A stretch of DNA of 64,000 bases, taken from contig NZ_JACHMX010000001.1 in NCBI RefSeq assembly GCF_014205155.1, positions 7,564,001 to 7,628,000 on the forward strand, read 5' to 3'. Below the pieces are notes generated by a model. That model was not told where the DNA came from and searched no databases. It saw nothing but the letters and a program-made list of their open reading frames with translations. A program made the position numbers and the translations under genes. Within the stretch, counting starts at the first letter, position 1; each line of letters starts with the position of its first letter. Shown one piece after another: positions 1-64,000 of this stretch. This DNA comes from Amycolatopsis umgeniensis. GTDB lineage: Bacteria; Actinomycetota; Actinomycetes; Mycobacteriales; Pseudonocardiaceae.

Positions 1-833
1 TCGCCGGCTCGGGGACTCCCGACGCCGCCCGGGTGGTCCGCGAACTGGCCGACGACGGCCTCCGCGTCACCCTCGACCACCTCGGTGAGGACACCACCGA
101 CGCCGAGCAGGCCGCGACGACCGTCCGCGCCTACGAGGAACTGCTGTCCGCGCTGGCGGCCGACGGCCTCGCGTTCGGCGCGGACGTTTCGGTGAAGCTG
201 TCCGCGGTCGGCCAGTTCCTGCCCGCCGACGGTGAGAAGGTCGCGCTCGAGAACGCCCGCAAGATCTGCGCGGCGGCCGAAGCGGTCGGTGCCACGGTCA
301 CCCTCGACATGGAGGACCACACCACCACCGACTCGACGCTCGGCATCCTGCGGGAGCTGCGCACCGAGTACCCGTGGGTGGGCGCGGTGCTGCAGGCCTA
401 TCTGCGGCGGACCGAACAGGACTGCCGCGACCTCTCCGGCGAGGGCTCCCGCGTCCGGCTGTGCAAGGGCGCCTACGCCGAACCCGAAGAGGTCGCGTTC
501 CAGGACAAGTCCGAAGTGGACAGGTCCTACGTGCGCTGCCTGAAGATCCTCATGCAGGGCAAGGGTTATCCGATGGTCGCCTCGCACGACCCCCGGATGA
601 TCGCGATCGCCGAGAAGCTCGCCATGGAGGCGGACCGCAAGGCGGACGACCACGAATTCCAGATGCTGTACGGGATCCGTCCCGAAGAGCAGCGCCGGAT
701 CGCGGGCGACGGCAAGACGATGCGCGTCTACGTCCCCTACGGCGACGAATGGTACGGCTATTTCATGCGCAGGCTGGCGGAACGCCCGGCGAACCTGGCG
801 TTCTTCCTGCGCGGACTCGCCACCCGGGGCTGA
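1..833 (+). CDS. Proline dehydrogenase (5' end outside window)
   Basis: FAD enzyme oxidising proline to delta-1-pyrroline-5-carboxylate, the first step of proline catabolism. The reading frame is open to the left edge (first full codon at base 3), so the gene starts upstream and about 277 C-terminal residues are seen. Family signatures are visible: TLDHLGEDT near the start, VTLDMEDH, RLCKGAYAEP in the barrel core, and a C-terminal YGDEWYGYFMRRLAERP segment with the paired arginines that bind substrate carboxylate. It is the stand-alone monofunctional type, without a fused P5C dehydrogenase after the barrel. The P5C dehydrogenase gene is often adjacent in actinobacteria but would lie outside this window. 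Ornithine aminotransferase at 11.7-12.9 kb feeds the same intermediate. Confidence 0.93.
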   Translation, partial: AGSGTPDAARVVRELADDGLRVTLDHLGEDTTDAEQAATTVRAYEELLSALAADGLAFGADVSVKLSAVGQFLPADGEKVALENARKICAAAEAVGATVTLDMEDHTTTDSTLGILRELRTEYPWVGAVLQAYLRRTEQDCRDLSGEGSRVRLCKGAYAEPEEVAFQDKSEVDRSYVRCLKILMQGKGYPMVASHDPRMIAIAEKLAMEADRKADDHEFQMLYGIRPEEQRRIAGDGKTMRVYVPYGDEWYGYFMRRLAERPANLAFFLRGLATRG

Positions 834-868
834 CCCGGTCCCTGGTGGCACGGTTCCGCTGAAGTACA

Positions 869-909
869 AAGGGGCCCTTCGAGACGAAATCCGTCTCGAA
901 GGGCCCCTT
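869..909. terminator. Perfect 18-bp palindrome, bidirectional terminator candidate
   Basis: Arms 869-886 and 892-909 are perfect reverse complements (left arm AAGGGGCCCTTCGAGACG) around a 5-base loop. It lies between the convergent stops of the proline dehydrogenase gene (833) and the thioredoxin gene (918), the position expected of a shared terminator. There is no long T tract, as is usual in high-GC actinobacteria. Its GAAGGG core resembles the other stop-codon palindromes of this window. Confidence 0.75.
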
Positions 910-917
910 CTTCAGGC

Positions 918-1274
918 TCAGGCTTCTTGGGCCTCTTCCTTGAGCTTGTCCATGTCGATGTCGCGCGCCTGCTGGATCAGGTCTTCGAGCGTCTTCTCCG
1001 GGAGAGCGCCGGGCTGCGCGTAGATGACCGTCTTGTCGCGGATCACCGCGAGCGTGGGGATCGAGCGCACGTCGAAGGCGGCGGCCAGCTGCTGCTCGGC
1101 CTCGGTGTCGACACTCGCGAAGACGATGTCGTCGTGGTTGCCCGACACCTTCTCGTAGGTCGGCGCGAACTGGCGGCACGGCATGCACCAGCCCGCCCAG
1201 AAGTCGATGATCACGAAGTCGTTCTCGGATACGACCTGGTCGAAGTTGGCGGCGGTCAGCTCCACAGTGCTCAT
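918..1274 (-). CDS. Thioredoxin with WCMPC active site
   Basis: Cytosolic thiol-disulfide oxidoreductase of 118 residues, normal thioredoxin size. The fold is recognisable: DFWAGWCMPCRQFAP with the redox CxxC near residue 31, the cis-proline in RSIPTLAVI, and a C-terminal helix. The active site is Cys-Met-Pro-Cys rather than the usual Cys-Gly-Pro-Cys, which should change redox potential or partner choice. The ATG at 1274 (MSTVELT) is chosen because the thioredoxin fold begins there; the longer open frame upstream encodes an arginine-rich stretch unlike any thioredoxin. The terminator palindrome at 869-909 follows the stop. No linked thioredoxin reductase, so it is an accessory thioredoxin. 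Confidence 0.9.
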   Translation of the reverse strand: MSTVELTAANFDQVVSENDFVIIDFWAGWCMPCRQFAPTYEKVSGNHDDIVFASVDTEAEQQLAAAFDVRSIPTLAVIRDKTVIYAQPGALPEKTLEDLIQQARDIDMDKLKEEAQEA

Positions 1275-1368
1275 GTCCGGGTAACGATCCGGGCGGGACG
1301 CACATTCCCGTGATTGCGCGTAGCGTCGTCGTCGGAGCAACCCAGGAGAGCTTTCGCAGGAGGCGCGC

Positions 1369-1611
1369 ATGGCCGACGGGGACATCCTCAGCCGGATCGA
1401 CGAACTGGTCAGCGAGGAGCACGAACTCCGCTCGCGGGCGATCGGCGCCGGGCTGAGCTCGGACGACCGGGCCCGGCTCGCCGGGGTGGAGCAGCAGCTC
1501 GACCAGTGCTGGGACCTGCTGCGCCAGCGGCGGGCGCGCGTCGAATTCGACGAAGACCCGGACGGGGCCGCGGTGCGGCCGATCTCCGAAGTGGAGTCCT
1601 ACCGGCAGTAG
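1369..1611 (+). CDS. DUF2630 family small protein
   Basis: Eighty-residue, charged, probably helical cytosolic protein. The N-terminus MADGDILSRIDELVSEEHEL and a later QQLDQCWDLLRQRRA segment match the DUF2630 family common in actinobacteria, whose function is unknown. A strong ribosome site, AGGAGG, sits 7 bases before the ATG and fixes the start. It is transcribed divergently from the thioredoxin gene; the 94-base gap holds both promoters. Family assignment is firm, function is not known. Confidence 0.85.
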   Translation: MADGDILSRIDELVSEEHELRSRAIGAGLSSDDRARLAGVEQQLDQCWDLLRQRRARVEFDEDPDGAAVRPISEVESYRQ

Positions 1612-1632
1612 CTCACGCCGGGCCACGGCACC

Positions 1633-1719
1633 GAACTCACGTGATCAGACCCGGATCTCGCGTGATTGGAGACGGATCTCGCGTGATCAGAGGCGTGCGG
1701 CATCCCGTCACACGAGTTC
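1633..1719. repeat. Degenerate 21-bp repeat array (first copy)
   Basis: Three head-to-tail units of about 21 bases, each with the core (A/T)CTC(A/G)CGTGATY, begin at 1635, 1655 and 1676, and a final inverted unit TCACACGAGTTC ends at 1719, so outer ends 1633-1644 and 1708-1719 are near-perfect inverted repeats. It lies between convergent genes (stops at 1611 and 1718) and may double as a terminator. The same unit forms the larger array at 23966-24105. Confidence 0.75.
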
Positions 1720-3283
1720 ACGCCGGGCAGAGTGTCCCGTCGACGGGGATCTTCCCGTCGATCAGGAAGGCCCGCGTCGCGTCGGTGACGCAGGGGGAGA
1801 GGCTCAGCGCGCCGTGCCCGGCACCTTGCCAGGTGATCGTGACCGCGCTCGGCATCTGGTCGGCGGCCCGGCCGGTGCCCTGTTCCGGGGTGACCGGGTC
1901 GGTCGCGGTGCCCGCGACGAGGATCGGCGGGGCGCCGGGGGCACCCGCGGGCGGAAGCGGTTCGCGGCGCACGGGCCACGGGCTGCACCACGCCAGTTGC
2001 TGCGCGGCGAAGACGCCGAACTGCGGGTACTTGTCGCGCAGGGTCGTGGTCACCCGCGTGAGTTCTTCGGCCGAGAGCCGGGTCGCGCTGTCGTTGCATT
2101 TGGTCGCGAGCGTGCCGTCCAGCCGGGACGGCCGCGCCCGAGTGTCCTTCAGCACCGGCTCGGCGAACGCGGCCAGCGGCGTGACGTCGCCGGTCTGCGC
2201 GGTTTTGAGCGCCTCGGCCAGCTCCACCCAGCGCGAGCGCTGCGCGAGCCCGGAATAGACGGCGTACAAGGCGATCCCCGGCGTGATGTCCACGCCGTCT
2301 GTGGTCGTCGCCGGTGCGGCGCGGAGCCGGTCCGCGACGGCTGTCACGGCCGCGCGGGCGTCGCCGAGCGGGCAACCCTTGGCGATGCAGTCGGCGCCGA
2401 AAGCGTCGAGGGTCGCTTGCGCGCTCGCGGCGATCGACTCCTGGACGGCGCTCGCGTCGGGGGCCGGGTCGGGCAGCCCGTCGAGCATGACGCGGCCGAC
2501 CTGCGCCGGGAACCGCACCGCGTACTCGGCGAGGACCTTCGAACCGTCACCGCGTCCCAGCGCGTGCAGTTTGTCCAGCCCCAGCTGCTCCCGTAGCTCC
2601 TCGAGGTCGCCGGCCGTCCGCCAGCTGTCCATCGCGACCTGCGAGTCGTCCAGTTCGATCGCGCACTGCTGGCCCGCCTTGCGCGCCGCGTCGACCACGG
2701 CTTCGAGGTCACCCGCGGCCGGGTCCCCGCCGAGCAGGTCGGTGCGGATCTCCGCCGGGACGCACTGCACCGGCGCGGACATCCCCGTCCCACGCCGGTC
2801 GACGCCGATCAGGGAGAACTTCTGCAGGAACTCGGGCGGCAGCGACGCGGCCAGCCGCGCGGCGTACAGCGAACCCGGCTCACCGTCGACGTCGTTGACC
2901 ACGACCAGCGGGATCGGCCCGCCCCCGGTCTTGACCACCGACAGCCGCGAGAGCCCGCGGCCGGGCAGATCCGGCGCGTCGAGGGTCGTCGGCACCCTGG
3001 CGCAGGAGAACTTCAGCGTGTCGGGCACGGACGGCCGGCCCAGCCGCTGGCGGGTCGCCTCGTCGCAGTCCTCCCATTTGATGGACGGCGACTGTGGTTC
3101 GGCGAGCGGCGGCAGCGGTACCTGCTGCGCCGTCGTCGACGTGCCGGGATCGGGTTTGCCGTCGTTGTCGATCACCGCCGGCCGGACCGACGGACCGGCC
3201 GTGCAGCCCGCGAGCGCGGCCGTGACCATGGCCGTCGTGAGGATCAGCCGTGGCGTGCGGCGGGCGGTGCTGGCGGGGCGCAC
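1718..3283 (-). CDS. Secreted TAP-like alpha/beta-hydrolase lipoprotein, nucleophile missing
   Basis: About 521 residues. The N-terminus is a lipoprotein signal: Arg-rich start, hydrophobic stretch, then lipobox LAGC, so it should be anchored outside the membrane. The body matches tripeptidyl-aminopeptidase-like hydrolases of actinobacteria: FSLIGVDRRGTGMS near residue 158, late VAGTATDPVTPEQG carrying the acid, and QGAGHGAL carrying the histidine, with the TAP-like C-terminal domain. The nucleophile elbow, normally GxSxG, reads GRGDG (about residues 243-247), so the catalytic serine is replaced by glycine. Classical serine-hydrolase activity is therefore doubtful; a binding role is possible. 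GTG at 3283 gives a normal signal length; a TTG at 3313 would add ten residues. Confidence 0.82.
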   Translation of the reverse strand: MRPASTARRTPRLILTTAMVTAALAGCTAGPSVRPAVIDNDGKPDPGTSTTAQQVPLPPLAEPQSPSIKWEDCDEATRQRLGRPSVPDTLKFSCARVPTTLDAPDLPGRGLSRLSVVKTGGGPIPLVVVNDVDGEPGSLYAARLAASLPPEFLQKFSLIGVDRRGTGMSAPVQCVPAEIRTDLLGGDPAAGDLEAVVDAARKAGQQCAIELDDSQVAMDSWRTAGDLEELREQLGLDKLHALGRGDGSKVLAEYAVRFPAQVGRVMLDGLPDPAPDASAVQESIAASAQATLDAFGADCIAKGCPLGDARAAVTAVADRLRAAPATTTDGVDITPGIALYAVYSGLAQRSRWVELAEALKTAQTGDVTPLAAFAEPVLKDTRARPSRLDGTLATKCNDSATRLSAEELTRVTTTLRDKYPQFGVFAAQQLAWCSPWPVRREPLPPAGAPGAPPILVAGTATDPVTPEQGTGRAADQMPSAVTITWQGAGHGALSLSPCVTDATRAFLIDGKIPVDGTLCPA

Positions 3284-3354
3284 GGGCTGGTCCTCACTTC
3301 CAGGGCATGACAAAAGCTCGTGGTGAGCTTCGCAGGTCTCGTGTCAGACCCCGG

Positions 3355-4434
3355 TTAGCGGGTGCGTTTCACCTCGCCGCGGAACACCGCGTCCAGGTCG
3401 TAGCGGGCGACCTCGTCGAGCTGGGCATAGGTGCAGGAGTCCGGTTCACGGTCGGGGCGCCAGCGCTTGAACTGCGCGGTGTGGCGGAATCGCGACGGAT
3501 ACCCGCCTTCCGTGTGCTCGTAGCCGACCTCCACCACCTTTTCCAGCTTCAGCGGCACCCACGGCGCTTCCTTGGACTTCCACCGGGTGATCCCGCCGGG
3601 GATCCGCTGCTTCTCCCGCACGTTGTCGCCCAGCCAGGGGTGATCGGCCCCGTCGGTGATCAGCGGCGCCAGCTCCTCGGCCAGTTCACGCCGCCGGGTG
3701 ACCGGGAACGATCCGACGACGCCGGGGTGGTGCAGCACGCCGTCCTCGTCGTAGAGCCCGAGCAGGAACGAGCCGACCATCTCGCCCGCTTCGCCGTCGA
3801 CGTGCCAGCGCAGCCCCGCGAGCACGCAGTCGGCGGTGCGCGAGTGCTTGTACTTCAGCAGCACACGTTTGCCGGGGGTGTACGGCTCGTCGAGCGGTTT
3901 GCCGATGACCCCGTCGAGCCCCGCGCCCTCGAACAGCTCGAACCAGTGCCGCGCGATCGCCGGATCCGAGGTGGCCGGGGTCAGGTGGATACCGTCCGAG
4001 GCCAGCTTCTCCAGCCGTTCCCGCCGCCTCGACGTCGGTTCGTCCAGATAGGACTCGTCGCCGAGCGCCAGCAGATCGAACGCGACGAACTCCGCCGGGG
4101 TCTGGTCCGCGAGCAGCTGGATCCGGCTCTCGGCGGGGTGGATCCGGTCGGTGAGCGCATCGAAGTCCAGCTTCCCGTCCCGGCCGACCACCAACTCGCC
4201 GTCGAGCACGATCCGCTCGGGCAGCGCCGCCTTCAGCCGCTCGACGACCTCGGGGAAGTACCGGTTGAGCGGCTTCTCCGACCGCGACTGCAAGGTCAGC
4301 TCGTCGCCGTCGCGGAACACCAGGCAGCGGAAGCCGTCCCATTTCGGCTCGAACAACAGACCACCGGAATCGGGGATCGCCTTCGCCGGTTTGGCGAGCA
4401 TCGGTTTGACCGGCGGAGTCAACGGAAGCGACAT
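3355..4434 (-). CDS. ligC: ATP-dependent DNA ligase (LigC type)
   Basis: Seals DNA nicks through a ligase-adenylate intermediate. The 359-residue protein has the minimal two-domain form: adenylation domain with motif I EPKWDGFR (catalytic Lys near residue 33), motif III-like PAEFVAFDLLAL, motif IV GLDGVIGK and motif V LLKYKHSRTADCV, then an OB-fold domain ending FKRWRPDREPDSCTYAQLD. It lacks the polymerase and nuclease domains of full LigD, as in mycobacterial LigC, which works in repair alongside NAD-dependent LigA. No Ku or LigD-polymerase gene is nearby. ATG 4434 (MSLPLTPP) fits the family start; GTG 4452 and ATG 4443 are alternatives. Confidence 0.92.
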   Translation of the reverse strand: MSLPLTPPVKPMLAKPAKAIPDSGGLLFEPKWDGFRCLVFRDGDELTLQSRSEKPLNRYFPEVVERLKAALPERIVLDGELVVGRDGKLDFDALTDRIHPAESRIQLLADQTPAEFVAFDLLALGDESYLDEPTSRRRERLEKLASDGIHLTPATSDPAIARHWFELFEGAGLDGVIGKPLDEPYTPGKRVLLKYKHSRTADCVLAGLRWHVDGEAGEMVGSFLLGLYDEDGVLHHPGVVGSFPVTRRRELAEELAPLITDGADHPWLGDNVREKQRIPGGITRWKSKEAPWVPLKLEKVVEVGYEHTEGGYPSRFRHTAQFKRWRPDREPDSCTYAQLDEVARYDLDAVFRGEVKRTR

Positions 4435-4462
4435 GACGGCCATTCTTGCCACAACGACGCGC

Positions 4463-5050
4463 TCAGCGCACCCGTTGCGGTGCTCCCGTGTCGAGTTCGA
4501 GCCGGACCGCGGTGGGCAGCACGGTGACCCCGAGCGACTCCCGCGCGCGGGCCAGCACGGTGAGGTCGAGCTGCTCCCAGACCCGTTTGAGGTCGGTGCC
4601 CTCGCTCAGCCAGAGCGTGATCCGCAGCGCCGGATTGTCGCTGTCGCCGACCGCGCGGACCCGGGCGCGCCCGACACCGTCGATCGTCTCGGCGTCGAGG
4701 CGGACGGCCTCGGAAATGGCCGAAGCGGTCACCACGAGGTCGTCGTCGAGTTCGAGGTCCGGACGGCCTTCCGGGCGCAGCGACCGGAAGAACCACCACA
4801 GCCCCAGCCACAGCAGGAGGACGCCGAGCACGATCGCGCCGATCCGGGCGGCGAGCGCGTTCTGCGAGAGCCAGTCGAGCGCGATCGGGTCCACGAGCGG
4901 GCGGTTGGCGCGGTACGTGCCGAGCCAGCCCGCGCCGACCACGATCACCGCGGCCCCGCCGAGCAGGGCGAGCAGTCCGATGAGGACGGTCAGGGTGCGT
5001 TCGGTGCCGGTGGACCGGCCGAGCGCCTTGGCGGAGACCGAACGGGTCAT
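4463..5050 (-). CDS. AmaP-like alkaline-shock membrane anchor protein
   Basis: A 195-residue membrane protein, last gene of the envelope operon. Two transmembrane helices are visible: around residues 18-45 (LIGLLALLGGAAVIVVGAG) and 75-97 (IGAIVLGVLLLWLGLWWFF), followed by a cytosolic Asp23-like alpha/beta domain. This is the architecture of AmaP, which tethers Asp23 to the membrane in Firmicutes. The start ATG overlaps the stop of the DUF6286 gene by four bases (ATGA), implying translational coupling. The presence of Asp23-type proteins just upstream supports the anchor role; the physiological function in actinobacteria is not established. Confidence 0.8.
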   Translation of the reverse strand: MTRSVSAKALGRSTGTERTLTVLIGLLALLGGAAVIVVGAGWLGTYRANRPLVDPIALDWLSQNALAARIGAIVLGVLLLWLGLWWFFRSLRPEGRPDLELDDDLVVTASAISEAVRLDAETIDGVGRARVRAVGDSDNPALRITLWLSEGTDLKRVWEQLDLTVLARARESLGVTVLPTAVRLELDTGAPQRVR

Positions 5051-5583
5051 CGGCGGTCCTTCGGGGAGTCGACGACGACGGACACCTTCGGCCGCCGCAC
5101 CAGGGGGACGTCGTCGAGCAGGCCGGAGACCGTCTCCAGCAGCCGCGGCCGCAGCTCGCCTTCGGTTTCCAGCCTGCTCGTCGCGCGGACGCGGATCTTC
5201 TTGGCGGTGGCGGTGACCTTCGCGCCCGCGACGTTCTCCTGCGCGCGCACGGTCAGCCCCACCAGCCTCGCCAGCGAACGCGGCGACGTGGTCACGCTGA
5301 CCTCGTTCGCCGGATCGGTCAACCGGATGGCACGCCGTCCCGCCGAGGCCGCCGCCAGGATCAGCAGCAGGCCCACGACCGCGACGGCGATCGCGAGGTA
5401 CCGGGCCTCCGGCGCGCTCCAGGAGTGCTCCGCGAGCCTGTCGCGCCAGTCGTCCCACGGGACGAAGAGCGGCCCCCGCCCCGGCCGCCACCAGCCCCAG
5501 CCGACCTCCAAGGCCAGCAGGACCCCGGCGGCGGCCAGCGCCAGCCCGATCAGGGCGGACAGCAGGCGGACGAACAAACGCAT
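5047..5583 (-). CDS. DUF6286 membrane protein
   Basis: A 178-residue protein with two transmembrane segments (about residues 8-30 and 62-84) around a Trp-rich extracytoplasmic loop with PWDDWRDRL, then a soluble C-terminal domain with VSVTTSPRSLARLV and KIRVRATSR. This is the DUF6286 pattern found almost only beside Asp23/Gls24 and AmaP genes in actinobacteria. It probably resembles AmaP topologically and may be a second anchor or partner. It begins 14 bases after the stop of the upstream Asp23 gene and overlaps the AmaP-like gene by four bases. The upstream GGAGC gives a fair ribosome site. Confidence 0.78.
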   Translation of the reverse strand: MRLFVRLLSALIGLALAAAGVLLALEVGWGWWRPGRGPLFVPWDDWRDRLAEHSWSAPEARYLAIAVAVVGLLLILAAASAGRRAIRLTDPANEVSVTTSPRSLARLVGLTVRAQENVAGAKVTATAKKIRVRATSRLETEGELRPRLLETVSGLLDDVPLVRRPKVSVVVDSPKDRR

Positions 5584-5597
5584 GCCAGTTGCTCCTT

Positions 5598-5963
5598 CTA
5601 GCGGACGCGGGGCGCGATGTCGGGCAGGAGCGCGGAAACCGTCACCGAGATGTCCCGGACCTGGTACGAGGTGATCCGTTCGACCTCCTCGGTGACGTGG
5701 GCGCGCAGATCGCCGACGATCCGCCGCACCGGTGCCGGATAGTTCAGTGCCACGTCGAGCACGAGGTCGACGTCGTTGCCCTCACCGCCGACCTTCGCGC
5801 TCGCGCCGTGTGTCCCCAGCCCGAGTCCGGCGATCCGCCGCTCGGCGCGCGTGGTCCCGTCGACCTGGTCCGCGGCGTGCTGCGCGATCTTGCGGACCAC
5901 GGCGGGCGCGATGGTGAGGGTGCCGCGATCAGCGGAGTCCCCGGGGTCGGGCAGGACGGTCAT
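5598..5963 (-). CDS. Asp23/Gls24 family envelope stress protein
   Basis: A soluble 121-residue Asp23 domain protein, third of the three Asp23-type genes in the operon. Visible family features are RGTLTIAPAVVRKIAQHAAD at the first strand-helix, NDVDLVLDVALNYPAPV in the core and VRRIVGDLRAHVTEEVERIT near the C-terminus. Asp23 proteins polymerise beneath the membrane when anchored by AmaP and respond to envelope or alkaline stress. Its ATG overlaps the stop of the preceding 58-residue membrane protein by four bases. The N-terminus is short and the C-terminus lacks the acidic tail seen in the longer paralogue at 6136-6585. Confidence 0.85.
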   Translation of the reverse strand: MTVLPDPGDSADRGTLTIAPAVVRKIAQHAADQVDGTTRAERRIAGLGLGTHGASAKVGGEGNDVDLVLDVALNYPAPVRRIVGDLRAHVTEEVERITSYQVRDISVTVSALLPDIAPRVR

Positions 5964-6136
5964 TTGTCGCGGCCCCGGCCGAACAGGTCGCCGAGGTCGA
6001 GTTCGCCGTCGAGCACCCGGCCGAGGACGAGGCCGATGACGCCGACGGCCAGCGTCACCAGGAACGCGGTGAAGCCCTGTGTCGCGGCGAGGCCGAGGAT
6101 GAGGCCGGCGAGCAGGCCGGTCTGGGTCCCGTTCAT
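5960..6136 (-). CDS. 58-residue membrane protein (DUF2273-like)
   Basis: A small gene between the two Asp23 genes. Translation gives 58 residues: start MNGTQTGLLAGLILGLAATQ, a hydrophobic region spanning about residues 7-40 that can form two helices, then the acidic amphipathic tail VLDGELDLGDLFGRGRDK. Small DUF2273-like proteins of this size and topology occur in Asp23/AmaP operons. Both ends overlap neighbours: its ATG shares one base with the upstream stop (TGATG), and its TGA overlaps the next ATG (ATGA), strong evidence that it is translated. It likely anchors or spaces Asp23 at the membrane; that role is inferred. Confidence 0.85.
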   Translation of the reverse strand: MNGTQTGLLAGLILGLAATQGFTAFLVTLAVGVIGLVLGRVLDGELDLGDLFGRGRDK

Positions 6137-6585
6137 CACTCGACCCGCGAGGTCTCGGTCTCGCCGCCGTTCTCGTCGGGCAGGTGGATGTCGTTGACCG
6201 CGATGTTGACCTCGATCACCTCGAGGCCGGTGATCTGCTCGACCTGGCCGATCACGTTGCGGCGTACCGCGCGGGCGACGTCGACGATGCGCGCGCCGTA
6301 CTCGACGACCACGTCGAGGTCGATCGCGGCCTGCTTCTCGCCGACCTCGACCGAGACACCGGACGTGGTGACCGTGCCGGAACCGGGGATGCGCTCGCGG
6401 ATCGCGCCGAAGGCCCGCGAGACCCCGCCGCCCAGCGCGTGGATCCCGGTCACCTCACGGGTGGCCAGGCCGGCCACCTTCTGCACCACCACCGACGAGA
6501 TCGTGGTCTTGCCGGCGGCTCCTTCCTCGTTGAGCGACGACCCCGCGACCGGGGTGTCGGGCTTGCTCGCGCTCGGCTGCGCCAT
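6136..6585 (-). CDS. Asp23/Gls24 family envelope stress protein, long form
   Basis: A 149-residue protein with a canonical Asp23 domain: TTISSVVVQKVAGLATREV, IHALGGGVSRAFGAIRERI, VEVGEKQAAIDLDVVVEYG and VIGQVEQITGLEVIEVNI, ending in an acidic tail. It is the best match of the three paralogues to classical Asp23/Gls24. The start ATG 6585 is set by GGAG at about 9 bases upstream; an upstream in-frame codon at 6606 would put the ribosome site inside the gene. It is separated from the upstream sigma-linked gene by 133 bases, so an internal promoter is possible. Coupled to the following small membrane gene by a TGATG overlap. Confidence 0.9.
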   Translation of the reverse strand: MAQPSASKPDTPVAGSSLNEEGAAGKTTISSVVVQKVAGLATREVTGIHALGGGVSRAFGAIRERIPGSGTVTTSGVSVEVGEKQAAIDLDVVVEYGARIVDVARAVRRNVIGQVEQITGLEVIEVNIAVNDIHLPDENGGETETSRVE

Positions 6586-6718
6586 GAAGTTCGCTCCTTC
6601 TCGCACCGGTGCCGCGCGGCCTGCGCGCGCGGCGGTCCTAACGCTCTCACCGACCAGGACACGCGCGCATGCCGAGCCGTCACGCCGTGTCCCCCGGATG
6701 GGGTAATCAGTTCCGGGG

Positions 6719-7144
6719 TCAGTCGGGATGGACGTCCACGACGTGCACGTTGATCGCGGGCGGCGACGAGCCGAGCTGGCCGGTCAGCGCCGCGGTCACG
6801 CGATGGCGCAACAGTTCCGCGGCCGACGCCTCGACCCCGAACCGGACCGTCACCAGCACCTGGAGCACGTCGTCCTCGAGCGCGACGGCCGAGACATGGA
6901 CCCCGCCGAGGTCGCGGCCGATCTCGGCGGCGACCTTCCTGGTCATCAGCACCAGCGCCCGTTCCGACACCTGGGTCTTCCCGCCCGCCGAGGGCAGATC
7001 GAGCGGCGCCGTGGTGTGCCTGCCGCGTACGCCGCCGACCGAGCGGAGCACCCGTTCGACGAGACCGGGCGGCGTCGGCACCGGACGGCTCGCGGCGGCG
7101 CGCACCTGCTGCCACCGGGGGTCGTCGCGCGGATCCTCGCTCAT
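6719..7144 (-). CDS. Asp23-like protein coupled to the sigma-factor gene
   Basis: A 141-residue soluble protein. After a flexible start (MSEDPRDDPRWQQV) and a Pro/Arg-rich stretch, the region from about residue 55 has the Asp23 pattern: KTQVSERALVLMTRKVAAEI, VHVSAVALEDDVLQVLVTV, and ending INVHVVDVHPD. Its ATG overlaps the stop of the ECF sigma-factor gene (TGATG), the place where an anti-sigma gene usually sits, yet it shows no zinc-finger motif and no membrane helix. It may link sigma activity to the Asp23 layer or simply be the first structural gene. The link is inference from position; the Asp23 fold call is moderately strong. Confidence 0.72.
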   Translation of the reverse strand: MSEDPRDDPRWQQVRAAASRPVPTPPGLVERVLRSVGGVRGRHTTAPLDLPSAGGKTQVSERALVLMTRKVAAEIGRDLGGVHVSAVALEDDVLQVLVTVRFGVEASAAELLRHRVTAALTGQLGSSPPAINVHVVDVHPD

Positions 7145-7701
7145 CACCGTTCCCCGGGTCGGAAGTTGTCGCCGAGCTTCGCCAGCAGAGCCACCCTCGC
7201 GCGGTGCAGGCGGGCGCGCAAGGCGGGCACGCCGACCTCGAGGACCTCGGCGATCTCCTCGTAGGTCAACCCTTCGAATTCTCGCAGAATCAGCGGGATC
7301 CGCTGGCCGACGTCGAGTTCGGCGATCGCGCGCAGCACCGTGCCGACCTGTTCGGCGCTCACCACATGGCCTTCCGGACCAGGTACGACGCCCGCGTCGC
7401 CCTCGTCGAGCGGCACGGTCGGTTTCCGTCGCCGGACCTGGCCGAGCGCGCCGTTCGTCGTCACCCGGTAGAGCCAGGTGGACACCGCGGATTCGTACCG
7501 GAAGCCGGGCAGCGCGCGCCACGCGGAAAGCCAGGCTTCCTGGACGACGTCCTCGGCCTCCGACGTGCTGCCGGTGATCCGCAGCGCCACGCGGTACATC
7601 CTGGCCGTATGCCGCCGGACCAAGGTGTCGAAGGCACCGTGGTCCCCGGCGGCGGCCCGGGCCGCCAGTTCCTCGTCCGGAACCGGCGAGGGCTCGCTCA
7701 C
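7144..7701 (-). CDS. ECF RNA polymerase sigma factor
   Basis: A 185-residue group 4 sigma factor. Region 2 is clear (ARMYRVALRITGSTSEAEDVVQEAWLSAW split over residues 33-61, with the usual DVVQE core), followed by region 2.4 (FRYESAVSTWLYRVTTN) and region 4 (QRIPLILREFEGLTYEEIAE with the helix-turn-helix). GTG at 7701 is chosen: it overlaps the stop of the pyrimidine reductase (GTGA) and is preceded by GGAGG; the longer upstream frame is an arginine-rich shadow. There is no adjacent classical anti-sigma gene; the next gene is Asp23-like. It probably drives the envelope operon that follows, but no promoter could be tested. Confidence 0.92.
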   Translation of the reverse strand: MSEPSPVPDEELAARAAAGDHGAFDTLVRRHTARMYRVALRITGSTSEAEDVVQEAWLSAWRALPGFRYESAVSTWLYRVTTNGALGQVRRRKPTVPLDEGDAGVVPGPEGHVVSAEQVGTVLRAIAELDVGQRIPLILREFEGLTYEEIAEVLEVGVPALRARLHRARVALLAKLGDNFRPGER

Positions 7702-8444
7702 CCGCCCTCCCGGCGGCGATAGCGAAGCATGGTGAAGCCGTCTTCGAAGAGCACGGACGCGAGGTCCAGCCGCCGCGGCTCCGGGGCGGGGCGGCCGTCG
7801 GCGATCCGGCGCTCGCCCGCGCCCGCCAGCAGGGGCGCGACGGTCAGGCACAACTGGTCGACGAGGTCGGCCGCGATCAGGTCGCCGAACAGCATCGGCC
7901 CGCCCTCGCAGTCGACGCGGCGCAACCCGCGCTCGCCGAGCAGTTCCAGCGCTCGGTGGAGGTCGACGTCGTCGGTCCCGGCGACGAGCACCTCGGCACC
8001 CGCGCGCTCCAACGCGGCTCGCGGCGCCTTCTCGGTGGTGATGACGATCGGCGGGACCTTGGTGTCGGTGAACAACGGGCCCGCGGGGTCGAGTTCACCG
8101 GAACGGGTCACCACCGCGATCGGCGGGACCTCGGACAGCCCGAGCGAGACCCGGCGGGCCGCGCGTTCGGGAGTGATCCGCGCGCCGCGGTATCCCTCGG
8201 CGCGAGCCGTGCCGGCGCCGACCAGGATCACGTCGGAAAGCAGCCGTCCCATCAGGAAGATCCGCTTGTCGGCGGGATGCGAGAGCCCTTCGGACAGCTC
8301 GTCGACCGCCGCCGCGCCGTCGGCGGAGCTGACGAAGTTGACCTGGACCCAGGGACGGGTCAGGCCCTCGGGATACCCGTAGAGCCGCTCCAGGTCGGCG
8401 TCGGAGACGGCATCCGCCGGTGTCGTTGGCCACAAAAGCTGCAC
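7698..8444 (-). CDS. RibD-C/DHFR-fold pyrimidine reductase family protein
   Basis: A 248-residue NADPH-type reductase of the RibD C-terminal family, resembling 5-amino-6-(5-phosphoribosylamino)uracil reductase of riboflavin or deazaflavin synthesis. Signatures: PWVQVNFVSSADGAAAV near residue 33, DVILVGAGTARAEGY near 70, and the RRVDCEGGPMLFGDLIAADL segment with the conserved EGG near 180. The deaminase half of RibD is absent and no other riboflavin gene is near, so the true substrate is uncertain. GTG 8444 (VQLLWP) matches typical starts; 8474 is a weaker alternative. Its stop overlaps the sigma-factor start, making it the likely first gene of the minus-strand operon. Confidence 0.85.
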   Translation of the reverse strand: MQLLWPTTPADAVSDADLERLYGYPEGLTRPWVQVNFVSSADGAAAVDELSEGLSHPADKRIFLMGRLLSDVILVGAGTARAEGYRGARITPERAARRVSLGLSEVPPIAVVTRSGELDPAGPLFTDTKVPPIVITTEKAPRAALERAGAEVLVAGTDDVDLHRALELLGERGLRRVDCEGGPMLFGDLIAADLVDQLCLTVAPLLAGAGERRIADGRPAPEPRRLDLASVLFEDGFTMLRYRRREGG

Positions 8445-8542
8445 ACGACCATCCCAGCACGCGCCCGACGGCACCGCTGAGCGGGGGATACGCCCGGTCA
8501 GGGAGGGTGAACGGCCACCACCGGTGCCGTTACTCTCGGCGA

Positions 8543-9577
8543 ATGCCCGCCCGCCTGATCGATCGCCGTCCGGAGCTGTCCGCCGACGAGCTGATCACCG
8601 CGCTCGTCCCGCCGCCGCGGTTCGACGCGGTCCGGTTCTCCACCTACGTGCCCAACCCGGACGAGCCGAGCCAGGCCGAGGCCGTCGTCGATTGTGGCGC
8701 GTTCGCGAAGCGCGTGGCGGAGGCCGCGAACCGGAAGCCGAAGTCGAAACTGCGCGCGCTGTTCGGCGGCGGGGACGACGCGCCCACCGGACCGATGGGG
8801 CTCTACCTGGACGGCGGCTTCGGCGTCGGCAAGACCCACCTGCTCGCGTCGACCTGGCACGAAACGCCGTCCCCCAAGGCGTACGGCACTTTCGTGGAGC
8901 TGACCCACCTCGTCGGCGCCCTCGGTTTCGCCGAAGCGGTGCGACGGCTTTCCGAACACCGGTTCCTGGCGATCGACGAATTCGAACTCGACGACCCCGG
9001 CGACACGATGCTCGTCACCCGGCTGCTGCAGGAGCTGATCTCGGCCGGGGTCTACGTCGCGGCGACGTCCAACACGCTGCCGGACAAGCTCGGCGAAGGC
9101 CGATTCGCCGCCGCGGACTTCCTGCGCGAGATCCAGTCGCTGTCCGCCCGGTTCGGCGTCTGCCGCGTCGACGGCCCGGACTACCGTCACCGCGGCCTGC
9201 CGGACGCGCCGCCGCCCGCGAGCCCGGAGGAACTGGACGCCTCCGCCGCCGCGCATCCCGAGTCCACCGTGGACGACTTCGACGCGTTGTGCTCGCACCT
9301 CGGCGAGCTGCATCCTTCGCGCTACGGCAGGCTTCTCGACGGCGTGACCCGCGTGCACCTGCGCGACATCCACCCGGTGCCGGACCAGAACGTCGGACTG
9401 CGGATGGTCGCTTTCGCCGACCGGCTCTACGACCGCGCGATCCCGCTCGTGGTCTCGGGTGAGCCGGTGCCGCTGCTGTTCACCGAGGAGATGGTGAACG
9501 GTGGCTACCGCAAGAAGTACCTGCGTGCCGTCAGCCGTCTGACGGCGCTGGCGCGCGACGCCGTGCAGCCCAGGTGA
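8543..9577 (+). CDS. zapE: ZapE/AFG1-type cell division ATPase
   Basis: P-loop ATPase of 344 residues in the AFG1/ZapE family, which in E. coli destabilises the FtsZ ring during division stress. Motifs: Walker A DGGFGVGKTHLLAS near residue 92, Walker B FLAIDEFELDDPGD near 142, sensor-type AATSNTLPDKLGEGRF near 173, and the family C-terminal NVGLRMVAFADRLYD and FTEEMVNGGYRKKYLRAVSRL. The start at ATG 8543 gives the standard actinobacterial N-terminus; the longer open frame upstream is not conserved-looking. Its 3' end overlaps the convergent PAP2 gene by 47 bases, unusual for conserved genes. Confidence 0.9.
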   Translation: MPARLIDRRPELSADELITALVPPPRFDAVRFSTYVPNPDEPSQAEAVVDCGAFAKRVAEAANRKPKSKLRALFGGGDDAPTGPMGLYLDGGFGVGKTHLLASTWHETPSPKAYGTFVELTHLVGALGFAEAVRRLSEHRFLAIDEFELDDPGDTMLVTRLLQELISAGVYVAATSNTLPDKLGEGRFAAADFLREIQSLSARFGVCRVDGPDYRHRGLPDAPPPASPEELDASAAAHPESTVDDFDALCSHLGELHPSRYGRLLDGVTRVHLRDIHPVPDQNVGLRMVAFADRLYDRAIPLVVSGEPVPLLFTEEMVNGGYRKKYLRAVSRLTALARDAVQPR

Positions 9578-10139
9578 GCAGCGCCCACGTCGCGCACACG
9601 ACCGCGACGGCGAACAGGGTGCCGCCCACGACGTCGGTCAGGTAGTGATAGCCGAGGCCGATCATGCCGATCGTGACACTGCCGAGCACCACCGCGCCCA
9701 CGACCGCGATGACGGCCGTCGCGACCCCGGGGCGGGCGAGCAGGACGAGTACGGTCAGCACCGCGACCAGCGCGACGGTGTGCCCGCTGGGGTACGCGAG
9801 GTAGGTGTTCTTCCAGCGGTCGAAAAGCGGTTTGAGCACCCAGGTGTTGGCGAGGATCGCGATGAGCGGGCCGACGACGATCAGCACCGCTTCGAGCCTG
9901 CGCCGTCCTGACAGGCACAGGGCGACGGCGATGGCCGCGACCGGGATCAGGACGTAGGCCTCGGTCGGCAGTACGAGAAGCCGGAGAAGGTCGGTGTCGG
10001 GACCGAAGGCGCGCTCGACCCACTTGACGGCGATTTCGTCAGGGCCGGCGAGGCCTTCGCCCGAGACCAGTACCCCGAGCACGACCATGATCACCGCGCA
10101 GGTCACCGCGATCAGGCCGTACGGCGCTCTTCCGCTCAT
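9531..10139 (-). CDS. PAP2-family membrane phosphatase
   Basis: Integral membrane phosphatidic-acid-phosphatase-type enzyme of 202 residues with about six helices. The PAP2 motifs are seen in order: KPLFDRWKN, then YPSGHT with the catalytic-loop histidine, then GYHYLTDVVGG with the second histidine and aspartate. The first and third motifs deviate from the strict KxxxxxxRP and SRxxxxxHxxxD consensus, as in many actinobacterial undecaprenyl- or lipid-phosphatases; substrate cannot be assigned. ATG 10139 is preceded by AAGG and begins just before the first helix. The end of the gene is antisense to the last 47 bases of zapE. Confidence 0.85.
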   Translation of the reverse strand: MSGRAPYGLIAVTCAVIMVVLGVLVSGEGLAGPDEIAVKWVERAFGPDTDLLRLLVLPTEAYVLIPVAAIAVALCLSGRRRLEAVLIVVGPLIAILANTWVLKPLFDRWKNTYLAYPSGHTVALVAVLTVLVLLARPGVATAVIAVVGAVVLGSVTIGMIGLGYHYLTDVVGGTLFAVAVVCATWALLTWAARRRAPAPSDG

Positions 10140-10164
10140 CCGGGCGACCTTACGTGACGGCCCG

Positions 10165-10253
10165 CGGGGGCTGAAGGGCGCTTTCCCCGCATCAGACGGG
10201 GGGAAAGCGCCCTTCACCGCGTGAGATGCGGGGAAGGGCCCCTTCAGCCCCCG
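10165..10253. terminator. Nested palindromes after the DUF2252 stop
   Basis: An outer perfect 14-bp inverted repeat (CGGGGGCTGAAGGG at 10165-10178 with 10240-10253) encloses an inner perfect 16-bp hairpin (GAAGGGCGCTTTCCCC at 10173-10188 with 10200-10215). The arms overlap, so alternative folds compete. It begins 6 bases after the stop of the minus-strand DUF2252 gene and upstream of the PAP2 start, so it probably terminates the former. The inner arm shares GAAGGG and CTTTCCCCGCAT with the hairpin at 43340-43384. Confidence 0.75.
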
Positions 10254-10258
10254 TCGGT

Positions 10259-11620
10259 TCAGAGGGCGGCAAAGGTCTTGTAGTCCTCTTCGGTCTGGTC
10301 CGCGTATCGCACCGCGTAGGCCCCGATGGCCTCGTCGAGGTCTTCGTCGTCCTCGAAGTACCCCGCCAGCAGTCGCGGATGCAGCGACCGCGCATGCGCC
10401 CGTGCCAGCAGCGCGCCCGCGAGGCGGCCGTAGTCGTCGAGGTGGTCCTTCTTGAGCTCCGCCGGGTCGATGTCGCCCTTGAGGTTCCGGAACTGCCGCA
10501 CGATGTACGGCACGCCGTCGATGGTCGTCCAGCCGAGCAGGATGTCCGTCTCGGCCTGCACGAGGCGAGCGCCTTCGACGATCCGGCGGCCTTCGTGGTC
10601 AGGGGCGGGCAGCCCGAGGTAGGGCGCCAACGCCGAAGGGTTGGCCTGTTTCACCTGCAGCACAAGGTCTTCGCCGGAGTTGCCGTGCAGCAGCGCGACA
10701 TAGCTGCGCAGCCCGACACTGCCGGTGCCGACCACCCGGAAGGCCACATCGGACACCCGGTACCGCGAGATCAGCGTCCGCCGCGATTCGCGGATGGTGT
10801 CCACATAGGACACGAGACCGCTGACGACGGCTTCCGCTGTCGCGTCGTCGACGTGCGTGAGCACCGGCGGGTCTTCGACGAAGCGGTGCCGTTCGAGGCC
10901 GGTCTCGTGGTCGTCGATCCGCCTCGTCCACTTCGCGGTGACCTTGGCGCTGGTGTTCTTCCGCGCTTTCTCGGCGGCTTCCTCGAAGTCGTCGATCAGG
11001 TCGTGCGCGCGGACCTTGCTCAGCACCGACGCGTCCGGCAGCGCGTTCCACGACCGCAGGAACGGCAGTTCCGCCAGCCCCCGGATGGTGCGCCGGTACG
11101 ACTTCACCGCGTCTTCGGCGGCCTCACGGCAGCCCGATTCGCCGATGCCGCCCTCGCGTCCGGCCAGCACGAGACTCGCCGCGAGCCGTTTGAGGTCCCA
11201 CTCCCACGGCCCCGGCACGGATTCGTCGAAGTCGTTGATGTCCATCACGATCTGGCCCTCGGGCGTGCCGTACAGCCCGAAGTTCGCCGCGTGCGCGTCC
11301 CCGCAGAGCTGCGCCGTCAGCCCGGACGCCGGCGAGCCCGCCAGATCTGCGGCCATCAGCCCGGCCGAGCCGCGGTAGAAGGTGAACGGCGACGCGAGCA
11401 TGCGCTCGCGCCGCAGTTCCACCAGTTCCGGCAGGCGGCCTTCGTTGGTCTTGGCGAAGAACTCCGCCACGCCGGGCCTGTCCTTGCCCGCCGCCGCGTG
11501 ATCGTGCGCGGACGAAGGCGCCTTCTCCCGCAGCGCCTCGCCTCTCGCGAACCAGTCCTCCGGCGTCACCGTTTCGGTGCCGACCAGCGGCCGCTCCACC
11601 CACTCCCGCTCGTCTCCCAT
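10259..11620 (-). CDS. DUF2252 family protein
   Basis: A 453-residue cytosolic protein of the DUF2252 family, thought to have a kinase-like (aminoglycoside phosphotransferase-like) fold. Features: FTFYRGSAGLMAADLAG near residue 80, QLCGDAHAANFGLYGTPEG near 105 resembling the HGDxxxxN catalytic loop, and DINDFDESVPGPWEWDLKRL near 127 resembling the metal-binding DxD. Length is typical. ATG 11620 lies 31 bases from the stop of the upstream ornithine aminotransferase gene, so the two may be co-transcribed. No substrate is known for the family; in several actinobacteria it sits among stress genes. Confidence 0.88.
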   Translation of the reverse strand: MGDEREWVERPLVGTETVTPEDWFARGEALREKAPSSAHDHAAAGKDRPGVAEFFAKTNEGRLPELVELRRERMLASPFTFYRGSAGLMAADLAGSPASGLTAQLCGDAHAANFGLYGTPEGQIVMDINDFDESVPGPWEWDLKRLAASLVLAGREGGIGESGCREAAEDAVKSYRRTIRGLAELPFLRSWNALPDASVLSKVRAHDLIDDFEEAAEKARKNTSAKVTAKWTRRIDDHETGLERHRFVEDPPVLTHVDDATAEAVVSGLVSYVDTIRESRRTLISRYRVSDVAFRVVGTGSVGLRSYVALLHGNSGEDLVLQVKQANPSALAPYLGLPAPDHEGRRIVEGARLVQAETDILLGWTTIDGVPYIVRQFRNLKGDIDPAELKKDHLDDYGRLAGALLARAHARSLHPRLLAGYFEDDEDLDEAIGAYAVRYADQTEEDYKTFAAL

Positions 11621-11651
11621 GGACAGCCAACGTACCGGCCGCCCGAAAGGT

Positions 11652-12854
11652 TCACCGGGTCTTGACGACCTCCGTGATCGCGTCGATACCGCGATCGAGT
11701 TCCTCGCGGGTGATCACCAGCGGCGGCGCGATCCGCAGCGTGTGGTCGTGCGTCTCCTTGCACAGCACGCCGCGTTCGGCCAGCGCGGTGGACGCCTCCC
11801 GGCCGGTCGGCCCGCCGGGCGCGATGTCGATCCCCGCCCAGAGTCCGCGGCCGCGGACCTCGGCGAGCCCGTTCCCGACCAGCTCGCCGAGCCTGCCGTG
11901 CAGGTGGGCGCCCAATTCGCGGGAGCGTTCCTGGAACTCGCCGGTCTTCAGCAGCCCGACCACGGCGCGGCCGATCGCGCAGGCGACCGGGTTCCCGCCG
12001 AAGGTGGAGCCGTGTTCACCCGGCCGCAGCACGCCGAGCACGTTCTTGCCGCCGACCACGGCCGAGACCGGCATGATCCCGCCGCCGAGCGCCTTGCCCA
12101 GGGTGTAGACGTCGGCGCGGACGCCTTCGTGGTCGAGCGCGAGGACGGTGCCGGTGCGCGCGAGGCCGGACTGGATCTCGTCGGCGATCAGCAGGACGTT
12201 GTGCTCGTCGCACAGCCGCCGAGCCTCGGCGAAGTAGCCGGTGGGCGGCACGATGACGCCCGCCTCGCCCTGGACCGGCTCCAGCAGGATCGCGGCGGTG
12301 CGCTCGGTGATGGCGTCGCGCAGCGCGTCGGCGTCGCCGTACTTGACGGTGACGAAGCCCGGCGTGAACGGGCCGAAGTCGGCGCGCGCGGTCTCGTCGG
12401 TGGAGAAGGACACGATGGTCGTCGTGCGGCCGTGGAAGTTCGAGCCCGCGACGATGATCTCCGCGGTCCCGTCGGGGACGCCCTTGACCTGGTACGCCCA
12501 CTTCCGGGCGATCTTCACCGCGGATTCGACGGCCTCGGCGCCGGAGTTCATCGGCAGCGTCATCTCGGTACCGGTCAGCTCGGCGAGCTCCCGGCAGAAC
12601 AGTCCGAGCTGGTCGTGGTGGAAGGCGCGCGAGGTCAGCGTCACCCGGCCGAACTGTTCGACCGCGGCGGCGATGAGCCCGGGGTGGCGGTGCCCGAAGT
12701 TCAGCGCGGAGTAGCCGGAGAGGAAGTCGAGGTAGGTCTTGCCCTCGACGTCGGTGACCGAAGCGCCCTCGGCGGTGGCGATCACCACGGGCAGGGGGTG
12801 GTAGTTGTGCGTGCTCCACTGCTCGTCGAGCGCGATGAAGTCGGCGGTCGTCAT
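11652..12854 (-). CDS. rocD: Ornithine aminotransferase
   Basis: PLP enzyme converting ornithine and 2-oxoglutarate to glutamate semialdehyde and glutamate, in arginine/ornithine catabolism. The 400-residue protein shows class III aminotransferase landmarks: DFLSGYSALNFGHRHP near residue 43, PMNSGAEAVESAVKIARKW near 100 (PLP phosphate site), ILLEPVQGEAGVIVPP near 195, LIADEIQSGLARTG with the PLP-binding Asp, and TLGKALGGGIMPVSA with the Schiff-base Lys near 255. SGYSALNFGHRHP marks the RocD subgroup rather than ArgD. The start ATG 12854 fits. It is divergent from ppk2 with a 156-base gap carrying a repeated CAACG motif. Confidence 0.93.
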   Translation of the reverse strand: MTTADFIALDEQWSTHNYHPLPVVIATAEGASVTDVEGKTYLDFLSGYSALNFGHRHPGLIAAAVEQFGRVTLTSRAFHHDQLGLFCRELAELTGTEMTLPMNSGAEAVESAVKIARKWAYQVKGVPDGTAEIIVAGSNFHGRTTTIVSFSTDETARADFGPFTPGFVTVKYGDADALRDAITERTAAILLEPVQGEAGVIVPPTGYFAEARRLCDEHNVLLIADEIQSGLARTGTVLALDHEGVRADVYTLGKALGGGIMPVSAVVGGKNVLGVLRPGEHGSTFGGNPVACAIGRAVVGLLKTGEFQERSRELGAHLHGRLGELVGNGLAEVRGRGLWAGIDIAPGGPTGREASTALAERGVLCKETHDHTLRIAPPLVITREELDRGIDAITEVVKTR

Positions 12855-12897
12855 GCGTTCAGGTTAGATGCCCATCCCGTGGACTTCATCCGGGAAA

Positions 12898-12922
12898 CGT
12901 TGCTTTGACCCGTTGTTCGTTG
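12898..12922. promoter_or_regulatory. Three CGTTG repeats upstream of rocD
   Basis: CGTTG occurs at 12898-12902, 12911-12915 and 12918-12922, that is CAACG on the rocD strand, 44-68 bases before its ATG. The short spaced direct repeats in a 156-base divergent promoter region could be a binding site for an amino-acid-responsive regulator. No family consensus is matched and no regulator gene is adjacent, so this is tentative. Confidence 0.3.
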
Positions 12923-13010
12923 CGTATCGACTCCATCGAGTGGCGAAATCATGCAGCCGAGTACTTGATCACCGGAGGCGCTCGACCCGGACCGCGGTTA
13001 TCGTCGCCGG

Positions 13011-13865
13011 ATGGCGAAAAAGGACACCGTCTCCGTCCGGGACGCGCTGAGGATCGGCAAGGGAACCGAACGGCACGACCCGGGCACGTTCCCGATCGGG
13101 CCGCGCAAGAAGCCCAAGGGGCTCAAAGACCTCGCCGATTCCGGCGGAAAGCTCGCCGAACTGCAGGAGGCCCTGTACGCGGAGGGCGTCGGCGGCGGAA
13201 AACGCAGTGTCCTGCTGGTCTTGCAGGGGATGGACACCTCCGGCAAGGGCGGCACGGTGGGGCACGTCCTCGGCCTGGTCAATCCGATGGGCGTGCGGTA
13301 CGCCGGGTTCAAGAAGCCGACCGCCGCCGAGGCGCGCCACCACTATCTGTGGCGCATCCGCAAACAGCTCCCCGTGCCGGGGCAGGTCGGCGTCTTCGAC
13401 CGCTCCCACTACGAGGACATCCTGGTCCCGCGCGTGCAGAAACTGGTGCCCGCCGCGGAATGGCGCAAGCGCTACGCCGAGATCAACGAGTTCGAGAAGG
13501 AACTCACCGAGGCCGGGACGACGATCGTGAAGGTCTTCCTCGACATCTCGCCGGAGGCGCAGCTGAAGCGGCTCAAGGCGCGGCTGGAGACCCCGGCGAA
13601 GTGGTGGAAGTACAACCCCGCCGACCTCGACGCGCGTGCCCAATGGAACGACTACCAGAAGGCCTACGCCGACATCTTCGCCAAGACCTCCACGGCGAAC
13701 GCGCCTTGGTACGCCGTTCCCGCCGATCACAAGTGGTACCGCAACTACCTGGTCGCGCGGCTGCTGATCGAGACGATCGAGGAGATGGACCCGAAGTTCC
13801 CCCAGGCCGACTTCGACCCCGAGACGGAGCTGAAGAAGCTGGAAGGCGTTGGCGTCCCCGCTTGA
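13011..13865 (+). CDS. ppk2: Polyphosphate kinase 2 family protein
   Basis: Transfers phosphate between polyphosphate and nucleotides. The 284-residue single-domain protein has Walker A LLVLQGMDTSGKGGTVGHV near residue 68, the base-binding RHHYLWRIRKQLP near 110, the Walker-B-like GVFDRSHYEDILVPRV near 128, and the lid region with QLKRLKARLETPAKWWKYN near 185. This short type acts on AMP or ADP or GDP depending on class; the class cannot be fixed by eye. It starts at ATG 13011 after a GATGG context without a strong ribosome site, and is followed 20 bases later by an S9 peptidase gene. Confidence 0.9.
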   Translation: MAKKDTVSVRDALRIGKGTERHDPGTFPIGPRKKPKGLKDLADSGGKLAELQEALYAEGVGGGKRSVLLVLQGMDTSGKGGTVGHVLGLVNPMGVRYAGFKKPTAAEARHHYLWRIRKQLPVPGQVGVFDRSHYEDILVPRVQKLVPAAEWRKRYAEINEFEKELTEAGTTIVKVFLDISPEAQLKRLKARLETPAKWWKYNPADLDARAQWNDYQKAYADIFAKTSTANAPWYAVPADHKWYRNYLVARLLIETIEEMDPKFPQADFDPETELKKLEGVGVPA

Positions 13866-13885
13866 TCGTCTGAGAGAGTTCGGAC

Positions 13886-15994
13886 GTGACCAGTCTCGAA
13901 GATCTCCCGTTCCTCCGTCGTCAGGCCCGCACGCAGCGCTTCACCCTCGGCGCGCCGAAAGAGTTCAAGGTCGCCCCGGACGGTTCCCGCATCCTGTTCC
14001 TGCGGTCCGAGTCCGGCACCGACCCGCGGCACAGCCTGTGGTCGTTCGACGTCGTGTCCGGCGAAGAGACGAAGCTGGTCGACGCGGCCGAACTGCTGCC
14101 CGGTGAAGAGGACCTCCCGCCGGAGGAGCGTGCCCGCCGCGAGCGCAGCCGGGAGACCGGCGGTGGCGTGGTCGGCTACGCGGTCGACGACGCCTTCACC
14201 GTCGCCGCGTTCTCGCTCTCGGGCAAGCTCCACACCCTCGATCTGGCCACCGGCGCGGTGTCCGTGCTGGTCGATGGGTCGGTCGTCGACCCGCGGCCCA
14301 GTCCGGACGGCGCCAAGGTCGCCTACGTCCGCGACCGGCGGTTGCGGGTGATCGACCGGGCCACCGGCGAGGACAGCGTGGTCGTCGAGGAAGACGGCGA
14401 GGACGTCACCTGGGGGCTCGCGGAGTTCATCGCGGCCGAGGAAATGGACCGCACCAGGGGTTACTGGTGGTCCCCGGACGGGCGGAGCCTGCTGGCCGAG
14501 CGGTCCGACAAGGCGGGCGTGCCGCGCTGGACGATCGCCGATCCGGCCAACCCGCAGTCGCCCGCCAACGTCGTCGCGTACCCGGCGGCGGGGTCGAAGA
14601 ACGTCGACGTGACGCTGGCGATCATCGGCCTCGACGGCACGCGCGTCGAGGTCGCGAAGACGGACTGGGAGTACCTGGCCGCGGTGCACTGGTCGGCGGC
14701 TGGCAAGCCGCTGCTGTCCGTGCAGTCGCGTGACCAGCGGAAACTGGAGATCCAGGCGGTCGATCCGGCGACCGGCGCGGTCGAGGTCCTGCACACCGAG
14801 ACGGACGAGCGCTGGGTCGAGATCGCCGCGGGTGTCCCGGCGTGGACCGCCGACGGCCGTCTGGTGCGCGAGAGCGCCGCCGACGGCGATCACCGGCTGG
14901 TCGTCGACGGGGTCTCGATCACCCCGCCGGGGCTGCAGGTGCGCTCGATCCTGCACGTCGGCGACGAGGTGCTGTTCAGCGCGTCGGAAGCCGATCCGAC
15001 CCAGATCCACGTCTTCCGCACCGAAGGCGGCGAGCTGCGGCGTCTGTCCACTGAGGACGGTGTGCACGTCGGCTCCGGAAACGCTGCGCTGACCGTGCTC
15101 TCGTCGTGGAGCCTGGACCGCAGCGGCCCGGTGGTGACCGTCGTCTCCGGCGAGAAGACCGTGGCGCGCATCGGTTCCTACACCGTCGATCCCGACGTCG
15201 TGCCGAACCTGACCTGGCTGACGCTGGGGGAGCGGGGCCTGCGCGCCGCGCTGGTGCTGCCGACAGGGTATGAGGAGAGCGAAGGCAAGCTGCCGGTGCT
15301 GCTCGACCCGTACGGCGGCCCGCACGCCCAGCGTGTCCTGCAGACCCGCAACGCCTTCCTGACCCCCCAGTGGCTGGCGGACCAGGGCTTCGCGGTGCTG
15401 GTGGCCGACGGGCGCGGGACACCCGGCCGGGGTTCCGCCTGGGAAAAGGAGATCGCGGGCAAACTCGCCGACGTCACCCTCGCCGACCAGGTCGACGCCC
15501 TGCACGCGGCGGCCGCGCTGCGTCCGGAGCTGGATCTGGAGCGGGTCGCGATCCGCGGCTGGTCCTACGGCGGCTACCTGTCCGCGCTGGCCGTGCTGCG
15601 CCGCCCCGACGTCTTCCACGCCGGAATCGCGGGCGCCCCGGTGACCGACTGGTCCTTGTACGACACGCACTACACCGAGCGTTACCTGGGGCTTCCGCAG
15701 GAGGAAACGGCTTCGTACGAGCACAACTCGCTGATCGCCGGCGCCGGTGACCTGTCGCGGTCGCTGCTGATCGTGCACGGACTGGCCGACGACAACGTTT
15801 TCGTCGCCCACTCGTTGCGCCTGTCGTCGGCACTGCTGGCCAAGGGACGCGCGCACGTGTTCCTGCCGCTGGCCGGCGCGACGCATATGACGCCGCAAGC
15901 CGAAGAGGTGGCGGAGAACCTGATGCGCACGCAGGTGGACTGGATCGTGCGCGAGCTGACCGGTGACGCGGTGAAGAGCGAGGAGAACGCATGA
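13886..15994 (+). CDS. S9 family prolyl oligopeptidase (DPP-IV type)
   Basis: A 702-residue serine peptidase with no signal peptide, so presumably cytosolic. The N-terminal half is a beta-propeller (repeated PDG..I/V.Y segments, for example SPDGAKVAYVRDRRLRVID) and carries the FIAAEEMDRTRGYWWSPDG loop with the paired glutamates that hold a free N-terminus in dipeptidyl peptidases. The C-terminal alpha/beta-hydrolase domain has nucleophile elbow RGWSYGGYLSA (Ser near residue 559), later HGLADDNVFVAHS with the Asp and GATHMT with the His. All three catalytic residues are intact. It starts at GTG 13886, and its stop overlaps the LLM oxidoreductase start (ATGA). Confidence 0.92.
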   Translation: MTSLEDLPFLRRQARTQRFTLGAPKEFKVAPDGSRILFLRSESGTDPRHSLWSFDVVSGEETKLVDAAELLPGEEDLPPEERARRERSRETGGGVVGYAVDDAFTVAAFSLSGKLHTLDLATGAVSVLVDGSVVDPRPSPDGAKVAYVRDRRLRVIDRATGEDSVVVEEDGEDVTWGLAEFIAAEEMDRTRGYWWSPDGRSLLAERSDKAGVPRWTIADPANPQSPANVVAYPAAGSKNVDVTLAIIGLDGTRVEVAKTDWEYLAAVHWSAAGKPLLSVQSRDQRKLEIQAVDPATGAVEVLHTETDERWVEIAAGVPAWTADGRLVRESAADGDHRLVVDGVSITPPGLQVRSILHVGDEVLFSASEADPTQIHVFRTEGGELRRLSTEDGVHVGSGNAALTVLSSWSLDRSGPVVTVVSGEKTVARIGSYTVDPDVVPNLTWLTLGERGLRAALVLPTGYEESEGKLPVLLDPYGGPHAQRVLQTRNAFLTPQWLADQGFAVLVADGRGTPGRGSAWEKEIAGKLADVTLADQVDALHAAAALRPELDLERVAIRGWSYGGYLSALAVLRRPDVFHAGIAGAPVTDWSLYDTHYTERYLGLPQEETASYEHNSLIAGAGDLSRSLLIVHGLADDNVFVAHSLRLSSALLAKGRAHVFLPLAGATHMTPQAEEVAENLMRTQVDWIVRELTGDAVKSEENA

Positions 15995-16941
15995 AACGGT
16001 GGGGCATCACGATTCCGCTGACCGGGGTGCCGCTCGCGGCGCACAAGGAGATGGTCGAGCAGTTGCCCGACCTCGGGTACACCGACGCGTGGTCGGCCGA
16101 GACGGCGGGCAACGACGCCTTCACCCCGCTGGTGCTGGCTTCGCAGTGGGCGCCGCAGCTGCGGCTGGGCACCGCGATCGTGCCGGTGTACACCCGCGGA
16201 CCCGGTCTGCTGGCGATGAGCGCGGCGACCGTCGCGGAACTGGCGCCCGGCCGGTTCGTCCTCGGCATCGGGGCGTCGTCGCCGGTGATCGTGAAGAACT
16301 GGAACGCCGCCGAGTTCGAGGCGCCGTTCGCGCGGTCCCGGGACACCCTGCGGTTCCTGCGGTCGGCGCTGGCGGGGGAGAAGGTCACCGAGGAGTACGA
16401 GACCTTCTCCGTCAGCAAGTTCCGTCTGGAGCGACCCGCCGACCCGCCGCCGTCGATCATGCTGGCCGCGCTGCGGCCGGGGATGCTGCGGCTGGCGGCG
16501 AAGGAAGCCGACGGCGCCATCACCAACTGGCTCGCCGCCTCCGACGTGCCGAAGGTGCGGGCCGAAATCGGTCCGGACGCCGAACTCGCCGCGAGGATCT
16601 TCGTCTGCCCCACCGAGGACAAGGCCGCCGCGCGCGGACTCGGCCGGATGCTCATCTCGAGTTACCTGACCGTGCCGGTGTACGCGGCCTTCCACGACTG
16701 GCTCGGCCGCGGCGAGGCGCTCGCGCCGATGCACGAGGCGTGGGCCGCGGGCGACCGGCAGAAGGCGAACCAGGTGATCCCGGACGAGGTCGTCGACGAC
16801 CTGATCGTCCACGGCAGCCTCGATTCCTGCCGCGAGCAGGTTCAGTCCTATGTGGACAACGGGCTGACGACGCCGATCATCGCGCTGCTGCCGACGGGTG
16901 AGGATCCGTTCGCGCACGTCCGGGGTCTGGCTCCGCGGTAA
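15991..16941 (+). CDS. LLM-class (F420-type) oxidoreductase
   Basis: A 316-residue TIM-barrel flavin- or F420-dependent oxidoreductase of the luciferase-like class. Recognisable segments: GYTDAWSAETAGNDAFTPL near residue 29, LRLGTAIVPVYTRGPGLLA near 57 with the cofactor-site loop, and GRFVLGIGASSPVIVKNWN near 85. F420 use is inferred from the actinobacterial subfamily, not shown. It is translationally coupled to the S9 peptidase gene by an ATGA overlap, suggesting a linked role that is not obvious. The strong palindrome at 16968-17012 follows the stop. Confidence 0.87.
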   Translation: MKRWGITIPLTGVPLAAHKEMVEQLPDLGYTDAWSAETAGNDAFTPLVLASQWAPQLRLGTAIVPVYTRGPGLLAMSAATVAELAPGRFVLGIGASSPVIVKNWNAAEFEAPFARSRDTLRFLRSALAGEKVTEEYETFSVSKFRLERPADPPPSIMLAALRPGMLRLAAKEADGAITNWLAASDVPKVRAEIGPDAELAARIFVCPTEDKAAARGLGRMLISSYLTVPVYAAFHDWLGRGEALAPMHEAWAAGDRQKANQVIPDEVVDDLIVHGSLDSCREQVQSYVDNGLTTPIIALLPTGEDPFAHVRGLAPR

Positions 16942-16967
16942 AGCCGTGACCGGTCCAATGACGCGGA

Positions 16968-17012
16968 ACTGTGTGGATTTCGGGACGTCAGATGTCCCAA
17001 AATCCACACAGT
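16968..17012. terminator. Twenty-base inverted repeat between convergent genes
   Basis: Arms 16968-16987 (ACTGTGTGGATTTCGGGACG) and 16993-17012 pair at 18 of 20 positions around a 5-base loop. It lies between the stops of the LLM gene (16941) and the minus-strand flavoprotein gene (17044), the layout of a bidirectional terminator. The AT-containing ACTGTGTGGATTT arm differs from the GAAGGG-type palindromes elsewhere in the window. Confidence 0.8.
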
Positions 17013-17043
17013 CAGGCTTCGCCACCCAACGATCACGAGCCGC

Positions 17044-18120
17044 TCACGCTCCCCGGAACATCTCCTCGTACCTGGAGACCATCATGTGCGACCCCTTGAT
17101 CTCCGCGGTCGTCGCCGCGTCCAGGATCCCCACCTCTTCGGCGTAGGTCGCACCCCCGGCGGGCCCCAGCGGGAGCGAGATCATCGGCCCGCCGGGCGTG
17201 TGGGTCCGCAGTTCGCCGCCCTCGGCCAGCGCCCGGATGTTGGCGACGACGACCTCCGCGTGGTCACCGGCCACCTTCGCCAGCTTCCCCTCCGGCAGCG
17301 CGGTGATGTCGCCGAGCGCGAACACCCGCGACTGCCCGGGAAGCCGCAGGTCGGCGGTCACCTCGACCTGACCGTTCGCCCGCCGGGCGGCGGCCAGTTC
17401 GCCGTCGAGGTACGCCGTGTGCGGCGCGCCCCCGTAGCACTGGAACCACAGGTCGGCGGTCACTTCGCCGCCGCCGGTGAGACTCGAGGTGAACGTCTTC
17501 GCCTGCCCCGGTTTCGAGACGGGCGGTTCGCTCAGCGAGGTGCCGAGCAGGAGTTCGACGCCCAGTTCGTCGAGCTGACGACGGATCTCCGCGCGGAACT
17601 CGTCCGGGAAGCCCGGCAGGATCCCCTCTGCCGGGTCGACGATCGTCACGGCCTTCTCCGGCCAAGCCGCCTTGATCTCACCGGCGAGTTCGAGGCCCAC
17701 CGGGCCCGCGCCGAGCAGCAGCACCCTCTCCGCGCCCGCGAGTTCTTCCCGGGTGGCATGGATCTTCGCCTTGGCCGAAGCGCTGTCCCGAAAATCGATC
17801 TTCGCCGGGAACGGGTACGCCACGCCGGTCGCCAGGACGACGTAGTCCGGCGTGAGCCGTTCGCCGGACGCGAGCGTGACACCGTTCTGGTCCACGCTCG
17901 TCGCACGGTCGCGGAGCACCCGTCCCCGCTCGAGAAGTCCGGCGTACGGATAGAAGAGCCGATCCGTCCACTCGGGATCGACGAGCCCGCGCAGCGCGGC
18001 GACGTGGTGGACGAAGTCCTCGCGTGGCTCGACGAGGACGACGTCGGTGGACGAGTCCAGGTCCTTGGCGACGGTGATACCGCCGTATCCCCCGCCGATG
18101 ACGGCCACGGTCGTGGTCAT
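17044..18120 (-). CDS. NDH-2/AIF-like FAD-dependent oxidoreductase
   Basis: A 358-residue two-dinucleotide-fold flavoprotein. FAD motif VAVIGGGYGGITVAKDL at the N-terminus, NAD(P) motif RVLLLGAGPVGLELAGEI near residue 145, and the late FAD motif SRVFALGDITAL near 272. The size and lack of membrane anchor resemble FSP1/AIF-like NAD(P)H:quinone oxidoreductases and short NDH-2 proteins. It is divergent from a MarR gene with a pair of inverted repeats between, so oxidative or quinone-type signals probably induce it through that regulator. The substrate is not known. Confidence 0.85.
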   Translation of the reverse strand: MTTTVAVIGGGYGGITVAKDLDSSTDVVLVEPREDFVHHVAALRGLVDPEWTDRLFYPYAGLLERGRVLRDRATSVDQNGVTLASGERLTPDYVVLATGVAYPFPAKIDFRDSASAKAKIHATREELAGAERVLLLGAGPVGLELAGEIKAAWPEKAVTIVDPAEGILPGFPDEFRAEIRRQLDELGVELLLGTSLSEPPVSKPGQAKTFTSSLTGGGEVTADLWFQCYGGAPHTAYLDGELAAARRANGQVEVTADLRLPGQSRVFALGDITALPEGKLAKVAGDHAEVVVANIRALAEGGELRTHTPGGPMISLPLGPAGGATYAEEVGILDAATTAEIKGSHMMVSRYEEMFRGA

Positions 18121-18129
18121 GAGTCCCCC

Positions 18130-18184
18130 TAGTTCGTAGTACGTAATGTTGGTACTGCGAACTACAGTAGTTCGTACTCCGAAC
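18130..18184. promoter_or_regulatory. MarR-type operators in the divergent promoter
   Basis: Two inverted repeats sharing GTTCG/CGAAC half-sites occupy the 87-base gap between the flavoprotein and MarR genes. Site 1 pairs TAGTTCGTAGTAC (18130-18142) with GTACTGCGAACTA (18152-18164), 12 of 13 positions. Site 2 is GTTCG-N5-CGAAC at 18170-18184. The AT-rich core TAGTTCGTA contrasts with the local GC content. Position and symmetry fit a MarR dimer controlling both genes. Confidence 0.75.
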
Positions 18185-18207
18185 CATCGTCAAGTAGACT
18201 CGTGCGC

Positions 18208-18633
18208 ATGACCACGGCCGAAGACCTCGGATTCGCGACGGCGCTGGTGCGGCTGTCGCATCTGGTGCAGCGGGCTTTCATCGACGTCGGCCGCTCCCAC
18301 GACCTCACGCCCCAGCAGGCGCAGCTGCTCTGCGTGCTGGCGCAGGGGGAGACGGGCGTCGGGATGACCGAGCTCGGCAAGCTGCTGAACCTGGAGAAGT
18401 CCAGTGTCACCGGCCTGGTGGACAGGGTGCAGCGGCGCGCTCTCGTCGAGCGGGTCGCGGACTCCTGCGATCGCCGCGCGCTGAAGATCACGCTGACCGA
18501 GGAGGGGCTCCGGCTCGCGAACGCCGCTCACGAAGGCGTCGTCGAGAAGCTGGAGGAGATGGCGGCCGGTCTTCCGGCCGAACAGCGTGAGGCGGTCGCG
18601 ATGGCCGCGTGGCGGATGCTGCCCGAAGACTGA
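18208..18633 (+). CDS. MarR family transcriptional regulator
   Basis: A 141-residue winged-helix dimer regulator. The DNA-binding domain is clear: LTPQQAQLLCVLAQGE, then GMTELGKLLNLEKSSVTGLVDRVQRR (split here across residues 56-81) and the wing DSCDRRALKITLTEEG. It most likely represses itself and the divergent flavoprotein gene through the inverted repeats at 18130-18184. One Cys near residue 49 and one in the wing (DSCDRR) could be redox-sensing, which would suit a quinone-oxidoreductase target, but this is speculation. ATG 18208 is preferred; GTG 18202 would add two residues. Confidence 0.9.
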   Translation: MTTAEDLGFATALVRLSHLVQRAFIDVGRSHDLTPQQAQLLCVLAQGETGVGMTELGKLLNLEKSSVTGLVDRVQRRALVERVADSCDRRALKITLTEEGLRLANAAHEGVVEKLEEMAAGLPAEQREAVAMAAWRMLPED

Positions 18634-18635
18634 CG

Positions 18636-19010
18636 TCAGTGCCAGACGGCGGCGGCGAGCAGGAGTCCCGCCGCCGCGGCGCCGATCCCGGCGGCCATCG
18701 TGACACCGACGTTCAGCACGGCGCGCGGCCGTGTTTCGTCGGTGAACAGGCGCAGCGTTTCGTACCCGAAGGTCGAGAACGTCGTGAGCCCGCCGCAGAA
18801 CCCGACGGCCAGCAGTGAGCGGATCCCGTCCGGCTGACCACCGTGCAGCGCCCAGCCGGTGAGGACCCCGAGGATCGCCGAGCCCACGATGTTGACCGCC
18901 AACGTGCCCCACGGGAAGGCGGGACCCCGCCACGCCCGCATCCGCAGGTCGGTCAGGAAACGCAGGATCGCGCCGGCGCCGCCGCCGAGCGCGACGAAGA
19001 AAACGGTCAT
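18636..19010 (-). CDS. crcB: CrcB/Fluc fluoride channel subunit (second of pair)
   Basis: A 124-residue four-helix membrane protein that exports fluoride as a dual-topology dimer. Fluc signatures are present: VALGGGAGAILRFL at the N-terminus, FPWGTLAVNIVGS near residue 33 with the conserved Asn, and GFCGGLTTFSTFGYE near 72 with the Phe-box and TTFST polar track. The paired crcB gene upstream overlaps by four bases (ATGA), the usual heterodimer arrangement in actinobacteria with opposite fixed topologies. No fluoride riboswitch was recognised upstream of the pair. Confidence 0.92.
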   Translation of the reverse strand: MTVFFVALGGGAGAILRFLTDLRMRAWRGPAFPWGTLAVNIVGSAILGVLTGWALHGGQPDGIRSLLAVGFCGGLTTFSTFGYETLRLFTDETRPRAVLNVGVTMAAGIGAAAAGLLLAAAVWH

Positions 19011-19417
19011 TTCAGCATCGCGCGGGTGATTTCGTGGCCGGCGTAGACCGCTACCAGCGCGGCGGCCACCGTGCCGAAGGCGTACGCCAACCCGGTGAAC
19101 GGATGCCCGGTCGTCACAAGATCGAGTGAGTCCGTCGCGTAGGTCGAAAACGTGGTGTAGCCGCCCAAAATCCCGACCCCGAGGAACGGTCGCAGCAGCC
19201 GGTGCGGATCGGCAGCCGCGGTCAGCGCCGCCATCAGGACGCCGATCAGCAGACAGCCGGAAACGTTGGTGGCGAAGGTCGAAAGCGCGAATTCGCCGCG
19301 GGAGTGGGGGACTGCGACCGACAGCCCGTAGCGGGCGAGGCTGCCCAGCGCGCCACCCGTGCCGACGGCCGCGAGCACGTCCCATCGCGGTCGCGGGACG
19401 AATGCCGGTTCAGCCAT
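19007..19417 (-). CDS. crcB: CrcB/Fluc fluoride channel subunit (first of pair)
   Basis: A 136-residue partner of the downstream CrcB. Motifs: AVGTGGALGSLARYGLSV near residue 17, STFATNVSGCLLIGVL near 45 with the conserved Asn, and GILGGYTTFSTYATDSLDL near 82. ATG 19417 is chosen since the open frame continues far upstream without CrcB-like sequence and the N-terminus MAEPAFVPRPRW suits the family. Divergent from the 43-residue peptide gene across 172 bases. Confidence 0.92.
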   Translation of the reverse strand: MAEPAFVPRPRWDVLAAVGTGGALGSLARYGLSVAVPHSRGEFALSTFATNVSGCLLIGVLMAALTAAADPHRLLRPFLGVGILGGYTTFSTYATDSLDLVTTGHPFTGLAYAFGTVAAALVAVYAGHEITRAMLK

Positions 19418-19589
19418 GGATACGAGCTTAGAACCGCTGTCCGGGTGAACTCGCGCCACGGTGTCGAAGATCGCTCCGGAGGTCGTTTTTCCCTGCTGGG
19501 CGGTGAATTTTCCGCAAACGTGTCGTAGGCTTGGCGACGCTCCAGGCCGATTTTCGGTCCGTCCGCTCGTCTGAGAAAAAGGTGGCAGG

Positions 19590-19721
19590 ATGGCACAGGA
19601 ACAGTCAGGTACGCAGGCTCCCGACAGCGGTTTGCTGCTGGAGGTCGAAAAGATCCCGACCGCGGTGGACCGCGGGAAGGCCAACGGCGCGGCCGCCGAC
19701 AACGACGGCAACGACGGCTGA
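19590..19721 (+). CDS. 43-residue peptide, candidate RiPP precursor
   Basis: A short open frame: an N-terminal half MAQEQSGTQAPDSGLLLEVE with an LLLEVEKIP patch that could be a recognition helix or strand, then a tail rich in Asp, Asn and Gly (ANGAAADNDGNDG). It has a good ribosome site (AAGGTGG, about 5 bases before the ATG), and its TGA is followed with zero spacing by the GTG of a JmjC/cupin oxygenase gene, so the two should be translationally coupled. No Cys, Ser- or Thr-rich core, so it is not a lanthipeptide type. The D/N-rich tail is a plausible substrate for beta-hydroxylation. Function is inferred from context only. Confidence 0.6.
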   Translation: MAQEQSGTQAPDSGLLLEVEKIPTAVDRGKANGAAADNDGNDG

Positions 19722-20903
19722 GTGCCCGAAACGCCGACGCTGGCTGACCTCGTGGCTCCGCTCGGGGTCAGCCAGTTCTTCCAAGACGTCCAGGGCGAGA
19801 CCTACCGCCGTTTCGAAGGCCGCGCGGGCCGGTTCGCCGACCTGTTGCCGTGGCCGGCGCTGAACGCGATCCTCCGGCAGCATCGCCTGGAGTTCCCGCG
19901 GCTGCGGCTGGCGCTCGATGGGACTCCGGTGCCCATGGAGAGCTACACCGATCTCGTCCCCACCCGCCGCAGTGGCACCGTCCCCCGTCTGCAGGCCGCC
20001 CCGTTCACGGAGCACCTCCGCGACGGCGCGACGATGGTGCTCGACGCCATCCAGGAACTCAGCGACCCGATCGGCGATCTCGCCAGGAGCCTCGAACACG
20101 ACCTCCGCGAGAGCGTCCAGGTCAATCTGTACGCGGGCTGGGGCGTGACGCACGGCTTCGACGTGCACTGGGACGACCACGACGCGTTCATCATCCAGGT
20201 CGCCGGCCGCAAACGCTGGCGGATGCACGGTCCGACCAGGCCCGCTCCGCTGCACCGCGACGTCGAGCAGCCCGAGCGCCCCGGTGAGCCCATCGACGAC
20301 TTCATCCTCGAAGACGGCGACGTCCTCTATGTCCCGCGCGGGCATTGGCACGACGTCACCGCGGTGGGGGAGATGTCGCTGCACCTCACGCTCGGTTTCA
20401 GCCCGGCGACCGGGATCGACCTGGTGTCGTGGCTCGCCGACAAGCTGCGGGCGAGCACCGTGTTCCGCCAGGACCTCCCGAGGTTCGGGACGGATGAGGA
20501 GCGCGCGGCCCGCGCCGACGCCCTGCGTGCGGAGCTGGAAGCCACGCTGACCACCGACGTCGTCGGCCGGTTCCTCGCCGAGCGCGACTCGGCGGCTCCG
20601 GCGCACCCGCGGGTCGGGCTGCCGTGGGCGGCGACCCCCGGCCTGCTCCCGGACGGCGACGAGACCGAGGTCCGGTTCCTCGTCCCGAGGGCGGTGCTCG
20701 AGGAAGGCGACGGCAGGGTGACCCTGCTCGCGGACGGGAAACGGTTCGTCTTCGCGGACGCCGCGGCCCCGCTGCTGAAGGCGTTGCTCGACGGCAGCCC
20801 GCAGGCGGTCAAGCGACTCGCCGAGCTGTCCGAACTCGATCGGGGGACCGTTCGCGCCTTCCTTGGCGAGCTCACCACGCAGGGGCTTCTCTCCATCGGC
20901 TGA
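19722..20903 (+). CDS. JmjC/cupin-4 Fe(II)/2-oxoglutarate oxygenase with C-terminal winged-helix-like domain
   Basis: A 393-residue putative hydroxylase. The double-stranded beta-helix core carries THGFDVHWDDHDAF (Fe ligands H149 and D151), GRKRWRMHGP (2-oxoglutarate-type Lys near 164) and LYVPRGHWHDV (distal His near 208-210). This is the ROXA/NO66-like cupin-4 family, whose known members hydroxylate His or Arg in ribosomal proteins. The C-terminal 80 residues, from EVRFLVPRAVLEE on, look like a small winged-helix domain ending ELTTQGLLSIG; that may be the ROX winged helix or a PqqD/RRE-like peptide-binding domain. It starts immediately after the stop of the 43-residue peptide gene. Confidence 0.85.
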   Translation: MPETPTLADLVAPLGVSQFFQDVQGETYRRFEGRAGRFADLLPWPALNAILRQHRLEFPRLRLALDGTPVPMESYTDLVPTRRSGTVPRLQAAPFTEHLRDGATMVLDAIQELSDPIGDLARSLEHDLRESVQVNLYAGWGVTHGFDVHWDDHDAFIIQVAGRKRWRMHGPTRPAPLHRDVEQPERPGEPIDDFILEDGDVLYVPRGHWHDVTAVGEMSLHLTLGFSPATGIDLVSWLADKLRASTVFRQDLPRFGTDEERAARADALRAELEATLTTDVVGRFLAERDSAAPAHPRVGLPWAATPGLLPDGDETEVRFLVPRAVLEEGDGRVTLLADGKRFVFADAAAPLLKALLDGSPQAVKRLAELSELDRGTVRAFLGELTTQGLLSIG

Positions 20904-20945
20904 ACGTCACAGGAGACGAGAAGTGTGAAGGAGGCTAGGACAGGG

Positions 20946-20964
20946 TAAGCTAAGGCATGCCTAA
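20946..20964. promoter_or_regulatory. IdeR/DmdR-type iron box
   Basis: TAAGCTAAGGCATGCCTAA lies 24 bases before the ATG of the sucrase/ferredoxin-like gene and agrees with the DtxR/IdeR consensus TWAGGTWAGSCTWACCTWA at about 15 of 19 positions; a further TAAGGTAAGG run follows directly. It should make the gene iron-repressed. The alignment was done by eye. Confidence 0.7.
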
Positions 20965-20988
20965 GGTAAGGTCCGGAGAGGTCAGCCG

Positions 20989-21951
20989 ATGACCGCTCAG
21001 CTCTCGGACACCCCATCGCCGGACAGCTCGGCGCCGCCCGCCGCGTTGCCGGGCTGCGCCACGGTCGCGCGCATGCTGGGCGCGAGCCCCGCCGGCACCG
21101 CGGCCGACATGCGCTGCTGGCTGCTCATCGAGCAGCCGGGCCCCTGGCCCGCGGACGCGCTGGAAAACGTCCTCGACGAGGCCTTCCCCGCCGAACGCCG
21201 TGAGCTGCTCGAGAATCTGAGACGATCCCGCGGGCTCCGTCCCCTGCTGATCCGCCGTCCCGGCAAGCACCAGCGAGACCCGGATCGCCCCCGCGCCGTG
21301 TACGTCGGCGGGGGCGAACCGGGCAACCGCTGGATGGAACGCCTGGAGATCCGCGACACGAGCGAGCTGGCCGCGCTGGATCTCGAAGCGGTCGCGAACG
21401 GCGTCGGCGGACTCGGCACGCGAGTGGACGGGCCGCTGTTCCTGGTCTGCACGCACGGCACCAAGGACATGTGCTGCGCGGTGCTCGGCCGCCCGCTGGC
21501 CTCGGCGCTCAACGCGAACCATCCCGGCCGGTCCTGGGAGGTCAGCCATGTCGGCGGCGACCGCTGGGCGGGCAACCTCCTCGTGGTCCCCGACGGATTC
21601 CTGCACGGTCAGCTCAATCCGGCCGAGGCGGCGCTGGTCGCCAAGGCCGCGCTGCGCGGGCAGGTCGAACCGGAGCAACTCCGCGGCCGCACCTCCGCCA
21701 GGACGGCGTGGGCGCAGTTCGCGGAGATCGCGCTCCGGCGTCAGCTGGATCTGTCCGGATTGGACGACGTGCTCGCCGTCCAGGAGGAGCCGCTGCTCGA
21801 ATCCGACGCGCGGGTGGTCACCGTGCGCGGCGGCGAGGACTACTACTCCGTGACCGTGCGCCGCCGGTCGGCGACGCCGCGCGGGGACAGCCGGTGCGCG
21901 GGCCTCATCCAGCCCGCCGGGTACGTCACGGACAACATCACCAAGCTCTGA
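20989..21951 (+). CDS. Sucrase/ferredoxin-like (thioredoxin-fold 2Fe-2S) protein
   Basis: A 320-residue cytosolic protein of the sucrase/ferredoxin-like family, a thioredoxin-fold ferredoxin relative despite the historic name. The N-terminal part has GTAADMRCWLLIEQPGPW; the ferredoxin-like domain has FLVCTHGTKDMCCAVLGRPL near residue 152 with three cysteines, then SHVGGDRWAGNLLVVPDG; another Cys is near the C-terminus (SRCAGLIQPAGY). These suit a 2Fe-2S cluster. An iron box precedes the gene, and GGAGAGG gives the ribosome site. A role in iron-starvation redox chemistry, such as siderophore-iron reduction, is inferred and not proven. Confidence 0.82.
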   Translation: MTAQLSDTPSPDSSAPPAALPGCATVARMLGASPAGTAADMRCWLLIEQPGPWPADALENVLDEAFPAERRELLENLRRSRGLRPLLIRRPGKHQRDPDRPRAVYVGGGEPGNRWMERLEIRDTSELAALDLEAVANGVGGLGTRVDGPLFLVCTHGTKDMCCAVLGRPLASALNANHPGRSWEVSHVGGDRWAGNLLVVPDGFLHGQLNPAEAALVAKAALRGQVEPEQLRGRTSARTAWAQFAEIALRRQLDLSGLDDVLAVQEEPLLESDARVVTVRGGEDYYSVTVRRRSATPRGDSRCAGLIQPAGYVTDNITKL

Positions 21952-21972
21952 CCTCGCGAAGATCACCCGCGC

Positions 21973-21988
21973 TCGAACACCTGTTTGA
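21973..21988. promoter_or_regulatory. LexA SOS box 1
   Basis: TCGAACACCTGTTTGA is one base away from the actinobacterial SOS box form TCGAACACATGTTTGA. Its centre lies about 40 bases before the GTG of the radical SAM gene. Together with a second box it suggests DNA-damage induction. Confidence 0.8.
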
Positions 21989-21996
21989 CACCTGTC

Positions 21997-22012
21997 TAGA
22001 ACATGTGTTCGA
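21997..22012. promoter_or_regulatory. LexA SOS box 2
   Basis: TAGAACATGTGTTCGA matches the GAAC-N4-GTTC LexA core with one outer mismatch. It is centred 24 bases after box 1 and only 8 bases separate it from the GTG start at 22021, so a leaderless transcript would have the two boxes near -40 and -16. Confidence 0.78.
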
Positions 22013-22020
22013 CTGGCCGA

Positions 22021-23928
22021 GTGCGATGGGATGGACAGCGGGCGGACGGCGGCGAGCCGGTGCTGCCCGGATTGGACGGGCTGCGGCGTTCGGTGCGCGC
22101 GCCCGAGTTCGGCGGCGTCACCTTTCACGAGGTGCACGCCAAATCCGTGCTGAACAAGGTGCCGGAGGGCTCCGGTGTGCCGTTCGGCTGGACGGTGAAC
22201 CCGTACCGCGGCTGCTCGCACGCGTGCACGTACTGCCTCGAAGGCGGGACGCCGGTCCTGATGGCCGACGGCCGGACGAAACCGTTGGCGGACCTGGTTC
22301 CCGGCGACACGATCTACGGGACGCGCGGGCGCGGCGCCGGACGGCGCCTGGTGCCGACGGAGGTGCTCGCGCACTGGTCGACGCTCAAACCGGCGTACCG
22401 CCTGACCCTCGACGACGGAACGTCCATCGTGGCCAGTGGCGACCACCGGTTCCTCACCGGGCGCGGGTGGAAGCACGTCACGGGCTCCCGCTTCGGCGCG
22501 GCGCAGCGGCCGCATCTGGTCGGGGGCACCGAACTCGTCGGGGTCGGGAAGCTGACCCGAACCCCGGACGACACCATCGGCTACCGCGCCGGGTTCCTGT
22601 GCGGAATGCTGCGGTCCGGGGGATTCTCGGCCGAACAGGCCGCGGCGGACAGGGCGCTCAAGTACTTGCCGGACTTCGGCGCGTCGGTCGGCTTCGTGCA
22701 GGTGCCGTCGTCGCCGGATTCCCACTGGCAGCGGGGTTTCCTGGCCGGGCTGTTCGATCTCGCCGGTAGTTACCGGCACGGCGCGCTGCGCGTCACCCAC
22801 GACGAACAGGACATCGTCTCCACCTTCTGTGCCGCGCTCGACAACTTCGGTTTCCGTTACGTGAAGACCGAAAACGCCAAATTCCGTCCGTTGTGGACGG
22901 TGCAGCTGCTCGGTGGGCCTTCGGAGGAGATGCGTTTCTTCCATCTCGCCGATCCCGCCGTCGGCTGGAAAAGGTCGCTCGACGGTCTCGCCATCGGACG
23001 CACCAGGCGGAAGGTGGCGTCCGTCGAGGCGCTCGGCATCGAGCTGCCGCTGTTCGACATCACCACCGGCACCGGCGACTTCATCGCCGACGGCATGGTC
23101 ACGCACAACTGCTTCGCGCGGAACACCCACACGTACCTGGATTTCGACGCCGGACGTGACTTCGACACGCAGGTGATCGTCAAGGTCAACGCGCCCGAAG
23201 TGCTGGCCGCGCAACTGCGCCGGCCGAGCTGGACGCGCGAGCACGTCGCGATGGGCACGAACACCGATCCCTATCAGCGCGCCGAAGGCCGGTACGAGCT
23301 GATGCCGCGCATCATCACCGCGCTGGCGGATTCGGGGACGCCACTGTCCATCCTGACCAAGGGGACCGTGCTGGCCAGGGACCTGCCGCTGCTGGAATCG
23401 GTGTCGAAGGACGTGCCCGCCGGGCTGGCGATCTCGCTCGCGCTGCTCGACGAGGATCTGCAACGCCGTCTCGAACCGGGGACGCCGACCCCGAGGGCGA
23501 GGCTCGACCTGATCCGCAAGGCGCGGGACGCGGGCCTCCCGTGTTCGGTGCTGGTCGCCCCGGTGCTGCCGTACCTGACCGACACGGCGGAGGCGCTCGA
23601 CGCCTTGTTCGCGCGGCTGGCCGAGGCGGGCGCCACACGCGTCACCGTCCTCCCGTTGCATCTGCGGCCGGGCGCGCGGGAATGGTTCGCGCGCTGGCTC
23701 GGCCGGGAACATCCGGAACTGGTGCCGAAATACCGCGAGCTGTACTCGCGCGGCGCCTATCTCCCGAAGTCCTATCGGGAGCGGTTGGGAACCCGCGTCG
23801 GCCCGTTGCTGCGGCGTCACGGCTTCGGTTCCCGTGCGGACGACGGGGACCGGATGCAGGTGACGATGCCCGTGCAGCGCGCCGCCGAGCCGGTCTTGCC
23901 GCCCGCGGAACAGCTCAAGCTGCTGTGA
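22021..23928 (+). CDS. Rv2578c-family radical SAM protein interrupted by an intein
   Basis: A 635-residue precursor; 343 residues remain after removal of the intein. The host protein matches the actinobacterial Rv2578c family: VRWDGQRADGG at the start, FGGVTFHEVHAKSVLNKVP, then NPYRGCSHACTY before and CFARNTHTYLDFDAG after the insertion, giving the CxxxCxxC that binds a 4Fe-4S cluster and SAM. The rest of the barrel follows (MGTNTDPYQRAEGRYELM, SILTKGT, VLVAPVLPYLTD). The family is distantly like spore photoproduct lyase and its reaction is unknown. Two SOS boxes directly upstream imply a DNA-damage role. GTG 22021 is chosen by similarity to the family start; ATG 22003 lies inside an SOS box. 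Confidence 0.92.
   Translation: MRWDGQRADGGEPVLPGLDGLRRSVRAPEFGGVTFHEVHAKSVLNKVPEGSGVPFGWTVNPYRGCSHACTYCLEGGTPVLMADGRTKPLADLVPGDTIYGTRGRGAGRRLVPTEVLAHWSTLKPAYRLTLDDGTSIVASGDHRFLTGRGWKHVTGSRFGAAQRPHLVGGTELVGVGKLTRTPDDTIGYRAGFLCGMLRSGGFSAEQAAADRALKYLPDFGASVGFVQVPSSPDSHWQRGFLAGLFDLAGSYRHGALRVTHDEQDIVSTFCAALDNFGFRYVKTENAKFRPLWTVQLLGGPSEEMRFFHLADPAVGWKRSLDGLAIGRTRRKVASVEALGIELPLFDITTGTGDFIADGMVTHNCFARNTHTYLDFDAGRDFDTQVIVKVNAPEVLAAQLRRPSWTREHVAMGTNTDPYQRAEGRYELMPRIITALADSGTPLSILTKGTVLARDLPLLESVSKDVPAGLAISLALLDEDLQRRLEPGTPTPRARLDLIRKARDAGLPCSVLVAPVLPYLTDTAEALDALFARLAEAGATRVTVLPLHLRPGAREWFARWLGREHPELVPKYRELYSRGAYLPKSYRERLGTRVGPLLRRHGFGSRADDGDRMQVTMPVQRAAEPVLPPAEQLKLL
22234..23109 (+). other. Intein (292 residues) with degenerate LAGLIDADG endonuclease
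   Basis: In-frame protein-splicing element. Block A is CLEGGTPVLMADG with Cys1; block B reads IVASGDHRFLTGRGW; blocks F and G read LFDITTGTGDFIADGMVTHN with the terminal His-Asn, followed by Cys+1. The insertion lies before the third Cys of the CxxxCxxC motif, so Cys+1 is a cluster ligand once spliced. The middle has two LAGLIDADG-like helices, GFLCGMLRSGG and GFLAGLFDLAGS, in which the catalytic acidic positions are replaced, so the homing endonuclease is probably dead. Block B lacks the usual Thr but keeps the His. Confidence 0.9.
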
Positions 23929-23965
23929 GGCTTGGGTGCCGGTTCGCGGTCAGGGCGAGGGCGTG

Positions 23966-24105
23966 ACTCGCGTGATCAGGGTCCGCACTCGCGTGATCAG
24001 AGACGGGACTCACGTGACTGGAGGCCGCACTCGTGTGTGCGGTCTCTGATCACGTGAGATCCGTGCCCAATCACACGAGTCCCGTCTCTGATCACGCGAG
24101 TGCGG
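23966..24105. repeat. ACTCRCGTGATC repeat array with 29-bp inverted ends
   Basis: Four direct units of 21-22 bases (starting about 23966, 23986, 24008, 24029), each ACTC(G/A)(C/T)GTG-type, are followed by the same units in reverse. The outer inverted arms 23983-24011 and 24077-24105 are perfect over 29 bp (core ACTCGCGTGATCAGAGACGG). The array can form a large cruciform. It follows the stop of the radical SAM gene by 37 bases. Same family as the array at 1633-1719. It is not a CRISPR: units are contiguous without spacers. Confidence 0.85.
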
Positions 24106-24133
24106 TGCCGAGCCACTCCGGCCTGGCTCAAGA

Positions 24134-24178
24134 CTCGTGAGTGGAAAGTGACGTTCTCACGCGATTTGCCACTCACGA
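24134..24178. repeat. Hairpin with GTGAGTGG/CCACTCAC arms
   Basis: CTCGTGAGTGG (24134-24144) and CCACTCACGA (24169-24178) form an inverted repeat around a 24-base loop that has its own weak GTGA/TCAC pairing. It lies just beyond the 23966-24105 array, so this intergenic stretch holds two different palindrome types. From 24179 to the next gene (24377) nothing else was recognised except a ribosome site GAGGAGG. Confidence 0.65.
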
Positions 24179-24377
24179 ACGAGACCTCACGCCTCACTTT
24201 TGCCTCATCCGGTCGAAAGATCGACTCTTTTCGCGCAACACCGGAAAACGTCTTCCCGGTATGCGGCCCTTAATGTGAATCTTCTTACCCCGCAACGGAT
24301 ACGGCCGTTCGGCTTAGTCACTTGGCGGAAATCCTTTTCGTGCTTAATCTCGAAGGGACGAAGGCGAGGAGGTGCCT

Positions 24378-24959
24378 GTGACCACCCGAACGGATCGCAC
24401 CGCCGCTGTCCGCATCGCCTGGGCCGCGACCAAGCTGACCAGAGCGGGCAGACACCCCATCGCCATCGGAAGACTCGCCGCCACCGTCGGCATGGATCCC
24501 GCCGAGGCCCACCGCCTGATGGACTTGATGGGCTACGTCATCCGCGACGGCCTGGTGGTGATGGACCGCGGCTCCCGGCCCGGCCCCGCCGACCGGACGG
24601 GCTCCGACCGCTACCGGGTGGACCTGTTCCTGCTGGCCGTCGCCACCGGCGAACCCGTGCACGCGGATTCGGTCTGCCCGGCGACAGGGGCACGCGTCCG
24701 CGTCCACTTCACCCGCGAAAGGGTGCTGAGCGTCGACCCGCCGCACGCCGTCGTCGCCGCGTCGCGCCTGTCCGATATCGACCTCACCCACGGCCAGGAC
24801 TACGTCGAGGCGCTGGTCTGCACCCAGTTCTTCGCTTCGAAGGAGGCGGCCGCGGGCTGGCTGCTGGAGAACATCGACGGCCGGGTCCTGTCCGTGCCCG
24901 ACTATCTGGCGCACACCCGGCGGATGGCCGCGGCGCTGGAGGCCTGGCCGACGATCTGA
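24378..24959 (+). CDS. MerB-like (alkylmercury lyase family) protein lacking key catalytic residues
   Basis: A 193-residue protein with an N-terminal winged-helix-like region (TAAVRIAWAATKLTRAG, GMDPAEAHRLMDLMGYVI) and a MerB-like C-terminal half: DSVCPATGARVRVHFT, then YVEALVCTQFFASKEAAAGW and VLSVPDYLAHTRRMAAAL. In MerB three residues cleave the C-Hg bond (Cys96, Asp99, Cys159). The second catalytic Cys position (ALVC) is kept, but the Cys/Asp of the YCAFD-type segment is replaced by DLFLLAVA, so mercury-lyase activity is unlikely. No mer genes are nearby. GTG 24378, five bases after GGAGG, is preferred over GTG 24372. Confidence 0.72.
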   Translation: MTTRTDRTAAVRIAWAATKLTRAGRHPIAIGRLAATVGMDPAEAHRLMDLMGYVIRDGLVVMDRGSRPGPADRTGSDRYRVDLFLLAVATGEPVHADSVCPATGARVRVHFTRERVLSVDPPHAVVAASRLSDIDLTHGQDYVEALVCTQFFASKEAAAGWLLENIDGRVLSVPDYLAHTRRMAAALEAWPTI

Positions 24960-25076
24960 GAACACCTGGTCGCGAGGCATCCGGGACGGTTCGTTAGCCT
25001 TTGACGTCGGCGCAGAGCAGTCGAACCGCAGCGCCGTCGAATCGCAGAATCGTGATGCCGAAGGAGAGCACCCGCA

Positions 25077-26849
25077 GTGCTTCGCACCCACAAAGCCGGC
25101 ACCTTGCGTGCCGAGCACGCCGGTCAGACGGTCACCCTCACCGGATGGGTGGCTCGGCGGCGCGATCACGGCGGCGTCATCTTCATCGATCTGCGCGACG
25201 CCAGCGGCGTGAGCCAGGTCGTCTTCCGCGAGGGCGAGATGGCCGAGCGCGCGCACCAGCTGCGGTCGGAGTACTGCCTCCGCATCGTCGGCGAGGTCTC
25301 GAAGCGCCCCGAAGGCAACGCCAACGCCGAGATCCCCACCGGCGAGATCGAGGTGCTGGCCACCGAGCTCGAGGTGTTGTCCGAGGCCGCCGTGCTGCCG
25401 TTCCCGATCGACGACCGGGTCGACGTCGGCGAAGAGACGCGCCTCAAGCACCGCTACCTCGACCTGCGCCGCAGCGGCCCCGCGGCCGCGATGCGCCTGC
25501 GCAGCGAGGTCAACCGGGCCGCCCGCGAGGTGCTGCACGCGCAGGAATTCGTCGAGGTCGAGACCCCGACCATGACCCGCTCCACCCCCGAGGGCGCCCG
25601 CGACTTCGTGGTCCCGGCCCGCCTCAAGCCCGGCTCCTGGTACGCGCTCCCGCAGTCGCCGCAGCTGTTCAAGCAGCTGCTCATGGTCGGCGGGCTCGAG
25701 CGGTACTACCAGATCGCGCGCTGCTATCGGGACGAGGACTTCCGCGCCGACCGGCAGCCGGAGTTCACCCAGCTCGACATCGAGATGAGCTTCGTCGAGC
25801 AGGACGACGTCATCGCCCTCGGCGAGGACATCGTGACCGCGCTGTGGAAGCTGATCGGCGCCGAGATCCCCCGGCCGTTCCAGCGCATCACCTACGCCGA
25901 GGCGATGGAGAAGTACGGCTCGGACAAGCCGGACCTGCGCTTCGACCTCGAGCTCACCGACATGACGGCGTTCTTCGCCGACACCCCGTTCCGCGTGTTC
26001 CAGGCGCCCTACGTCGGCGCCGTCGTGATGGCGGGCGGGGCCGACCAGCCGCGCCGCACCCTCGACGCCTGGCAGGACTTCGCCAAGCAGCGCGGGCACC
26101 GCGGTCTCGCGTACATCCTGGTCAACGAGGACGGCACGCTCGGCGGGCCGGTCGCGAAGAACCTGTCGGAGAAGGAGCGCGAGACTGTCGCGGAAGCCGT
26201 CGGCGCCAAGCCCGGCGACTGCGTCTTCTTCGCCGCGGGCAAGCCCGCCGACGCGCGTTCGCTGCTCGGCGCGACCCGCCTGGAGATCGGCGGCCGCCTC
26301 GGCCTGATCGACGAGAACGCCTGGTCGTTCGTGTGGGTCGTCGACTTCCCGATGTTCATCTCGGCCGACGAGTCCGACGACGTCGCCGTCGGCGGCGGCA
26401 AGTGGAAGGCGCTGCACCACGCCTTCACCTCGCCGACCCCGGAGTGGATCGGCAAACTCGCCGACGACCCCGGCAACGCGCTGGCCTACGCCTACGACAT
26501 CGTCTGCAACGGCAACGAGATCGGCGGCGGCTCGATCCGTATCCACCAGCAGGAACTGCAGAAGCAGGTCTTCGAGCTGATGGGCCTCGGCGAGGAGGAG
26601 GCGCAGGAGAAGTTCGGCTTCCTGCTCGACGCCTTCGCGTTCGGCCCGCCGCCGCACGGCGGCATCGCGTTCGGCTGGGACCGGATCGTCATGCTGCTGG
26701 CCAAGGCCGATTCGTTGCGTGACGTGATCGCGTTCCCGAAGACCGGTGGCGGGTTCGACCCGCTGACCGCGGCCCCGGCGCCGATCACGCCGGAGCAGCG
26801 CAAGGAGGCGGGCATCGACGCCAAGCCCGCGCCGCCCGCTCAGAACTGA
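25077..26849 (+). CDS. aspS: Aspartyl-tRNA synthetase
   Basis: Charges tRNA-Asp, and in many actinobacteria without AsnRS also tRNA-Asn. The 590-residue bacterial-type class II enzyme has the N-terminal OB fold ([20 protein letters not shown]), motif 1 in the region [20 protein letters not shown], motif 2 [20 protein letters not shown] with the class II Arg, the bacterial GAD insertion (about residues 290-400), and motif 3 [23 protein letters not shown] 25077 follows a GAAGGAGAG ribosome site. The DUF389 gene starts on the last base of its stop codon. Confidence 0.97.
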
Positions 26850-27790
26850 TGCTCCATCTCAGGGCCGTGTGCCCGCCGGACCGGACCGAAGAAGCGATCC
26901 GGATCCTGCGGGCACACTCCGGGACCGCGCATCTCGTCTTGCATCGCGGGGTGGCGGTCTCGCCCGAGGGTGACCTGATCGAGGCCGACGTCGCCCGCGA
27001 GGCCGCCGACGAGATCATCGAGTCGCTGTGCGGGCTCGGTCTCGACCACACCGGCGGCATCACCCTGGAAGCGCTCGACACAGCGGTGTCCGACGCCGCG
27101 GACAAGGCCGAGGAGGCCGCGCCGGGTGAGGCCGCGGACGCGGTGGTGTGGCAGGAACTCGTCGGCCGCTCCGGTGAGGAGTCCCGGCTCACCTGGACGT
27201 TTCAGGCGTTCCTGACCATCGCTTGCCTGCTGGCGTCGGTCGGCGTGATCACGAACTCGTCGGTCACCATCGTCGGCGCGATGGTGGTGGGGCCGGAGTT
27301 CGGCCCGCTCGCGGCCATCGCGGTCGGGCTGGTGCTGCGCCGCGGCGATCTCGTCCGGCAGGGCGGGGTCGCGCTGCTCGGCGGCTTCCCGATCGCCATG
27401 GTGATCACGCTGGGTGTGGTGCTGGTGGGCAACGCCACCGGCGTGCTCGAAGTCAGCAAGCTCGCGGAGAACCACGAGGTGGATTTCGTTTACCAGGTGG
27501 GAATCGCGTCGCTGATCGTCGCACTGCTCGCCGGTGCGGCGGGAATGCTTTCCATGACCTCGGCCAAATCCGCCGCGCTCGTGGGTGTGTTCATCTCGGT
27601 GACCACGGTGCCGGCGGCCGGGTACGCGGTGGTCGCCGGGATTGCCGGTCAGTGGGACCGGTGTCTTTATTCGGCCGGTCAGCTGCTGGTCAATCTCATC
27701 GGAATCGTTGCAGCTGCGGCCATTGTGCTGATGTTTCGCCGTCGTGGGCAACGATCGAGGGTAACGGAACGTCCGCTTTCACGCGGATGA
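26849..27790 (+). CDS. DUF389 membrane protein
   Basis: A 313-residue protein: an N-terminal soluble domain of about 110 residues ([17 protein letters not shown], charged helical region), then six hydrophobic helices starting at TWTFQAFLTIACLLAS, including the family hallmark ITNSSVTIVGAMVVGPEFGP. DUF389 proteins are conserved, with unknown function, sometimes linked to magnesium or hydrophobic-compound transport. Start codon overlaps the aspS stop (TGATG), so it is translationally coupled to aspS, an unexpected pairing. The C-terminus is basic (FRRRGQRSRV). Confidence 0.9.
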   Translation: MLHLRAVCPPDRTEEAIRILRAHSGTAHLVLHRGVAVSPEGDLIEADVAREAADEIIESLCGLGLDHTGGITLEALDTAVSDAADKAEEAAPGEAADAVVWQELVGRSGEESRLTWTFQAFLTIACLLASVGVITNSSVTIVGAMVVGPEFGPLAAIAVGLVLRRGDLVRQGGVALLGGFPIAMVITLGVVLVGNATGVLEVSKLAENHEVDFVYQVGIASLIVALLAGAAGMLSMTSAKSAALVGVFISVTTVPAAGYAVVAGIAGQWDRCLYSAGQLLVNLIGIVAAAAIVLMFRRRGQRSRVTERPLSRG

Positions 27791-27869
27791 GTCCCAGATC
27801 GCGCCAGTGCGCGCGTTTGCCCGGATCTCAGTGGTCATGGTTGCTCAGTCACGAGTAGGGTCGGTGGTA

Positions 27870-29057
27870 ATGACAGTCGATACCTCCTCTGCCGACGATT
27901 CGACCGTCGGAGCTGGAGCCGAAACCCTCGCCGTCGCAGCGGCAGTCGCTGCGGGCGAGTCGGTCCTATCGCGCCGCTTCGGCAGCGCGATCACGCTCGT
28001 CGCCCCGGAAGACCTCGCCGGCAGTGGCCCGGCGACAGTCGTCCGGGCGAGGGTGGCGTCGTCGCCGTTCGCGCTGCCACGCACCCTGGTCATCAAGCAC
28101 TACCCCGATCCACCCGAACCGGGGCGGCCCGATCCGTTCGCGCAGGAGGCGGTCAGTTACCAGCTGTTCACCGCGCTCGCGCCGGAAGACCGGATGTGCC
28201 CGGAACTGCTGGCGCACGACGGCCGGTACCGGGTCCTGGTGATCGAGGACCTCGGCGGCGTCCCGACGCTGCACGACAAGCTCCACGCCCGTGACGCGCG
28301 GGGAGCCGAACGCGCGCTGCTGTCCTGGGCCCGGTCGCTGGGCAGGCTGCACGCGAGCACCGCGAGCCGCGAGCCCGATTTCAACGCGCTCCTGCGCCGT
28401 CTGGGCGGCCCGGTCAAGAACGAGGACGCGCCGCTTCCCGCCGTCTGCGCGCAACTGCCGGGGCTGCTGGAGGAACTGCTCGACGTCGAGACGCCGGAGC
28501 CCGTGCAACGGCGGGTCATGGAGGTCGCCGAGCGGGCGGGCGCGCCGTCGTACCGCGCGTTCAGCCCGGTCGATCTCAGCCCGGACAACAACCTCGTGAC
28601 CAGCGGCGGAGTGCGGTTCCTCGACTTCGAACGCGGCCGCGTGCGCAGCACCCTGATGGACGCCGCGTACCTGCGGTTGCCGTTCGCGTCGAACGCGGAC
28701 GCGCTGGCGCTGCCGCCGGGGATGAGCGAGGCGATGATCGCGGCCTGGCGGGCCGAGGTGGTCTCGGTCTGGCCCGGGCTCGCGGACGAGGAGGCGTTGG
28801 CCGAACATCTGATGGACGGTCAGCTGCTCCTGCTGTGGATCATCACCTGGGAGATCCTGCCCGAGCTCGACCTGGACAGGCACGCCACGCCGATCAGCCG
28901 GGAGGCCGCGCTGGTGACCTGGTGGCGGGAGCTGGCCAAACACTCGCTGCGCGCCCGCCTGACGGACATCTCCGAGCACGCCACCCGGGTCGCCGCGGCG
29001 CTCGGTGCCCGGCTGGGGCCGCACGCGGATCTCGCCTTCTATCCCGCTTTCCGGTAG
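27870..29057 (+). CDS. Aminoglycoside-phosphotransferase-fold kinase-like protein
   Basis: A 395-residue APH-fold protein. ATP-site segments: LPRTLVIKHYPDPPE with the nucleotide Lys near residue 76, RYRVLVIEDLGGVPTLHD as hinge, the catalytic loop AFSPVDLSPDNNLVTSGG near 235 with the Asp and Asn of HGDxxxxN but Pro-Val in place of His-Gly, and the metal motif RFLDFERGR near 252. The substrate is unknown; resistance cannot be claimed. ATG 27870 follows a TCGGTGGTA context; a longer frame to 27807 is open but reads as non-conserved. Eighty non-coding bases separate it from the DUF389 gene. Confidence 0.82.
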   Translation: MTVDTSSADDSTVGAGAETLAVAAAVAAGESVLSRRFGSAITLVAPEDLAGSGPATVVRARVASSPFALPRTLVIKHYPDPPEPGRPDPFAQEAVSYQLFTALAPEDRMCPELLAHDGRYRVLVIEDLGGVPTLHDKLHARDARGAERALLSWARSLGRLHASTASREPDFNALLRRLGGPVKNEDAPLPAVCAQLPGLLEELLDVETPEPVQRRVMEVAERAGAPSYRAFSPVDLSPDNNLVTSGGVRFLDFERGRVRSTLMDAAYLRLPFASNADALALPPGMSEAMIAAWRAEVVSVWPGLADEEALAEHLMDGQLLLLWIITWEILPELDLDRHATPISREAALVTWWRELAKHSLRARLTDISEHATRVAAALGARLGPHADLAFYPAFR

Positions 29058-29119
29058 TTTTCGCTCGCCTGTCCTCACCGCGTTACCCAGGCATCACCGC
29101 AGGTAAGTCTGCGTGGCCG

Positions 29120-29968
29120 ATGGTGTCTACCGTGACCGTGATCAGTGTCGAAGTCACTCCGAGTCCCGAACCCCTCCTCCCACCGGCCCCGGCCGTACCC
29201 CGGTCCGCTCGCAGAATGGTCGTTCTCGGCGATTCCACGGCCGTGGGCCTGGGTGACCCGTTGCCGGCCCGAGGCGGCTGGCGCGGGGTCGGCCCGCTCG
29301 TCGCCGAGGCGCTGGGCGTCGAACCGGACGGCTACCTGAACCCGTCGTTCACCGGCGCGCGCATGGGGTGCGTGCTGACGAAGCAGCTTCCCGCGGCCGT
29401 GGCGCACCGGCCGGACGTCGCGCTGGTGGTGGCGGGGATGAACGACACGCTGAGGCCCGATTTCAGCGCCGAGCGGATCGCCGCGGACCTCACCGAGGTG
29501 ATCCGCTCGCTGGCCGCCGTCGGCACCACCGTGGTGCCGGTGCGCTACCACGACCACGGCAAGGTGTTCCGCCTCCCGCAGTCGCTGCGGCGGGCACTGA
29601 GCGAGCGGGTGGCCGAACTGAACGCCGCCATCGCCGGTGTCGTCGAGCGCGAGGGTGTGCCGTGTCTCGATCTCGAACTGCTGCCCGGCGCCTACGACCT
29701 CACCGCGTGGAGCGTCGACCGGCTGCATCCGTCGGAACTCGGGCACCGGATGCTGGCGACCGGGTTCACCGAGCGGCTCGCCGAGGCCGGGTTCGCGGTA
29801 CCGCGTCCGGTCAGTCTGACCTGCTCGGGAGGGGTGGAGCCGAGTGCCGCCGGGCACTTCGGCTGGCTGGTGCTGAAGGGGGTGCCGTGGGTGTGGCGGC
29901 GGGGCCGTGAGTTCGCGCCGTACGCGGCCGTGATCATGTGGCATTCGTTCCGGGAGCGGCTGCGCTGA
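29120..29968 (+). CDS. SGNH/GDSL hydrolase family protein
   Basis: A 282-residue esterase-like enzyme. Catalytic blocks: block [16 protein letters not shown] (nucleophile Ser near residue 40), block II-type Gly region [13 protein letters not shown], block [16 protein letters not shown] (oxyanion Asn), block [16 protein letters not shown] with the Asp-x-x-His pair. The N-terminal 30 residues are Pro-rich and not a convincing signal peptide, so the location is probably cytosolic. The C-terminal region ends with basic amphipathic [11 protein letters not shown]. The start may alternatively be GTG 29123 or 29132. The substrate is unknown. Confidence 0.87.
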
Positions 29969-30011
29969 CCTGTGCCCGGAACCGTCGGTGGCAACGGCTA
30001 CCGTCGACACC

Positions 30012-31379
30012 GTGGCACAGGACGAACTCTTCACCGTGAACCCCGACCTCGGGCCTCCTCCGGAGGAGGCCGAGCCGAGGGAGGTCGCCGTACCGGCAGG
30101 CTCGCCGCTGGCGGTGCGGATGCGGCCGCGGTCGCTCGGCGAGGTCGTCGGCCAGCAGCACCTGCTGCGCGAGGGTGCGCCGCTGCGGCGGCTCGTCGAA
30201 GGCGCGGCTCCCGCGTCGGTGCTGCTCTACGGCCCGCCGGGGACGGGCAAGACCACGCTGGCGAACCTCGTCTCGGCCGCCACAGGGCGCCGGTTCGTGG
30301 CGATGTCGGCGCTGTCGGCCGGGGTGAAGGAGGTGCGCGGGGTCATCGAAGAGGCCCGGCGCCGCCGGAACTACAACGCCGAGAACACCGTCTTGTTCAT
30401 CGACGAGGTCCACCGGTTCTCCAAGACACAGCAGGACGCCCTGCTCGGCGCCGTCGAGGACAGGACGGTCCTGCTGGTGGCGGCCACCACGGAGAACCCG
30501 TCGTTCTCCGTCGTCTCGCCGCTGCTCTCGCGGTCGCTGGTGCTGCAGCTGCGGCCGCTGACCGACGAGGACATCGTCGCCCTGATCGACCGCGCGCTGA
30601 CCGACGAACGAGGTCTCGGCGGCGAACTCACGCTGACCGAGGACGCGCGGGCACATCTGGTGCGGCTGGCCTCCGGCGACGCGCGGCGCGCCCTGACCGC
30701 GCTGGAAGCGGCCGCAGACGCGGCGAGCGCGACCGAGGCCAAGACGATCGACCTCGCCATTGTCGAGTCCACAGTGGACAAAGCGGCGGTGCGGTACGAC
30801 CGCGACGGCGATCAGCACTACGACGTCATCAGCGCGTTCATCAAATCGATCCGCGGGTCCGATGTGGACGCCGCGCTGCACTACCTGGCGCGGATGATCG
30901 AGGCGGGGGAGGACCCGCGGTTCCTGGCGCGTCGTCTGGTGGTGCACGCGAGCGAGGACATCGGCATGGCCGACCCGACGGCACTGCAGTCGGCCGTCGC
31001 GGCGGCGCACGCGGTGCAGTTCATCGGGATGCCGGAAGGCCGTCTCGCGCTGGCGCAGGCGACCGTGCACCTGGCGACCGCGCCGAAGTCGAACGCCATC
31101 GTCACCTCGATCGACGCCGCGCTCAGCGACGTCCGGTCCGGGCGGATCGGGACGGTGCCGCCGCATCTGCGGGACGGGCACTACGCGGGGGCGGAGAAGC
31201 TCGGCAACGCGAAGGGCTATCGGTACCCGCCCAACGCGCCGGAAGGTGTTCTGGCGCAGCAGTATCCGCCGGATGAGCTGGTCGGGCGGGACTATTACGA
31301 ACCGACGCAGCGGGGTGCGGAGCGGACTCTGCACGAGCGGGTGCCGAAGCTGCGGCGCACGATCCGGGGTGAGCGTTAG
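30012..31379 (+). CDS. rarA: Replication-associated recombination protein RarA (MgsA)
   Basis: AAA+ ATPase that acts at stalled replication forks, related to clamp-loader and RuvB families. The 455-residue protein has [20 protein letters not shown], Walker [18 protein letters not shown] near residue 78, Walker [20 protein letters not shown] near 130, sensor 1 [11 protein letters not shown] and the C-terminal tetramerisation domain ending [23 protein letters not shown] 30012 (VAQDELF) matches the usual start; GTG 29988 would add eight residues. It contains a GTCCACAGTGGAC palindrome at 30767-30779. It borders the decayed region that follows. Confidence 0.95.
30767..30779. repeat. GTCCACWGTGGAC palindrome (copy 1)
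   Basis: A 13-bp palindrome inside rarA, read in frame as Ser-Thr-Val-Asp with the rare Thr codon ACA. Two further exact copies are at 41595 and 61467. Confidence 0.7.
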
Positions 31380-31517
31380 CTTCGCATTCGGAGCAGAGCC
31401 GGGAGATCGGTGACGTTCGTCGATCATGGCGGATCACTGGGTTGTCGTGCTGTGTCCACGAACGCGAGCAGAACAAGTTGACAACTGTGGTGGCTTCCTT
31501 CGCCGCGGTGACCAGGG

Positions 31518-31981
31518 GTGGCGCCAGCCGCTCCGGACGAGGTGCGCACCAACGCCGCTGTCGTCGTCGAGCTCACGATCACGCCGGAACTGCTGCGGAT
31601 CAGTGAACTCGACTTCGTCTACTGCGAGGCGAGATCGCGCAGGAGGTCCGGTTCGGGGCTGTCGACGCCTACAACGGCGGGTGGACCTTTGGGATCTGGG
31701 CCGGGAAACGGTCTACCAGGCCCGGCGCACGGCGGCGGCCAGCCGCCGCGCTGCTCGGCTTCGAGCTGACCTTCGTTGGCCAAGGACGACGGGGACTTCG
31801 TCTTCGCGTTGTGGGAACCCGCCACGGGAAGGTGTCCAGCGGAACACCGGCGGAGCAGAAGCTCCGCGACGCGCGGGTGAAGGCCGCCGCCTATCGCGCC
31901 CTGCAAAGCGAATCGCCCGCTCAGTGGCGGGGCTTCCTGGAAACGGACATCTTCCTCGCCGCCGAGGCGGACAAATCCTGA
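31518..31981 (+). pseudogene. Frameshifted remnant of an unrecognised gene
   Basis: Four coding pieces in alternating frames join into one plausible protein: TNAAVVVELTITPELLRISE then, after a one-base loss near 31628, GEIAQEVRFGAVDAYNGGWT and FGIWAGKR..LLGFELTFVG; after a one-base gain near 31780, KDDGDFVFALWEPATG; after another loss near 31829, KVSSGTPAEQKLRDARVKAA to the stop at 31981. The reconstructed product is about 155 residues, with no family recognised. Three lesions in 460 bases mean real decay or sequencing error. The preceding 31380-31517 holds nothing recognisable. Confidence 0.65.
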
Positions 31982-31983
31982 GG

Positions 31984-32007
31984 TAGCCCGCTCGACGTTG
32001 CGGGCTA
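31984..32007. terminator. Short hairpin after the pseudogene
   Basis: TAGCCCGC (31984-31991) and GCGGGCTA (32000-32007) form a perfect 8-bp stem with an 8-base loop, starting two bases after the pseudogene stop. It is probably the original terminator of that gene. The following stretch up to 32248 has no gene that I can support. Confidence 0.6.
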
Positions 32008-32248
32008 TTGAGCGCAGGCGAGGTCTGTGACTCTGCGCGCCGCCGGACTGTGGCATCGACTGTGGGTCTTGGTGCGTTGGATGACCGGTCCGTTCACGGA
32101 CCTGATCTGTACGAGGGCGACGGTTGCGTGGGCATCCGGCACGAGTTCCGCGCGCTCACCGACTCGAATCGCGAGTCATGGCCACCCCGCTCGGCTGTGT
32201 GGGCATGCCGAGGTGCCCGTCGCCGGTGGGGGTGGCGGGCTTCTCGGG

Positions 32249-33508
32249 TCAGGCGGTGGCGCGGTGGAGGGTGTTGCGCCGGGGTCTTCGTAACGGGTCC
32301 AGATACTGGGGCGGAATGAACTCCGGTAACCCATCGGCTGCCATGCGAACCTGCCAGTCCCCGTGATGGATCAGGCGGTGGTGGAACCCGCAGAGCAACA
32401 CCAGGTTCCGGAGGTCGGTGGGTCCGCCGTCTGCCCAGTGATCAATGTGGTGGGCGTGGCAGTTCCTCGGCCGCCGATGGCAGCCCGGGAAGGCGCAGCC
32501 TCGGTCGCGGATGTTGAGGGCTCGGCGTTGGGCGGGGGTGACGAACCGCTTCAACCGCCCCACATCCAACGGCTCACCCGCCGCACTGAGCACGATGGGG
32601 AGCATGAGGCAGTCGCAGGCGGCCATTCTGGCTTCGCGGGCGGTCATGGTGCCGACGAAGTCCACGCACGCGTTCCCCAGTCCAGTCTTCAACTCCTCCA
32701 GACCGATCGTGACGTGCACGAGAGTCCGGTAGCCGTTGGTGCCGGGCTGGTCGGGGCAGGCGATGGCTAGGTCCAGGAGTTCGGCCCAGGCGTCGCCCTG
32801 GCGTTCGGCTTTGGTGCGTATATCGGCTTGGCCGGATTCGTCGATCGGGCGTGGTGCCGCGTAGGCCTCGAGGGCTGCGGCGGTGCGGGCACCGAGTTCA
32901 TCATCGAGGAGGCCGTTCAGTGTCCAGAACCCGTCCTTGCGCCGTTCCAGGGTGACTTCACGGCTGGGTTGTTTGGGTTCGGGGTCTTTGGGCTCGTTGC
33001 CGTCGGGGTCGAGCCAGGCGAGCAGGTTGTCCCCGAGCTTCGACACCTGCCGGGGCCCGGCGTCGCGGGCCAGATCGGCGAGGGTCTTCTCCGCGCACTC
33101 CCGATCCTCCACCGACACATCCGGTGGGATCCGGGCCAGGATCTCCAGGATCTGCTTGATCCGTTCACTCCCGATCGCGCCCTCAGCGGCAGCCGCACCC
33201 GTAGCGGGAGCCACCGCCGGAACCTCCGTGTCGTCCAGTGCTCGGGTCGGGTTCAGCGCGATCGCCTGACTCACGATCGGACCGGCCTCGCCCCGCGACA
33301 ACCCGGCCACGTCAGCGAACCACGCTGCTGTACTGCCGTAGCCGTAGAGGTCTTTCGCGCCCCGGGACTCGATCTCCGCCAGATACCGCCCCAACCCGGC
33401 GGAGGCGATCCGCATCATCTGCAGGAACTGCAGCACGCCATGAGCAAGCTCCAGCTTGCCAGCACGCCACAGCTCCTGCGGCAACTCGGGGAGAAACGTC
33501 TCGGACAC
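32249..33508 (-). CDS. DUF222/HNH endonuclease, 13E12 repeat family
   Basis: A 419-residue protein with an N-terminal DUF222 region (LAHGVLQFLQMMRIASAG, GAKDLYGYGSTAAWFADVAG) and a C-terminal HNH nuclease: DRGCAFPGCHRRPRNCHAHH, then IDHWADGGPTDLRNLVLLC and GFHHRLIHHG, with all metal and catalytic histidines intact. These are the REP13E12-type genes spread through actinobacterial genomes, thought to be mobile; function is unknown. GTG 33508 is preceded by an SOS box, as described for mycobacterial members. The gene lies in an accessory patch between a pseudogene and an IS remnant and looks full length. Confidence 0.9.
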   Translation of the reverse strand: MSETFLPELPQELWRAGKLELAHGVLQFLQMMRIASAGLGRYLAEIESRGAKDLYGYGSTAAWFADVAGLSRGEAGPIVSQAIALNPTRALDDTEVPAVAPATGAAAAEGAIGSERIKQILEILARIPPDVSVEDRECAEKTLADLARDAGPRQVSKLGDNLLAWLDPDGNEPKDPEPKQPSREVTLERRKDGFWTLNGLLDDELGARTAAALEAYAAPRPIDESGQADIRTKAERQGDAWAELLDLAIACPDQPGTNGYRTLVHVTIGLEELKTGLGNACVDFVGTMTAREARMAACDCLMLPIVLSAAGEPLDVGRLKRFVTPAQRRALNIRDRGCAFPGCHRRPRNCHAHHIDHWADGGPTDLRNLVLLCGFHHRLIHHGDWQVRMAADGLPEFIPPQYLDPLRRPRRNTLHRATA

Positions 33509-33531
33509 CCCACAACAATACCGCACAACTA

Positions 33532-33547
33532 TCGAACAGGTGTTCGT
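33532..33547. promoter_or_regulatory. LexA SOS box upstream of the 13E12 gene
   Basis: TCGAACAGGTGTTCGT has the GAAC-N4-GTTC LexA core and one outer mismatch. It is centred 31 bases before the GTG start of the minus-strand HNH gene. The surrounding 60 bases are unusually AT-rich for the window (TAATTTTAAGC), as expected of a promoter. Confidence 0.78.
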
Positions 33548-33665
33548 AATTTTAAGCAACAACGCAACCGGCACATTCACCACTGACGGGTGAATCTGCC
33601 AAAAAGCCGCTGCTACCCGACGTGACATCGACCGTCGACCACCGCATTTAGTCGACTGAGGAGTC

Positions 33666-33893
33666 CTAACAAAATGAATGGGTTTTGAGGCGGCGGAACC
33701 AGTGCGGCAGGGCGAAGGTGCTTTTGTCGCGGTCGTAGGCCCGGTCACTGTAGAACCGGCGGCCCGCGCGGGCGGGATCGCGTGGATCAACGGCATCGGT
33801 TGGGTGACGTCGTGCCGGTTCCCCGCCGGTCAGCGTGGCCGCGAGCGGTATGCCGGTGCCGTCGGTGATCATGCGGTGTTTCCAGCCCCCTTT
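33666..33893 (-). pseudogene. IS5-type transposase remnant
   Basis: About 75 codons in one frame read KGGWKHRMITDGTGIPLAAT, then LTGGEPARRHP, VDPRD, RFYSDRAYDRDKS and a stop after HWFRRLKTHSFC. The GIPLAxxLTGG block and the ADRxYD-like SDRAYD block are typical of IS5-family DDE transposases. Both ends are missing and no inverted repeats or target duplication were found, so it is a fragment. It supports past insertion activity between rarA and the importer operon. Confidence 0.75.
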
Positions 33894-34148
33894 TACGCAC
33901 GAACATGCGATCCGCCGCCCGTGGCCAGGTCAGAAAACACCTCATGTCAGATCCATGGCCCATCTCCTGCCGCGGGGAGCCCCGCGGAATCGCGGTATGG
34001 AGCACGAACTTCACCTGCGGCAACAACGGGTCCTCACCGCTAGGACCCCTCGACGCGAGCCCGCGCGGCCCGGCGTATAACGACCTACACGGTTCCACAT
34101 CGTAGGAATCGGTGTCATATCGTGGACGAGCGACATAAGGTCCGGGAC
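33894..34148. other. Intergenic stretch before the importer operon
   Basis: About 255 bases with no supported gene, riboswitch or repeat. It must contain the promoter of the ten-gene importer/salvage operon. The bases just before the ATG at 34149 include ATAAGGTCCGGG, a possible ribosome site. I looked for a SAM riboswitch-like fold because of the methionine-salvage genes and did not recognise one. Confidence 0.5.
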
Positions 34149-35186
34149 ATGTCGCCGAGAACCCTCTTGCGGGCCGTCATGGCCGTTTCCGCCGTCGCGC
34201 TCCTCGCCGCGTGCAACGCCTCGGTCAAGGACCCGGCCGCCCAGAACGCCGCCGGGCCCGCGCTGGTCCTGATCACGCCGAGCCCGGTCGGGGTCAACGA
34301 CTTCCTCAAGCTCGCCGTCCAGGGTATCGAGGACTCGGCCAAGAAGCACAACGGGACGCAGAAGGTGTTCCAGAGTACCGATCCGGCGTCGATCCAGCAG
34401 AATCTCGCGGCCGCGGTGCGCGAGAAGCCCGCCGTGATCGTCGCCGTCGGCTTCAACTTCGCCGACGCGATCGCGGCCGAGGCCGAGCGCAATCCCGAGC
34501 AGAAGTTCCTGTTCGTGGACTCCTGCACCACCAAACCGTTCCCGAACGTCACTTGCGCGGTGTTCCGCGAGCACGAGGGCACCTACCTCGCCGGTGCCGA
34601 AGCCGGGCTGCTGAGCAAGACAGGCAAGGTCGGCGCGGTCGTCGTGCTCGACGCGCCTCAGTTCCACCGGTACTCGATCCCGTTCGGCAAGGGCGCGGAG
34701 AAGGCCAAGCCCGGCACCACGCTCGCTCCGCTGTTCATCGGCGGCGCGAATCCGTTCAACGATCCGGCCAGGGCGAAGGCGCTCGCCACCACGCTCGCCG
34801 GCCAGGGCGTCGACCACGTCATGGGCGCGGCCTCCGCGGCGGGCAACCTCGGTGTCTTCGAGGCGGCCAAACAGGGCGGATTCTTCGCGTTCGGTGTCGA
34901 CGCCAACCAGTGCCCGGCCAGCCCCGGGCAGGTCGTGGACAACGTCATCAAACGGACCAACGTCGTCATCGGCGACGGGGTCGAGGCGATCCTCGGCGGC
35001 AAGACCGGCGAGACGAAGTCCTATGGTGTCAAGGAGAAGGGTATCTCCTTGACCGGGCTCGAGCCGGACGCCGCGACGTCGCAGTGTGTCGTCGCGAGCC
35101 ATCCCGACGTGCTGGCGAAGGTCGGCGAACTGCGGGACCAGATCATCTCGGGCGCGATCGTCGTCGATGACCCCGCCGAATCCTGA
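34149..35186 (+). CDS. BMP-family nucleoside-binding lipoprotein
   Basis: Substrate-binding component of an ABC importer, 345 residues, lipid-anchored outside the membrane: signal MSPRTLLRAVMAVSAVALLAAC with lipobox LAAC. The mature part has the BMP/Med periplasmic-binding fold: VGVNDFLKLAVQGIEDSAKK, AVIVAVGFNFADAIAAEAER, KFLFVDSCT, FREHEGTYLAGAEAGLLSKT and GFFAFGVDANQCPASPGQVV. Known BMP proteins (PnrA, BmpA) bind purine nucleosides. The gene begins a run of ten overlapping genes ending in methionine-salvage enzymes, so methylthioadenosine or another 5'-modified nucleoside is the likely ligand. ATG 34149 is preferred over GTG 34122. Confidence 0.9.
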   Translation: MSPRTLLRAVMAVSAVALLAACNASVKDPAAQNAAGPALVLITPSPVGVNDFLKLAVQGIEDSAKKHNGTQKVFQSTDPASIQQNLAAAVREKPAVIVAVGFNFADAIAAEAERNPEQKFLFVDSCTTKPFPNVTCAVFREHEGTYLAGAEAGLLSKTGKVGAVVVLDAPQFHRYSIPFGKGAEKAKPGTTLAPLFIGGANPFNDPARAKALATTLAGQGVDHVMGAASAAGNLGVFEAAKQGGFFAFGVDANQCPASPGQVVDNVIKRTNVVIGDGVEAILGGKTGETKSYGVKEKGISLTGLEPDAATSQCVVASHPDVLAKVGELRDQIISGAIVVDDPAES

Positions 35187-36684
35187 CGCCGTCTCACTCC
35201 GGGGGATCGTCAAGCGGTTCCCTGGAGTGCTCGCGAACGACCACGTGGACCTCGACGTCGGCGCGGGCGAGATCCACGCCCTGATGGGTGAGAACGGCGC
35301 GGGCAAGTCGACGCTCATGTCCGTGCTCTACGGTCTCCACCGGCCCGACGAGGGCACGATCTCCTTGCACGGCAAGGAAGTGTCCTTCGGCTCGCCCGCG
35401 CAGGCCATCGACGCCGGTGTGGGCATGGTGCAGCAGGGGTTCGCGTTGTTCGGCGGACTCACCGTCACCGAGAACGTCGTGTTCGGCAGTGAACCCACCC
35501 GGCGCGGCCTGCTGGACCGCAAGGCGGCGACGGCCCGCGTCACCGAGCTGATCGAACGGCACGAACTGCGGCTGCGGCCCGGTGACCGCGTCCGCGACCT
35601 GCCTGTCGGACTCCGGCAGCGCGTCGAGATCCTCAAACTCCTGTACCGCGAGGCCGCCGTCCTGATCCTCGACGAGCCCACCGCCGTGCTGACCCCGCCC
35701 GAGACCGAGCGGCTGTTCGGCGTACTGCGCACGCTCGCCGGGGAAGGCCGCACGATTCTGCTGGTATCGCACAAACTCCAGGAGGTTCTCGCCGTCAGCG
35801 ACCATGTCACGGTGCTGCGGGACGGCCGCGTCAGCGCTCGCGGGCGCACGGCGGACCAGACCGCCGCGGGACTCGCCGCGGCGATGACCGGACGCGAGGT
35901 CGACCTCGACCGCGTCCATCCGGCCGGATCTCCTGGCGCCGCCGTCCTCGAAGCCCGTTCCCTGACCGTTCCCGGCGTGGAAGGAAAACCCTTGCTGGAC
36001 AACGTGTCCCTGACCGTGCGCGCCGGGGAGATCGTCGGCGTCGCCGGGGTCGCGGGCAACGGCCAGGCCGAGTTGTCCGGCGCGATCACCGGCCTCCTGA
36101 AGACCGGCGGCGAGATCGTCCTCAAAGGACAGAGTATCGACGGCCCGTCGGTCCGCGCACGCCGGGACGCGGGGCTCGCGCACGTTCCCGAAGATCGCGC
36201 CGAGGTCGGCTCCGCGCCCACGGCGAGCCTCCGGGAGAACCTGGCTGTCGGCTTCCATCGTAAGCGACCCTTGGTGCGCAAGGGATTCTTGCGTCGTAAG
36301 GCGGTCGATGACCACGCGTCGGCGATCATCGAGGCCTATGACGTCCGTGGGGCGGGCCCCACCGCCGCGATGGGCACGCTGTCCGGCGGCAACCAGCAGA
36401 AGGCGATCTTCGGCCGCGAACTCACCCACAGCGCGCCGTTCCTGCTGGTCGAGCAGCCCACTCGCGGGGTCGACGTCGGTGCGATCGAGAACATCCACGC
36501 CCGGCTCGTCGCCCATCGCGACGCCGGGCACGCCGTCCTGCTGATCTCCGCCGAACTCAGCGAGATCCTCGCGCTTTCGGACCGCGTGCTGGTGCTGTTC
36601 GAGGGCCGGATCGTCGCGGAATTCACCAAGGACGAAGCCGATCCGCACACGGTCGGCCTGGCGATGGCCGGAGGTGCCGGATGA
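35167..36684 (+). CDS. Nucleoside ABC importer ATPase (two ABC domains)
   Basis: A 505-residue ATP-binding subunit with two ABC cassettes in tandem, as in RbsA/NupO-type importers. First domain: Walker A MGENGAGKSTLMSVLYG near residue 40, Q-loop MVQQGFALF, a divergent signature LPVGLRQRVEILK and Walker B VLILDEPTAVLTPP. Second domain: degenerate Walker A AGVAGNGQAELSGAITG, signature TLSGGNQQKAIFGREL and Walker B PFLLVEQPTRGVD, in which the catalytic Glu region is changed, usual for this subfamily. The start overlaps the lipoprotein gene by 20 bases and the end overlaps the permease gene by four. Confidence 0.93.
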   Translation: MTPPNPDAVSLRGIVKRFPGVLANDHVDLDVGAGEIHALMGENGAGKSTLMSVLYGLHRPDEGTISLHGKEVSFGSPAQAIDAGVGMVQQGFALFGGLTVTENVVFGSEPTRRGLLDRKAATARVTELIERHELRLRPGDRVRDLPVGLRQRVEILKLLYREAAVLILDEPTAVLTPPETERLFGVLRTLAGEGRTILLVSHKLQEVLAVSDHVTVLRDGRVSARGRTADQTAAGLAAAMTGREVDLDRVHPAGSPGAAVLEARSLTVPGVEGKPLLDNVSLTVRAGEIVGVAGVAGNGQAELSGAITGLLKTGGEIVLKGQSIDGPSVRARRDAGLAHVPEDRAEVGSAPTASLRENLAVGFHRKRPLVRKGFLRRKAVDDHASAIIEAYDVRGAGPTAAMGTLSGGNQQKAIFGRELTHSAPFLLVEQPTRGVDVGAIENIHARLVAHRDAGHAVLLISAELSEILALSDRVLVLFEGRIVAEFTKDEADPHTVGLAMAGGAG

Positions 36685-37685
36685 CCCGCGTCCGCCTCAT
36701 CGCCGTCCCGGTCGTCGCGGCGCTCGTGCTCGGCGCGATCCTGTTGCTGGCCACCGGAACCGATCCGCTGGCCGCCTATGGCGCGATCCTTTCGGGCGCG
36801 TTCGGTCCCGACGGTATCGGCGACACGCTCGCCTACGCGGTCCCCGTCGCGGGGATGGCCACCGCGCTCGCGATCCCGCTGCGCGCGGGCATGGTCAACC
36901 TCGGCGGTGAGGGGCAACTCGTGCTCGGCGCGATCAGCGCGCTCGCCGTCGGGCTGTACGTCCCCGGTCCTGGGCTGGTCAAAGTCGTTTTGGCACTGCT
37001 CGCGGGCACTCTCGCCGGAGCCGCGTACGCCGCGCTGGCCGCGGTCTGCGAGAACCGCCTGGGTGTCCCGCTGCTGATCAGCACGTTGCTGCTGAGCTAT
37101 CCGGCGATGTCGCTCGCGGGGTATCTGGTGCGATTCCCAGTGAAGGACGCCGGTTCCAGCCTGCCGCAAAGCCCGCAGCTGCCCGAAGGCGCACGGCTGC
37201 CCGAACTCGACGGCGTGACGACCGGGATCTTCCTGGTGGTGGCGGTGATCGCGGTCTACGCGGTGATCGACGCTCGCACGCCCGCCGGTTTCGAGACGAA
37301 GGTGACCGGCTGGGCGCCGCGATTCGCCATCTACGCCGGGATCGACCGGCCGAAGCTCACGGTGCGGCTGCTGGCCGTGTCGGGCGGGACCGCCGGACTG
37401 GTCGGCGCGATCGCCGTCCTCGGCTTCCCGTACCGGTTCATCGACGGCGCGCTGATCACGCCGCAGTACACCTGGATCGGCCTGCTCGCGGCGCTGCTCG
37501 CCGGGGCCAGCCCGCTCGGGACGCTGCTCGCGGCGGTCTTCTTCGCGGCGCTGACCAGCGGCGGGTTCGCCATGGAACGCGCCACGCAGGTCCCGCGCGA
37601 GCTGACCGCGGTCCTGCAAGCGGTGCTGATCATCTTCCTCGCGGCCACCTCCGGGGTCTTCAAGCGGAAGGCGAGGCGGGCATGA
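36681..37685 (+). CDS. Nucleoside ABC importer permease 1
   Basis: A 334-residue membrane protein with about nine or ten hydrophobic helices, BPD_transp_2 type. The conserved permease block GMVNLGGEGQLVLGAISALAV (cytoplasmic-loop glycine-rich segment near residue 72, quoted here in part as MVNLGGEGQLVLG) matches YufP/NupP-like subunits. The second hallmark, VGAIAVLGFPYRF, lies near residue 240. It overlaps both neighbours by ATGA, so the two permeases and the ATPase should be made in fixed ratio. The C-terminus is basic (FKRKARRA), as is common in inside-facing tails. Confidence 0.9.
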   Translation: MTRVRLIAVPVVAALVLGAILLLATGTDPLAAYGAILSGAFGPDGIGDTLAYAVPVAGMATALAIPLRAGMVNLGGEGQLVLGAISALAVGLYVPGPGLVKVVLALLAGTLAGAAYAALAAVCENRLGVPLLISTLLLSYPAMSLAGYLVRFPVKDAGSSLPQSPQLPEGARLPELDGVTTGIFLVVAVIAVYAVIDARTPAGFETKVTGWAPRFAIYAGIDRPKLTVRLLAVSGGTAGLVGAIAVLGFPYRFIDGALITPQYTWIGLLAALLAGASPLGTLLAAVFFAALTSGGFAMERATQVPRELTAVLQAVLIIFLAATSGVFKRKARRA

Positions 37686-38539
37686 TCGACGCGAGCCTGT
37701 TCTCCTCGGCGCTCACCGCGCTGACACCCATTCTGTTCGCCGCGCTCGCGGGCGCGCTGTGCCAGCGGGCCGGGGTCTTCAACATCTCCCTCGAAGGATC
37801 GCTCCTGGTCGGCTGCTTCGGCGCCGTCGCCGGGAGCTGGTACACCGGCAGCGCCTGGATCGGCGTCGTCGTGGCGGTGATCGCGGCGACGGCGTACTCA
37901 CTGATCCTCGCGATCGGGTCGATCACCTTCGACGGCGATCCGATCGTGCTCGGCGTCGCGAGCAACCTGCTCGCGGTCGGGCTGACGAGCTTCCTCATCC
38001 GCACGGTCTTCGGCACCGAGGGCTCGTTCAGCGATCCCACGCTGCGAGGCTTGGGGCAGTTCGGCCCGATTCCCGGGCAGTCGTTGCTGGTCTACCTGTC
38101 CTGGCTGGCCGTGCCCGCGCTCGCGGTGCTCCTCTACCGGCACCCGTGGGGCCTGCGGCTGCGCGGCGTCGGCGAACGTCCGGAGGCGGCGTCCAGCCTC
38201 GGCGTCGACGTGACCAAGTACCGCTACGGAGTGATCCTCGCCGGGGGAGCGCTGTGCGGTCTCGGCGGCGCGCAACTGGCGCTCGGCTCGGTGACGCTGT
38301 TCGCCGAGAACATGACCGCCGGCCGGGGCTGGATCGCCGTCGTCGCGGTCATGCTGGGTCGCGCGCATCCGCTCGGGGTGCTCCTCGCGGCGCTGCTGTT
38401 CGGCCTCGCGGAGGCGTTCGGCTTCCGGCTCCAGGGCATCGGCCTCCCGCAGCAGGCCACCGATGCCGCGCCCTATGTCGTCACGCTCGTGGCGCTGTTC
38501 CTGTCCAATTTCAAGCGCAAGAAGGGACAGCCCGCGTGA
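37682..38539 (+). CDS. Nucleoside ABC importer permease 2
   Basis: A 285-residue membrane permease pairing with the previous subunit (NupQ/YufQ type). Hallmarks: GALCQRAGVFNISLEGSLLV near residue 25, the FNI(S/A)xEG permease motif, and GVGERPEAASSLGVDVTKYR near 160, typical of the coupling-loop region in this family, followed by AGGALCGLGGAQLALGS. About eight hydrophobic helices. Overlaps by four bases at both ends, with the first permease gene and with the nucleoside phosphorylase gene (GTGA), tying transport directly to phosphorolysis. Confidence 0.9.
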   Translation: MIDASLFSSALTALTPILFAALAGALCQRAGVFNISLEGSLLVGCFGAVAGSWYTGSAWIGVVVAVIAATAYSLILAIGSITFDGDPIVLGVASNLLAVGLTSFLIRTVFGTEGSFSDPTLRGLGQFGPIPGQSLLVYLSWLAVPALAVLLYRHPWGLRLRGVGERPEAASSLGVDVTKYRYGVILAGGALCGLGGAQLALGSVTLFAENMTAGRGWIAVVAVMLGRAHPLGVLLAALLFGLAEAFGFRLQGIGLPQQATDAAPYVVTLVALFLSNFKRKKGQPA

Positions 38540-39264
38540 GCGACGTCCTGCCCATCACCAAGATCCCCCGGCACGGACTGCCGCCGCGCGCCGTCGTCGT
38601 GGGCGACCCGGACCGCGCGAGAGCGGTCGCCGAAATGCTGGACGACGCCGTCCTCGTCGGTCAGAACCGCGAGTACCGCAGCTACACCGGCACCTGGAAG
38701 GGCGTCCCGGTCGTCGTGTCCTCGCACGGCGTCGGCGGGCCCGGCGCGTTGTGCCAGTTCGGCGAGCTGGCCGAGGCGGGCGTCCGCACGTTCCTGCGGC
38801 TCGGCACCGCCGGATCGCTGGCCGACGGGATCATCGACGGCGACCTCGTCATCGCCGAGGCGGCGGTCCGCGACGACGGCGTCACCCAGCAGCTGATCCA
38901 CCCGGAGTACCCGGCGTTCGCCACCCCGGAGGCCGTCGTGGCGCTGAGCCGCGCCGCCCCGGAGGCGCATCGCGGCGTGGTGTGGACGCGGGCCGCGTTC
39001 AGCCCGCTGGTGCTCACCCTCCCGATGGCCGATTACCTGGCCGCGCGGGTGATCGCCATTGAGATGGAACTCTCCACACTGCTGGTGTTCGCGGCATTGC
39101 GTGGCCTGCGGGCCGGTGGTGTGCTCGTGATCGACGGCGACGCGCGGCCCGAGCATCCCGACCCGTCGGCCTACGACCCGCATCGCGACGTCGTGGCCGA
39201 GGGGGTGGCGAGGGCGACTCGCGTCGCCCTCGACGCCGTGGTCGAGTTGGAAGGGGCGGAATGA
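38536..39264 (+). CDS. Nucleoside phosphorylase (uridine phosphorylase/PNP-I family)
   Basis: A 242-residue NP-I family phosphorylase. Signatures: VVVGDPDRARAVAEML near residue 18 (phosphate loop), SSHGVGGPGALCQFGELAEA near 60, FLRLGTAGSLADGI near 85 (phosphate and ribose), and IAIEMELSTLLVFAALRG near 172 with the Met-Glu ribose motif. It is in the Udp-like hexamer group, not the trimeric PNP group that holds classical MTA phosphorylases, so if it performs the MTA step it is a non-orthologous replacement. It starts at GTG 38536 inside the permease stop and overlaps the flavoenzyme gene by four bases. Confidence 0.88.
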   Translation: MSDVLPITKIPRHGLPPRAVVVGDPDRARAVAEMLDDAVLVGQNREYRSYTGTWKGVPVVVSSHGVGGPGALCQFGELAEAGVRTFLRLGTAGSLADGIIDGDLVIAEAAVRDDGVTQQLIHPEYPAFATPEAVVALSRAAPEAHRGVVWTRAAFSPLVLTLPMADYLAARVIAIEMELSTLLVFAALRGLRAGGVLVIDGDARPEHPDPSAYDPHRDVVAEGVARATRVALDAVVELEGAE

Positions 39265-40391
39265 CGGAAGTGTGGCGAAAAGCGGCTCTCGAGCTGGCGG
39301 GCACTCTGGCGGCGGACGCCGCCGAGCGCGACCTCGCCGGACGGCTCCCGGTCCAGGAGGTCGGCCTGCTGCGCGAGTCCGGCCTGCTGCCCCTGCTCGA
39401 CACCGCGGGCTGGGCGGCCGCGAACCAGGCCACCCGGATCGTCTCCGCCGCGGACGCGTCGGTCGGGCATCTGCTCGGCTACCACTACCTGCAACTGTGG
39501 CGCACCGGCCTCTTCGGGCCGCGCGCCGCGAGCGAACCGGGCTGGTTCTGGGCGGGTGTGAGCAACCCGCTCGACGCCGCCCTGCTCCTGACCCCGGCCG
39601 ACGGCGGGTTCACGGTCGAGGGCACCAAGACCTTCGCCACCGGCGCGGCCGTCGCCGATCGATTGGTGGTCAGCGCGACGAGGACCGACAACGGCGAGAA
39701 GCTCACCTTCGTCGTGGACGCGCGCGCCGACGGCATCACCTTCCCCGGTGACTGGGACAACATCGGGCAGCGGCTCACCGCGAGCGGCGCTGTGCGGTTC
39801 GAGGCCGTCCGGCTCACCAAGGACGACGTCCTCGGTGCCCAGCCCGAGGACCAGTCGGATCCGAAGGTGCCCCGTGTCTCCCTGGCGTCGATCGGGTTCC
39901 AGCTCATGCTCGCGCAGGTCTACGTCGGCCTCGCGTGCGGCGCGCTCGACGCCGCCGCGGGCTACACGCGCGAGACCGCGCGGGCCTGGACACTGTCCGA
40001 TGTGGACAAAGCGACGCAGGATCCGTACACGCTGGCCGGGTACGGCGAGCTGGTCGCGACGGCGCGGGCGGCCGGATTCGCCGTCGACGCCGCGGTTGCC
40101 GCCCTCGGCGAGGCCGACGAGCGCGGGTTCGACCTGTCTCCGGCCGAGCGCGCCGAAGCGGCGATCGCCATCTCGTCGGCGAAGATCGTCGCGAGCCGGG
40201 CGGCCGTCGAAACCACGAGCAAGGTCTTCGAGTTCACCGGCGCGCGGGCGACGGCGACCAAGTACGGTTTCGACCGGTTCTGGCGCAACGCCCGCACGCT
40301 GACCCTCCACGATCCGGTGACCTACAAGGCGCGCGAGGTCGGCGACCACTTCCTCAACGGGATCCCGCCGTGCCTTTCGGGGTACAGCTGA
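39261..40391 (+). CDS. Acyl-CoA-dehydrogenase-fold flavoenzyme (SfnB/DszC-like)
   Basis: A 376-residue protein of the acyl-CoA dehydrogenase superfamily. It shows FTVEGTKTFATGAAVADRLV near residue 115 and FVVDARADGITFPGDWDNIG in the beta domain, and the C-terminal four-helix bundle with TSKVFEFTGARATATKYGFD and RFWRNARTLTLHDP. Lack of a clear catalytic Glu of true dehydrogenases and the FWRNARTLTLHDP ending point to the flavin-dependent monooxygenase branch (DszC, SfnB, hydroxylases), many of which act on sulfur or aromatic compounds. It is embedded between the phosphorylase and the isomerase, so it probably acts on a salvage substrate or by-product; which one is unknown. Confidence 0.82.
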   Translation: MTEVWRKAALELAGTLAADAAERDLAGRLPVQEVGLLRESGLLPLLDTAGWAAANQATRIVSAADASVGHLLGYHYLQLWRTGLFGPRAASEPGWFWAGVSNPLDAALLLTPADGGFTVEGTKTFATGAAVADRLVVSATRTDNGEKLTFVVDARADGITFPGDWDNIGQRLTASGAVRFEAVRLTKDDVLGAQPEDQSDPKVPRVSLASIGFQLMLAQVYVGLACGALDAAAGYTRETARAWTLSDVDKATQDPYTLAGYGELVATARAAGFAVDAAVAALGEADERGFDLSPAERAEAAIAISSAKIVASRAAVETTSKVFEFTGARATATKYGFDRFWRNARTLTLHDPVTYKAREVGDHFLNGIPPCLSGYS

Positions 40392-41401
40392 TGACGCTGC
40401 CGATCCTCGCCGAAAGCGTCCGCCTCGACGACGACGGCGTGCACATCCTCGACCGCCGTGTCTTCCCGTTCGCGCGGGAATGGGTGCTGTGCCGGACTTC
40501 GGAAGAGGTCGCGGTGGCCATCGAGGACATGGTCACCCAGTCGTCCGGGCCGTATTTCGCCGCACTGGGCGCGATGGTGCTCGGCGCCCGTGAGGCGTCC
40601 GGGCTCCCCGACGCCCGCGCGTACCTGGAGCGCGTGGGAGAGCGGATCATCGCCACGCGCAAGACGAACAACCACCTGCGCAAGGCCGTCGCCGCCGTTC
40701 TATCCGAAGTGGACAAGTCGACGGGCGACCTGGTCGAGGCGGCGACGGCGGGGGCGCGAGCGGGCGACGAGCTGTACCGGTCGCGCAGCCGTGCGCTCGG
40801 CGAGGCCACGGCGGCGCTGGTGCCGGACAAGGCGACCGTGCTGACGCATTGCTGGGCGGATCTGTACCTGGTCGAACTGGTGCTGGCCGCGCGGCGGCAG
40901 GGCAAGGAGTTCTCCTTCCTCTGCACGGAAACCCGGCCGTATCTGCAGGGCGCGCGGCTCACCGCCGAGACCCTCGCCGAGATGGGCGCCGACACCCGGC
41001 TGATCACCGACGGGATGGGTGCGGCCGTGCTGTCTTCGGGAGAGGTCGGCGCGCTGGTGACCGCGGCCGACCGGGTCACCATGGACGGCCACGTCGTCAA
41101 CAAGATCGGCACCCTGGGGCTTGCGGTGGCGGCGGAGGCGTTCGGCGTGCCGTTCCACGCGATGGTCCAGGCGCCGGATCAGGCCGCGCCGACCGGCGCC
41201 GACGTGCCGATCGAGTACCGCGACGGCGACGAGGTGCTGAGCGCGCTCGGCCACCGTGTCGCCAGCGAACGCGTTCGTGGGCACTACCCGGCTTTCGACG
41301 TGACACCACCGCGTTTCGTGACCAAGGTGGTGACCGACCGCGGGGCCTTCGAACCAGGACGGCTCCGCGAGTACTACGCAGAAGGGGAAGCGAACCAGTG
41401 A
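40391..41401 (+). CDS. MtnA-like sugar-1-phosphate isomerase (eIF-2B family, divergent)
   Basis: A 336-residue eIF-2B-alpha/MtnA family protein, expected to isomerise methylthioribose-1-phosphate to methylthioribulose-1-phosphate. The isomerase signatures are altered but traceable: ATVLTHCWADLYLVELVL holds the catalytic Cys position of MtnA, normally followed by Asn-Thr/Ala-Gly, here by Trp-Ala-Asp; RLITDGMGAAVLSSGEV holds the catalytic Asp; DRVTMDGHVVNKIGTLGLA is the late family block. Such divergence leaves room for a related 5-deoxy-sugar phosphate. ATG 40391 shares a base with the upstream stop (TGATG); the stop overlaps mtnC (GTGA). Confidence 0.82.
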   Translation: MTLPILAESVRLDDDGVHILDRRVFPFAREWVLCRTSEEVAVAIEDMVTQSSGPYFAALGAMVLGAREASGLPDARAYLERVGERIIATRKTNNHLRKAVAAVLSEVDKSTGDLVEAATAGARAGDELYRSRSRALGEATAALVPDKATVLTHCWADLYLVELVLAARRQGKEFSFLCTETRPYLQGARLTAETLAEMGADTRLITDGMGAAVLSSGEVGALVTAADRVTMDGHVVNKIGTLGLAVAAEAFGVPFHAMVQAPDQAAPTGADVPIEYRDGDEVLSALGHRVASERVRGHYPAFDVTPPRFVTKVVTDRGAFEPGRLREYYAEGEANQ

Positions 41402-42114
41402 CCGCAACGCTGACCGCCCGGTGGGTGGTCCTCGACATCGAGGGCACGCTGACGGCCACCAGCTACGTGCACGTGACCCTCTACGACTACGCGCGCCCGA
41501 GGCTGGGCCCGTGGATCGACGAGCACCCGGAAGACCCCGAGGTCGCCGGCGCCGTCGCCCGGATCAAGGAACTCGGCGGGCTCCCGGCGGACGCGTCCAC
41601 TGTGGACATCGTGCGGGTGCTGCACGGCTGGATGGACGCGGACCAGAAGATCGCGCCGCTGAAGACGTTGCAAGGCCTCATCTGGCAGCGCGGGTACGCC
41701 GACGGCGACCTGACGACGGAGTTCTTCGGCGACGTCGCCCCGGCCCTGCGTTCGTGGCACGGGTCCGGGCTGCGGCTCGCCGTGTTCTCCTCCGGCTCGG
41801 TCGCCGGGCAGGTCGCGTCGTTCTCGCGGACCACCGACGGCGACGTCACCGGCCTGTTCGAGAAGCATTTCGACACCGTCAACGCCGGGCCGAAGCGGGA
41901 GGCGCCGTCGTATCGCGCGATCGCTTCGGCGCTGGCGGCCGAGCCGGGCGACGTCGTGTTCTTCTCCGACGTTCCGGCCGAACTGGACGGGGCCGTCGCC
42001 GACGGCTGGCAGACCGTCGGCCTCGCGCGCGACGGCGAACCTTTCGGCGACGCGGATTTCGGGGCACACCGGACGATCCGGACGTTCGACGAGGTGAAGG
42101 TCGTTCCTCGATGA
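41398..42114 (+). CDS. mtnC: Enolase-phosphatase E1
   Basis: HAD-superfamily enzyme that enolises and dephosphorylates 2,3-diketo-5-methylthiopentyl-1-phosphate to the acireductone. The 238-residue protein shows HAD motif I as VVLDIEGTLTATSYVHVTLY (the DxEGT form diagnostic of MtnC), motif II LAVFSSGSVAGQ, the Lys of AGPKREAPSYRAIA and motif III DVVFFSDVPAELDGAVADG. Length is normal. It starts at GTG 41398 overlapping the isomerase stop and overlaps mtnB by four bases. Contains the palindrome GTCCACTGTGGAC at 41595. Confidence 0.95.
   Translation: MTATLTARWVVLDIEGTLTATSYVHVTLYDYARPRLGPWIDEHPEDPEVAGAVARIKELGGLPADASTVDIVRVLHGWMDADQKIAPLKTLQGLIWQRGYADGDLTTEFFGDVAPALRSWHGSGLRLAVFSSGSVAGQVASFSRTTDGDVTGLFEKHFDTVNAGPKREAPSYRAIASALAAEPGDVVFFSDVPAELDGAVADGWQTVGLARDGEPFGDADFGAHRTIRTFDEVKVVPR
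41595..41607. repeat. GTCCACWGTGGAC palindrome (copy 2)
   Basis: Perfect 13-bp palindrome within mtnC, read in frame as Ser-Thr-Val-Asp with the rare Thr codon ACT. Confidence 0.7.
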
Positions 42115-42743
42115 GTGTCTTGGAACTCGCCGGACGCGCGCTCGCCGAGGAATCCGCCCGGTTCGCCGGGCTCGGCTGGATGCGGGGCACGTCGGGCAAC
42201 CTCTCGGTGGTGCTCGGCCGTGATCCGCTGCGGGTCGCCGTGACCGTCAGCGGACGGGACAAAGGCGAGCTGACCAGCGATGACGTCGTGGTGGTCGGCG
42301 AGGACGGGCTGGCCGTGGCCGACCAGCCGAATCCGGACAAGGTGCCCTCGGCCGAGGCCGGGCTGCACGCCCGGATCGCGGCCGTGTCGGGCGCGGGTGC
42401 GGTGATCCACGTGCACGCGCTCGCGCCGGTCGTGGCCGCCGAGCACTGGCCGGACGGCGTCGAACTGCGGGACCTGGAGATGCTCAAGGGCTTCGGCCGC
42501 GCGGCGCACGACGACCTGGTGACGATTCCGGTGATCGCCAACGGCCAGGACATGCGCGTCCTCGGCGACGCGTTCGAGGCGGGGTTCCGGGCGGACACGC
42601 CGGCGGTGATCGTCGCGCGGCACGGGATCTACGTCTGGGGCGATGACCTGCGCCACGCGCGTCATCGCCTGGAATGTTTGGAGTGGTTGCTCCGGTTCCG
42701 GGTAGAGACAAGACTCGTCACTGGAGAAAGGGGAGTGCGATGA
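42111..42743 (+). CDS. mtnB: Methylthioribulose-1-phosphate dehydratase
   Basis: Class II aldolase-fold zinc enzyme, 210 residues, that dehydrates methylthioribulose-1-phosphate to the diketo compound. Key segments: MRGTSGNLSVVLG near residue 24, SAEAGLHARIAAVSGAGAVI with the catalytic Glu near 83 followed by HVHALAPVVAAEHW carrying two zinc histidines, and VIVARHGIYVWGDDLRHARH carrying the third. The order of substrates in the operon is phosphorylase, isomerase, then MtnB, MtnC, MtnD, although the gene order places mtnC before mtnB. Overlaps mtnC and mtnD by four bases each. Confidence 0.94.
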   Translation: MSVLELAGRALAEESARFAGLGWMRGTSGNLSVVLGRDPLRVAVTVSGRDKGELTSDDVVVVGEDGLAVADQPNPDKVPSAEAGLHARIAAVSGAGAVIHVHALAPVVAAEHWPDGVELRDLEMLKGFGRAAHDDLVTIPVIANGQDMRVLGDAFEAGFRADTPAVIVARHGIYVWGDDLRHARHRLECLEWLLRFRVETRLVTGERGVR

Positions 42744-43318
42744 CCCTGCTGACCGTGTGGCCGGACGACCGGCCCGGCGAGATCGCGCTCAGGACCGAGG
42801 ATCCGGCCGTGATCACCGCGGAACTGGGACGGCTCGGCGTCCGGTTCGATCGGTGGGAACTCGTCGCGGACCTGCCGCGCGAAGTGACGCCGGAGCAGGT
42901 GCTGGCCGCTTACGAGGAGCCGATCGGCAAGGTCTCGGCGGCCGAGGGGTACACCTTCGTCGACGCCGTCCACATGACGCCGTCCGACGAGCCCGGCTGG
43001 GCCGCGGAGGCCGCCGAAGCCCGGCAGAAGTTCCTCGCCGAGCACACCCACGACGATGACGAAGACCGCTTCTTCGCCCGTGGGTCCGGCGTGTTCTACC
43101 TGCACGTCGGCGGACGGGTGTACGCGGTGCTGTGCGAGGCGGGAGACCTGCTGAGCGTGCCCGCGAACACCACGCACTGGTTCGACATGGGCACGCGGCC
43201 GGACTACGTGTCGGTCCGGTTCTTCCACGACGACGGTGGGTGGGTCGGGAACTTCACCGGTGCCAAGCTGGCGGGGGACTTCCCGGACTTCGACACTTTG
43301 ACCGCTGGGCGCCACTGA
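42740..43318 (+). CDS. mtnD: Acireductone dioxygenase
   Basis: Cupin metalloenzyme, 192 residues, converting acireductone to 2-keto-4-methylthiobutyrate and formate (Fe form) or to methylthiopropionate, formate and CO (Ni form). Metal ligands are visible in AEHTHDDDEDRFFARGSG (His-x-His-x4-Glu near residue 100) and in VPANTTHWFDMGTRPDYVS (His near 148). Last gene of the ten-gene operon; the final aminotransferase that would regenerate methionine is not here. A strong palindrome begins 22 bases after its stop. Start ATG 42740 follows an AAAGGGGAG ribosome site. Confidence 0.95.
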   Translation: MTLLTVWPDDRPGEIALRTEDPAVITAELGRLGVRFDRWELVADLPREVTPEQVLAAYEEPIGKVSAAEGYTFVDAVHMTPSDEPGWAAEAAEARQKFLAEHTHDDDEDRFFARGSGVFYLHVGGRVYAVLCEAGDLLSVPANTTHWFDMGTRPDYVSVRFFHDDGGWVGNFTGAKLAGDFPDFDTLTAGRH

Positions 43319-43339
43319 CGCTTCCCGCCTGTGACGAGG

Positions 43340-43384
43340 TGAAGGGAGCTTTCCCCGCATGAGATGCGGGGAAAGCTCCCTTCA
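43340..43384. terminator. Perfect 21-bp hairpin after the salvage operon
   Basis: Arms 43340-43360 (core GAAGGGAGCTTTCCCCGCAT) and 43364-43384 are perfectly complementary with a 3-base loop GAG. It lies between the convergent ends of mtnD (43318) and chitinase (43403), as a bidirectional terminator should. It shares GAAGGG and CTTTCCCCGCAT with the inner hairpin at 10173-10215. Confidence 0.85.
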
Positions 43385-43402
43385 TGCGCGCTGCCGGGTC
43401 TG

Positions 43403-45796
43403 TCAGGCGGGGGTCCAGAGGGCAGGCACGTTCGGCGGCTCCCAGCCGGGCAGGGACCGGTGGCCCTGACGGCAGACGTAGGCCGAGCCGTTGTAGGTCA
43501 CCCGGGCACCGGTGGCGTAGTCGGTGTTGGGCTTCCAGGCGTCCGACGGCGCCGTGGTGGTCGTCGTCGGGGTGGTGGTGGTCGTCCGCGTCGTCGTCGG
43601 ACTGGTCGTGGTGGTGGGTGTCGTGGTCGTCGTCCCGGTGGTCGTGGTGGGTGTGGTGGTCGTCGTCGGCGGAGCGCCGCCGCCGCGCGGGTTGTCCGAC
43701 GCGATCGCGTAGGTCGTCCCGCCGAAGGTGAACGTGAAGTTCGACGGGGACGCGATCGGCATGTAGTAGTTCAGCCGGATCTCGACCGTGGCACCCGGGG
43801 CGATGTTCTGCCAGGTCGGCACGGTCACCGCGACATGCTGGAAGTCTCCCTTCATCCCGCCGACGTTGGGCCCGCTGTGGCCCTTGCTCGTGACCGCCAG
43901 GCCGAAACCGGACTGGTCGGACATGCTGCCGGGCGCGCTCGTGCCGTAGTCGAACTCGATCTTCGTCCCACCGGGGATGGTGGTGGTCGAATTGTTGGTG
44001 ATACGCATCCGCGGGGTGATCGGGTAGTTCGCGTCGCCCAGCGCGAATCCGGTCAGGTTGACGTTCGCGTTCAGCACCGACGACGGCGCGGGACGCGACG
44101 ACTTCGAGGCGCCGTACGGGGCCGCGCCGCGCAGGCCGTCGTTGATCTTCGTGATCAGCGTGTCACCCATGAAGTACTGGCCCTTGGCGGCGTCGAAGGC
44201 GTAGTCGCCCGCCAATTCCCAGATCATGACGCCGCCGATGCCCTTGTCGGCCACGTACTTGGCCTTCGTGGCGAGCGACTCTTCGTCCTCAGTGGACAGG
44301 AACACCTTCTTGTCGTTGTTCCACAGCCACGGCGTCACCATGCTGTTGTCGTAGTGCCGGTTGTAGGTGCCGGAGAGCCGGTCTTTCGGGTTGTTCTTCG
44401 GGTCCAGCCCGTACTTCTCCAGGTAGTCCGGGGTGATCTCGTTCTCGAGGTTCTTCGCGTGCCACATGGGGTTCGCGCCCGCGGGTACCTCGGCGCCCGT
44501 CAGGCTCATGTCGTGCCAGAGGTTGTCGATGCCGATCGCGCCGTTGCCGCACGGTACCGTCGAGCCGACCTGGGATCCGGTTCCCGGTGGACACTGTTTC
44601 TGATCCGGCAACGGAGCGGTGCCCCACAACCCGTTCGTCCCGCCGGACACACCTTGCCAGCCCCGGGTGTAGAACCCGACGCCGATGTTGATCCGGCCCG
44701 CCTGCATGGCACCGCGGAAGTAGTGATACGCCCAGTCGGTGTTGAGATAGCCTTGCCCGTCGTACTGCGGTGTCGTGTACACCTGCCAGTGCGCGAGTTC
44801 CGCGTCCTTGCCGTTGTCGTAGAGCGCGGCGTTCGGCCCGGCGAACTGGTTCCACGCGCCGTGCAGGTCGTAGCTCATCATGTTGGCGTAGTCGAGATAC
44901 TGCGTGACGCCGTAGACCTCCTGGCCGCGCAACAGCCAGCCGGACGCGGGGACGGCCGCGGTCAGCAGGTAGTGCTTGCCGTCGGCGGCGCCAGCCTGGT
45001 CGATCTTCTGGCGCAGCGTGCGCATCAGGTTCTCGTAGCCCGCCCACAGGGTGCCGCGGTTGGCCTGCGCGATCCAGTAGTCGTCCGGGTTTCCGGCGTA
45101 GTTCGCCGAGGTCGCGTACTCGTAGTCGATGTCCGCGCCGTTGAATCCGTAGTCGCGCAGGAACTTCACGACGGAATCAGCGAAGGTGTCGATGCTCGCT
45201 TGGCTTTGTGTCATCTTGTAGAAGCCGCCCGACGCGTTGCGCGTGCCGTCCGGGTTGAGGAAGCCGCCGGTCTCGGCCCAGCCGCCGATCGAAACCAGCG
45301 TCTTCACGTTCGGGTACTGCTTCTTGTACTTGTTCAGCAGATTGAAATGTCCCTTGTAGGGCAACGCCGGATCCATCTCCGCGCCGGGCACGCCCGGCCA
45401 TTCCATGCCGATGGACTCGTTGTTCGGGCCCGGGGCGCCGACCGACACCTTGTTCTGCGCGTCGACGTGTGCGAACGCGTAGTTGAGGTGGGTGACCTTG
45501 GTCCACGGGATGTTGTTGGCCAGATACGCCGGTGCGCCGTTCTTTCCGGTGCGCCAGCTGGTGAAGTAGCCGATCACGCGGCGGGAATGCCCTTCCCCCA
45601 GTGATTCCCGGCCGTTCGTGTCGTAGACGGTGCAGTACGGGGTGTCGACGCCGGGTGTCCGGTACAGCCCGTCGGGACGGCAGTCCTCGTGGCCCGCCGC
45701 GCTCGAGGTGGTGGGGCTGATGACGACGATCATGAGTCCGGCCAGCGCGATGAGCGACGCCAGCAGGGGGAGTAGTTTCCTGGTTCTCCTTGGCAC
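43403..45796 (-). CDS. Secreted GH18 chitinase with C-terminal chitin-binding module
   Basis: A 797-residue extracellular chitinase. N-terminal signal: Arg-rich start, hydrophobic core LLASLIALAGLMIVVI, cleavage near SSAAG. GH18 domain: RRVIGYFTSW near residue 73, VKTLVSIGGWAETGGF near 165, and the active-site motif YGFNGADIDYEY with acid Glu near 226; ANMMSYDLHGAWNQ and GGVMIWELAGDY complete it. A beta-sandwich domain (about 555-690) follows, then a Thr/Pro linker, and a CBM5/12-type module of about 45 residues (NTDYATGARVTYNGSAYVCR). GTG 45796 has GGAGG upstream. A DasR-like operator lies 71-86 bases upstream, so GlcNAc control is likely. Confidence 0.94.
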   Translation of the reverse strand: MPRRTRKLLPLLASLIALAGLMIVVISPTTSSAAGHEDCRPDGLYRTPGVDTPYCTVYDTNGRESLGEGHSRRVIGYFTSWRTGKNGAPAYLANNIPWTKVTHLNYAFAHVDAQNKVSVGAPGPNNESIGMEWPGVPGAEMDPALPYKGHFNLLNKYKKQYPNVKTLVSIGGWAETGGFLNPDGTRNASGGFYKMTQSQASIDTFADSVVKFLRDYGFNGADIDYEYATSANYAGNPDDYWIAQANRGTLWAGYENLMRTLRQKIDQAGAADGKHYLLTAAVPASGWLLRGQEVYGVTQYLDYANMMSYDLHGAWNQFAGPNAALYDNGKDAELAHWQVYTTPQYDGQGYLNTDWAYHYFRGAMQAGRINIGVGFYTRGWQGVSGGTNGLWGTAPLPDQKQCPPGTGSQVGSTVPCGNGAIGIDNLWHDMSLTGAEVPAGANPMWHAKNLENEITPDYLEKYGLDPKNNPKDRLSGTYNRHYDNSMVTPWLWNNDKKVFLSTEDEESLATKAKYVADKGIGGVMIWELAGDYAFDAAKGQYFMGDTLITKINDGLRGAAPYGASKSSRPAPSSVLNANVNLTGFALGDANYPITPRMRITNNSTTTIPGGTKIEFDYGTSAPGSMSDQSGFGLAVTSKGHSGPNVGGMKGDFQHVAVTVPTWQNIAPGATVEIRLNYYMPIASPSNFTFTFGGTTYAIASDNPRGGGAPPTTTTTPTTTTGTTTTTPTTTTSPTTTRTTTTTPTTTTTAPSDAWKPNTDYATGARVTYNGSAYVCRQGHRSLPGWEPPNVPALWTPA

Positions 45797-46124
45797 GCCG
45801 AAACCTCCGACAGTGGAAGATGGCCCTCGGTCTCAGCAGCTTGAGCCGCTGACCAGGCGTGCGTCAATAGGTGTAGACCAATTTCCATCCTGTGCCGTAC
45901 GGCGGAGCAGACCTGTGCTTCGTCAGGTCTGGTCTTCGTCGAAGACGGACGGCGATTCGGGCGGTGGTACGTAAGCCAGGCCTGTCAACAGGGTTCGCGG
46001 GTGGCCATACTCCCGGCCACATCTGGTGAGTGCTATGACCCCGACAGCCTCCTCAGGGACGTGGCTGCCGTAAAACCGGACCGGTTCGCCTTTTTCGCTT
46101 CGTTCGATGTCCGTGCCGCGGAGG
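45797..46124. other. Chitinase promoter region and degenerate sequence
   Basis: A 328-base stretch upstream of the chitinase gene and downstream of the VOC gene. Besides the operator at 45867-45882, the part 45923-46124 has an open frame on the minus strand (RFYGSHVPEEAVGVIALTRC and a stop) without a credible start, which may be a gene remnant. No other feature seen. Confidence 0.45.
45867..45882. promoter_or_regulatory. DasR-type dre operator of the chitinase gene
   Basis: ATAGGTGTAGACCAAT agrees with the streptomycete dre consensus ACTGGTCTAGACCAGT at 12 of 16 positions, including the central TAGACCA. It lies 71-86 bases before the chitinase GTG. A DasR-like GntR gene sits at the right end of the window. 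Confidence 0.6.
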
Positions 46125-46634
46125 TCAGCGAGTGACCACGACAGAAAATTCGTTTCCGTCGGGATCGGCCATCTCCACCCGGCCATTTTCTCCGGTGCCG
46201 AGACGGACGGCACCGAGCGAGACGAGCCGATCGATTTCCGCGAGAGAACCGCTGAGCGCGAATCGGAGCCGGTTCGGCCCGGTCTTGGCGTCGAACGGCG
46301 GGCCGCCCCAGGTGATCTTCGGGCCGCCGTGCGGCGAACGGATCGCGGTCTCCTGGTCCTGATCCCAGACCAGCGGCCAGTCGAGCGCCTCACTCCAGAA
46401 ATAGCCGACCTCTTGGGAACCATCGCACGCGAGTGCGCCGACGAAACCGCATTCGGCGAGGAAGGTGTTCCCGGGCTCGATGACGCAGAACTCGTTGCCT
46501 TCGGGGTCGGCGAGCACCACGTGTTCTTCCTCGGGGAGCTGGCCGATGTCGACATGGCGGCCGCCGAGTTCGAGTGCCTTCGCGACCGTGTTCCGCTGGT
46601 CTTCGAGGGACGCGCTCGTCAGGTCGAAATGCAT
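46125..46634 (-). pseudogene. VOC/glyoxalase-like gene lacking its 5' end
   Basis: A 169-residue frame carrying the second part of a two-domain VOC protein: QMHFDLTSASLEDQRNTVAK, then EEHVVLADPEGNEFCVIEPG (end of first domain), EVGYFWSEALDWPLVWDQDQ and RVEMADPDGNEFSVVVTR (second domain). The first about 50 residues of the usual protein are missing: upstream of the ATG the frame reads EPKTRQNQ, still family-like, but hits a stop at 46675, right where the palindrome 46678-46732 begins. So the gene was truncated at that element. The truncated product may or may not be made. Confidence 0.7.
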
Positions 46635-46677
46635 CTGGTTCTGGCGGGTCTTCGGTTCCGCACTCGCAACCGATTAA

Positions 46678-46732
46678 GTCCGTGAAGGCCTCCTTCCCTA
46701 CGCTCAGGGTAGGGAAGGAGGCCTTCACGGAC
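46678..46732. terminator. 24-bp palindrome, GTCCGTGAAGG family (copy 1)
   Basis: Arms 46678-46701 and 46709-46732 are perfect over 24 bp (left arm begins GTCCGTGAAGGCCTCCTTCC), with a 7-base loop. It directly follows the stop of the phospholipase C gene (46735), so it can terminate it, and abuts the truncated VOC gene. Its arms are identical to those of the copy at 56943-57001. Confidence 0.85.
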
Positions 46733-46734
46733 AT

Positions 46735-48810
46735 TCAGCAGGAGACGCCGGGCCGCCCGTTCTCCACGTGCGCCGTCAGCGTCCGCAGGAACGACGGATC
46801 GCCGTCCGCGGTCACCTTGACGTCGTACCAGCCGCCAGAAACCGGCCAGTCCACAGTGGCCGAACGTCCGGCGCCGACCCGCACCACGCGCGTGAACCGC
46901 GAAGACGACAGCCGCAGCGTGAGCGCCGACGAGCCCGAGTTGGACAGTTTGAACTCGACACCCGAACGCCACGTCAGGAACCGTGTCCGCACGTCGACTC
47001 CGGCCGCCGCGCCCGTGCGGTTCCCGCGCAGTTCCCACCACGACCGGTTCGGCCCCTGGACGACCACCCGGTAGTCGTCACCCGTCAGCTTCACGGCCTC
47101 AAGAGCCTCGCCACGGACGTCGCGATGCGCGGGCTCGGCGAATTCGCCCTTGTACGGGTACAGCGCGAAATGCGCTGAAGCCGAGCCGCTGTTCGCCAGC
47201 GACAGCGCGAGGGAACCGGACTTCACGACACCGGACACCGCGACCTGGTACGGCAGCGGACGCGCCGGCCGGTTGCCGGGTTCGGCCACGGGCAGGCTCT
47301 GCTCCGACGGCGCGGACGGCCGCCACCGGCTGATCGGCGCGGGCACCGGGCCCGGCCGCGTCACGCGGGGCTGGCGTCCGGCGCGCGAGAAGTCGAAGGC
47401 GCCGGTGAGGTCGCCCGCGACGGTCCGCCGCCACTTGCTGATGTTCGGCTCGCCGATCCCGGTCCAGCGCTCCAGGAACCGCAGCACCGACGTGTGGTCG
47501 TACACGGTGGAGTCGACGTTGCCGCCGATCGACCACGGCGAGACGACCGTCATCGGCACGCGCGGGCCGAAACCGAGCGGCTGACCGTTGAAGTGGTCGG
47601 CGTCGTTCGCCGCGGCACCGGGCGGCATCGGCGGCGGGACGTGGTCGAAGTAGCCGTCGTTCTCGTCGAAGTTGATCAGCAGCACCGTTTTCGACCACGT
47701 GTCGCGGTCGGACGCGAGGGCGTCGAGCACGCGGTAGATCAGGTTCGCGCTGCCGACCGGCGTGGACGCGCCGGGGTGCTCGGAGTCCACCGCCGACGGC
47801 ACCAGCCACGACACCGCGGGCAGGCGCCGCGCCTGGATGTCCGCCTTCAGCCGGGTCACCAGCGTCTCCGGCTCGCTGCGGTACATGGCCTTCTTGAACA
47901 GGTTCCGCTCGGCGGGCGTCAGCTTCGCGACACCGGCGTCGAACTGCGCCAGCAGCTTGGTGCGCTCTTCGGGCGTCTTCTTGAGCAGCGCGTCGTAGAA
48001 CTCCTCGGTGGTACGGAACTTCTCCTCGACCGAGGCGAGGATCTTCGTGCCGACCTTCTTGAACGGCACGAAGTACTCGACGGCGTTGTCGGTGAAGTTG
48101 TCCCACTCCTGGTAGATCTGCCACGGCACCCCGGCGGCCTCGAGCCGCTCCGGGTAGGTCGTCCAGTCGTAACCCTTGTGGTCGTAGGAGTACGCCGCGT
48201 TCGTGACGGCGCGATTCGTCGTACTGCCCGGTTCGAAGCCCGTGGTCCCGGTCCAGAGGAAGTTCCGGTTCGGGTTGGTCGAGCCGAAGATCGAGCAGTG
48301 GTAGGCGTCGCAGATGGTGAACGTGTCCGCGAGTTCGTACTGCAGCGCGATGTCGCGGCGCTCGTAGTACGTCATCGTCGCGGGGGTCTTCGCCGCGATC
48401 CAGCCGTTGTTCCAGCCGCGCGCCCACGCCTTGCCGCTGCCGTTCCAGCTGTGGTCGAGATCGCCGAGGTACTGGATGTCGTCCGGCTTCCGGCCCGCCA
48501 GTTCGGCCGCCTTGCGCAGGGAGAACGGCAGCACCGTGCCGCCCGCGGGATTCGGCTGCTCGAACACCGATCTGCCCGAAGGCAGTTCGAGCGGGTGGGT
48601 GTCGGAGAAGCCCCGGACGCCGCGCAGGCTGCCGTAGTAGTGGTCGAACGACCGGTTCTCCTGCATCAGCACGATCACGTGCTCGATGGCGTCGAGTCCG
48701 CCGCGGCGCATGGGTTCGGCCATGGCGGCGTGCACGGACGGGGGGAGGAGAGTGGTGGCGGCCGCGGCGCCGGTGGCGCCCAGCAACGTACGGCGTGACA
48801 GTTCAGGCAT
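46735..48810 (-). CDS. TAT-exported phospholipase C
   Basis: A 691-residue phosphoesterase-family phospholipase C (phosphocholine-preferring type). TAT signal: SRRTLLGATGAAAATTLLPP. Catalytic domain: HVIVLMQENRSFDHYYGSLR near residue 46 with the metal-binding Glu-Asn, FGSTNPNRNFLWTG, and INFDENDGYFDHVPPPMPPG near 315. Two C-terminal DUF756-type beta domains follow (YQVAVSGVVKSGSLALSLAN and the last 90 residues). Length and layout match PlcN/PlcC enzymes that cleave phosphatidylcholine or sphingomyelin. The start ATG 48810 is set by the TAT signal; the frame is open further upstream but reads Arg-rich. Likely secreted, phosphate- or lipid-scavenging. Confidence 0.93.
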   Translation of the reverse strand: MPELSRRTLLGATGAAAATTLLPPSVHAAMAEPMRRGGLDAIEHVIVLMQENRSFDHYYGSLRGVRGFSDTHPLELPSGRSVFEQPNPAGGTVLPFSLRKAAELAGRKPDDIQYLGDLDHSWNGSGKAWARGWNNGWIAAKTPATMTYYERRDIALQYELADTFTICDAYHCSIFGSTNPNRNFLWTGTTGFEPGSTTNRAVTNAAYSYDHKGYDWTTYPERLEAAGVPWQIYQEWDNFTDNAVEYFVPFKKVGTKILASVEEKFRTTEEFYDALLKKTPEERTKLLAQFDAGVAKLTPAERNLFKKAMYRSEPETLVTRLKADIQARRLPAVSWLVPSAVDSEHPGASTPVGSANLIYRVLDALASDRDTWSKTVLLINFDENDGYFDHVPPPMPPGAAANDADHFNGQPLGFGPRVPMTVVSPWSIGGNVDSTVYDHTSVLRFLERWTGIGEPNISKWRRTVAGDLTGAFDFSRAGRQPRVTRPGPVPAPISRWRPSAPSEQSLPVAEPGNRPARPLPYQVAVSGVVKSGSLALSLANSGSASAHFALYPYKGEFAEPAHRDVRGEALEAVKLTGDDYRVVVQGPNRSWWELRGNRTGAAAGVDVRTRFLTWRSGVEFKLSNSGSSALTLRLSSSRFTRVVRVGAGRSATVDWPVSGGWYDVKVTADGDPSFLRTLTAHVENGRPGVSC

Positions 48811-49002
48811 GCGGGCGACTTTTGCCCAGCGAGGTGAACGGCACAAGAACCGAACAGGTCGTCCTGGCGGCGAACGTCGTTCGCCACGCTCCCCGCCCCG
48901 CCTCGCTGCGCTGAGTGACGGTCCGGCGGGGTGACACCGCCGAACGGCTGGCGGGGCGGTAACCTCACGGGCACCAAGACCGCAGACCCTTGAGGAGGGC
49001 CC

Positions 49003-49398
49003 GTGTCGGCAGGGCAGATCGCCGCGCTGATCGCCGCAGGAGCATTCGTCGTACTCGTCGTGCTGCTGGCGATCGTGCTGTTCAAGCTCGGCCGGACCCT
49101 GGACGAGGCCACGATCGCCATCCGCAAGGCGCATGAGAACACCGACCCGTTGCTGATCGGCGCGAACGAGACGATCACGCACGTCAACACGCAGCTGGAA
49201 CGGGTCGACGGGATCACGGCCAACGCTCAGGCCGTGTCCGGCAACGTGTCCGCGCTGACGTCGGTGTTCACCGCGACCCTCGGCGGACCGCTGGTGAAGA
49301 CGGCCGCGCTGTCGTACGGCCTCAGCAAGGCCATCAAGGCCCGCCGCAAGAAGGCGGAAGCGAAGGCCGCGCGCCCGGCGAAGCGAGGCCGCAAGTGA
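49003..49398 (+). CDS. DUF948 membrane-anchored protein
   Basis: A 131-residue protein with one N-terminal helix ([20 protein letters not shown]), then a predicted coiled region (TLDEATIAIRKAHENTDPLL, TQLERVDGITANAQAVSGNV) and a Lys/Arg/Ala tail. DUF948 proteins of this size are found just upstream of alaS in many actinobacteria; the function is not known. GTG 49003 follows GAGGAGGG. The stop overlaps the next gene (GTGA), so both are coupled. The 192 bases before it contain GC-rich inverted sequences but nothing I can name. Confidence 0.88.
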   Translation: MSAGQIAALIAAGAFVVLVVLLAIVLFKLGRTLDEATIAIRKAHENTDPLLIGANETITHVNTQLERVDGITANAQAVSGNVSALTSVFTATLGGPLVKTAALSYGLSKAIKARRKKAEAKAARPAKRGRK

Positions 49399-49706
49399 AG
49401 CGCCTGTTCTGGCTCGGTGTCGGCGTGGTCGCGGGCGTCGCCCTGTCACGCAAAGCGACGGAAACCGCTCGCCAGGCCACGCCCGCGGGGATAGCCTCGA
49501 ACCTGGGCGACGCCATGCGCGAACTCGCGGGCGCCGTCGGTTCTTTCGGCGCGGAGGTCCGCGCCGGGATGAGCGAACGGGAACAGGAGCTGCACGACAT
49601 GGTGTCCGAACGCACCGGTTTGAGCACGGCCTCCGAAGGCCCTGCGGGCAGGCACGCGGCGTCGCCGCGGCGCCCGGCCCGGCGAGCTCGCCGGGCGGAG
49701 GGCTGA
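49395..49706 (+). CDS. Small conserved protein beside alaS (DUF6167-like)
   Basis: A 103-residue protein with a short hydrophobic N-terminus (RLFWLGVGVVAGVALSRKA), an amphipathic middle (NLGDAMRELAGAVGSFGAEV, EREQELHDMVSERTG) and a low-complexity basic tail. Genes like this lie between DUF948 and alaS in actinobacteria. Coupled to the DUF948 gene by a GTGA overlap and followed by alaS after 102 bases that include TGATCGGGTC..GCGATCA, a small inverted repeat. No function is known. Confidence 0.75.
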   Translation: MKRLFWLGVGVVAGVALSRKATETARQATPAGIASNLGDAMRELAGAVGSFGAEVRAGMSEREQELHDMVSERTGLSTASEGPAGRHAASPRRPARRARRAEG

Positions 49707-49808
49707 TCGGGTCGCGTCCGCGATCAGAAGAGCCCTAGCCCTCCGCCGTTCCAGCCTGCCCGCATTCCTCCAGCGCCTTCGCGCGAGCCCGTATACAAGG
49801 ACGATCCC

Positions 49809-52472
49809 GTGGAAACACACGAAATCACCCAGCGCTTCCTGAGCCATTTCGAGAACAAGGGACATACGCGCGTGCCGAGCGCGCCCCTGATCCTCGACGA
49901 CCCGAACCTGCTGTTCGTCAACGCCGGCATGGTCCAGTTCAAGCCGTACTTCCTCGGTGAGGCCCCGGCGCCGTACCCGCGCGCGACCAGCGTCCAGAAA
50001 TGCGTCCGCACGCCGGACATCGACGAGGTCGGCAAGACCACCCGGCACAACACGTTCTTCCAGATGGCCGGGAACTTCTCCTTCGGCGACTACTTCAAGG
50101 AAGGCGCCATCGAGGCGGCCTGGGAGCTGATCACCAAGCCCCAGAGCGAAGGCGGCTACGGCCTCGACCCGAACCGCATCTGGGCGACCGTCTACGAGGA
50201 CGACTCCGAGGCGGCCGGACTGTGGAAGAAGCTCACGGGCCTGCCCGGAGAGCGCATCCAGTCCCGTGACGGCAAGGACAACTACTGGGACATGGGCGTA
50301 CCCGGTCCCGGTGGCCCCTGCTCGGAGATCTACTACGACCGCGGGCCCGACTACGGCCGCGAGGGCGGCCCGGTCGCCGACGAGGACCGCTACATCGAGA
50401 TCTGGAACCTCGTCTTCATGCAGGACGTGCGGGGCGAGAAGAGCCCGAAGCACGGCCACAAGCCGATCGGCGAGCTGCCGAAGAAGAACATCGACACCGG
50501 CATGGGCGTCGAGCGGGTCGCGACGATCCTGCAGGGCGTCGAGAACGTCTACGAGACCGACCTCGTCCGCCCGGTGATCGGTCGCGCCGAAGAGTTCTCC
50601 GGCCGCCGCTACGGCAGCGACCACACCGACGACGTCCGCTTCCGCGTCATCGCCGACCACGCCCGCACCGGCGTCCTGCTCATCGGCGACGGCGTCACCC
50701 CCGGCAACGACGGCCGCGGCTACGTGCTGCGCCGCCTGCTGCGCCGCATCGTCCGCTCCGCGCGCCTGCTCGGCGTGCACGAGCCGGTACTGCCCGCCTT
50801 CGCCGCGGTCGTCCGCGACACGATGGGCCCGACCTACCCCGAGCTGGTCTCCGGTTTCGACCGCATCGAGGACGTCGTGCGCGTCGAGGAAGAGGCCTTC
50901 CTCTCCACGCTGACCAGCGGTTCGCGCATCTTCGACCTCGCGGCCGAGGAGACCAAGCGCGAAGGTGGCTCGCTGCTGGCCGGCGACAAGGCGTTCCAGC
51001 TGCACGACACCTACGGCTTCCCGATCGACCTGACCCTCGAGATGGCGTCCGAGCAGGGCCTGACCGTCGACGAAGAGGGCTTCCGCACGCTCATGAACGA
51101 GCAGCGGCAGCGGGCGAAGGCCGACGCGGCGTCGCGCAAGACCGGCCACGGTGACCTGTCCGAGTACCGCAAGGTGCTCGAGCAGCACGGCGAGACCGAG
51201 TTCCTCGGCTACAGCGATCTGCAGGCCGAGGCGAAGGTCGTCGCGCTGCTGGAAGACGGCGTCGGAGTGCGCAGCGTCGGCGCGGGCAAGAAGGCGGAGC
51301 TGGTCCTGGACCGCACGCCGTTCTACGCCGAGAGCGGCGGCCAGGTCGCCGACACCGGCGTCCTGCTCGGCGACGGCGTCGAGCTCAAGGTCCACGACGT
51401 GCAGAAGATCGTGCCGGGCCTGTTCGTGCACCGCGTCGAGGTCGTCGACGGCGAGGTCGGCCTCGGCAGCGCGCTGACCGGTTCGGTCGACCAGCACCGC
51501 CGCCTGTCGATCGAGCGTTCGCACTCCGCGACGCACCTGGTCCACGCGGCCGTGCGCGGCGCGTACGGCAAGCGCGCGGCACAGGCCGGTTCGCTCAACT
51601 CGCCGGGCCGGATGCGGTTCGACTTCACCACCTCCGGCGGGGTGTCGGCCGACGTGCTGACCGAGGTCGAGGAGGAGGTCAACGACTACCTCCAGACCAA
51701 CGTCGAGGTGAACACCTTCGTCACCACGAAGGACAAGGCCCTCGAACTGGGCGCGGTCGCGCTGTTCGGCGAGAAGTACGGCAACGACGTCCGCGTCGTC
51801 GACATGGGCGAGTACTCCCGCGAGCTGTGCGGTGGCACCCACGTCGACCGCATCGGCCAGCTCGGCCTGGTGAAGCTCGTCGGCGACTCGTCCATCGGCT
51901 CCGGTGTGCACCGCGTCGAGGCGCTGGTCGGCACGGACGCGCTCAAGTACGTCCGCAAGGAGCAGCTGCTCGTCTCGCAGCTCGCGAACACCTTCAAGGT
52001 GCCGTCGGAGCAGCTGCCCTCGCGCATCGACGACGTGCTCACCCGGCTCAAGAACGCCGAGAAGGAGATCGAGCAGCTGCGCACGCAGCAGGTGCTCGGT
52101 TCGGCGGGCTCGCTCGCGGACAAGGCCGAGGACATCGGCGGGGTCGCGGTCGTAGCGGAGAAGCTCGGCGAGGGCGTCGACTCGAACGGTTTGCGCGCGC
52201 TGGCCCAGGACATCCGCGGCAGGCTCGGCAACCGTCCCGGCGTCGTCGCGCTGTTCGCGCCGCAGGGCGAGAAGATCGCCTTCGTCGTCGCGACCACCAA
52301 GGCGGCCCAGGAAAAGGGCATCGCCGCGGGCAAGCTCGTCCCGTCGTTCGCCGAGGCGATCGGCGGCCGTGGCGGCGGCAAGCCGGATATGGCCCAGGGC
52401 GGTGGCACCAACCCGGCCGGTGTCGAGCAGGCCATCGCCTCACTGCGCGCGGCGGTCGCCCAAGTTGGCTGA
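49809..52472 (+). CDS. alaS: Alanyl-tRNA synthetase
   Basis: Charges tRNA-Ala and edits misacylated Ser/Gly. The 887-residue protein has the class II catalytic core at the N-terminus ([39 protein letters not shown]), the editing domain with [14 protein letters not shown] (HxxxH) near residue 570 and [20 protein letters not shown] (Cys-x-x-x-His) near 675, and the C-terminal C-Ala domain ending in the Gly-rich [18 protein letters not shown] start at 49809. Its stop lies just inside the start of the ruvX reading frame (8-base overlap). Confidence 0.97.
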
Positions 52473-52968
52473 CGACGCCCCCCAGCGGCGCCCGGATCGG
52501 CCTGGGGAGTCCGATCCGGGGCGCGGCAGGCGGCTTGGCGTGGATGTCGGATCCGTCCGGGTCGGGATCGCACTCAGCGATCCCGACCCCATCCTCGCCA
52601 GCCCGCTCGTTACCCTCACTCGCGACGCGACTGGCGACAAGGACGTCGACCAGCTCGTCGAACTCGTCACGGAACACGACGTGGTCGAAGTCGTCGTCGG
52701 CCTGCCGAGGACGCTCAAAGACCGTCACGGCCCGGCGGCCGAAGCGGCGCTGGACTACGCCGACAAGGTCGCCGCGAGGATCGCTCCGGTACCGGTGCGG
52801 CTGGCCGACGAGCGGTTGACCACGGTGACGGCATCCAGGATGCTGTCGCAGCGTGGGGTGAAGGGACGTAAGCAACGTGCCGTCGTCGATCAGGCGGCCG
52901 CGGTCGAGATCCTGCAGGCGTGGATCGACGCGGTAGCGGCACATCGCGCACGGAAGGGCGACACATGA
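52465..52968 (+). CDS. ruvX: Putative Holliday junction resolvase RuvX (YqgF)
   Basis: RNase-H-fold nuclease of 167 residues, implicated in pre-16S rRNA processing and/or junction resolution. Motifs: [20 protein letters not shown] (catalytic Asp), [36 protein letters not shown] with the second acidic site and [17 protein letters not shown] with the last. TTG at 52465 ([15 protein letters not shown]) is selected because actinobacterial homologues share a similar Pro/Arg-rich N-terminus, although a TTG start is uncommon. It overlaps alaS by eight bases and mltG by four. Confidence 0.92.
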
Positions 52969-54764
52969 CCGAGCCCCACGGCCGGCCCGAACGCCGTCAG
53001 GGCGGCAGACGACGGTTGCGGGAGGAACCCGAGGAGGCCCCCCGGCCCCCGGCCCCGCCTCGTCGGCGGCCCGAACCTCAGCCACCCGCCGAGCCCGTCG
53101 CCCGTCGTCGGCACGTCCGGCAGGAGCCCGACGAGGTCCCCCCGCCGGCGCCGCGTCGCCGCCGGGCCGCTCCCGAAGAGCCGCCGCCTCCTCCGCCTCG
53201 CGCGCAGCGTCCGGCCCCGCCGAGGCGGGCGCCGGAACCCGCGGCCCCTCCGCCGCCTCCCGCACCGCAGCGGCGGTCCCCCCAGCCGGGTGACCGGGGT
53301 CTCGGCATGCCCGCGTATGCCCAGGAAGAGCCGCCCCGTCCCGGTCGCCGCAGGCGCCGCGAGGACGACGGCCCGCTCCCGGACGAGCGGCCGACCGACA
53401 TCATCCCCGCGATCCAGGAAGCGCCGATCGCCCGGCGCCCCGGCGCGGCTCCTCCTCCTGCGCCGCGTCAGGGCAGCGAAGAAGAATACGACGAGATCTT
53501 CGGCGAGGACGCGTACGACGAGTACGAGGACTACGACGAGTACGACGACTACGAAGACGAGCAGGGCTTCGAGGACGAAGATCGCGCCGAGCCCGAACGC
53601 ATAGAGGACGAGCGCCCGGACCGCCAGGGACCGCCGCCCAAGAAGCGCAAGAAGAAGCGCGCGCTGGGCTGGGTCGCCGCGTTGGCCGTGCTCGTCCTGC
53701 TCGCCGGTGGCGCGTACTACGGCTTCACCGAGATCTTCGGCTACGAGGACTACGAAGGCACCGGCGAGAGCGACGTCCTGGTCCAGGTGGAGAAGGGCGA
53801 CTCGACGTCGGCGATCGGCAACCGGCTGCAGGCGGCCGGTGTCGTCGCCAGCGGCAAGGCGTTCGTGAAGGCGGGCGAGGACAACACCGCCGTCTCACGG
53901 CTCCAGCAGGGCTACTACGTCATGAAGACGAAGATGTCCGGTGCCAGCGCGGTCGAGAAGATGACCGCCGCCGCGTCGAAGGTCGGCCAGGTCGAAATCC
54001 GGCCGTACACCCAGTTCCACGACATCACCCAGCCCGACGGCAAGAAGACGCCCGGGGTGTACACGTTGCTGTCCAAGGCTTCCTGCGCGGATCTGAACGG
54101 CACGAGCACCTGCATCCCGGTCGAAGAACTGCGGAAGACGATCGAGAACGCGGATCTGGCGAAGCTGGGCGTGCCGTCGTGGGCCGTCGAGTCCGCCACG
54201 AAGGCCGAGCACAAGGACCGGCGGCTCGAAGGTCTCATCGCCCCGGGCATCTTCAACGTCAAACCCGGCTGGACGGCGGAGGAACTGCTCACCGACGTCG
54301 TGAAGACCTCGGCGGAGCGCATCCTCAACGCGGGACTGAGCGAGCAGTCCAAGGGCGAGGGCAAGACGCCGTACGAGACGCTCGTCATCGCCTCGATCAT
54401 CGAACGCGAGGCGGTGAAAGCCGACTTCGGGAAGATCTCGCGGGTCATCTACAACCGGATCGACGAGAAGATGCGGCTCGAGATGGACTCGACCATCAAC
54501 TACGTCCTCGACCGGCCGACCCTGCTGACCAAACCCGAAGATCGGGACAAGGCGGGCGCCTACAACACCTACAAATTCGTCGGCCTGACCCCGACGCCGA
54601 TCGCGGTCCCGAGCGCGGAGGCGATCCAGGCCGCGCTGAAGCCGGCGGCGGGGGAATGGCTGTTCTTCGTCAAATGCGAGAAGAACGGACTCTCCTGTTT
54701 CACGGCGACGAACGACGAGCACAACAAGGCCAAGTTGGACGCACAGAGGCGCGGTGTCTACTAA
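52965..54764 (+). CDS. mltG: Endolytic murein transglycosylase MltG, with very long cytoplasmic extension
   Basis: Cleaves nascent glycan strands at the membrane outer face. Length 599 residues, well above the usual 350-400. Residues 1-170 are Pro/Arg-rich low complexity; 171-218 are an acidic Asp/Glu/Tyr stretch ([20 protein letters not shown]); a basic KKRKKKR precedes a single helix (about 233-253); the LysM-like domain and YceG catalytic domain follow. The catalytic Glu is in [20 protein letters not shown], and [10 protein letters not shown] and [11 protein letters not shown] complete the fold. The cytoplasmic tail may interact with division or elongation proteins. Start and stop overlap ruvX (ATGA) and aroE. 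Confidence 0.95.
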
Positions 54765-55608
54765 ACGCAAGGCCGCGATCCTGGGGAAACCGGTCGAACA
54801 TTCCCTTTCGCCCGTCCTGCACGGCGCCGCCTTCCGCGCGCTGGGGCTGGACGGCTGGACCTACGATCGCGTCGAGATGGACGGTCCCGGGCTACCCGCG
54901 TTCGTCGACGGTCTCGGCCAGGAGTGGACCGGGCTTTCGGTGACGATGCCCGGGAAACGGGCCGCGCTGGAGTACGCCGACGAGGTGACGCCGCGCGCGG
55001 CCGCTGTGGGCGCGGCGAACACGCTGGTGCGCCGGGAAACCGGTTGGCTGGCCGACTGCACCGATGTCGACGGTGTCACCGAGGCGTTGCGGATCGCGGG
55101 AGAGTATTCGCCCGATTCCGACGACGCGGCCGTCGTCCTCGGGGCGGGCGGCACGGCCGCGGCGGCCGTCGTCGGGCTGGCCGCGCTCGGTGTCCGGACG
55201 GTCCGGCTCGTCGTGCGGGATCCCGCGCGGGCGACGGAAACCGTCGAGGCGGCCCAGCGGGCCGGGCTCGACGTCGAGGTCCTTCGCTGGGCCGACGCCG
55301 ATTTCGGGAAGCTCGCGCACGCTTCGGCGGTGCTGGTGAATACCGTGCCCCCGGACGCCGTCCGGCCGCATCTGACGGAGCTGGCCGGGATCGGCTGCGT
55401 CCTCGACGTCATCTACCACCCTTGGCCGACCGCGCTCGCCGAAGCGGTCGCCGACCGGGGCGGGCGGCTGGCCACCGGACTGGACATGTTGCTGCACCAG
55501 GCTTTCGGACAGTCCGAATACTTCACCGGGCAGCCGGCGCCGCGTGCCGAAATGCGGGACGCGCTGCGCGAGGCGACCGGCGGGATTCTTTCTCTGCCGA
55601 TCGGCTGA
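54754..55608 (+). CDS. aroE: Shikimate dehydrogenase
   Basis: Reduces 3-dehydroshikimate to shikimate with NADPH, in aromatic amino-acid biosynthesis. The 284-residue protein has the shikimate loop AILGKPVEHSLSPVLHGAAF near residue 8, LSVTMPGKRAALEYADEVTP with the catalytic Lys, AANTLVRRETGWLADCTDVD and a nucleotide site AVVLGAGGTAAAAVVGLAAL (GAGGTxxA) near 128; late TGLDMLLHQAFGQSEYFTG is conserved. It overlaps the mltG end by 11 bases, as in other actinobacteria (the ruvX-mltG-aroE order). Confidence 0.95.
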   Translation: MSTKRKAAILGKPVEHSLSPVLHGAAFRALGLDGWTYDRVEMDGPGLPAFVDGLGQEWTGLSVTMPGKRAALEYADEVTPRAAAVGAANTLVRRETGWLADCTDVDGVTEALRIAGEYSPDSDDAAVVLGAGGTAAAAVVGLAALGVRTVRLVVRDPARATETVEAAQRAGLDVEVLRWADADFGKLAHASAVLVNTVPPDAVRPHLTELAGIGCVLDVIYHPWPTALAEAVADRGGRLATGLDMLLHQAFGQSEYFTGQPAPRAEMRDALREATGGILSLPIG

Positions 55609-55668
55609 CAAGATCGCCCGGGTTCGATAATCTGGCCGACTGCCTTGAGGAAGGAACAAGGGGGTCAA

Positions 55669-56943
55669 ATGCCTAAACCCGATCGAGACGACTACACCGA
55701 AGAAGACATCGACACCGCGTGGGTCGGTCAGGCTCCGGTACTGAATTCCACCGTCACCCTGGCCGAATACGACCCGGCGTGGCCCGGACTGTTCGACCGG
55801 GAAGCCAAGCGCATCAGGGGGATCCTGGGGGAACGCGCGCTGATCCTGGAGCACGTCGGCTCGACGTCGGTGCCGGGACTCTGCGCGAAACCGATCATCG
55901 ACATCATGCTCGTCGTCGCGGATTCGAACGACGAAGACACCTACTTGCCGCAGCTGGAAGCGGAGGGCTACCGGCTCGTCATCCGCGAACCGGACTGGGA
56001 GAAGCATCGCTGCTTCAAGGGCCCGGACACCAACATCAACCTGCACGTCTATTCACCGGACAACGGCCAGGCCGAGCGTTATCGCCTCTTCCGCGACCGC
56101 CTGATCGCGCACGAGGACGAGCTGAAGCTCTACGAGGCCAAGAAACGGGAACTGGCGTCGCGCACCTGGAAGTACATCCAGCAGTACGCGGACGCCAAGA
56201 CCGCGGTGATCGACGAGATCATCGAACGGGCACGCGCCGCCCAATACGACGGTTTCGCCCGGCTTTACGCGGCGCACGCCGAAACCAGCAGCACCAACGC
56301 CCACTACGACCGCCCCGCCATCGTCGAACTGGCGGGGGAGGTGGCGGGCAAGCGGGTGCTCGACGTCGGCTGCGCGGCGGGACACCTTAGCGCGCTACTC
56401 GCCGCGAAGGGAGCGGACGTCCTCGGCGTCGATGCCAGCGAAGGAATGGTCGCGGTCGCCAGGGACAAGTTCGGGGACGTCGCGAAGTTCGAGACGGCCG
56501 ACGTTTCGCGGCCGCTCACGTTCCTCGAGGACGCCTCGATCGACGTCATCACGGCGTCGCTGGTGCTGCACTATCTGAAGGAGTGGGCGCCGGCGCTGGC
56601 GGAGTTCCGGCGGGTGCTGAAACCGGGTGGGCTCCTGGTGTTCTCCGTGCACCATCCCGGTGAGGACTGGCGCTGGTTCGAAAAGGAGAACTACTTCCAG
56701 CTCGAACTGCTCGACGACGAGTTCCCGCCGGGGCAGAAGGTCCAGTTCTACCGGCGACCGCTGAGCTGGACGTTCGGCGCGGTGCGGGACGCGGGGTTCG
56801 CCGTCGACAGGCTGGTCGAGCCGATGCCGGAGGAGTCGGTCGCCGAATCCGACCCTCGGTGGTACGCGAACCTGCGGACGAAGCCGCGGTTCCTGTACTT
56901 CCGCACCGTTCGCGAGGCTCGCGTTCAGTCCTCTAAACGCTGA
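55669..56943 (+). CDS. GrpB-domain/SAM-methyltransferase fusion protein
   Basis: A 424-residue two-domain protein. Residues about 25-185 are a GrpB (UPF0157) domain with the nucleotidyltransferase-like block LEHVGSTSVPGLCAKPIIDI; residues 190-424 are a class I methyltransferase with motif I KRVLDVGCAAGHLSALLAAK, acidic VLGVDASEGM, motif IV-like SIDVITASLVLHYL and post-motif VLKPGGLLVFSVHHPG. GrpB domains are usually single proteins or fused to kinases, so this fusion is worth attention. The methyl acceptor is unknown. AAGGGGG precedes the ATG. The last base of its stop codon begins the palindrome at 56943-57001. Confidence 0.88.
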   Translation: MPKPDRDDYTEEDIDTAWVGQAPVLNSTVTLAEYDPAWPGLFDREAKRIRGILGERALILEHVGSTSVPGLCAKPIIDIMLVVADSNDEDTYLPQLEAEGYRLVIREPDWEKHRCFKGPDTNINLHVYSPDNGQAERYRLFRDRLIAHEDELKLYEAKKRELASRTWKYIQQYADAKTAVIDEIIERARAAQYDGFARLYAAHAETSSTNAHYDRPAIVELAGEVAGKRVLDVGCAAGHLSALLAAKGADVLGVDASEGMVAVARDKFGDVAKFETADVSRPLTFLEDASIDVITASLVLHYLKEWAPALAEFRRVLKPGGLLVFSVHHPGEDWRWFEKENYFQLELLDDEFPPGQKVQFYRRPLSWTFGAVRDAGFAVDRLVEPMPEESVAESDPRWYANLRTKPRFLYFRTVREARVQSSKR

Positions 56944-57001
56944 AGTCCGTGAAGGCCTCCTTCCCTACCCTCAAGGTAGGGAAGGAGGCCTTCACGGACT
57001 T
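56943..57001. terminator. 27-bp palindrome, GTCCGTGAAGG family (copy 2)
   Basis: Perfect 27-bp arms (56943-56969 and 56975-57001; left arm begins AAGTCCGTGAAGGCCTCCTT) with a 5-base loop CTCAA. It starts in the stop codon of the GrpB-methyltransferase gene and lies before the convergent TetR stop (57033). Its arms include all 24 bases of the copy at 46678-46732, showing a dispersed repeat family serving as terminators. Confidence 0.88.
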
Positions 57002-57032
57002 CTGGGAAAGCATTCAGAGGACTAAACGCGCC

Positions 57033-57704
57033 TCAGGCGGCGTCGTCCCGCTTCGAAAGGTCCCGGATCAGCGAGACGATCTCCCGGCTGACCGGCCGCA
57101 GCACCCGCAGCCGCGAAAGCCCCACCAGCCGCGCGATCAGCGGCACCGTCCGTTCCACGAGTACCCGGCTGCGCTTCTGGCCGCCGGACCGGTCGTGGAC
57201 CCAGAACAGCACGACCCCCATCTGGTACAGCCACAGCAGATCGGGCAGGTCGTCGCGCAGGTCCGGATCGAGTTTGGCGTCGGAATCGGCGATGACGTCA
57301 CGCATCAGGCTGACGGAGGCGTCCCGCGCGGGCGACGACTCTTCGCTGAACGGGCTCAGCGGCGAGTCCGGGTCGGCGGCGTTGACGAAGAGCTGGGTGC
57401 CGAAGCGGTGGTACGGCTCGGCGACGTCGAGCCAGGTGAGCAGGACCGTCTTGAGCCGCGCGCTGAAGTCCCGCTCACCTTCGATCCCCTGGCGCGCCGC
57501 CGTCAGGTGCGCGTTGGCGATCTCGTCGTAGAAACCCTGGATCAGCTGGTCTTTCGAGGCGAAGTAGTAATAAGCGTTCCCGACCGACACACCCGCCTCG
57601 GTCGCGATGGCCCGCATGGTCGTGCGGTCGTAGCCGTTCTCCGCGAACAGCCGCAACGCGGTCGCCACGATCAGCGACCTGGTTTCCTCACTCTTCGCCA
57701 CCAC
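57033..57704 (-). CDS. TetR/AcrR family regulator
   Basis: A 223-residue repressor-type protein. The N-terminal helix-turn-helix domain is typical: TRSLIVATALRLFAENGYDR, then TTMRAIATEAGVSVGNAYYY and FASKDQLIQGFYDEI. The C-terminal ligand domain is of the helical TetR type with no recognised ligand. It is the second gene of a minus-strand pair, 14 bases after the membrane protein stop. Two TTGAAC-type palindromes before that first gene are the probable operators, so the pair is autoregulated. Start is GTG 57704 or the adjacent GTG 57701. Confidence 0.92.
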   Translation of the reverse strand: MVAKSEETRSLIVATALRLFAENGYDRTTMRAIATEAGVSVGNAYYYFASKDQLIQGFYDEIANAHLTAARQGIEGERDFSARLKTVLLTWLDVAEPYHRFGTQLFVNAADPDSPLSPFSEESSPARDASVSLMRDVIADSDAKLDPDLRDDLPDLLWLYQMGVVLFWVHDRSGGQKRSRVLVERTVPLIARLVGLSRLRVLRPVSREIVSLIRDLSKRDDAA

Positions 57705-57718
57705 TGCACGTTATCCGG

Positions 57719-58141
57719 TCAGGGCGCGGGATGCGGAGCGGGCGCCGGGTAACCGGGGTAGGGCGGCGGCGTCGCCACGGGCCGTGCGGTGGCGTTGTTC
57801 AGGTGCTTGCGCCGGATGCCGTTGAACACCAGCACGTTCCCGACGTGCATCACGCCGAGCACGAGTGCCACGGTGCCGACCTTGACCGACAGCATCTCGA
57901 AGATGTCGCGCGCGTCGAGCACGGTGTCGTTGCTGGTCAGGAACAGGGTCACGAAACCCAGGCTGACCAGGTAGAACCCGACGACGAGCAGTTGGTTGAC
58001 CGAATGCGCCAGTGCCTGTTTGTCCTGGAAGACATCCTCCAGGAACGTCTTGCCGTGCCTGCTCAGCGTGCGGGCGACCAGCACGGTCAGCGGGACGGTG
58101 ATGGCCAGGTAGAGCGCGTAGGCCACGACTACGGGTTGCAT
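57719..58141 (-). CDS. Small multi-helix membrane protein under TetR control
   Basis: A 140-residue integral membrane protein with three hydrophobic helices: VVVAYALYLAITVPLTVLVA at the start, NQLLVVGFYLVSLGFVTLFL near residue 50, and KVGTVALVLGVMHVGNVLVF near 88, then a Pro-rich cytoplasmic tail (PPPYPGYPAPAPHP). No family function known. ATG 58141 is fixed by the ribosome site AAAGGAGG; an upstream frame to 58201 would start inside the operator. It is the gene most directly controlled by the palindromes at 58154-58201 and is co-transcribed with the TetR regulator. Confidence 0.8.
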   Translation of the reverse strand: MQPVVVAYALYLAITVPLTVLVARTLSRHGKTFLEDVFQDKQALAHSVNQLLVVGFYLVSLGFVTLFLTSNDTVLDARDIFEMLSVKVGTVALVLGVMHVGNVLVFNGIRRKHLNNATARPVATPPPYPGYPAPAPHPAP

Positions 58142-58153
58142 GGGGACCTCCTT

Positions 58154-58201
58154 TTGAACGTGTTCAAGAAGTACCGTAGCCCAGATTTTGAACGCGTTCA
58201 A
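58154..58201. promoter_or_regulatory. Paired TTGAAC-N2-GTTCAA operators
   Basis: TTGAACGTGTTCAA (58154-58167) and the perfect palindrome TTGAACGCGTTCAA (58188-58201) lie upstream of the membrane-protein/TetR pair, centres 34 bases apart. The spacing allows two dimers on the same face after about three turns. The first palindrome lies 13 bases before the ATG, next to the ribosome site. Confidence 0.82.
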
Positions 58202-58277
58202 GTGGCGCTGTTCATCTGAAGCTCACCCTGGTGGCCGCCGAAGATGCGTAAGGTCGCACCGGACTCTGGAGGTAACC

Positions 58278-59477
58278 GTGAAACGCATCGCCGCCGTGCT
58301 CACCTCGGGCGCCGTGCTGGCCGGGACGCTGCTGGCCGCCACACCGGCGGAGGCCGGTGTCGGACGGAACGTCCGCTTCGCGACGTTCAACGCTTCGCTC
58401 AACCGCGGGGCGGCCGGGCAGCTCGTGACCGATCTGACGCAGCCGGGCAACGCGCAGGCGAACGAGGTCGCCGAGGTGATCCAGCGCAACCGGCCGGACG
58501 TGCTGCTGATCAACGAGTTCGACTACGTGCCGGACAACCGCGCCGCGAACCTGTTCCGCGAGAACTACCTCGAGCGCGGCCAGAACGGCGCCGCCCCGAT
58601 CGACTACCCGTACGCCTTCACCGCGCCGTCGAACACGGGCGTCGCGACAGGCTTCGACCTCGATCGCAACGGCCAGGTCGGCGGCGGCAACGACGCGCAC
58701 GGCTTCGGCCTCTTCGAGGGTCAGTACGGCATGCTCGTGCTGTCCAAGTACCCGATCGACACCCGGAGCGTGCGGACGTTCCAGAAGTTCCTCTGGAAGG
58801 ACATGCCGGGCGCGCTGCTCCCGGACGACCCGGCGACTCCGGCGCCGGCCGACTGGTACTCGCCGCAGGCACTCGACGTGCTGCGCCTGTCGTCGAAGTC
58901 CCACTGGGACGTCCCGATCCGCGTCGGCGGCTCGACCGTGCACTTCCTGGCCGCCCATCCGACGCCGCCCACCTTCGACGGTCCCGAAGACCGCAACGGC
59001 ACGCGCAACAACGACGAGATCCGCTTCTGGGCCGACTACGTGACCCCGGGCAAGAGCCGCTACATCCACGACGACCGCGGCCGTCGCGGCGGGCTGGGCG
59101 CGCACGAGAAGTTCGTCATCGCGGGCGACCACAACTCCGACCCGCTCGACGGCGACAGCGTCCCCGGCGCGATCTCCCGGCTGTTGGACGCGCCTCGCGT
59201 GCTCGAGACGCGTCCGGGCAGTGACGGCGCGGTGCGCGCGGCGCGGGACCAGGCCGGTGCCAACATCGGCCAGAAGGGCGACCCGTTCTTCGACACCGGC
59301 GACTTCAACGACAACGCGCCGGGGAACCTGCGGATCGACTACGTCCTGCCGTCGAAGGGTCTGTTCCCCTGGCACGCCGAGGTCTTCTGGCCGCTGCCCG
59401 ATTCACCGCTGGCCCGGCTCAACGACGCCTCGGACCATCATCTGGTGCGGGTCGACGTTTTCGTCCCGCGCTGGTAG
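58278..59477 (+). CDS. Secreted endonuclease/exonuclease/phosphatase-fold protein
   Basis: A 399-residue secreted protein. Signal peptide KRIAAVLTSGAVLAGTLLAA with cleavage near PAEAG. The EEP fold shows RFATFNASLNRG at the first strand, VLLINEFDYVPD with the metal-binding Glu, VIAGDHNSDPLDGDS with the catalytic Asp-x-Asn, IDYVLPSKG and the last-strand DASDHHLVRVDVF with the Asp-His pair. All active-site residues are kept. Members are annotated as nucleases or phosphodiesterases; alkaline-phosphatase-like activity is also possible. GTG 58278 follows GGAGG. It probably scavenges phosphate or nucleic acid outside the cell. Confidence 0.87.
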   Translation: MKRIAAVLTSGAVLAGTLLAATPAEAGVGRNVRFATFNASLNRGAAGQLVTDLTQPGNAQANEVAEVIQRNRPDVLLINEFDYVPDNRAANLFRENYLERGQNGAAPIDYPYAFTAPSNTGVATGFDLDRNGQVGGGNDAHGFGLFEGQYGMLVLSKYPIDTRSVRTFQKFLWKDMPGALLPDDPATPAPADWYSPQALDVLRLSSKSHWDVPIRVGGSTVHFLAAHPTPPTFDGPEDRNGTRNNDEIRFWADYVTPGKSRYIHDDRGRRGGLGAHEKFVIAGDHNSDPLDGDSVPGAISRLLDAPRVLETRPGSDGAVRAARDQAGANIGQKGDPFFDTGDFNDNAPGNLRIDYVLPSKGLFPWHAEVFWPLPDSPLARLNDASDHHLVRVDVFVPRW

Positions 59478-59480
59478 CCG

Positions 59481-60104
59481 TCAGCCCGCGCCGAGCCGGG
59501 AGGTGCCCGGGCCGGTCAAGGTGGCCAGCCCGGCGCTCCGGCCGCTCACCGCGAGAAGCAGGTCGGCGAGCGGCCCGCGCACCTCTTCGGTGCCCCCGCC
59601 GCCGGTCCATTCGGCGTCGGTGGCGATCAGCCGCAGCTCCTTGCAGCGTTTGCGGGCGCCCCAGAACGGGCTGACGAGGAGGTGCTCCAGCGCCGCGATC
59701 ACCGGCTTCTCGGGCATCGGCCTGTCGATGCCCAGCGGGCGGGCGACGTCCTGACCGTGGATGAGGACGTCGGCGAGCGGATCGATCGGCTTGGCGCCGG
59801 GGGAGCGGCGCGGCGAGGCCGCGTCCTCGCGGATCTGGGCGACGAGTTCGGCGGGGGAGAACCGCGCGGCGTAGCCGATGGCCTGGTCGACGTTCATCTT
59901 GTCCCAGTTTCCCTTGGCCTTGATGGCGCCGAAGAGGGTGTCCCGGAGCTTGTTCCTGGTGGACTGCGCCAGATGGGCGGCCATCGCGTGCACCGTCCAC
60001 TCCGGACAAAGGGTCTTCACCGACCAGTCCTGCTCGTCCAGTCCCTCCAGCAGTTCCGCGAAGCTCAGTCTTTCCGCCTTGGTCCAGGCCGAGATCTCGT
60101 CCAT
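59481..60104 (-). CDS. Mycothiol-type DinB-like maleylpyruvate isomerase family protein
   Basis: A 207-residue member of the MDMPI N-terminal/DinB-like family, actinobacteria-specific metal-binding helical bundles, some of which use mycothiol. Segments: SAWTKAERLSFAELLEGLDE, LCPEWTVHAMAAHLAQS with a metal His, and DPLADVLIHGQDVARPLGID with another two ligand positions. Ends in VSGRSAGLATLTGPG, also family-typical. Substrate unknown. Convergent with the EEP gene (four bases apart) and 62 bases from the divergent dehydrogenase gene. Confidence 0.85.
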   Translation of the reverse strand: MDEISAWTKAERLSFAELLEGLDEQDWSVKTLCPEWTVHAMAAHLAQSTRNKLRDTLFGAIKAKGNWDKMNVDQAIGYAARFSPAELVAQIREDAASPRRSPGAKPIDPLADVLIHGQDVARPLGIDRPMPEKPVIAALEHLLVSPFWGARKRCKELRLIATDAEWTGGGGTEEVRGPLADLLLAVSGRSAGLATLTGPGTSRLGAG

Positions 60105-60166
60105 GCCCCGTTCCTCCCCTTCTCCGCCGTCGGCGCCCGACCCTAGCCTGTTTTAGCCTGGTCACC

Positions 60167-61108
60167 ATGAAGATCGCGATTCTCGACGATTATCAAGAAG
60201 TGGCGCTCGGCTTCGGGGACTGGGACTCCCTCGGCGCCGACATCGAAGTGTTCACGAAGCCGTTCGCGGATCCGGCCGAGGTGGTGGCCCGTCTCCGGGA
60301 CTTCGACGTCGTGGTCGCGATGCGCGAACGCACCCGTTTCCCCGCGGAGGTCCTCGACAGGCTGCCCGCGCTCAAGCTGCTGGTGAGCACCGGGCACCGC
60401 AACGCCGCGATCGACGTGGCCGCCGCCCGGCGCAACGGCGTGGTCGTCTCCTCCACCGGGTACATCGCGGCCCCGGCGGCCGAGCACACCTGGGCGCTGA
60501 TCCTCGCCGCCGCGCGGAACGTGCCGGAGGAGTCGGCGAACATGCGCGCGGGCGGCTGGCAGACCACGGTCGGCACGATCCTGTCCGGCAAGACCCTCGG
60601 GCTGCTCGGGCTCGGCAGGCTCGGCGCGGGCGCGGCCAAGATCGGCAAGGCGTTCGGCATGGAAACCATCGCCTGGAGCCAGAACCTGACCCAGGAGAAG
60701 GCCGAACCCCATGGCGTGACGGCGGTGTCGAAGGACGAACTGTTCGCCCGCGCGGACGTCCTGTCGGTCCACCTGGTGCTCAGCCGCCGCAGCCGGGGGC
60801 TGGTCGGCGCATCCGAACTCGCCGCGATGAAGCCGACGGCGATGCTCGTCAACACCTCGCGTGGCCCGATCGTGGACGAAGCCGCCCTGGTGGACGCCTT
60901 GCGCCGCAAGGAGATCGCGGTCGCCGCGCTGGATGTCTACGACGTCGAGCCGCTGCCCTCGGAGCACCCCCTGCGGACGCTGGACAATGTCGTGCTCACG
61001 CCGCACATCGGCTACGTCACCCGGGAGGCCTACGAGATCTTCTATCGGGACGCCGTCGAGGACATCGCGGCCTTCCAGGCGGGCGCACCGGTCCGCGTCA
61101 TGGAGTGA
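60167..61108 (+). CDS. D-2-hydroxyacid dehydrogenase family protein
   Basis: A 313-residue NAD(H)-dependent dehydrogenase of the phosphoglycerate-dehydrogenase-like family. Substrate-domain start MKIAILDDYQEVALGF, the Rossmann GxGxxG as TLGLLGLGRLGAGAAKIGKA near residue 145, the Arg in VNTSRGPIVDEAALVDAL near 230, the Glu in DVYDVEPLPSEHP, and the catalytic His in LTPHIGYVTREAYE near 285. It lacks the ACT domain of SerA, so it is not the serine-pathway enzyme. Substrate unknown. Overlaps the convergent serine hydrolase gene by 11 bases. Confidence 0.9.
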   Translation: MKIAILDDYQEVALGFGDWDSLGADIEVFTKPFADPAEVVARLRDFDVVVAMRERTRFPAEVLDRLPALKLLVSTGHRNAAIDVAAARRNGVVVSSTGYIAAPAAEHTWALILAAARNVPEESANMRAGGWQTTVGTILSGKTLGLLGLGRLGAGAAKIGKAFGMETIAWSQNLTQEKAEPHGVTAVSKDELFARADVLSVHLVLSRRSRGLVGASELAAMKPTAMLVNTSRGPIVDEAALVDALRRKEIAVAALDVYDVEPLPSEHPLRTLDNVVLTPHIGYVTREAYEIFYRDAVEDIAAFQAGAPVRVME

Positions 61109-61922
61109 GGCGGCGCAGCTCCGTGAGCACGGCGTCGGTGTAGGGCGGCCACACCTCGGCCGCCCACGGGCCGAAAGCGCGGTCGGTGAGCGCGACACAG
61201 GCGGCACCGGCGTCGGGATCGACCCAGAGGAAAGTGCCGGACTGCCCGAAGTGGCCGAAGGTCCGCGGTGAGCTCGCCGAACCGGTCCAATGTGGGCTCT
61301 TGTGGTCGCGGATCTCGAAACCGAGGCCCCAGTCGTTCGGCTTCTGGTGGCCGAATCCGGGCAGGACACCGGAAAGTCCGGGAAAGACCACGGAGGTCGC
61401 CTCGCGCACCGTCTCGGCGGCGATGAGCTTCGGGGACTGCAGCTCGGCGGCGAACGCGACCAGATCGTCCACAGTGGACTCCGCGCCCGAGGCGGGCGAG
61501 CCGGTCAGCCGGGTCGCCTTCATGCCCAGCGGCTGGAAAAGCGCCTCCGCCTGGTAGTCGGCGAAGGGGATGCCGGAATGTTCGGTGAGCGCGTCGGCCA
61601 GCTGCTCGAACCCGGCGTTGGAGTACAGGCGCCGGTTGCCCGGCTCGGCCATCCGCTTGTGCTCGTTGAAGGCCAGTCCGGAGGTGTGCGCGAGCAGGTG
61701 CCGGATCGTGGAGCCCTCCGGCCCGGCGGGGGTGTCGAGTTCGACGACGCCCTCTTCGATGGCGATCAGCGCGGCGTAGGCCGTGAGCGGTTTGGTCACC
61801 GACGCCAGCCGGTACACCTTCGTCGGGTCGCCGTGCGTGCCCAGCACGTCACCGGCGGCGGTCACCACGGCCGTGGCGGCGTTGTCCACCGGCCACTGTT
61901 CGATCTCGCGCACGCTCTCCAT
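61098..61922 (-). CDS. Serine beta-lactamase-like hydrolase (class C fold)
   Basis: A 274-residue penicillin-binding-protein/beta-lactamase-fold hydrolase without a signal peptide. Motifs: YRLASVTKPLTAYAAL (Ser-x-x-Lys near residue 43), RRLYSNAGFEQLADAL (Tyr-x-Asn near 100), and FGHFGQSGTFLWVDPDA (His-x-Gly in place of Lys-Thr-Gly, common in esterase-type members). Being cytosolic, it is more likely an esterase or D-amino peptidase than a resistance enzyme. It carries the palindrome at 61467-61479 and starts at ATG 61922. Confidence 0.88.
   Translation of the reverse strand: MESVREIEQWPVDNAATAVVTAAGDVLGTHGDPTKVYRLASVTKPLTAYAALIAIEEGVVELDTPAGPEGSTIRHLLAHTSGLAFNEHKRMAEPGNRRLYSNAGFEQLADALTEHSGIPFADYQAEALFQPLGMKATRLTGSPASGAESTVDDLVAFAAELQSPKLIAAETVREATSVVFPGLSGVLPGFGHQKPNDWGLGFEIRDHKSPHWTGSASSPRTFGHFGQSGTFLWVDPDAGAACVALTDRAFGPWAAEVWPPYTDAVLTELRRLTP
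61467..61479. repeat. GTCCACWGTGGAC palindrome (copy 3)
   Basis: Perfect 13-bp palindrome within the serine hydrolase gene, read in frame on the minus strand as Ser-Thr-Val-Asp. Confidence 0.7.
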
Positions 61923-61981
61923 GCCCACACCCTACGAAGCCCGGGCCGGTCGGGGCGGCCCGGGCTTCGCAGTGGTGGGGA

Positions 61982-62248
61982 TCAGGCGTCGAGGTCGGTC
62001 GCCACCAGCTCGGCGATGGCGTCGACGGCCGCCTCGGCACCTTCACCCTCGGCACTGATGATGACCTCGTCGCCGTAGCCGGCGGCGAGCGTCATCAGGT
62101 TCAGCACGCTGCCGGCCGCGACCGGGTCACCGCCCGCCTTGGCGATGGACACCGCGACGGGCTGCGCCGCGGCCGCCTTGGCGACCGTCGCCGCGGGCCT
62201 GGCGTGCAGGCCCACCTTGCTGGCCACGGTGACGCGTTTCTCCGGCAT
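61982..62248 (-). CDS. ptsH: Phosphocarrier protein HPr
   Basis: An 88-residue PTS phosphotransfer protein. The phosphorylated His is in SKVGLHARPAATVAKAA (residue 15), and the region near GGDPVAAGSVLNLMTLAAGY holds the Ser46-like site (AGSVLNL). It passes phosphate from enzyme I to sugar-specific EIIA/EIIB. It is the third gene of the minus-strand set GntR-EIIC-HPr, 39 bases after the EIIC stop. The start ATG 62248 follows GAAAGGGAAAG. EI and EIIB/EIIA genes are not in the window. Confidence 0.95.
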   Translation of the reverse strand: MPEKRVTVASKVGLHARPAATVAKAAAAQPVAVSIAKAGGDPVAAGSVLNLMTLAAGYGDEVIISAEGEGAEAAVDAIAELVATDLDA

Positions 62249-62287
62249 GTTCTTTCCCTTTCGTGCCTTTGTTCTTTGGAGCTGAAA

Positions 62288-63544
62288 CTACTTGACGGGC
62301 TTGGCCGCGGTTGCCTCGAGATCGGCCTCGATCGAGTCGTCCTCGCGGCCCGGCGTGCGCAGGTTCCACTTGGTGATCACGAACCGGAAGATCACGTAGT
62401 AGACGACCGCGTAGGCCAGGCCGATCGGGATGAGCAGCCAGACGTTGCTGCTCGCCGCCGGGTGGCTGAAGTTGAGCCCGAAGTCGATCGCACCGGCGGA
62501 GAAGCCGAAGCCGAGGTGGATGTCGAGCGCGTTCACCAGGGCGAGCGAGGTACCGGTCAGGACCGCGTGGATCAGGTACAGCGGCCACGCGACGTACATG
62601 AACGAAAACTCGATCGGCTCGGTGACACCGGTCAGGAACGAGGTCAGCGCACCGGCGATCATCACACCGCCGACGATCTTCTTCTGGCTGGGCTTCGCGG
62701 TCTGCCAGATCGCCAGCGCCGCGGCGGGGATGGCGAACATGAAGATCGGGAAGAACCCGGTCATGAAGGTGCCGCGGGTCGGGTCGCCCTTGAAGAACTG
62801 GGTCAGGTCGCCACCGTCGAAGATGAACCACACCGGCACGTTCAGCAGCTGGTGCAGACCGACCGGGATCAGGAGCCGGTTGAGGAAGCCGTAGATACCG
62901 CCACCGACCACGGGCGCGCCGGTGACCGCTTCACCGGCGGCCTGGATGCCGTCGTTGACCCAGTGGAAGACCAGGCCCAGCGGCACCGCGAGGACGAGCA
63001 GCACCAGGGCGGTGATGATCGGCACGAACCGGCGGCCACCGAAGAAGGCCAGGTACGGCGGCAGCTTGATGCGGTAGAACTTCTGCCACAGCAGCGCGGT
63101 GACGAGGCCGACGATCACACCGGCCAGCACGCTGTAGGGCCATTTGATCGGGTTGAGCATCAGGCCGGCGGGCTTTTCGGGGTCCCAGCCGGGAAGCTCC
63201 TCGAACGGCGCGAAGACGCGAAGGACGCTGGTGAAGACGAAGAAGCCGACCACGGCGGCGAGGCCCGTGGCACCGTCGCTCTTCCGGGCGAACCCGACCG
63301 CGATACCCACCGCGAACAGGAGCGGCAGCCAGTTGAACAGCGAGTCCCCCGCGGCACCGATGGCCGCGGCGGCCTTGTCCCAGCCGAGGCCGTCCTTGCC
63401 GAGCAGGTCAGGCTGACCGAGCCTGGACAGGAGCGCTGCGGCGGGCAGGGCGGCGATGGGGAGCATGAGGCTGCGGCCGAAGCGCTGAAGGCCGGCAAGT
63501 CCCTTGCCTTTGCTCTTCGCCCCCTCGGCGGTGGTGGAGCTCAT
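62288..63544 (-). CDS. PTS permease EIIC, GlcNAc/glucose type
   Basis: A 418-residue membrane component with about ten helices. Typical EIIC features: GRSLMLPIAALPAAALLSRLG at the N-terminus (residues quoted in part), LLFAVGIAVGFARKSDGATG near 78, IPVGLHQLLNVPVWFIFDGG near 230, and the ITEPIEF-type substrate loop as LTGVTEPIEFSFMYVAWPLY near 320. The lack of an EIIB or EIIA domain fits the actinobacterial NagE2 type, where EIIB is separate. The substrate is inferred as N-acetylglucosamine because of the linked DasR-like regulator and chitinase. ATG 63544 overlaps the GntR stop. Confidence 0.9.
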   Translation of the reverse strand: MSSTTAEGAKSKGKGLAGLQRFGRSLMLPIAALPAAALLSRLGQPDLLGKDGLGWDKAAAAIGAAGDSLFNWLPLLFAVGIAVGFARKSDGATGLAAVVGFFVFTSVLRVFAPFEELPGWDPEKPAGLMLNPIKWPYSVLAGVIVGLVTALLWQKFYRIKLPPYLAFFGGRRFVPIITALVLLVLAVPLGLVFHWVNDGIQAAGEAVTGAPVVGGGIYGFLNRLLIPVGLHQLLNVPVWFIFDGGDLTQFFKGDPTRGTFMTGFFPIFMFAIPAAALAIWQTAKPSQKKIVGGVMIAGALTSFLTGVTEPIEFSFMYVAWPLYLIHAVLTGTSLALVNALDIHLGFGFSAGAIDFGLNFSHPAASSNVWLLIPIGLAYAVVYYVIFRFVITKWNLRTPGREDDSIEADLEATAAKPVK

Positions 63545-64000
63545 CGGGTACCTCCGTAGTGAGGATGGTGACCGGAATCCGGGGTGTTCCGGTCCAGCTG
63601 CATGGTGACCTGGTAGTGATCGCCCCGGTACCAGGAAGTCATGTCTTCGATCGGTTCCCCGTTGACGCTGGAGACCCGGCGGAAGACAAGGAGCGGACTG
63701 CCGGCGCGCATGCCGAGCAGGCGTGCCGTTTCGCGGTCCGCGGATTCGGCCCAGACCGTCTGCCACGCGTGGTCCGGGCGGAGGTCGTACGACTGGGCGA
63801 GTTGGACGTACAACGATCGGGTGAGATCGAGATCGAGCAGACCGGGCATCCGGCCCGCGTGATACCACCCGCGTTCGACCGCGAGCGGCACCCCGTCGGC
63901 ACGGCGGAGCCGCACCAGCCGGTGTGCCGGGGTTCCGGCGGTCAGGCCGAGAGCGTGTGCCGAAGGGGCGGGCGGGACCTCGGTGGCGGTCTTGACGACC
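63541..64000 (-). CDS. GntR-family regulator, DasR-like (5' end outside window)
   Basis: The C-terminal 153 residues of a HutC-subfamily GntR regulator; the frame is open beyond the right edge, so the DNA-binding domain is not visible. The UTRA ligand domain shows PAHRLVRLRRADGVPLAVER, then GWYHAGRMPGLLDLDL and PIEDMTSWYRGDHYQVTMQL. DasR of Streptomyces has this form, binds glucosamine-6-phosphate and controls chitin and GlcNAc genes. Its stop overlaps the EIIC start (ATGA), supporting co-regulation. The dre-like site upstream of the chitinase gene is a plausible target. Confidence 0.87.
   Translation of the reverse strand, partial: VVKTATEVPPAPSAHALGLTAGTPAHRLVRLRRADGVPLAVERGWYHAGRMPGLLDLDLTRSLYVQLAQSYDLRPDHAWQTVWAESADRETARLLGMRAGSPLLVFRRVSSVNGEPIEDMTSWYRGDHYQVTMQLDRNTPDSGHHPHYGGTR

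What the first reader, a model, noticed from the sequence alone, without database searches (positions are those of the whole stretch)
19590..20903. Candidate peptide-modification system: 43-residue peptide gene abutting a JmjC oxygenase gene
Seen: a short gene with a ribosome site ends in TGA and the GTG of a JmjC/cupin-4 oxygenase follows with zero spacing. The peptide has an LLLEVEKIP patch and a tail of Asp, Asn and Gly. The oxygenase keeps HxD, the 2-oxoglutarate Lys and the distal His, and ends in a small domain that reads like a winged helix or PqqD/RRE peptide-binding domain. Known: JmjC hydroxylases such as FIH and ROX enzymes hydroxylate Asn, Asp, His or Arg side chains. Inference: the oxygenase binds the peptide through its C-terminal domain and hydroxylates the D/N-rich tail, making a new RiPP or a modified signalling peptide.
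Basis: partly seen in the sequence, partly recalled or inferred. Interest (0 to 1): 0.8.

Follow-up and report, generated by a model that had tools for sequence, protein, structure and literature searches.

The report
Asp-rich peptide paired with JmjC oxygenase
A tiny peptide gene sits directly in front of the gene for an oxygen-using enzyme that probably modifies it; the same pairing, often with a third iron-sulfur-type gene, recurs in many bacteria and looks like a widespread, little-studied peptide-modification system.

Summary
A 43-codon gene (19590-19721) ends directly before the GTG of a 393-aa JmjC_2 oxygenase. The peptide is present at 40 of 40 named contigs carrying close relatives of the enzyme, under coding-type selection (pN/pS 0.32; 1.9 and 2.5 in the other frames). 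The pairing is general: in 296 sampled Actinomycetota genomes, 43 of 58 JmjC_2 genes follow a short Asp-rich peptide. In 36 of 58 a Suc_Fer-like (PF06999) gene lies just downstream, as in the window; 35 of those have the peptide and the 36th is cut by a contig end. Acidobacteriota contigs carry the same trio with nearly the same leader (SGLLLSVEPL). In a 42-row tree two leader types fall on opposite sides of one branch. A run-on model forms a confident strand from peptide residues LLEVEK and leaves the tail unplaced. Best reading: the oxygenase holds the leader through its C-terminal winged-helix/RRE-like domain and hydroxylates tail Asp. Chemistry, product and use are unproven. Prior art: a 2025 paper notes JmjC(PF08007)-RRE fusions with bacterial homologs in RiPP-like contexts; ten searches of one open library found no description of this module.

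The parts
19579..19585 (+). ribosome-binding site AAGGTGG of the peptide gene
   Evidence: read from sequence
19590..19721 (+). 43-residue precursor-like peptide, MAQEQSGTQAPDSGLLLEVEKIPTAVDRGKANGAAADNDGNDG
   Evidence: conserved in relatives; purifying selection in this frame only
19626..19673 (+). leader motif SGLLLEVEKIPTAVDR (residues 13-28); residues 16-21 modelled as a beta-strand
   Evidence: conservation; strand 16-21; block 11-20 mean pLDDT 89
19674..19718 (+). core / tail GKANGAAADNDGNDG (residues 29-43), candidate site of modification
   Evidence: the DRGK...DNDGND part of the aligned block has pN/pS 0.135; tail at low confidence in the model
19722..20903 (+). JmjC_2 (cupin_4) Fe(II)/2-oxoglutarate-type oxygenase, 393 aa, GTG start
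   Evidence: PF08007 E 2.6e-27; orthologs; model
20166..20174 (+). HxD iron-binding motif (H149, D151)
   Evidence: invariant; role recalled from the JmjC family
20211..20213 (+). K164, presumed 2-oxoglutarate-binding lysine
   Evidence: invariant; role recalled
20349..20351 (+). H210, distal iron ligand
   Evidence: invariant; role recalled
20667..20900 (+). C-terminal winged-helix / RRE-like domain (residues 316-393; strands 316-319, 325-328, 332-337, 340-345, then helices 346-355, 363-369, 374-386)
   Evidence: model; whole-chain alignment to NO66 and MINA53
20951..20964 (.). TAAGGCATGCCTAA palindrome between oxygenase and Suc_Fer genes; iron-box-like (IdeR/DtxR) in relatives, weak here
   Evidence: consensus recalled
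20989..21951 (+). Suc_Fer-like (PF06999) protein, 320 aa; third gene of the module (thioredoxin-like [2Fe-2S] nature of the family is recalled)
   Evidence: PF06999 E 2.8e-18; next to the oxygenase across phyla

Best explanation
This is a precursor-peptide / modifying-enzyme pair. The conserved leader (LLLxVExL..VDR) pairs as a beta-strand with the C-terminal winged-helix (RRE-like) domain of the JmjC_2 oxygenase. That brings the flexible D/N/G tail to the Fe(II)/2-oxoglutarate centre, where one or more Asp residues are hydroxylated, most likely at the beta carbon. The neighbouring Suc_Fer-like protein acts on the same pathway as a redox partner or on the product. Shown: the genes, their conservation, coding selection, co-occurrence, co-sorting of leader and enzyme types, intact catalytic residues. 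Modelled: an ordered leader strand. Inferred: which domain it binds, hydroxylation, the target residue, the role of Suc_Fer, and any mature product.
For: Peptide at 40 of 40 named contigs with close relatives and at 68 of the 77 loci with upstream DNA (2 of 79 cut), by inspection. Actinomycetota sample: 43 of 58 JmjC_2 genes, 35 of 36 with adjacent Suc_Fer (36th cut), by inspection; by a composition rule set after seeing the peptides, 33 of 34 against 49 of 1198 control windows. Selection in the peptide frame only. Leader types on opposite sides of a 100/99 branch in a 42-row tree. Run-on model: peptide residues 16-21 a strand, block 11-20 pLDDT 89, pTM 0.85. Invariant HxD/K/H. Asp in 43 of 43 tails as trimmed; His 18, Asn 14, Arg 14, Lys 5. 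Three short (about 300-aa) JmjC_2 proteins have no such peptide (L202-L204). A JmjC protein of the biphenomycin pathway is an ornithine hydroxylase acting on a precursor peptide (PMC12707348, passages).
Against: No biochemical evidence. No peptidase or exporter family was seen to recur nearby. The fold is equally that of ribosomal-protein hydroxylases. No peptide was recognised at L094, L100, L102, L103, L106-L110, at 14 of the 58 sampled places (one of them, L194, with only 506 bases upstream), or at L019 in the same genus. The tool gives no coordinates, so the strand's partner in the run-on model was not seen, and the tether could bias it. Pfam finds no PqqD/RRE domain, only winged-helix matches, mostly under cut-off. 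Within this order the tail is more conserved than the leader, unlike many RiPP cores.
Confidence: 0.72

Rival explanations
1. The oxygenase is a ribosomal oxygenase (ROX/YcfD/NO66-like) that hydroxylates a ribosomal or other protein; the peptide is a regulator or inhibitor that occupies the C-terminal domain.
Against: Identity to NO66 is 23-25% in those alignments; the adjacent tails are Asp-rich and differ widely between lineages while the pairing persists, as expected of substrates; JmjC/cupin enzymes also act on RiPP precursors (PMC12707348, PMC12257519, passages).
Confidence: 0.12
2. The tail is an intracellular metal (iron) or acidic buffer peptide; hydroxylated Asp residues are iron ligands and Suc_Fer releases the iron under iron limitation. 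This extends the best explanation rather than contradicting it.
For: An iron-box-like site lies between oxygenase and Suc_Fer: 3-5 mismatches in 17 of 25 Pseudonocardiales-type loci, 6 in six more, against a mean best of 9.1 (lowest 5) in 100 random 350-base windows. The tails are Asp-rich repeats in many lineages.
Against: Two of the 25 loci (L068, L072) show no site within 200 bases (9-10 mismatches). The site is weak (6 mismatches) in the window species, lies in front of Suc_Fer only, and was not found at 5 or fewer mismatches in other lineages. In G000 the palindrome pattern has two further sites at one mismatch against one in the reversed-pattern control. Beta-hydroxy-Asp as an iron ligand is recalled, not tested.
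Confidence: 0.2
3. The short frame is a translational-coupling leader for the oxygenase without a function of its own as a peptide.
For: Stop directly abutting the oxygenase frame, in the same frame, in 37 of 40 named loci.
Against: Amino-acid-level selection, conservation of the peptide when frame differs (L059, L060, L066), peptides at other spacings in Acidobacteriota and Nocardiopsis relatives, and repeat-built tails elsewhere.
Confidence: 0.04

Closest known systems
JmjC (PF08007)-RRE fusions noted in Bregman et al. 2025 (PMC12710340; abstract, section 6 in full, and part 2 of the reference list seen)
   Different: In the parts seen, no precursor, leader, Asp-rich core or Suc_Fer partner is described for them.
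BipG / PbsQ of biphenomycin biosynthesis (PMC12707348, PMC12257519; passages)
   Same: JmjC/cupin oxygenase acting on a ribosomal precursor peptide of its own cluster.
   Different: Hydroxylates Orn in a multi-enzyme cluster; precursor has aromatic motifs, not an Asp-rich tail.
Ribosomal oxygenases NO66, MINA53, YcfD
   Same: Whole-chain fold including the C-terminal part.
   Different: Their substrates, by the PDB titles, are ribosomal proteins (His or Arg); here a peptide is co-encoded.
SmaO (graspetide cluster) and PesHI (nitrilobacillin) Asp hydroxylases (PMC13097080, PMC13060819; passages)
   Same: Beta-hydroxylation of Asp in a RiPP precursor.
   Different: PesHI involves an MNIO; the paper on SmaO was not held, so its family was not checked; no Asp-repeat core or Suc_Fer gene in the passages seen.

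Membership tests
JmjC Fe(II)/2-oxoglutarate oxygenase (JmjC_2, PF08007) | profile match over the curated cut-off | tested here: met
   95.3 bits against 22
JmjC Fe(II)/2-oxoglutarate oxygenase (JmjC_2, PF08007) | HxD...K...H residues kept | tested here: met
   H149, D151, K164, H210 invariant in 15 and 35 rows
JmjC Fe(II)/2-oxoglutarate oxygenase (JmjC_2, PF08007) | 2-oxoglutarate- and iron-dependent oxidation | not testable with these tools
   needs enzyme assay
RiPP biosynthetic system | ribosomally made precursor encoded beside the modifying enzyme | tested here: met
   43 of 58 in the sample; that the enzyme modifies it is inferred
RiPP biosynthetic system | leader recognised by the enzyme, separate from a core | tested here: inconclusive
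   conserved leader and modelled strand; no binding data, partner strand not seen
RiPP biosynthetic system | post-translational modification of the core | not testable with these tools
   needs mass spectrometry
RiPP biosynthetic system | leader removal / export genes | tested here: inconclusive
   beyond oxygenase- and Suc_Fer-type clusters and their likely opposite-strand shadows, no cluster spans more than 5 of 58 loci; only a few kb were seen and the small clusters were not annotated
RiPP recognition element (RRE) | beta-beta-beta then alpha-alpha-alpha order | tested here: met
   model residues 325-386, preceded by a further strand 316-319; criterion from PMC12710340
RiPP recognition element (RRE) | match to an RRE/PqqD profile | tested here: inconclusive
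   no PqqD hit in Pfam; RRE-Finder models not on hand
Ribosomal oxygenase (ROX) | JmjC + helical + winged-helix architecture | tested here: met
   alignment spanning residues 1-393 to NO66
Ribosomal oxygenase (ROX) | acts on a ribosomal protein | not testable with these tools
   needs assay or proteomics

The most novel reading that the evidence does not exclude
A large, undescribed RiPP-like class spanning Actinomycetota and Acidobacteriota: Asp-rich repeat peptides are turned by a JmjC_2-RRE oxygenase into poly-(beta-hydroxy-aspartyl) peptides that bind iron inside the cell, and the co-encoded Suc_Fer [2Fe-2S] protein, iron-regulated in Pseudonocardiales, reduces and releases it. Peptide hydroxylation, which needs iron, oxygen and 2-oxoglutarate, would make the store self-sensing.
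Probability: 0.2. Interest if true: 0.88.

Novelty: new variant of a known kind. Interest (0 to 1): 0.74.

Why it matters
If right, a common but little-studied bacterial gene pair becomes a defined peptide-modification system with a dedicated oxygenase, a visible leader code (two leader types on two sides of the enzyme tree) and unusual Asp-repeat substrates. It would give these JmjC_2 proteins, several of which are named 'ribosomal protein L16 Arg81 hydroxylase' in one source, a substrate one gene away. It also gives Suc_Fer-like proteins a genomic partner that can be tested at once, and suggests that RRE-like domains and ribosomal-oxygenase winged helices may be one fold.

Tried and rejected
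Known family for the peptides: no hit in Pfam or NCBIfam apart from MSCRAMM matches at E 0.36-0.53 to one repeat peptide, which are composition. Defence system: no PADLOC hit. Iron box upstream of the peptide gene: best match 7-10 mismatches in 30 of 31 loci, 5 in L066; random level 9.1. A solved relative of Suc_Fer: no PDB sequence match for the window protein. No RRE entry appeared among the listed fold matches, which is no evidence of absence. L163 has an acidic upstream frame without repeats and was not counted; L160 ends in GDGND but its frame is broken by a stop and was not counted; L183 and one L185 place have other short frames and were not counted. Literature: ten searches of one open-access library gave only the JmjC/RRE statement above. 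Subscription papers were mostly not held, among them Xia et al. 2025 on alpha-ketoglutarate dioxygenase macrocyclization in RiPPs (title seen in reference lists only; not held), so absence from print is not shown.

Full report
WHAT IS THERE. The window lies in an Amycolatopsis-type genome (G000; the closest named orthologs, 97-98% identical, are Amycolatopsis). At 19590-19721 a 43-codon frame with AAGGTGG in front of its ATG ends in TGA, and the GTG of a 393-codon frame follows with no gap and in the same frame. The larger product matches JmjC_2 (PF08007) at 95.3 bits against a cut-off of 22. A third gene, 20989-21951, is Suc_Fer-like (PF06999). The peptide itself matches nothing in Pfam or NCBIfam.

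IS THE PEPTIDE REAL. In 19 loci from related genomes and 40 named contigs with close relatives of the enzyme (52-98% identity, the window's own copy apart) the peptide motif was found upstream in 58 of 59 (the two sets overlap in species, so these are not 59 independent cases). The miss is L019 (same genus, 52% identity). The named contigs are 40 of 40 and hold 24 distinct peptides; 39 bear names of Pseudonocardiales genera and one (L064) the name Rhodococcus rhodnii, which may be a misnamed genome. Over the 30-residue block SGLL...DNDGND, 39 distinct DNA sequences give pN/pS 0.318: 0.483 for the first ten residues (SGLLLEVEKI), 0.549 for the next four, 0.135 for DRGK...DNDGND. In the other two frames the ratio is 1.86 and 2.54. 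The frame is therefore translated and selected as protein. Here the tail is more conserved than the leader, unlike hypervariable natural-product cores, which suggests a fixed function.

HOW FAR DOES IT REACH. A genome-contig scan gave 79 loci (the best 80 kept of 136). By inspection an Asp/Asn-rich short frame precedes the oxygenase in 68 of the 77 with upstream DNA: the 40 above, 5 Acidobacteriota (L081, L082, L084-L086, two of them partial), 13 Nocardiopsis and relatives, and 10 others (Mycobacterium, Gordonia, Nocardioides, Aeromicrobium, Virgisporangium and others). L091 and L119 are cut. It was not recognised in L094, L100, L102, L103, L106-L110. Three Acidobacteriota metagenome-assembled contigs show nearly the same leader (L082 SGLLLSVDPL, L084 SGLLLSVEPL, L085 SGLLLSAEPL) followed by long D/S/G tails, with enzymes 47-48% identical to the window's. 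A Suc_Fer relative of the window's was found by tblastn in 40 of the 40, 6 of 6 Acidobacteriota and 8 of the remaining 33 loci; misses may be distant relatives. Pfam confirms PF06999 in the three tested (L082, L085, L114).

AN UNBIASED SAMPLE. In 296 Actinomycetota genomes drawn evenly, 47 have PF08007 over its cut-off. Of its 69 rows I merged eight second halves of split hits and left out three under the cut-off, giving 58 places. PF06999 over its cut-off lies downstream on the same strand, within 1 kb, in 36 of 58 (limit set at 4 kb). An Asp-rich peptide precedes the oxygenase in 43 of 58 by inspection: 35 of the 36 Suc_Fer-adjacent places (the 36th, L180, has 227 bases upstream) and 8 of the 22 others (L152, L155, L156, L161, L176, L178, L179, L196). 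With a composition rule, set after I had seen the peptides, the counts are 33 of 34 Suc_Fer-adjacent, 8 of 22 not adjacent, and 49 of 1198 same-size control windows from the same loci (the window's own place and L180 are not in that run). That rule misses L152, L155 and L192, which I counted by eye, and accepts L163 and L194, which I did not. Many tails are tandem repeats such as EGPADGGSNPGGHDGGADGTA or DGDATDGADADGTDA. In the 43 tails as I trimmed and typed them, Asp is in 43, Gly 42, Thr 40, His 18, Asn 14, Arg 14, Lys 5. Asp is thus the only one of the usual hydroxylase targets Asp, Asn, His, Arg, Lys (recalled) that is in every tail. Peptides were sought by D/N content, so this is partly built in; but the Suc_Fer-adjacent set was complete without that choice.

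LEADER AND ENZYME SORT TOGETHER. A tree of 42 selected oxygenases has a branch (100/99) with all 9 rows labelled 'LLL-type' leader on one side and all 22 labelled 'DDI' or 'GGAD' (LTDEDIxTV, LDDDDITT and the like) on the other; 11 rows had neither label. I assigned the types by eye and the root is a midpoint. L155, labelled 'none' there, was later seen to have a peptide. Suc_Fer-adjacent members occur on both sides.

A SECOND SUBTYPE. Other loci placed near them in the tree (L108, L172) gave neither hit, L160 only the second. So the peptide/oxygenase pair is the more constant part and the finishing genes vary.

SUC_FER AND IRON. Between oxygenase and Suc_Fer genes a palindrome such as TTAGGTATGCCTAACGTAA lies 3-5 mismatches from the IdeR/DtxR consensus (recalled) in 17 of 25 Pseudonocardiales-type loci, at 6 in six (all Amycolatopsis) and at 9-10 in two (L068, L072, where Suc_Fer lies further off), against a mean best of 9.1 and a lowest of 5 in 100 random 350-base windows. 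In about 1.2 Mb of loci, sites with 5 or fewer mismatches occur at this junction in 19 loci and elsewhere in 5. In the window species it is degraded (6 mismatches). In that genome the iron-box consensus has 15 sites at 3 or fewer mismatches against none in the control; the palindrome pattern has, besides this one, two sites at one mismatch against one in the control, and both are among those 15. In other lineages no such site was found. So an iron link is suggested for Suc_Fer in one order only.

PRIOR ART AND LIMITS. PMC12710340 (abstract, section 6, part of the references) reports PF08007-RRE fusions in fish and algae and says that bacterial homologs appeared in RiPP-like contexts; that is the nearest statement and it anticipates part of this. 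JmjC hydroxylation of a RiPP precursor is reported for biphenomycin (PMC12707348, PMC12257519; passages). I did not find the Asp-rich peptide / Suc_Fer module in ten searches of one open library; subscription papers were mostly not visible. Where a source gave a name, the listed peptides are 'hypothetical protein', once 'BatC protein'. No modification, no mature product and no function has been shown.

VERDICT. A real, widespread, substrate-like peptide with its own JmjC oxygenase, extended here from one genus to two phyla and from two genes to three. Confidence 0.72 that the peptide is the enzyme's substrate through leader binding; about 0.55 that Asp is the modified residue; 0.2 for the iron-buffer reading. 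The mended counts did not change these odds.

Noticed in passing
19590-20903 and 40 named loci (L043-L080, L083, L087): In 37 of 40 named loci the peptide stop (TGA or TAG) is in the same frame as, and directly abuts, the open frame of the oxygenase (exceptions L059, L060, L066). Stop read-through would give a peptide-enzyme fusion; simple translational coupling is likelier.
   Followed up: partly
L031 (G000:C1:1621000-1627000): The same genome holds a second module of the other type: DGGAD-repeat peptide (SLNDDDISTT leader), JmjC_2 oxygenase and Suc_Fer.
   Followed up: partly
L088-L105 (13 Nocardiopsis-group loci), L152, L155, L216, L217: Subtype with aldo/keto reductase and an unassigned protein after the oxygenase. 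The unassigned protein has an HADLQWANL...ILDWE stretch that recalls aminoglycoside phosphotransferase-like kinases (recalled; no Pfam hit).
   Followed up: partly
L183, about 1 kb before the JmjC domain: A different short frame MSDIQKNAPETASEEPGLEIEDEELEALSGGLEVI, with a Gly-Gly leader look, near another JmjC_2 gene.
   Followed up: no
22003-23928: Radical SAM protein (PF04055) with a weak intein-splicing match at residues 125-156, under that model's cut-off; possibly an intein insertion.
   Followed up: no
20951-20964: Iron-box-like palindrome before Suc_Fer is closer to the consensus in other genera than in the window species.
   Followed up: yes
P0165 (Leifsonia poae): A relative of the DGGAD peptides is named 'BatC protein' in one source, probably a misleading low-complexity annotation.
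   Followed up: no
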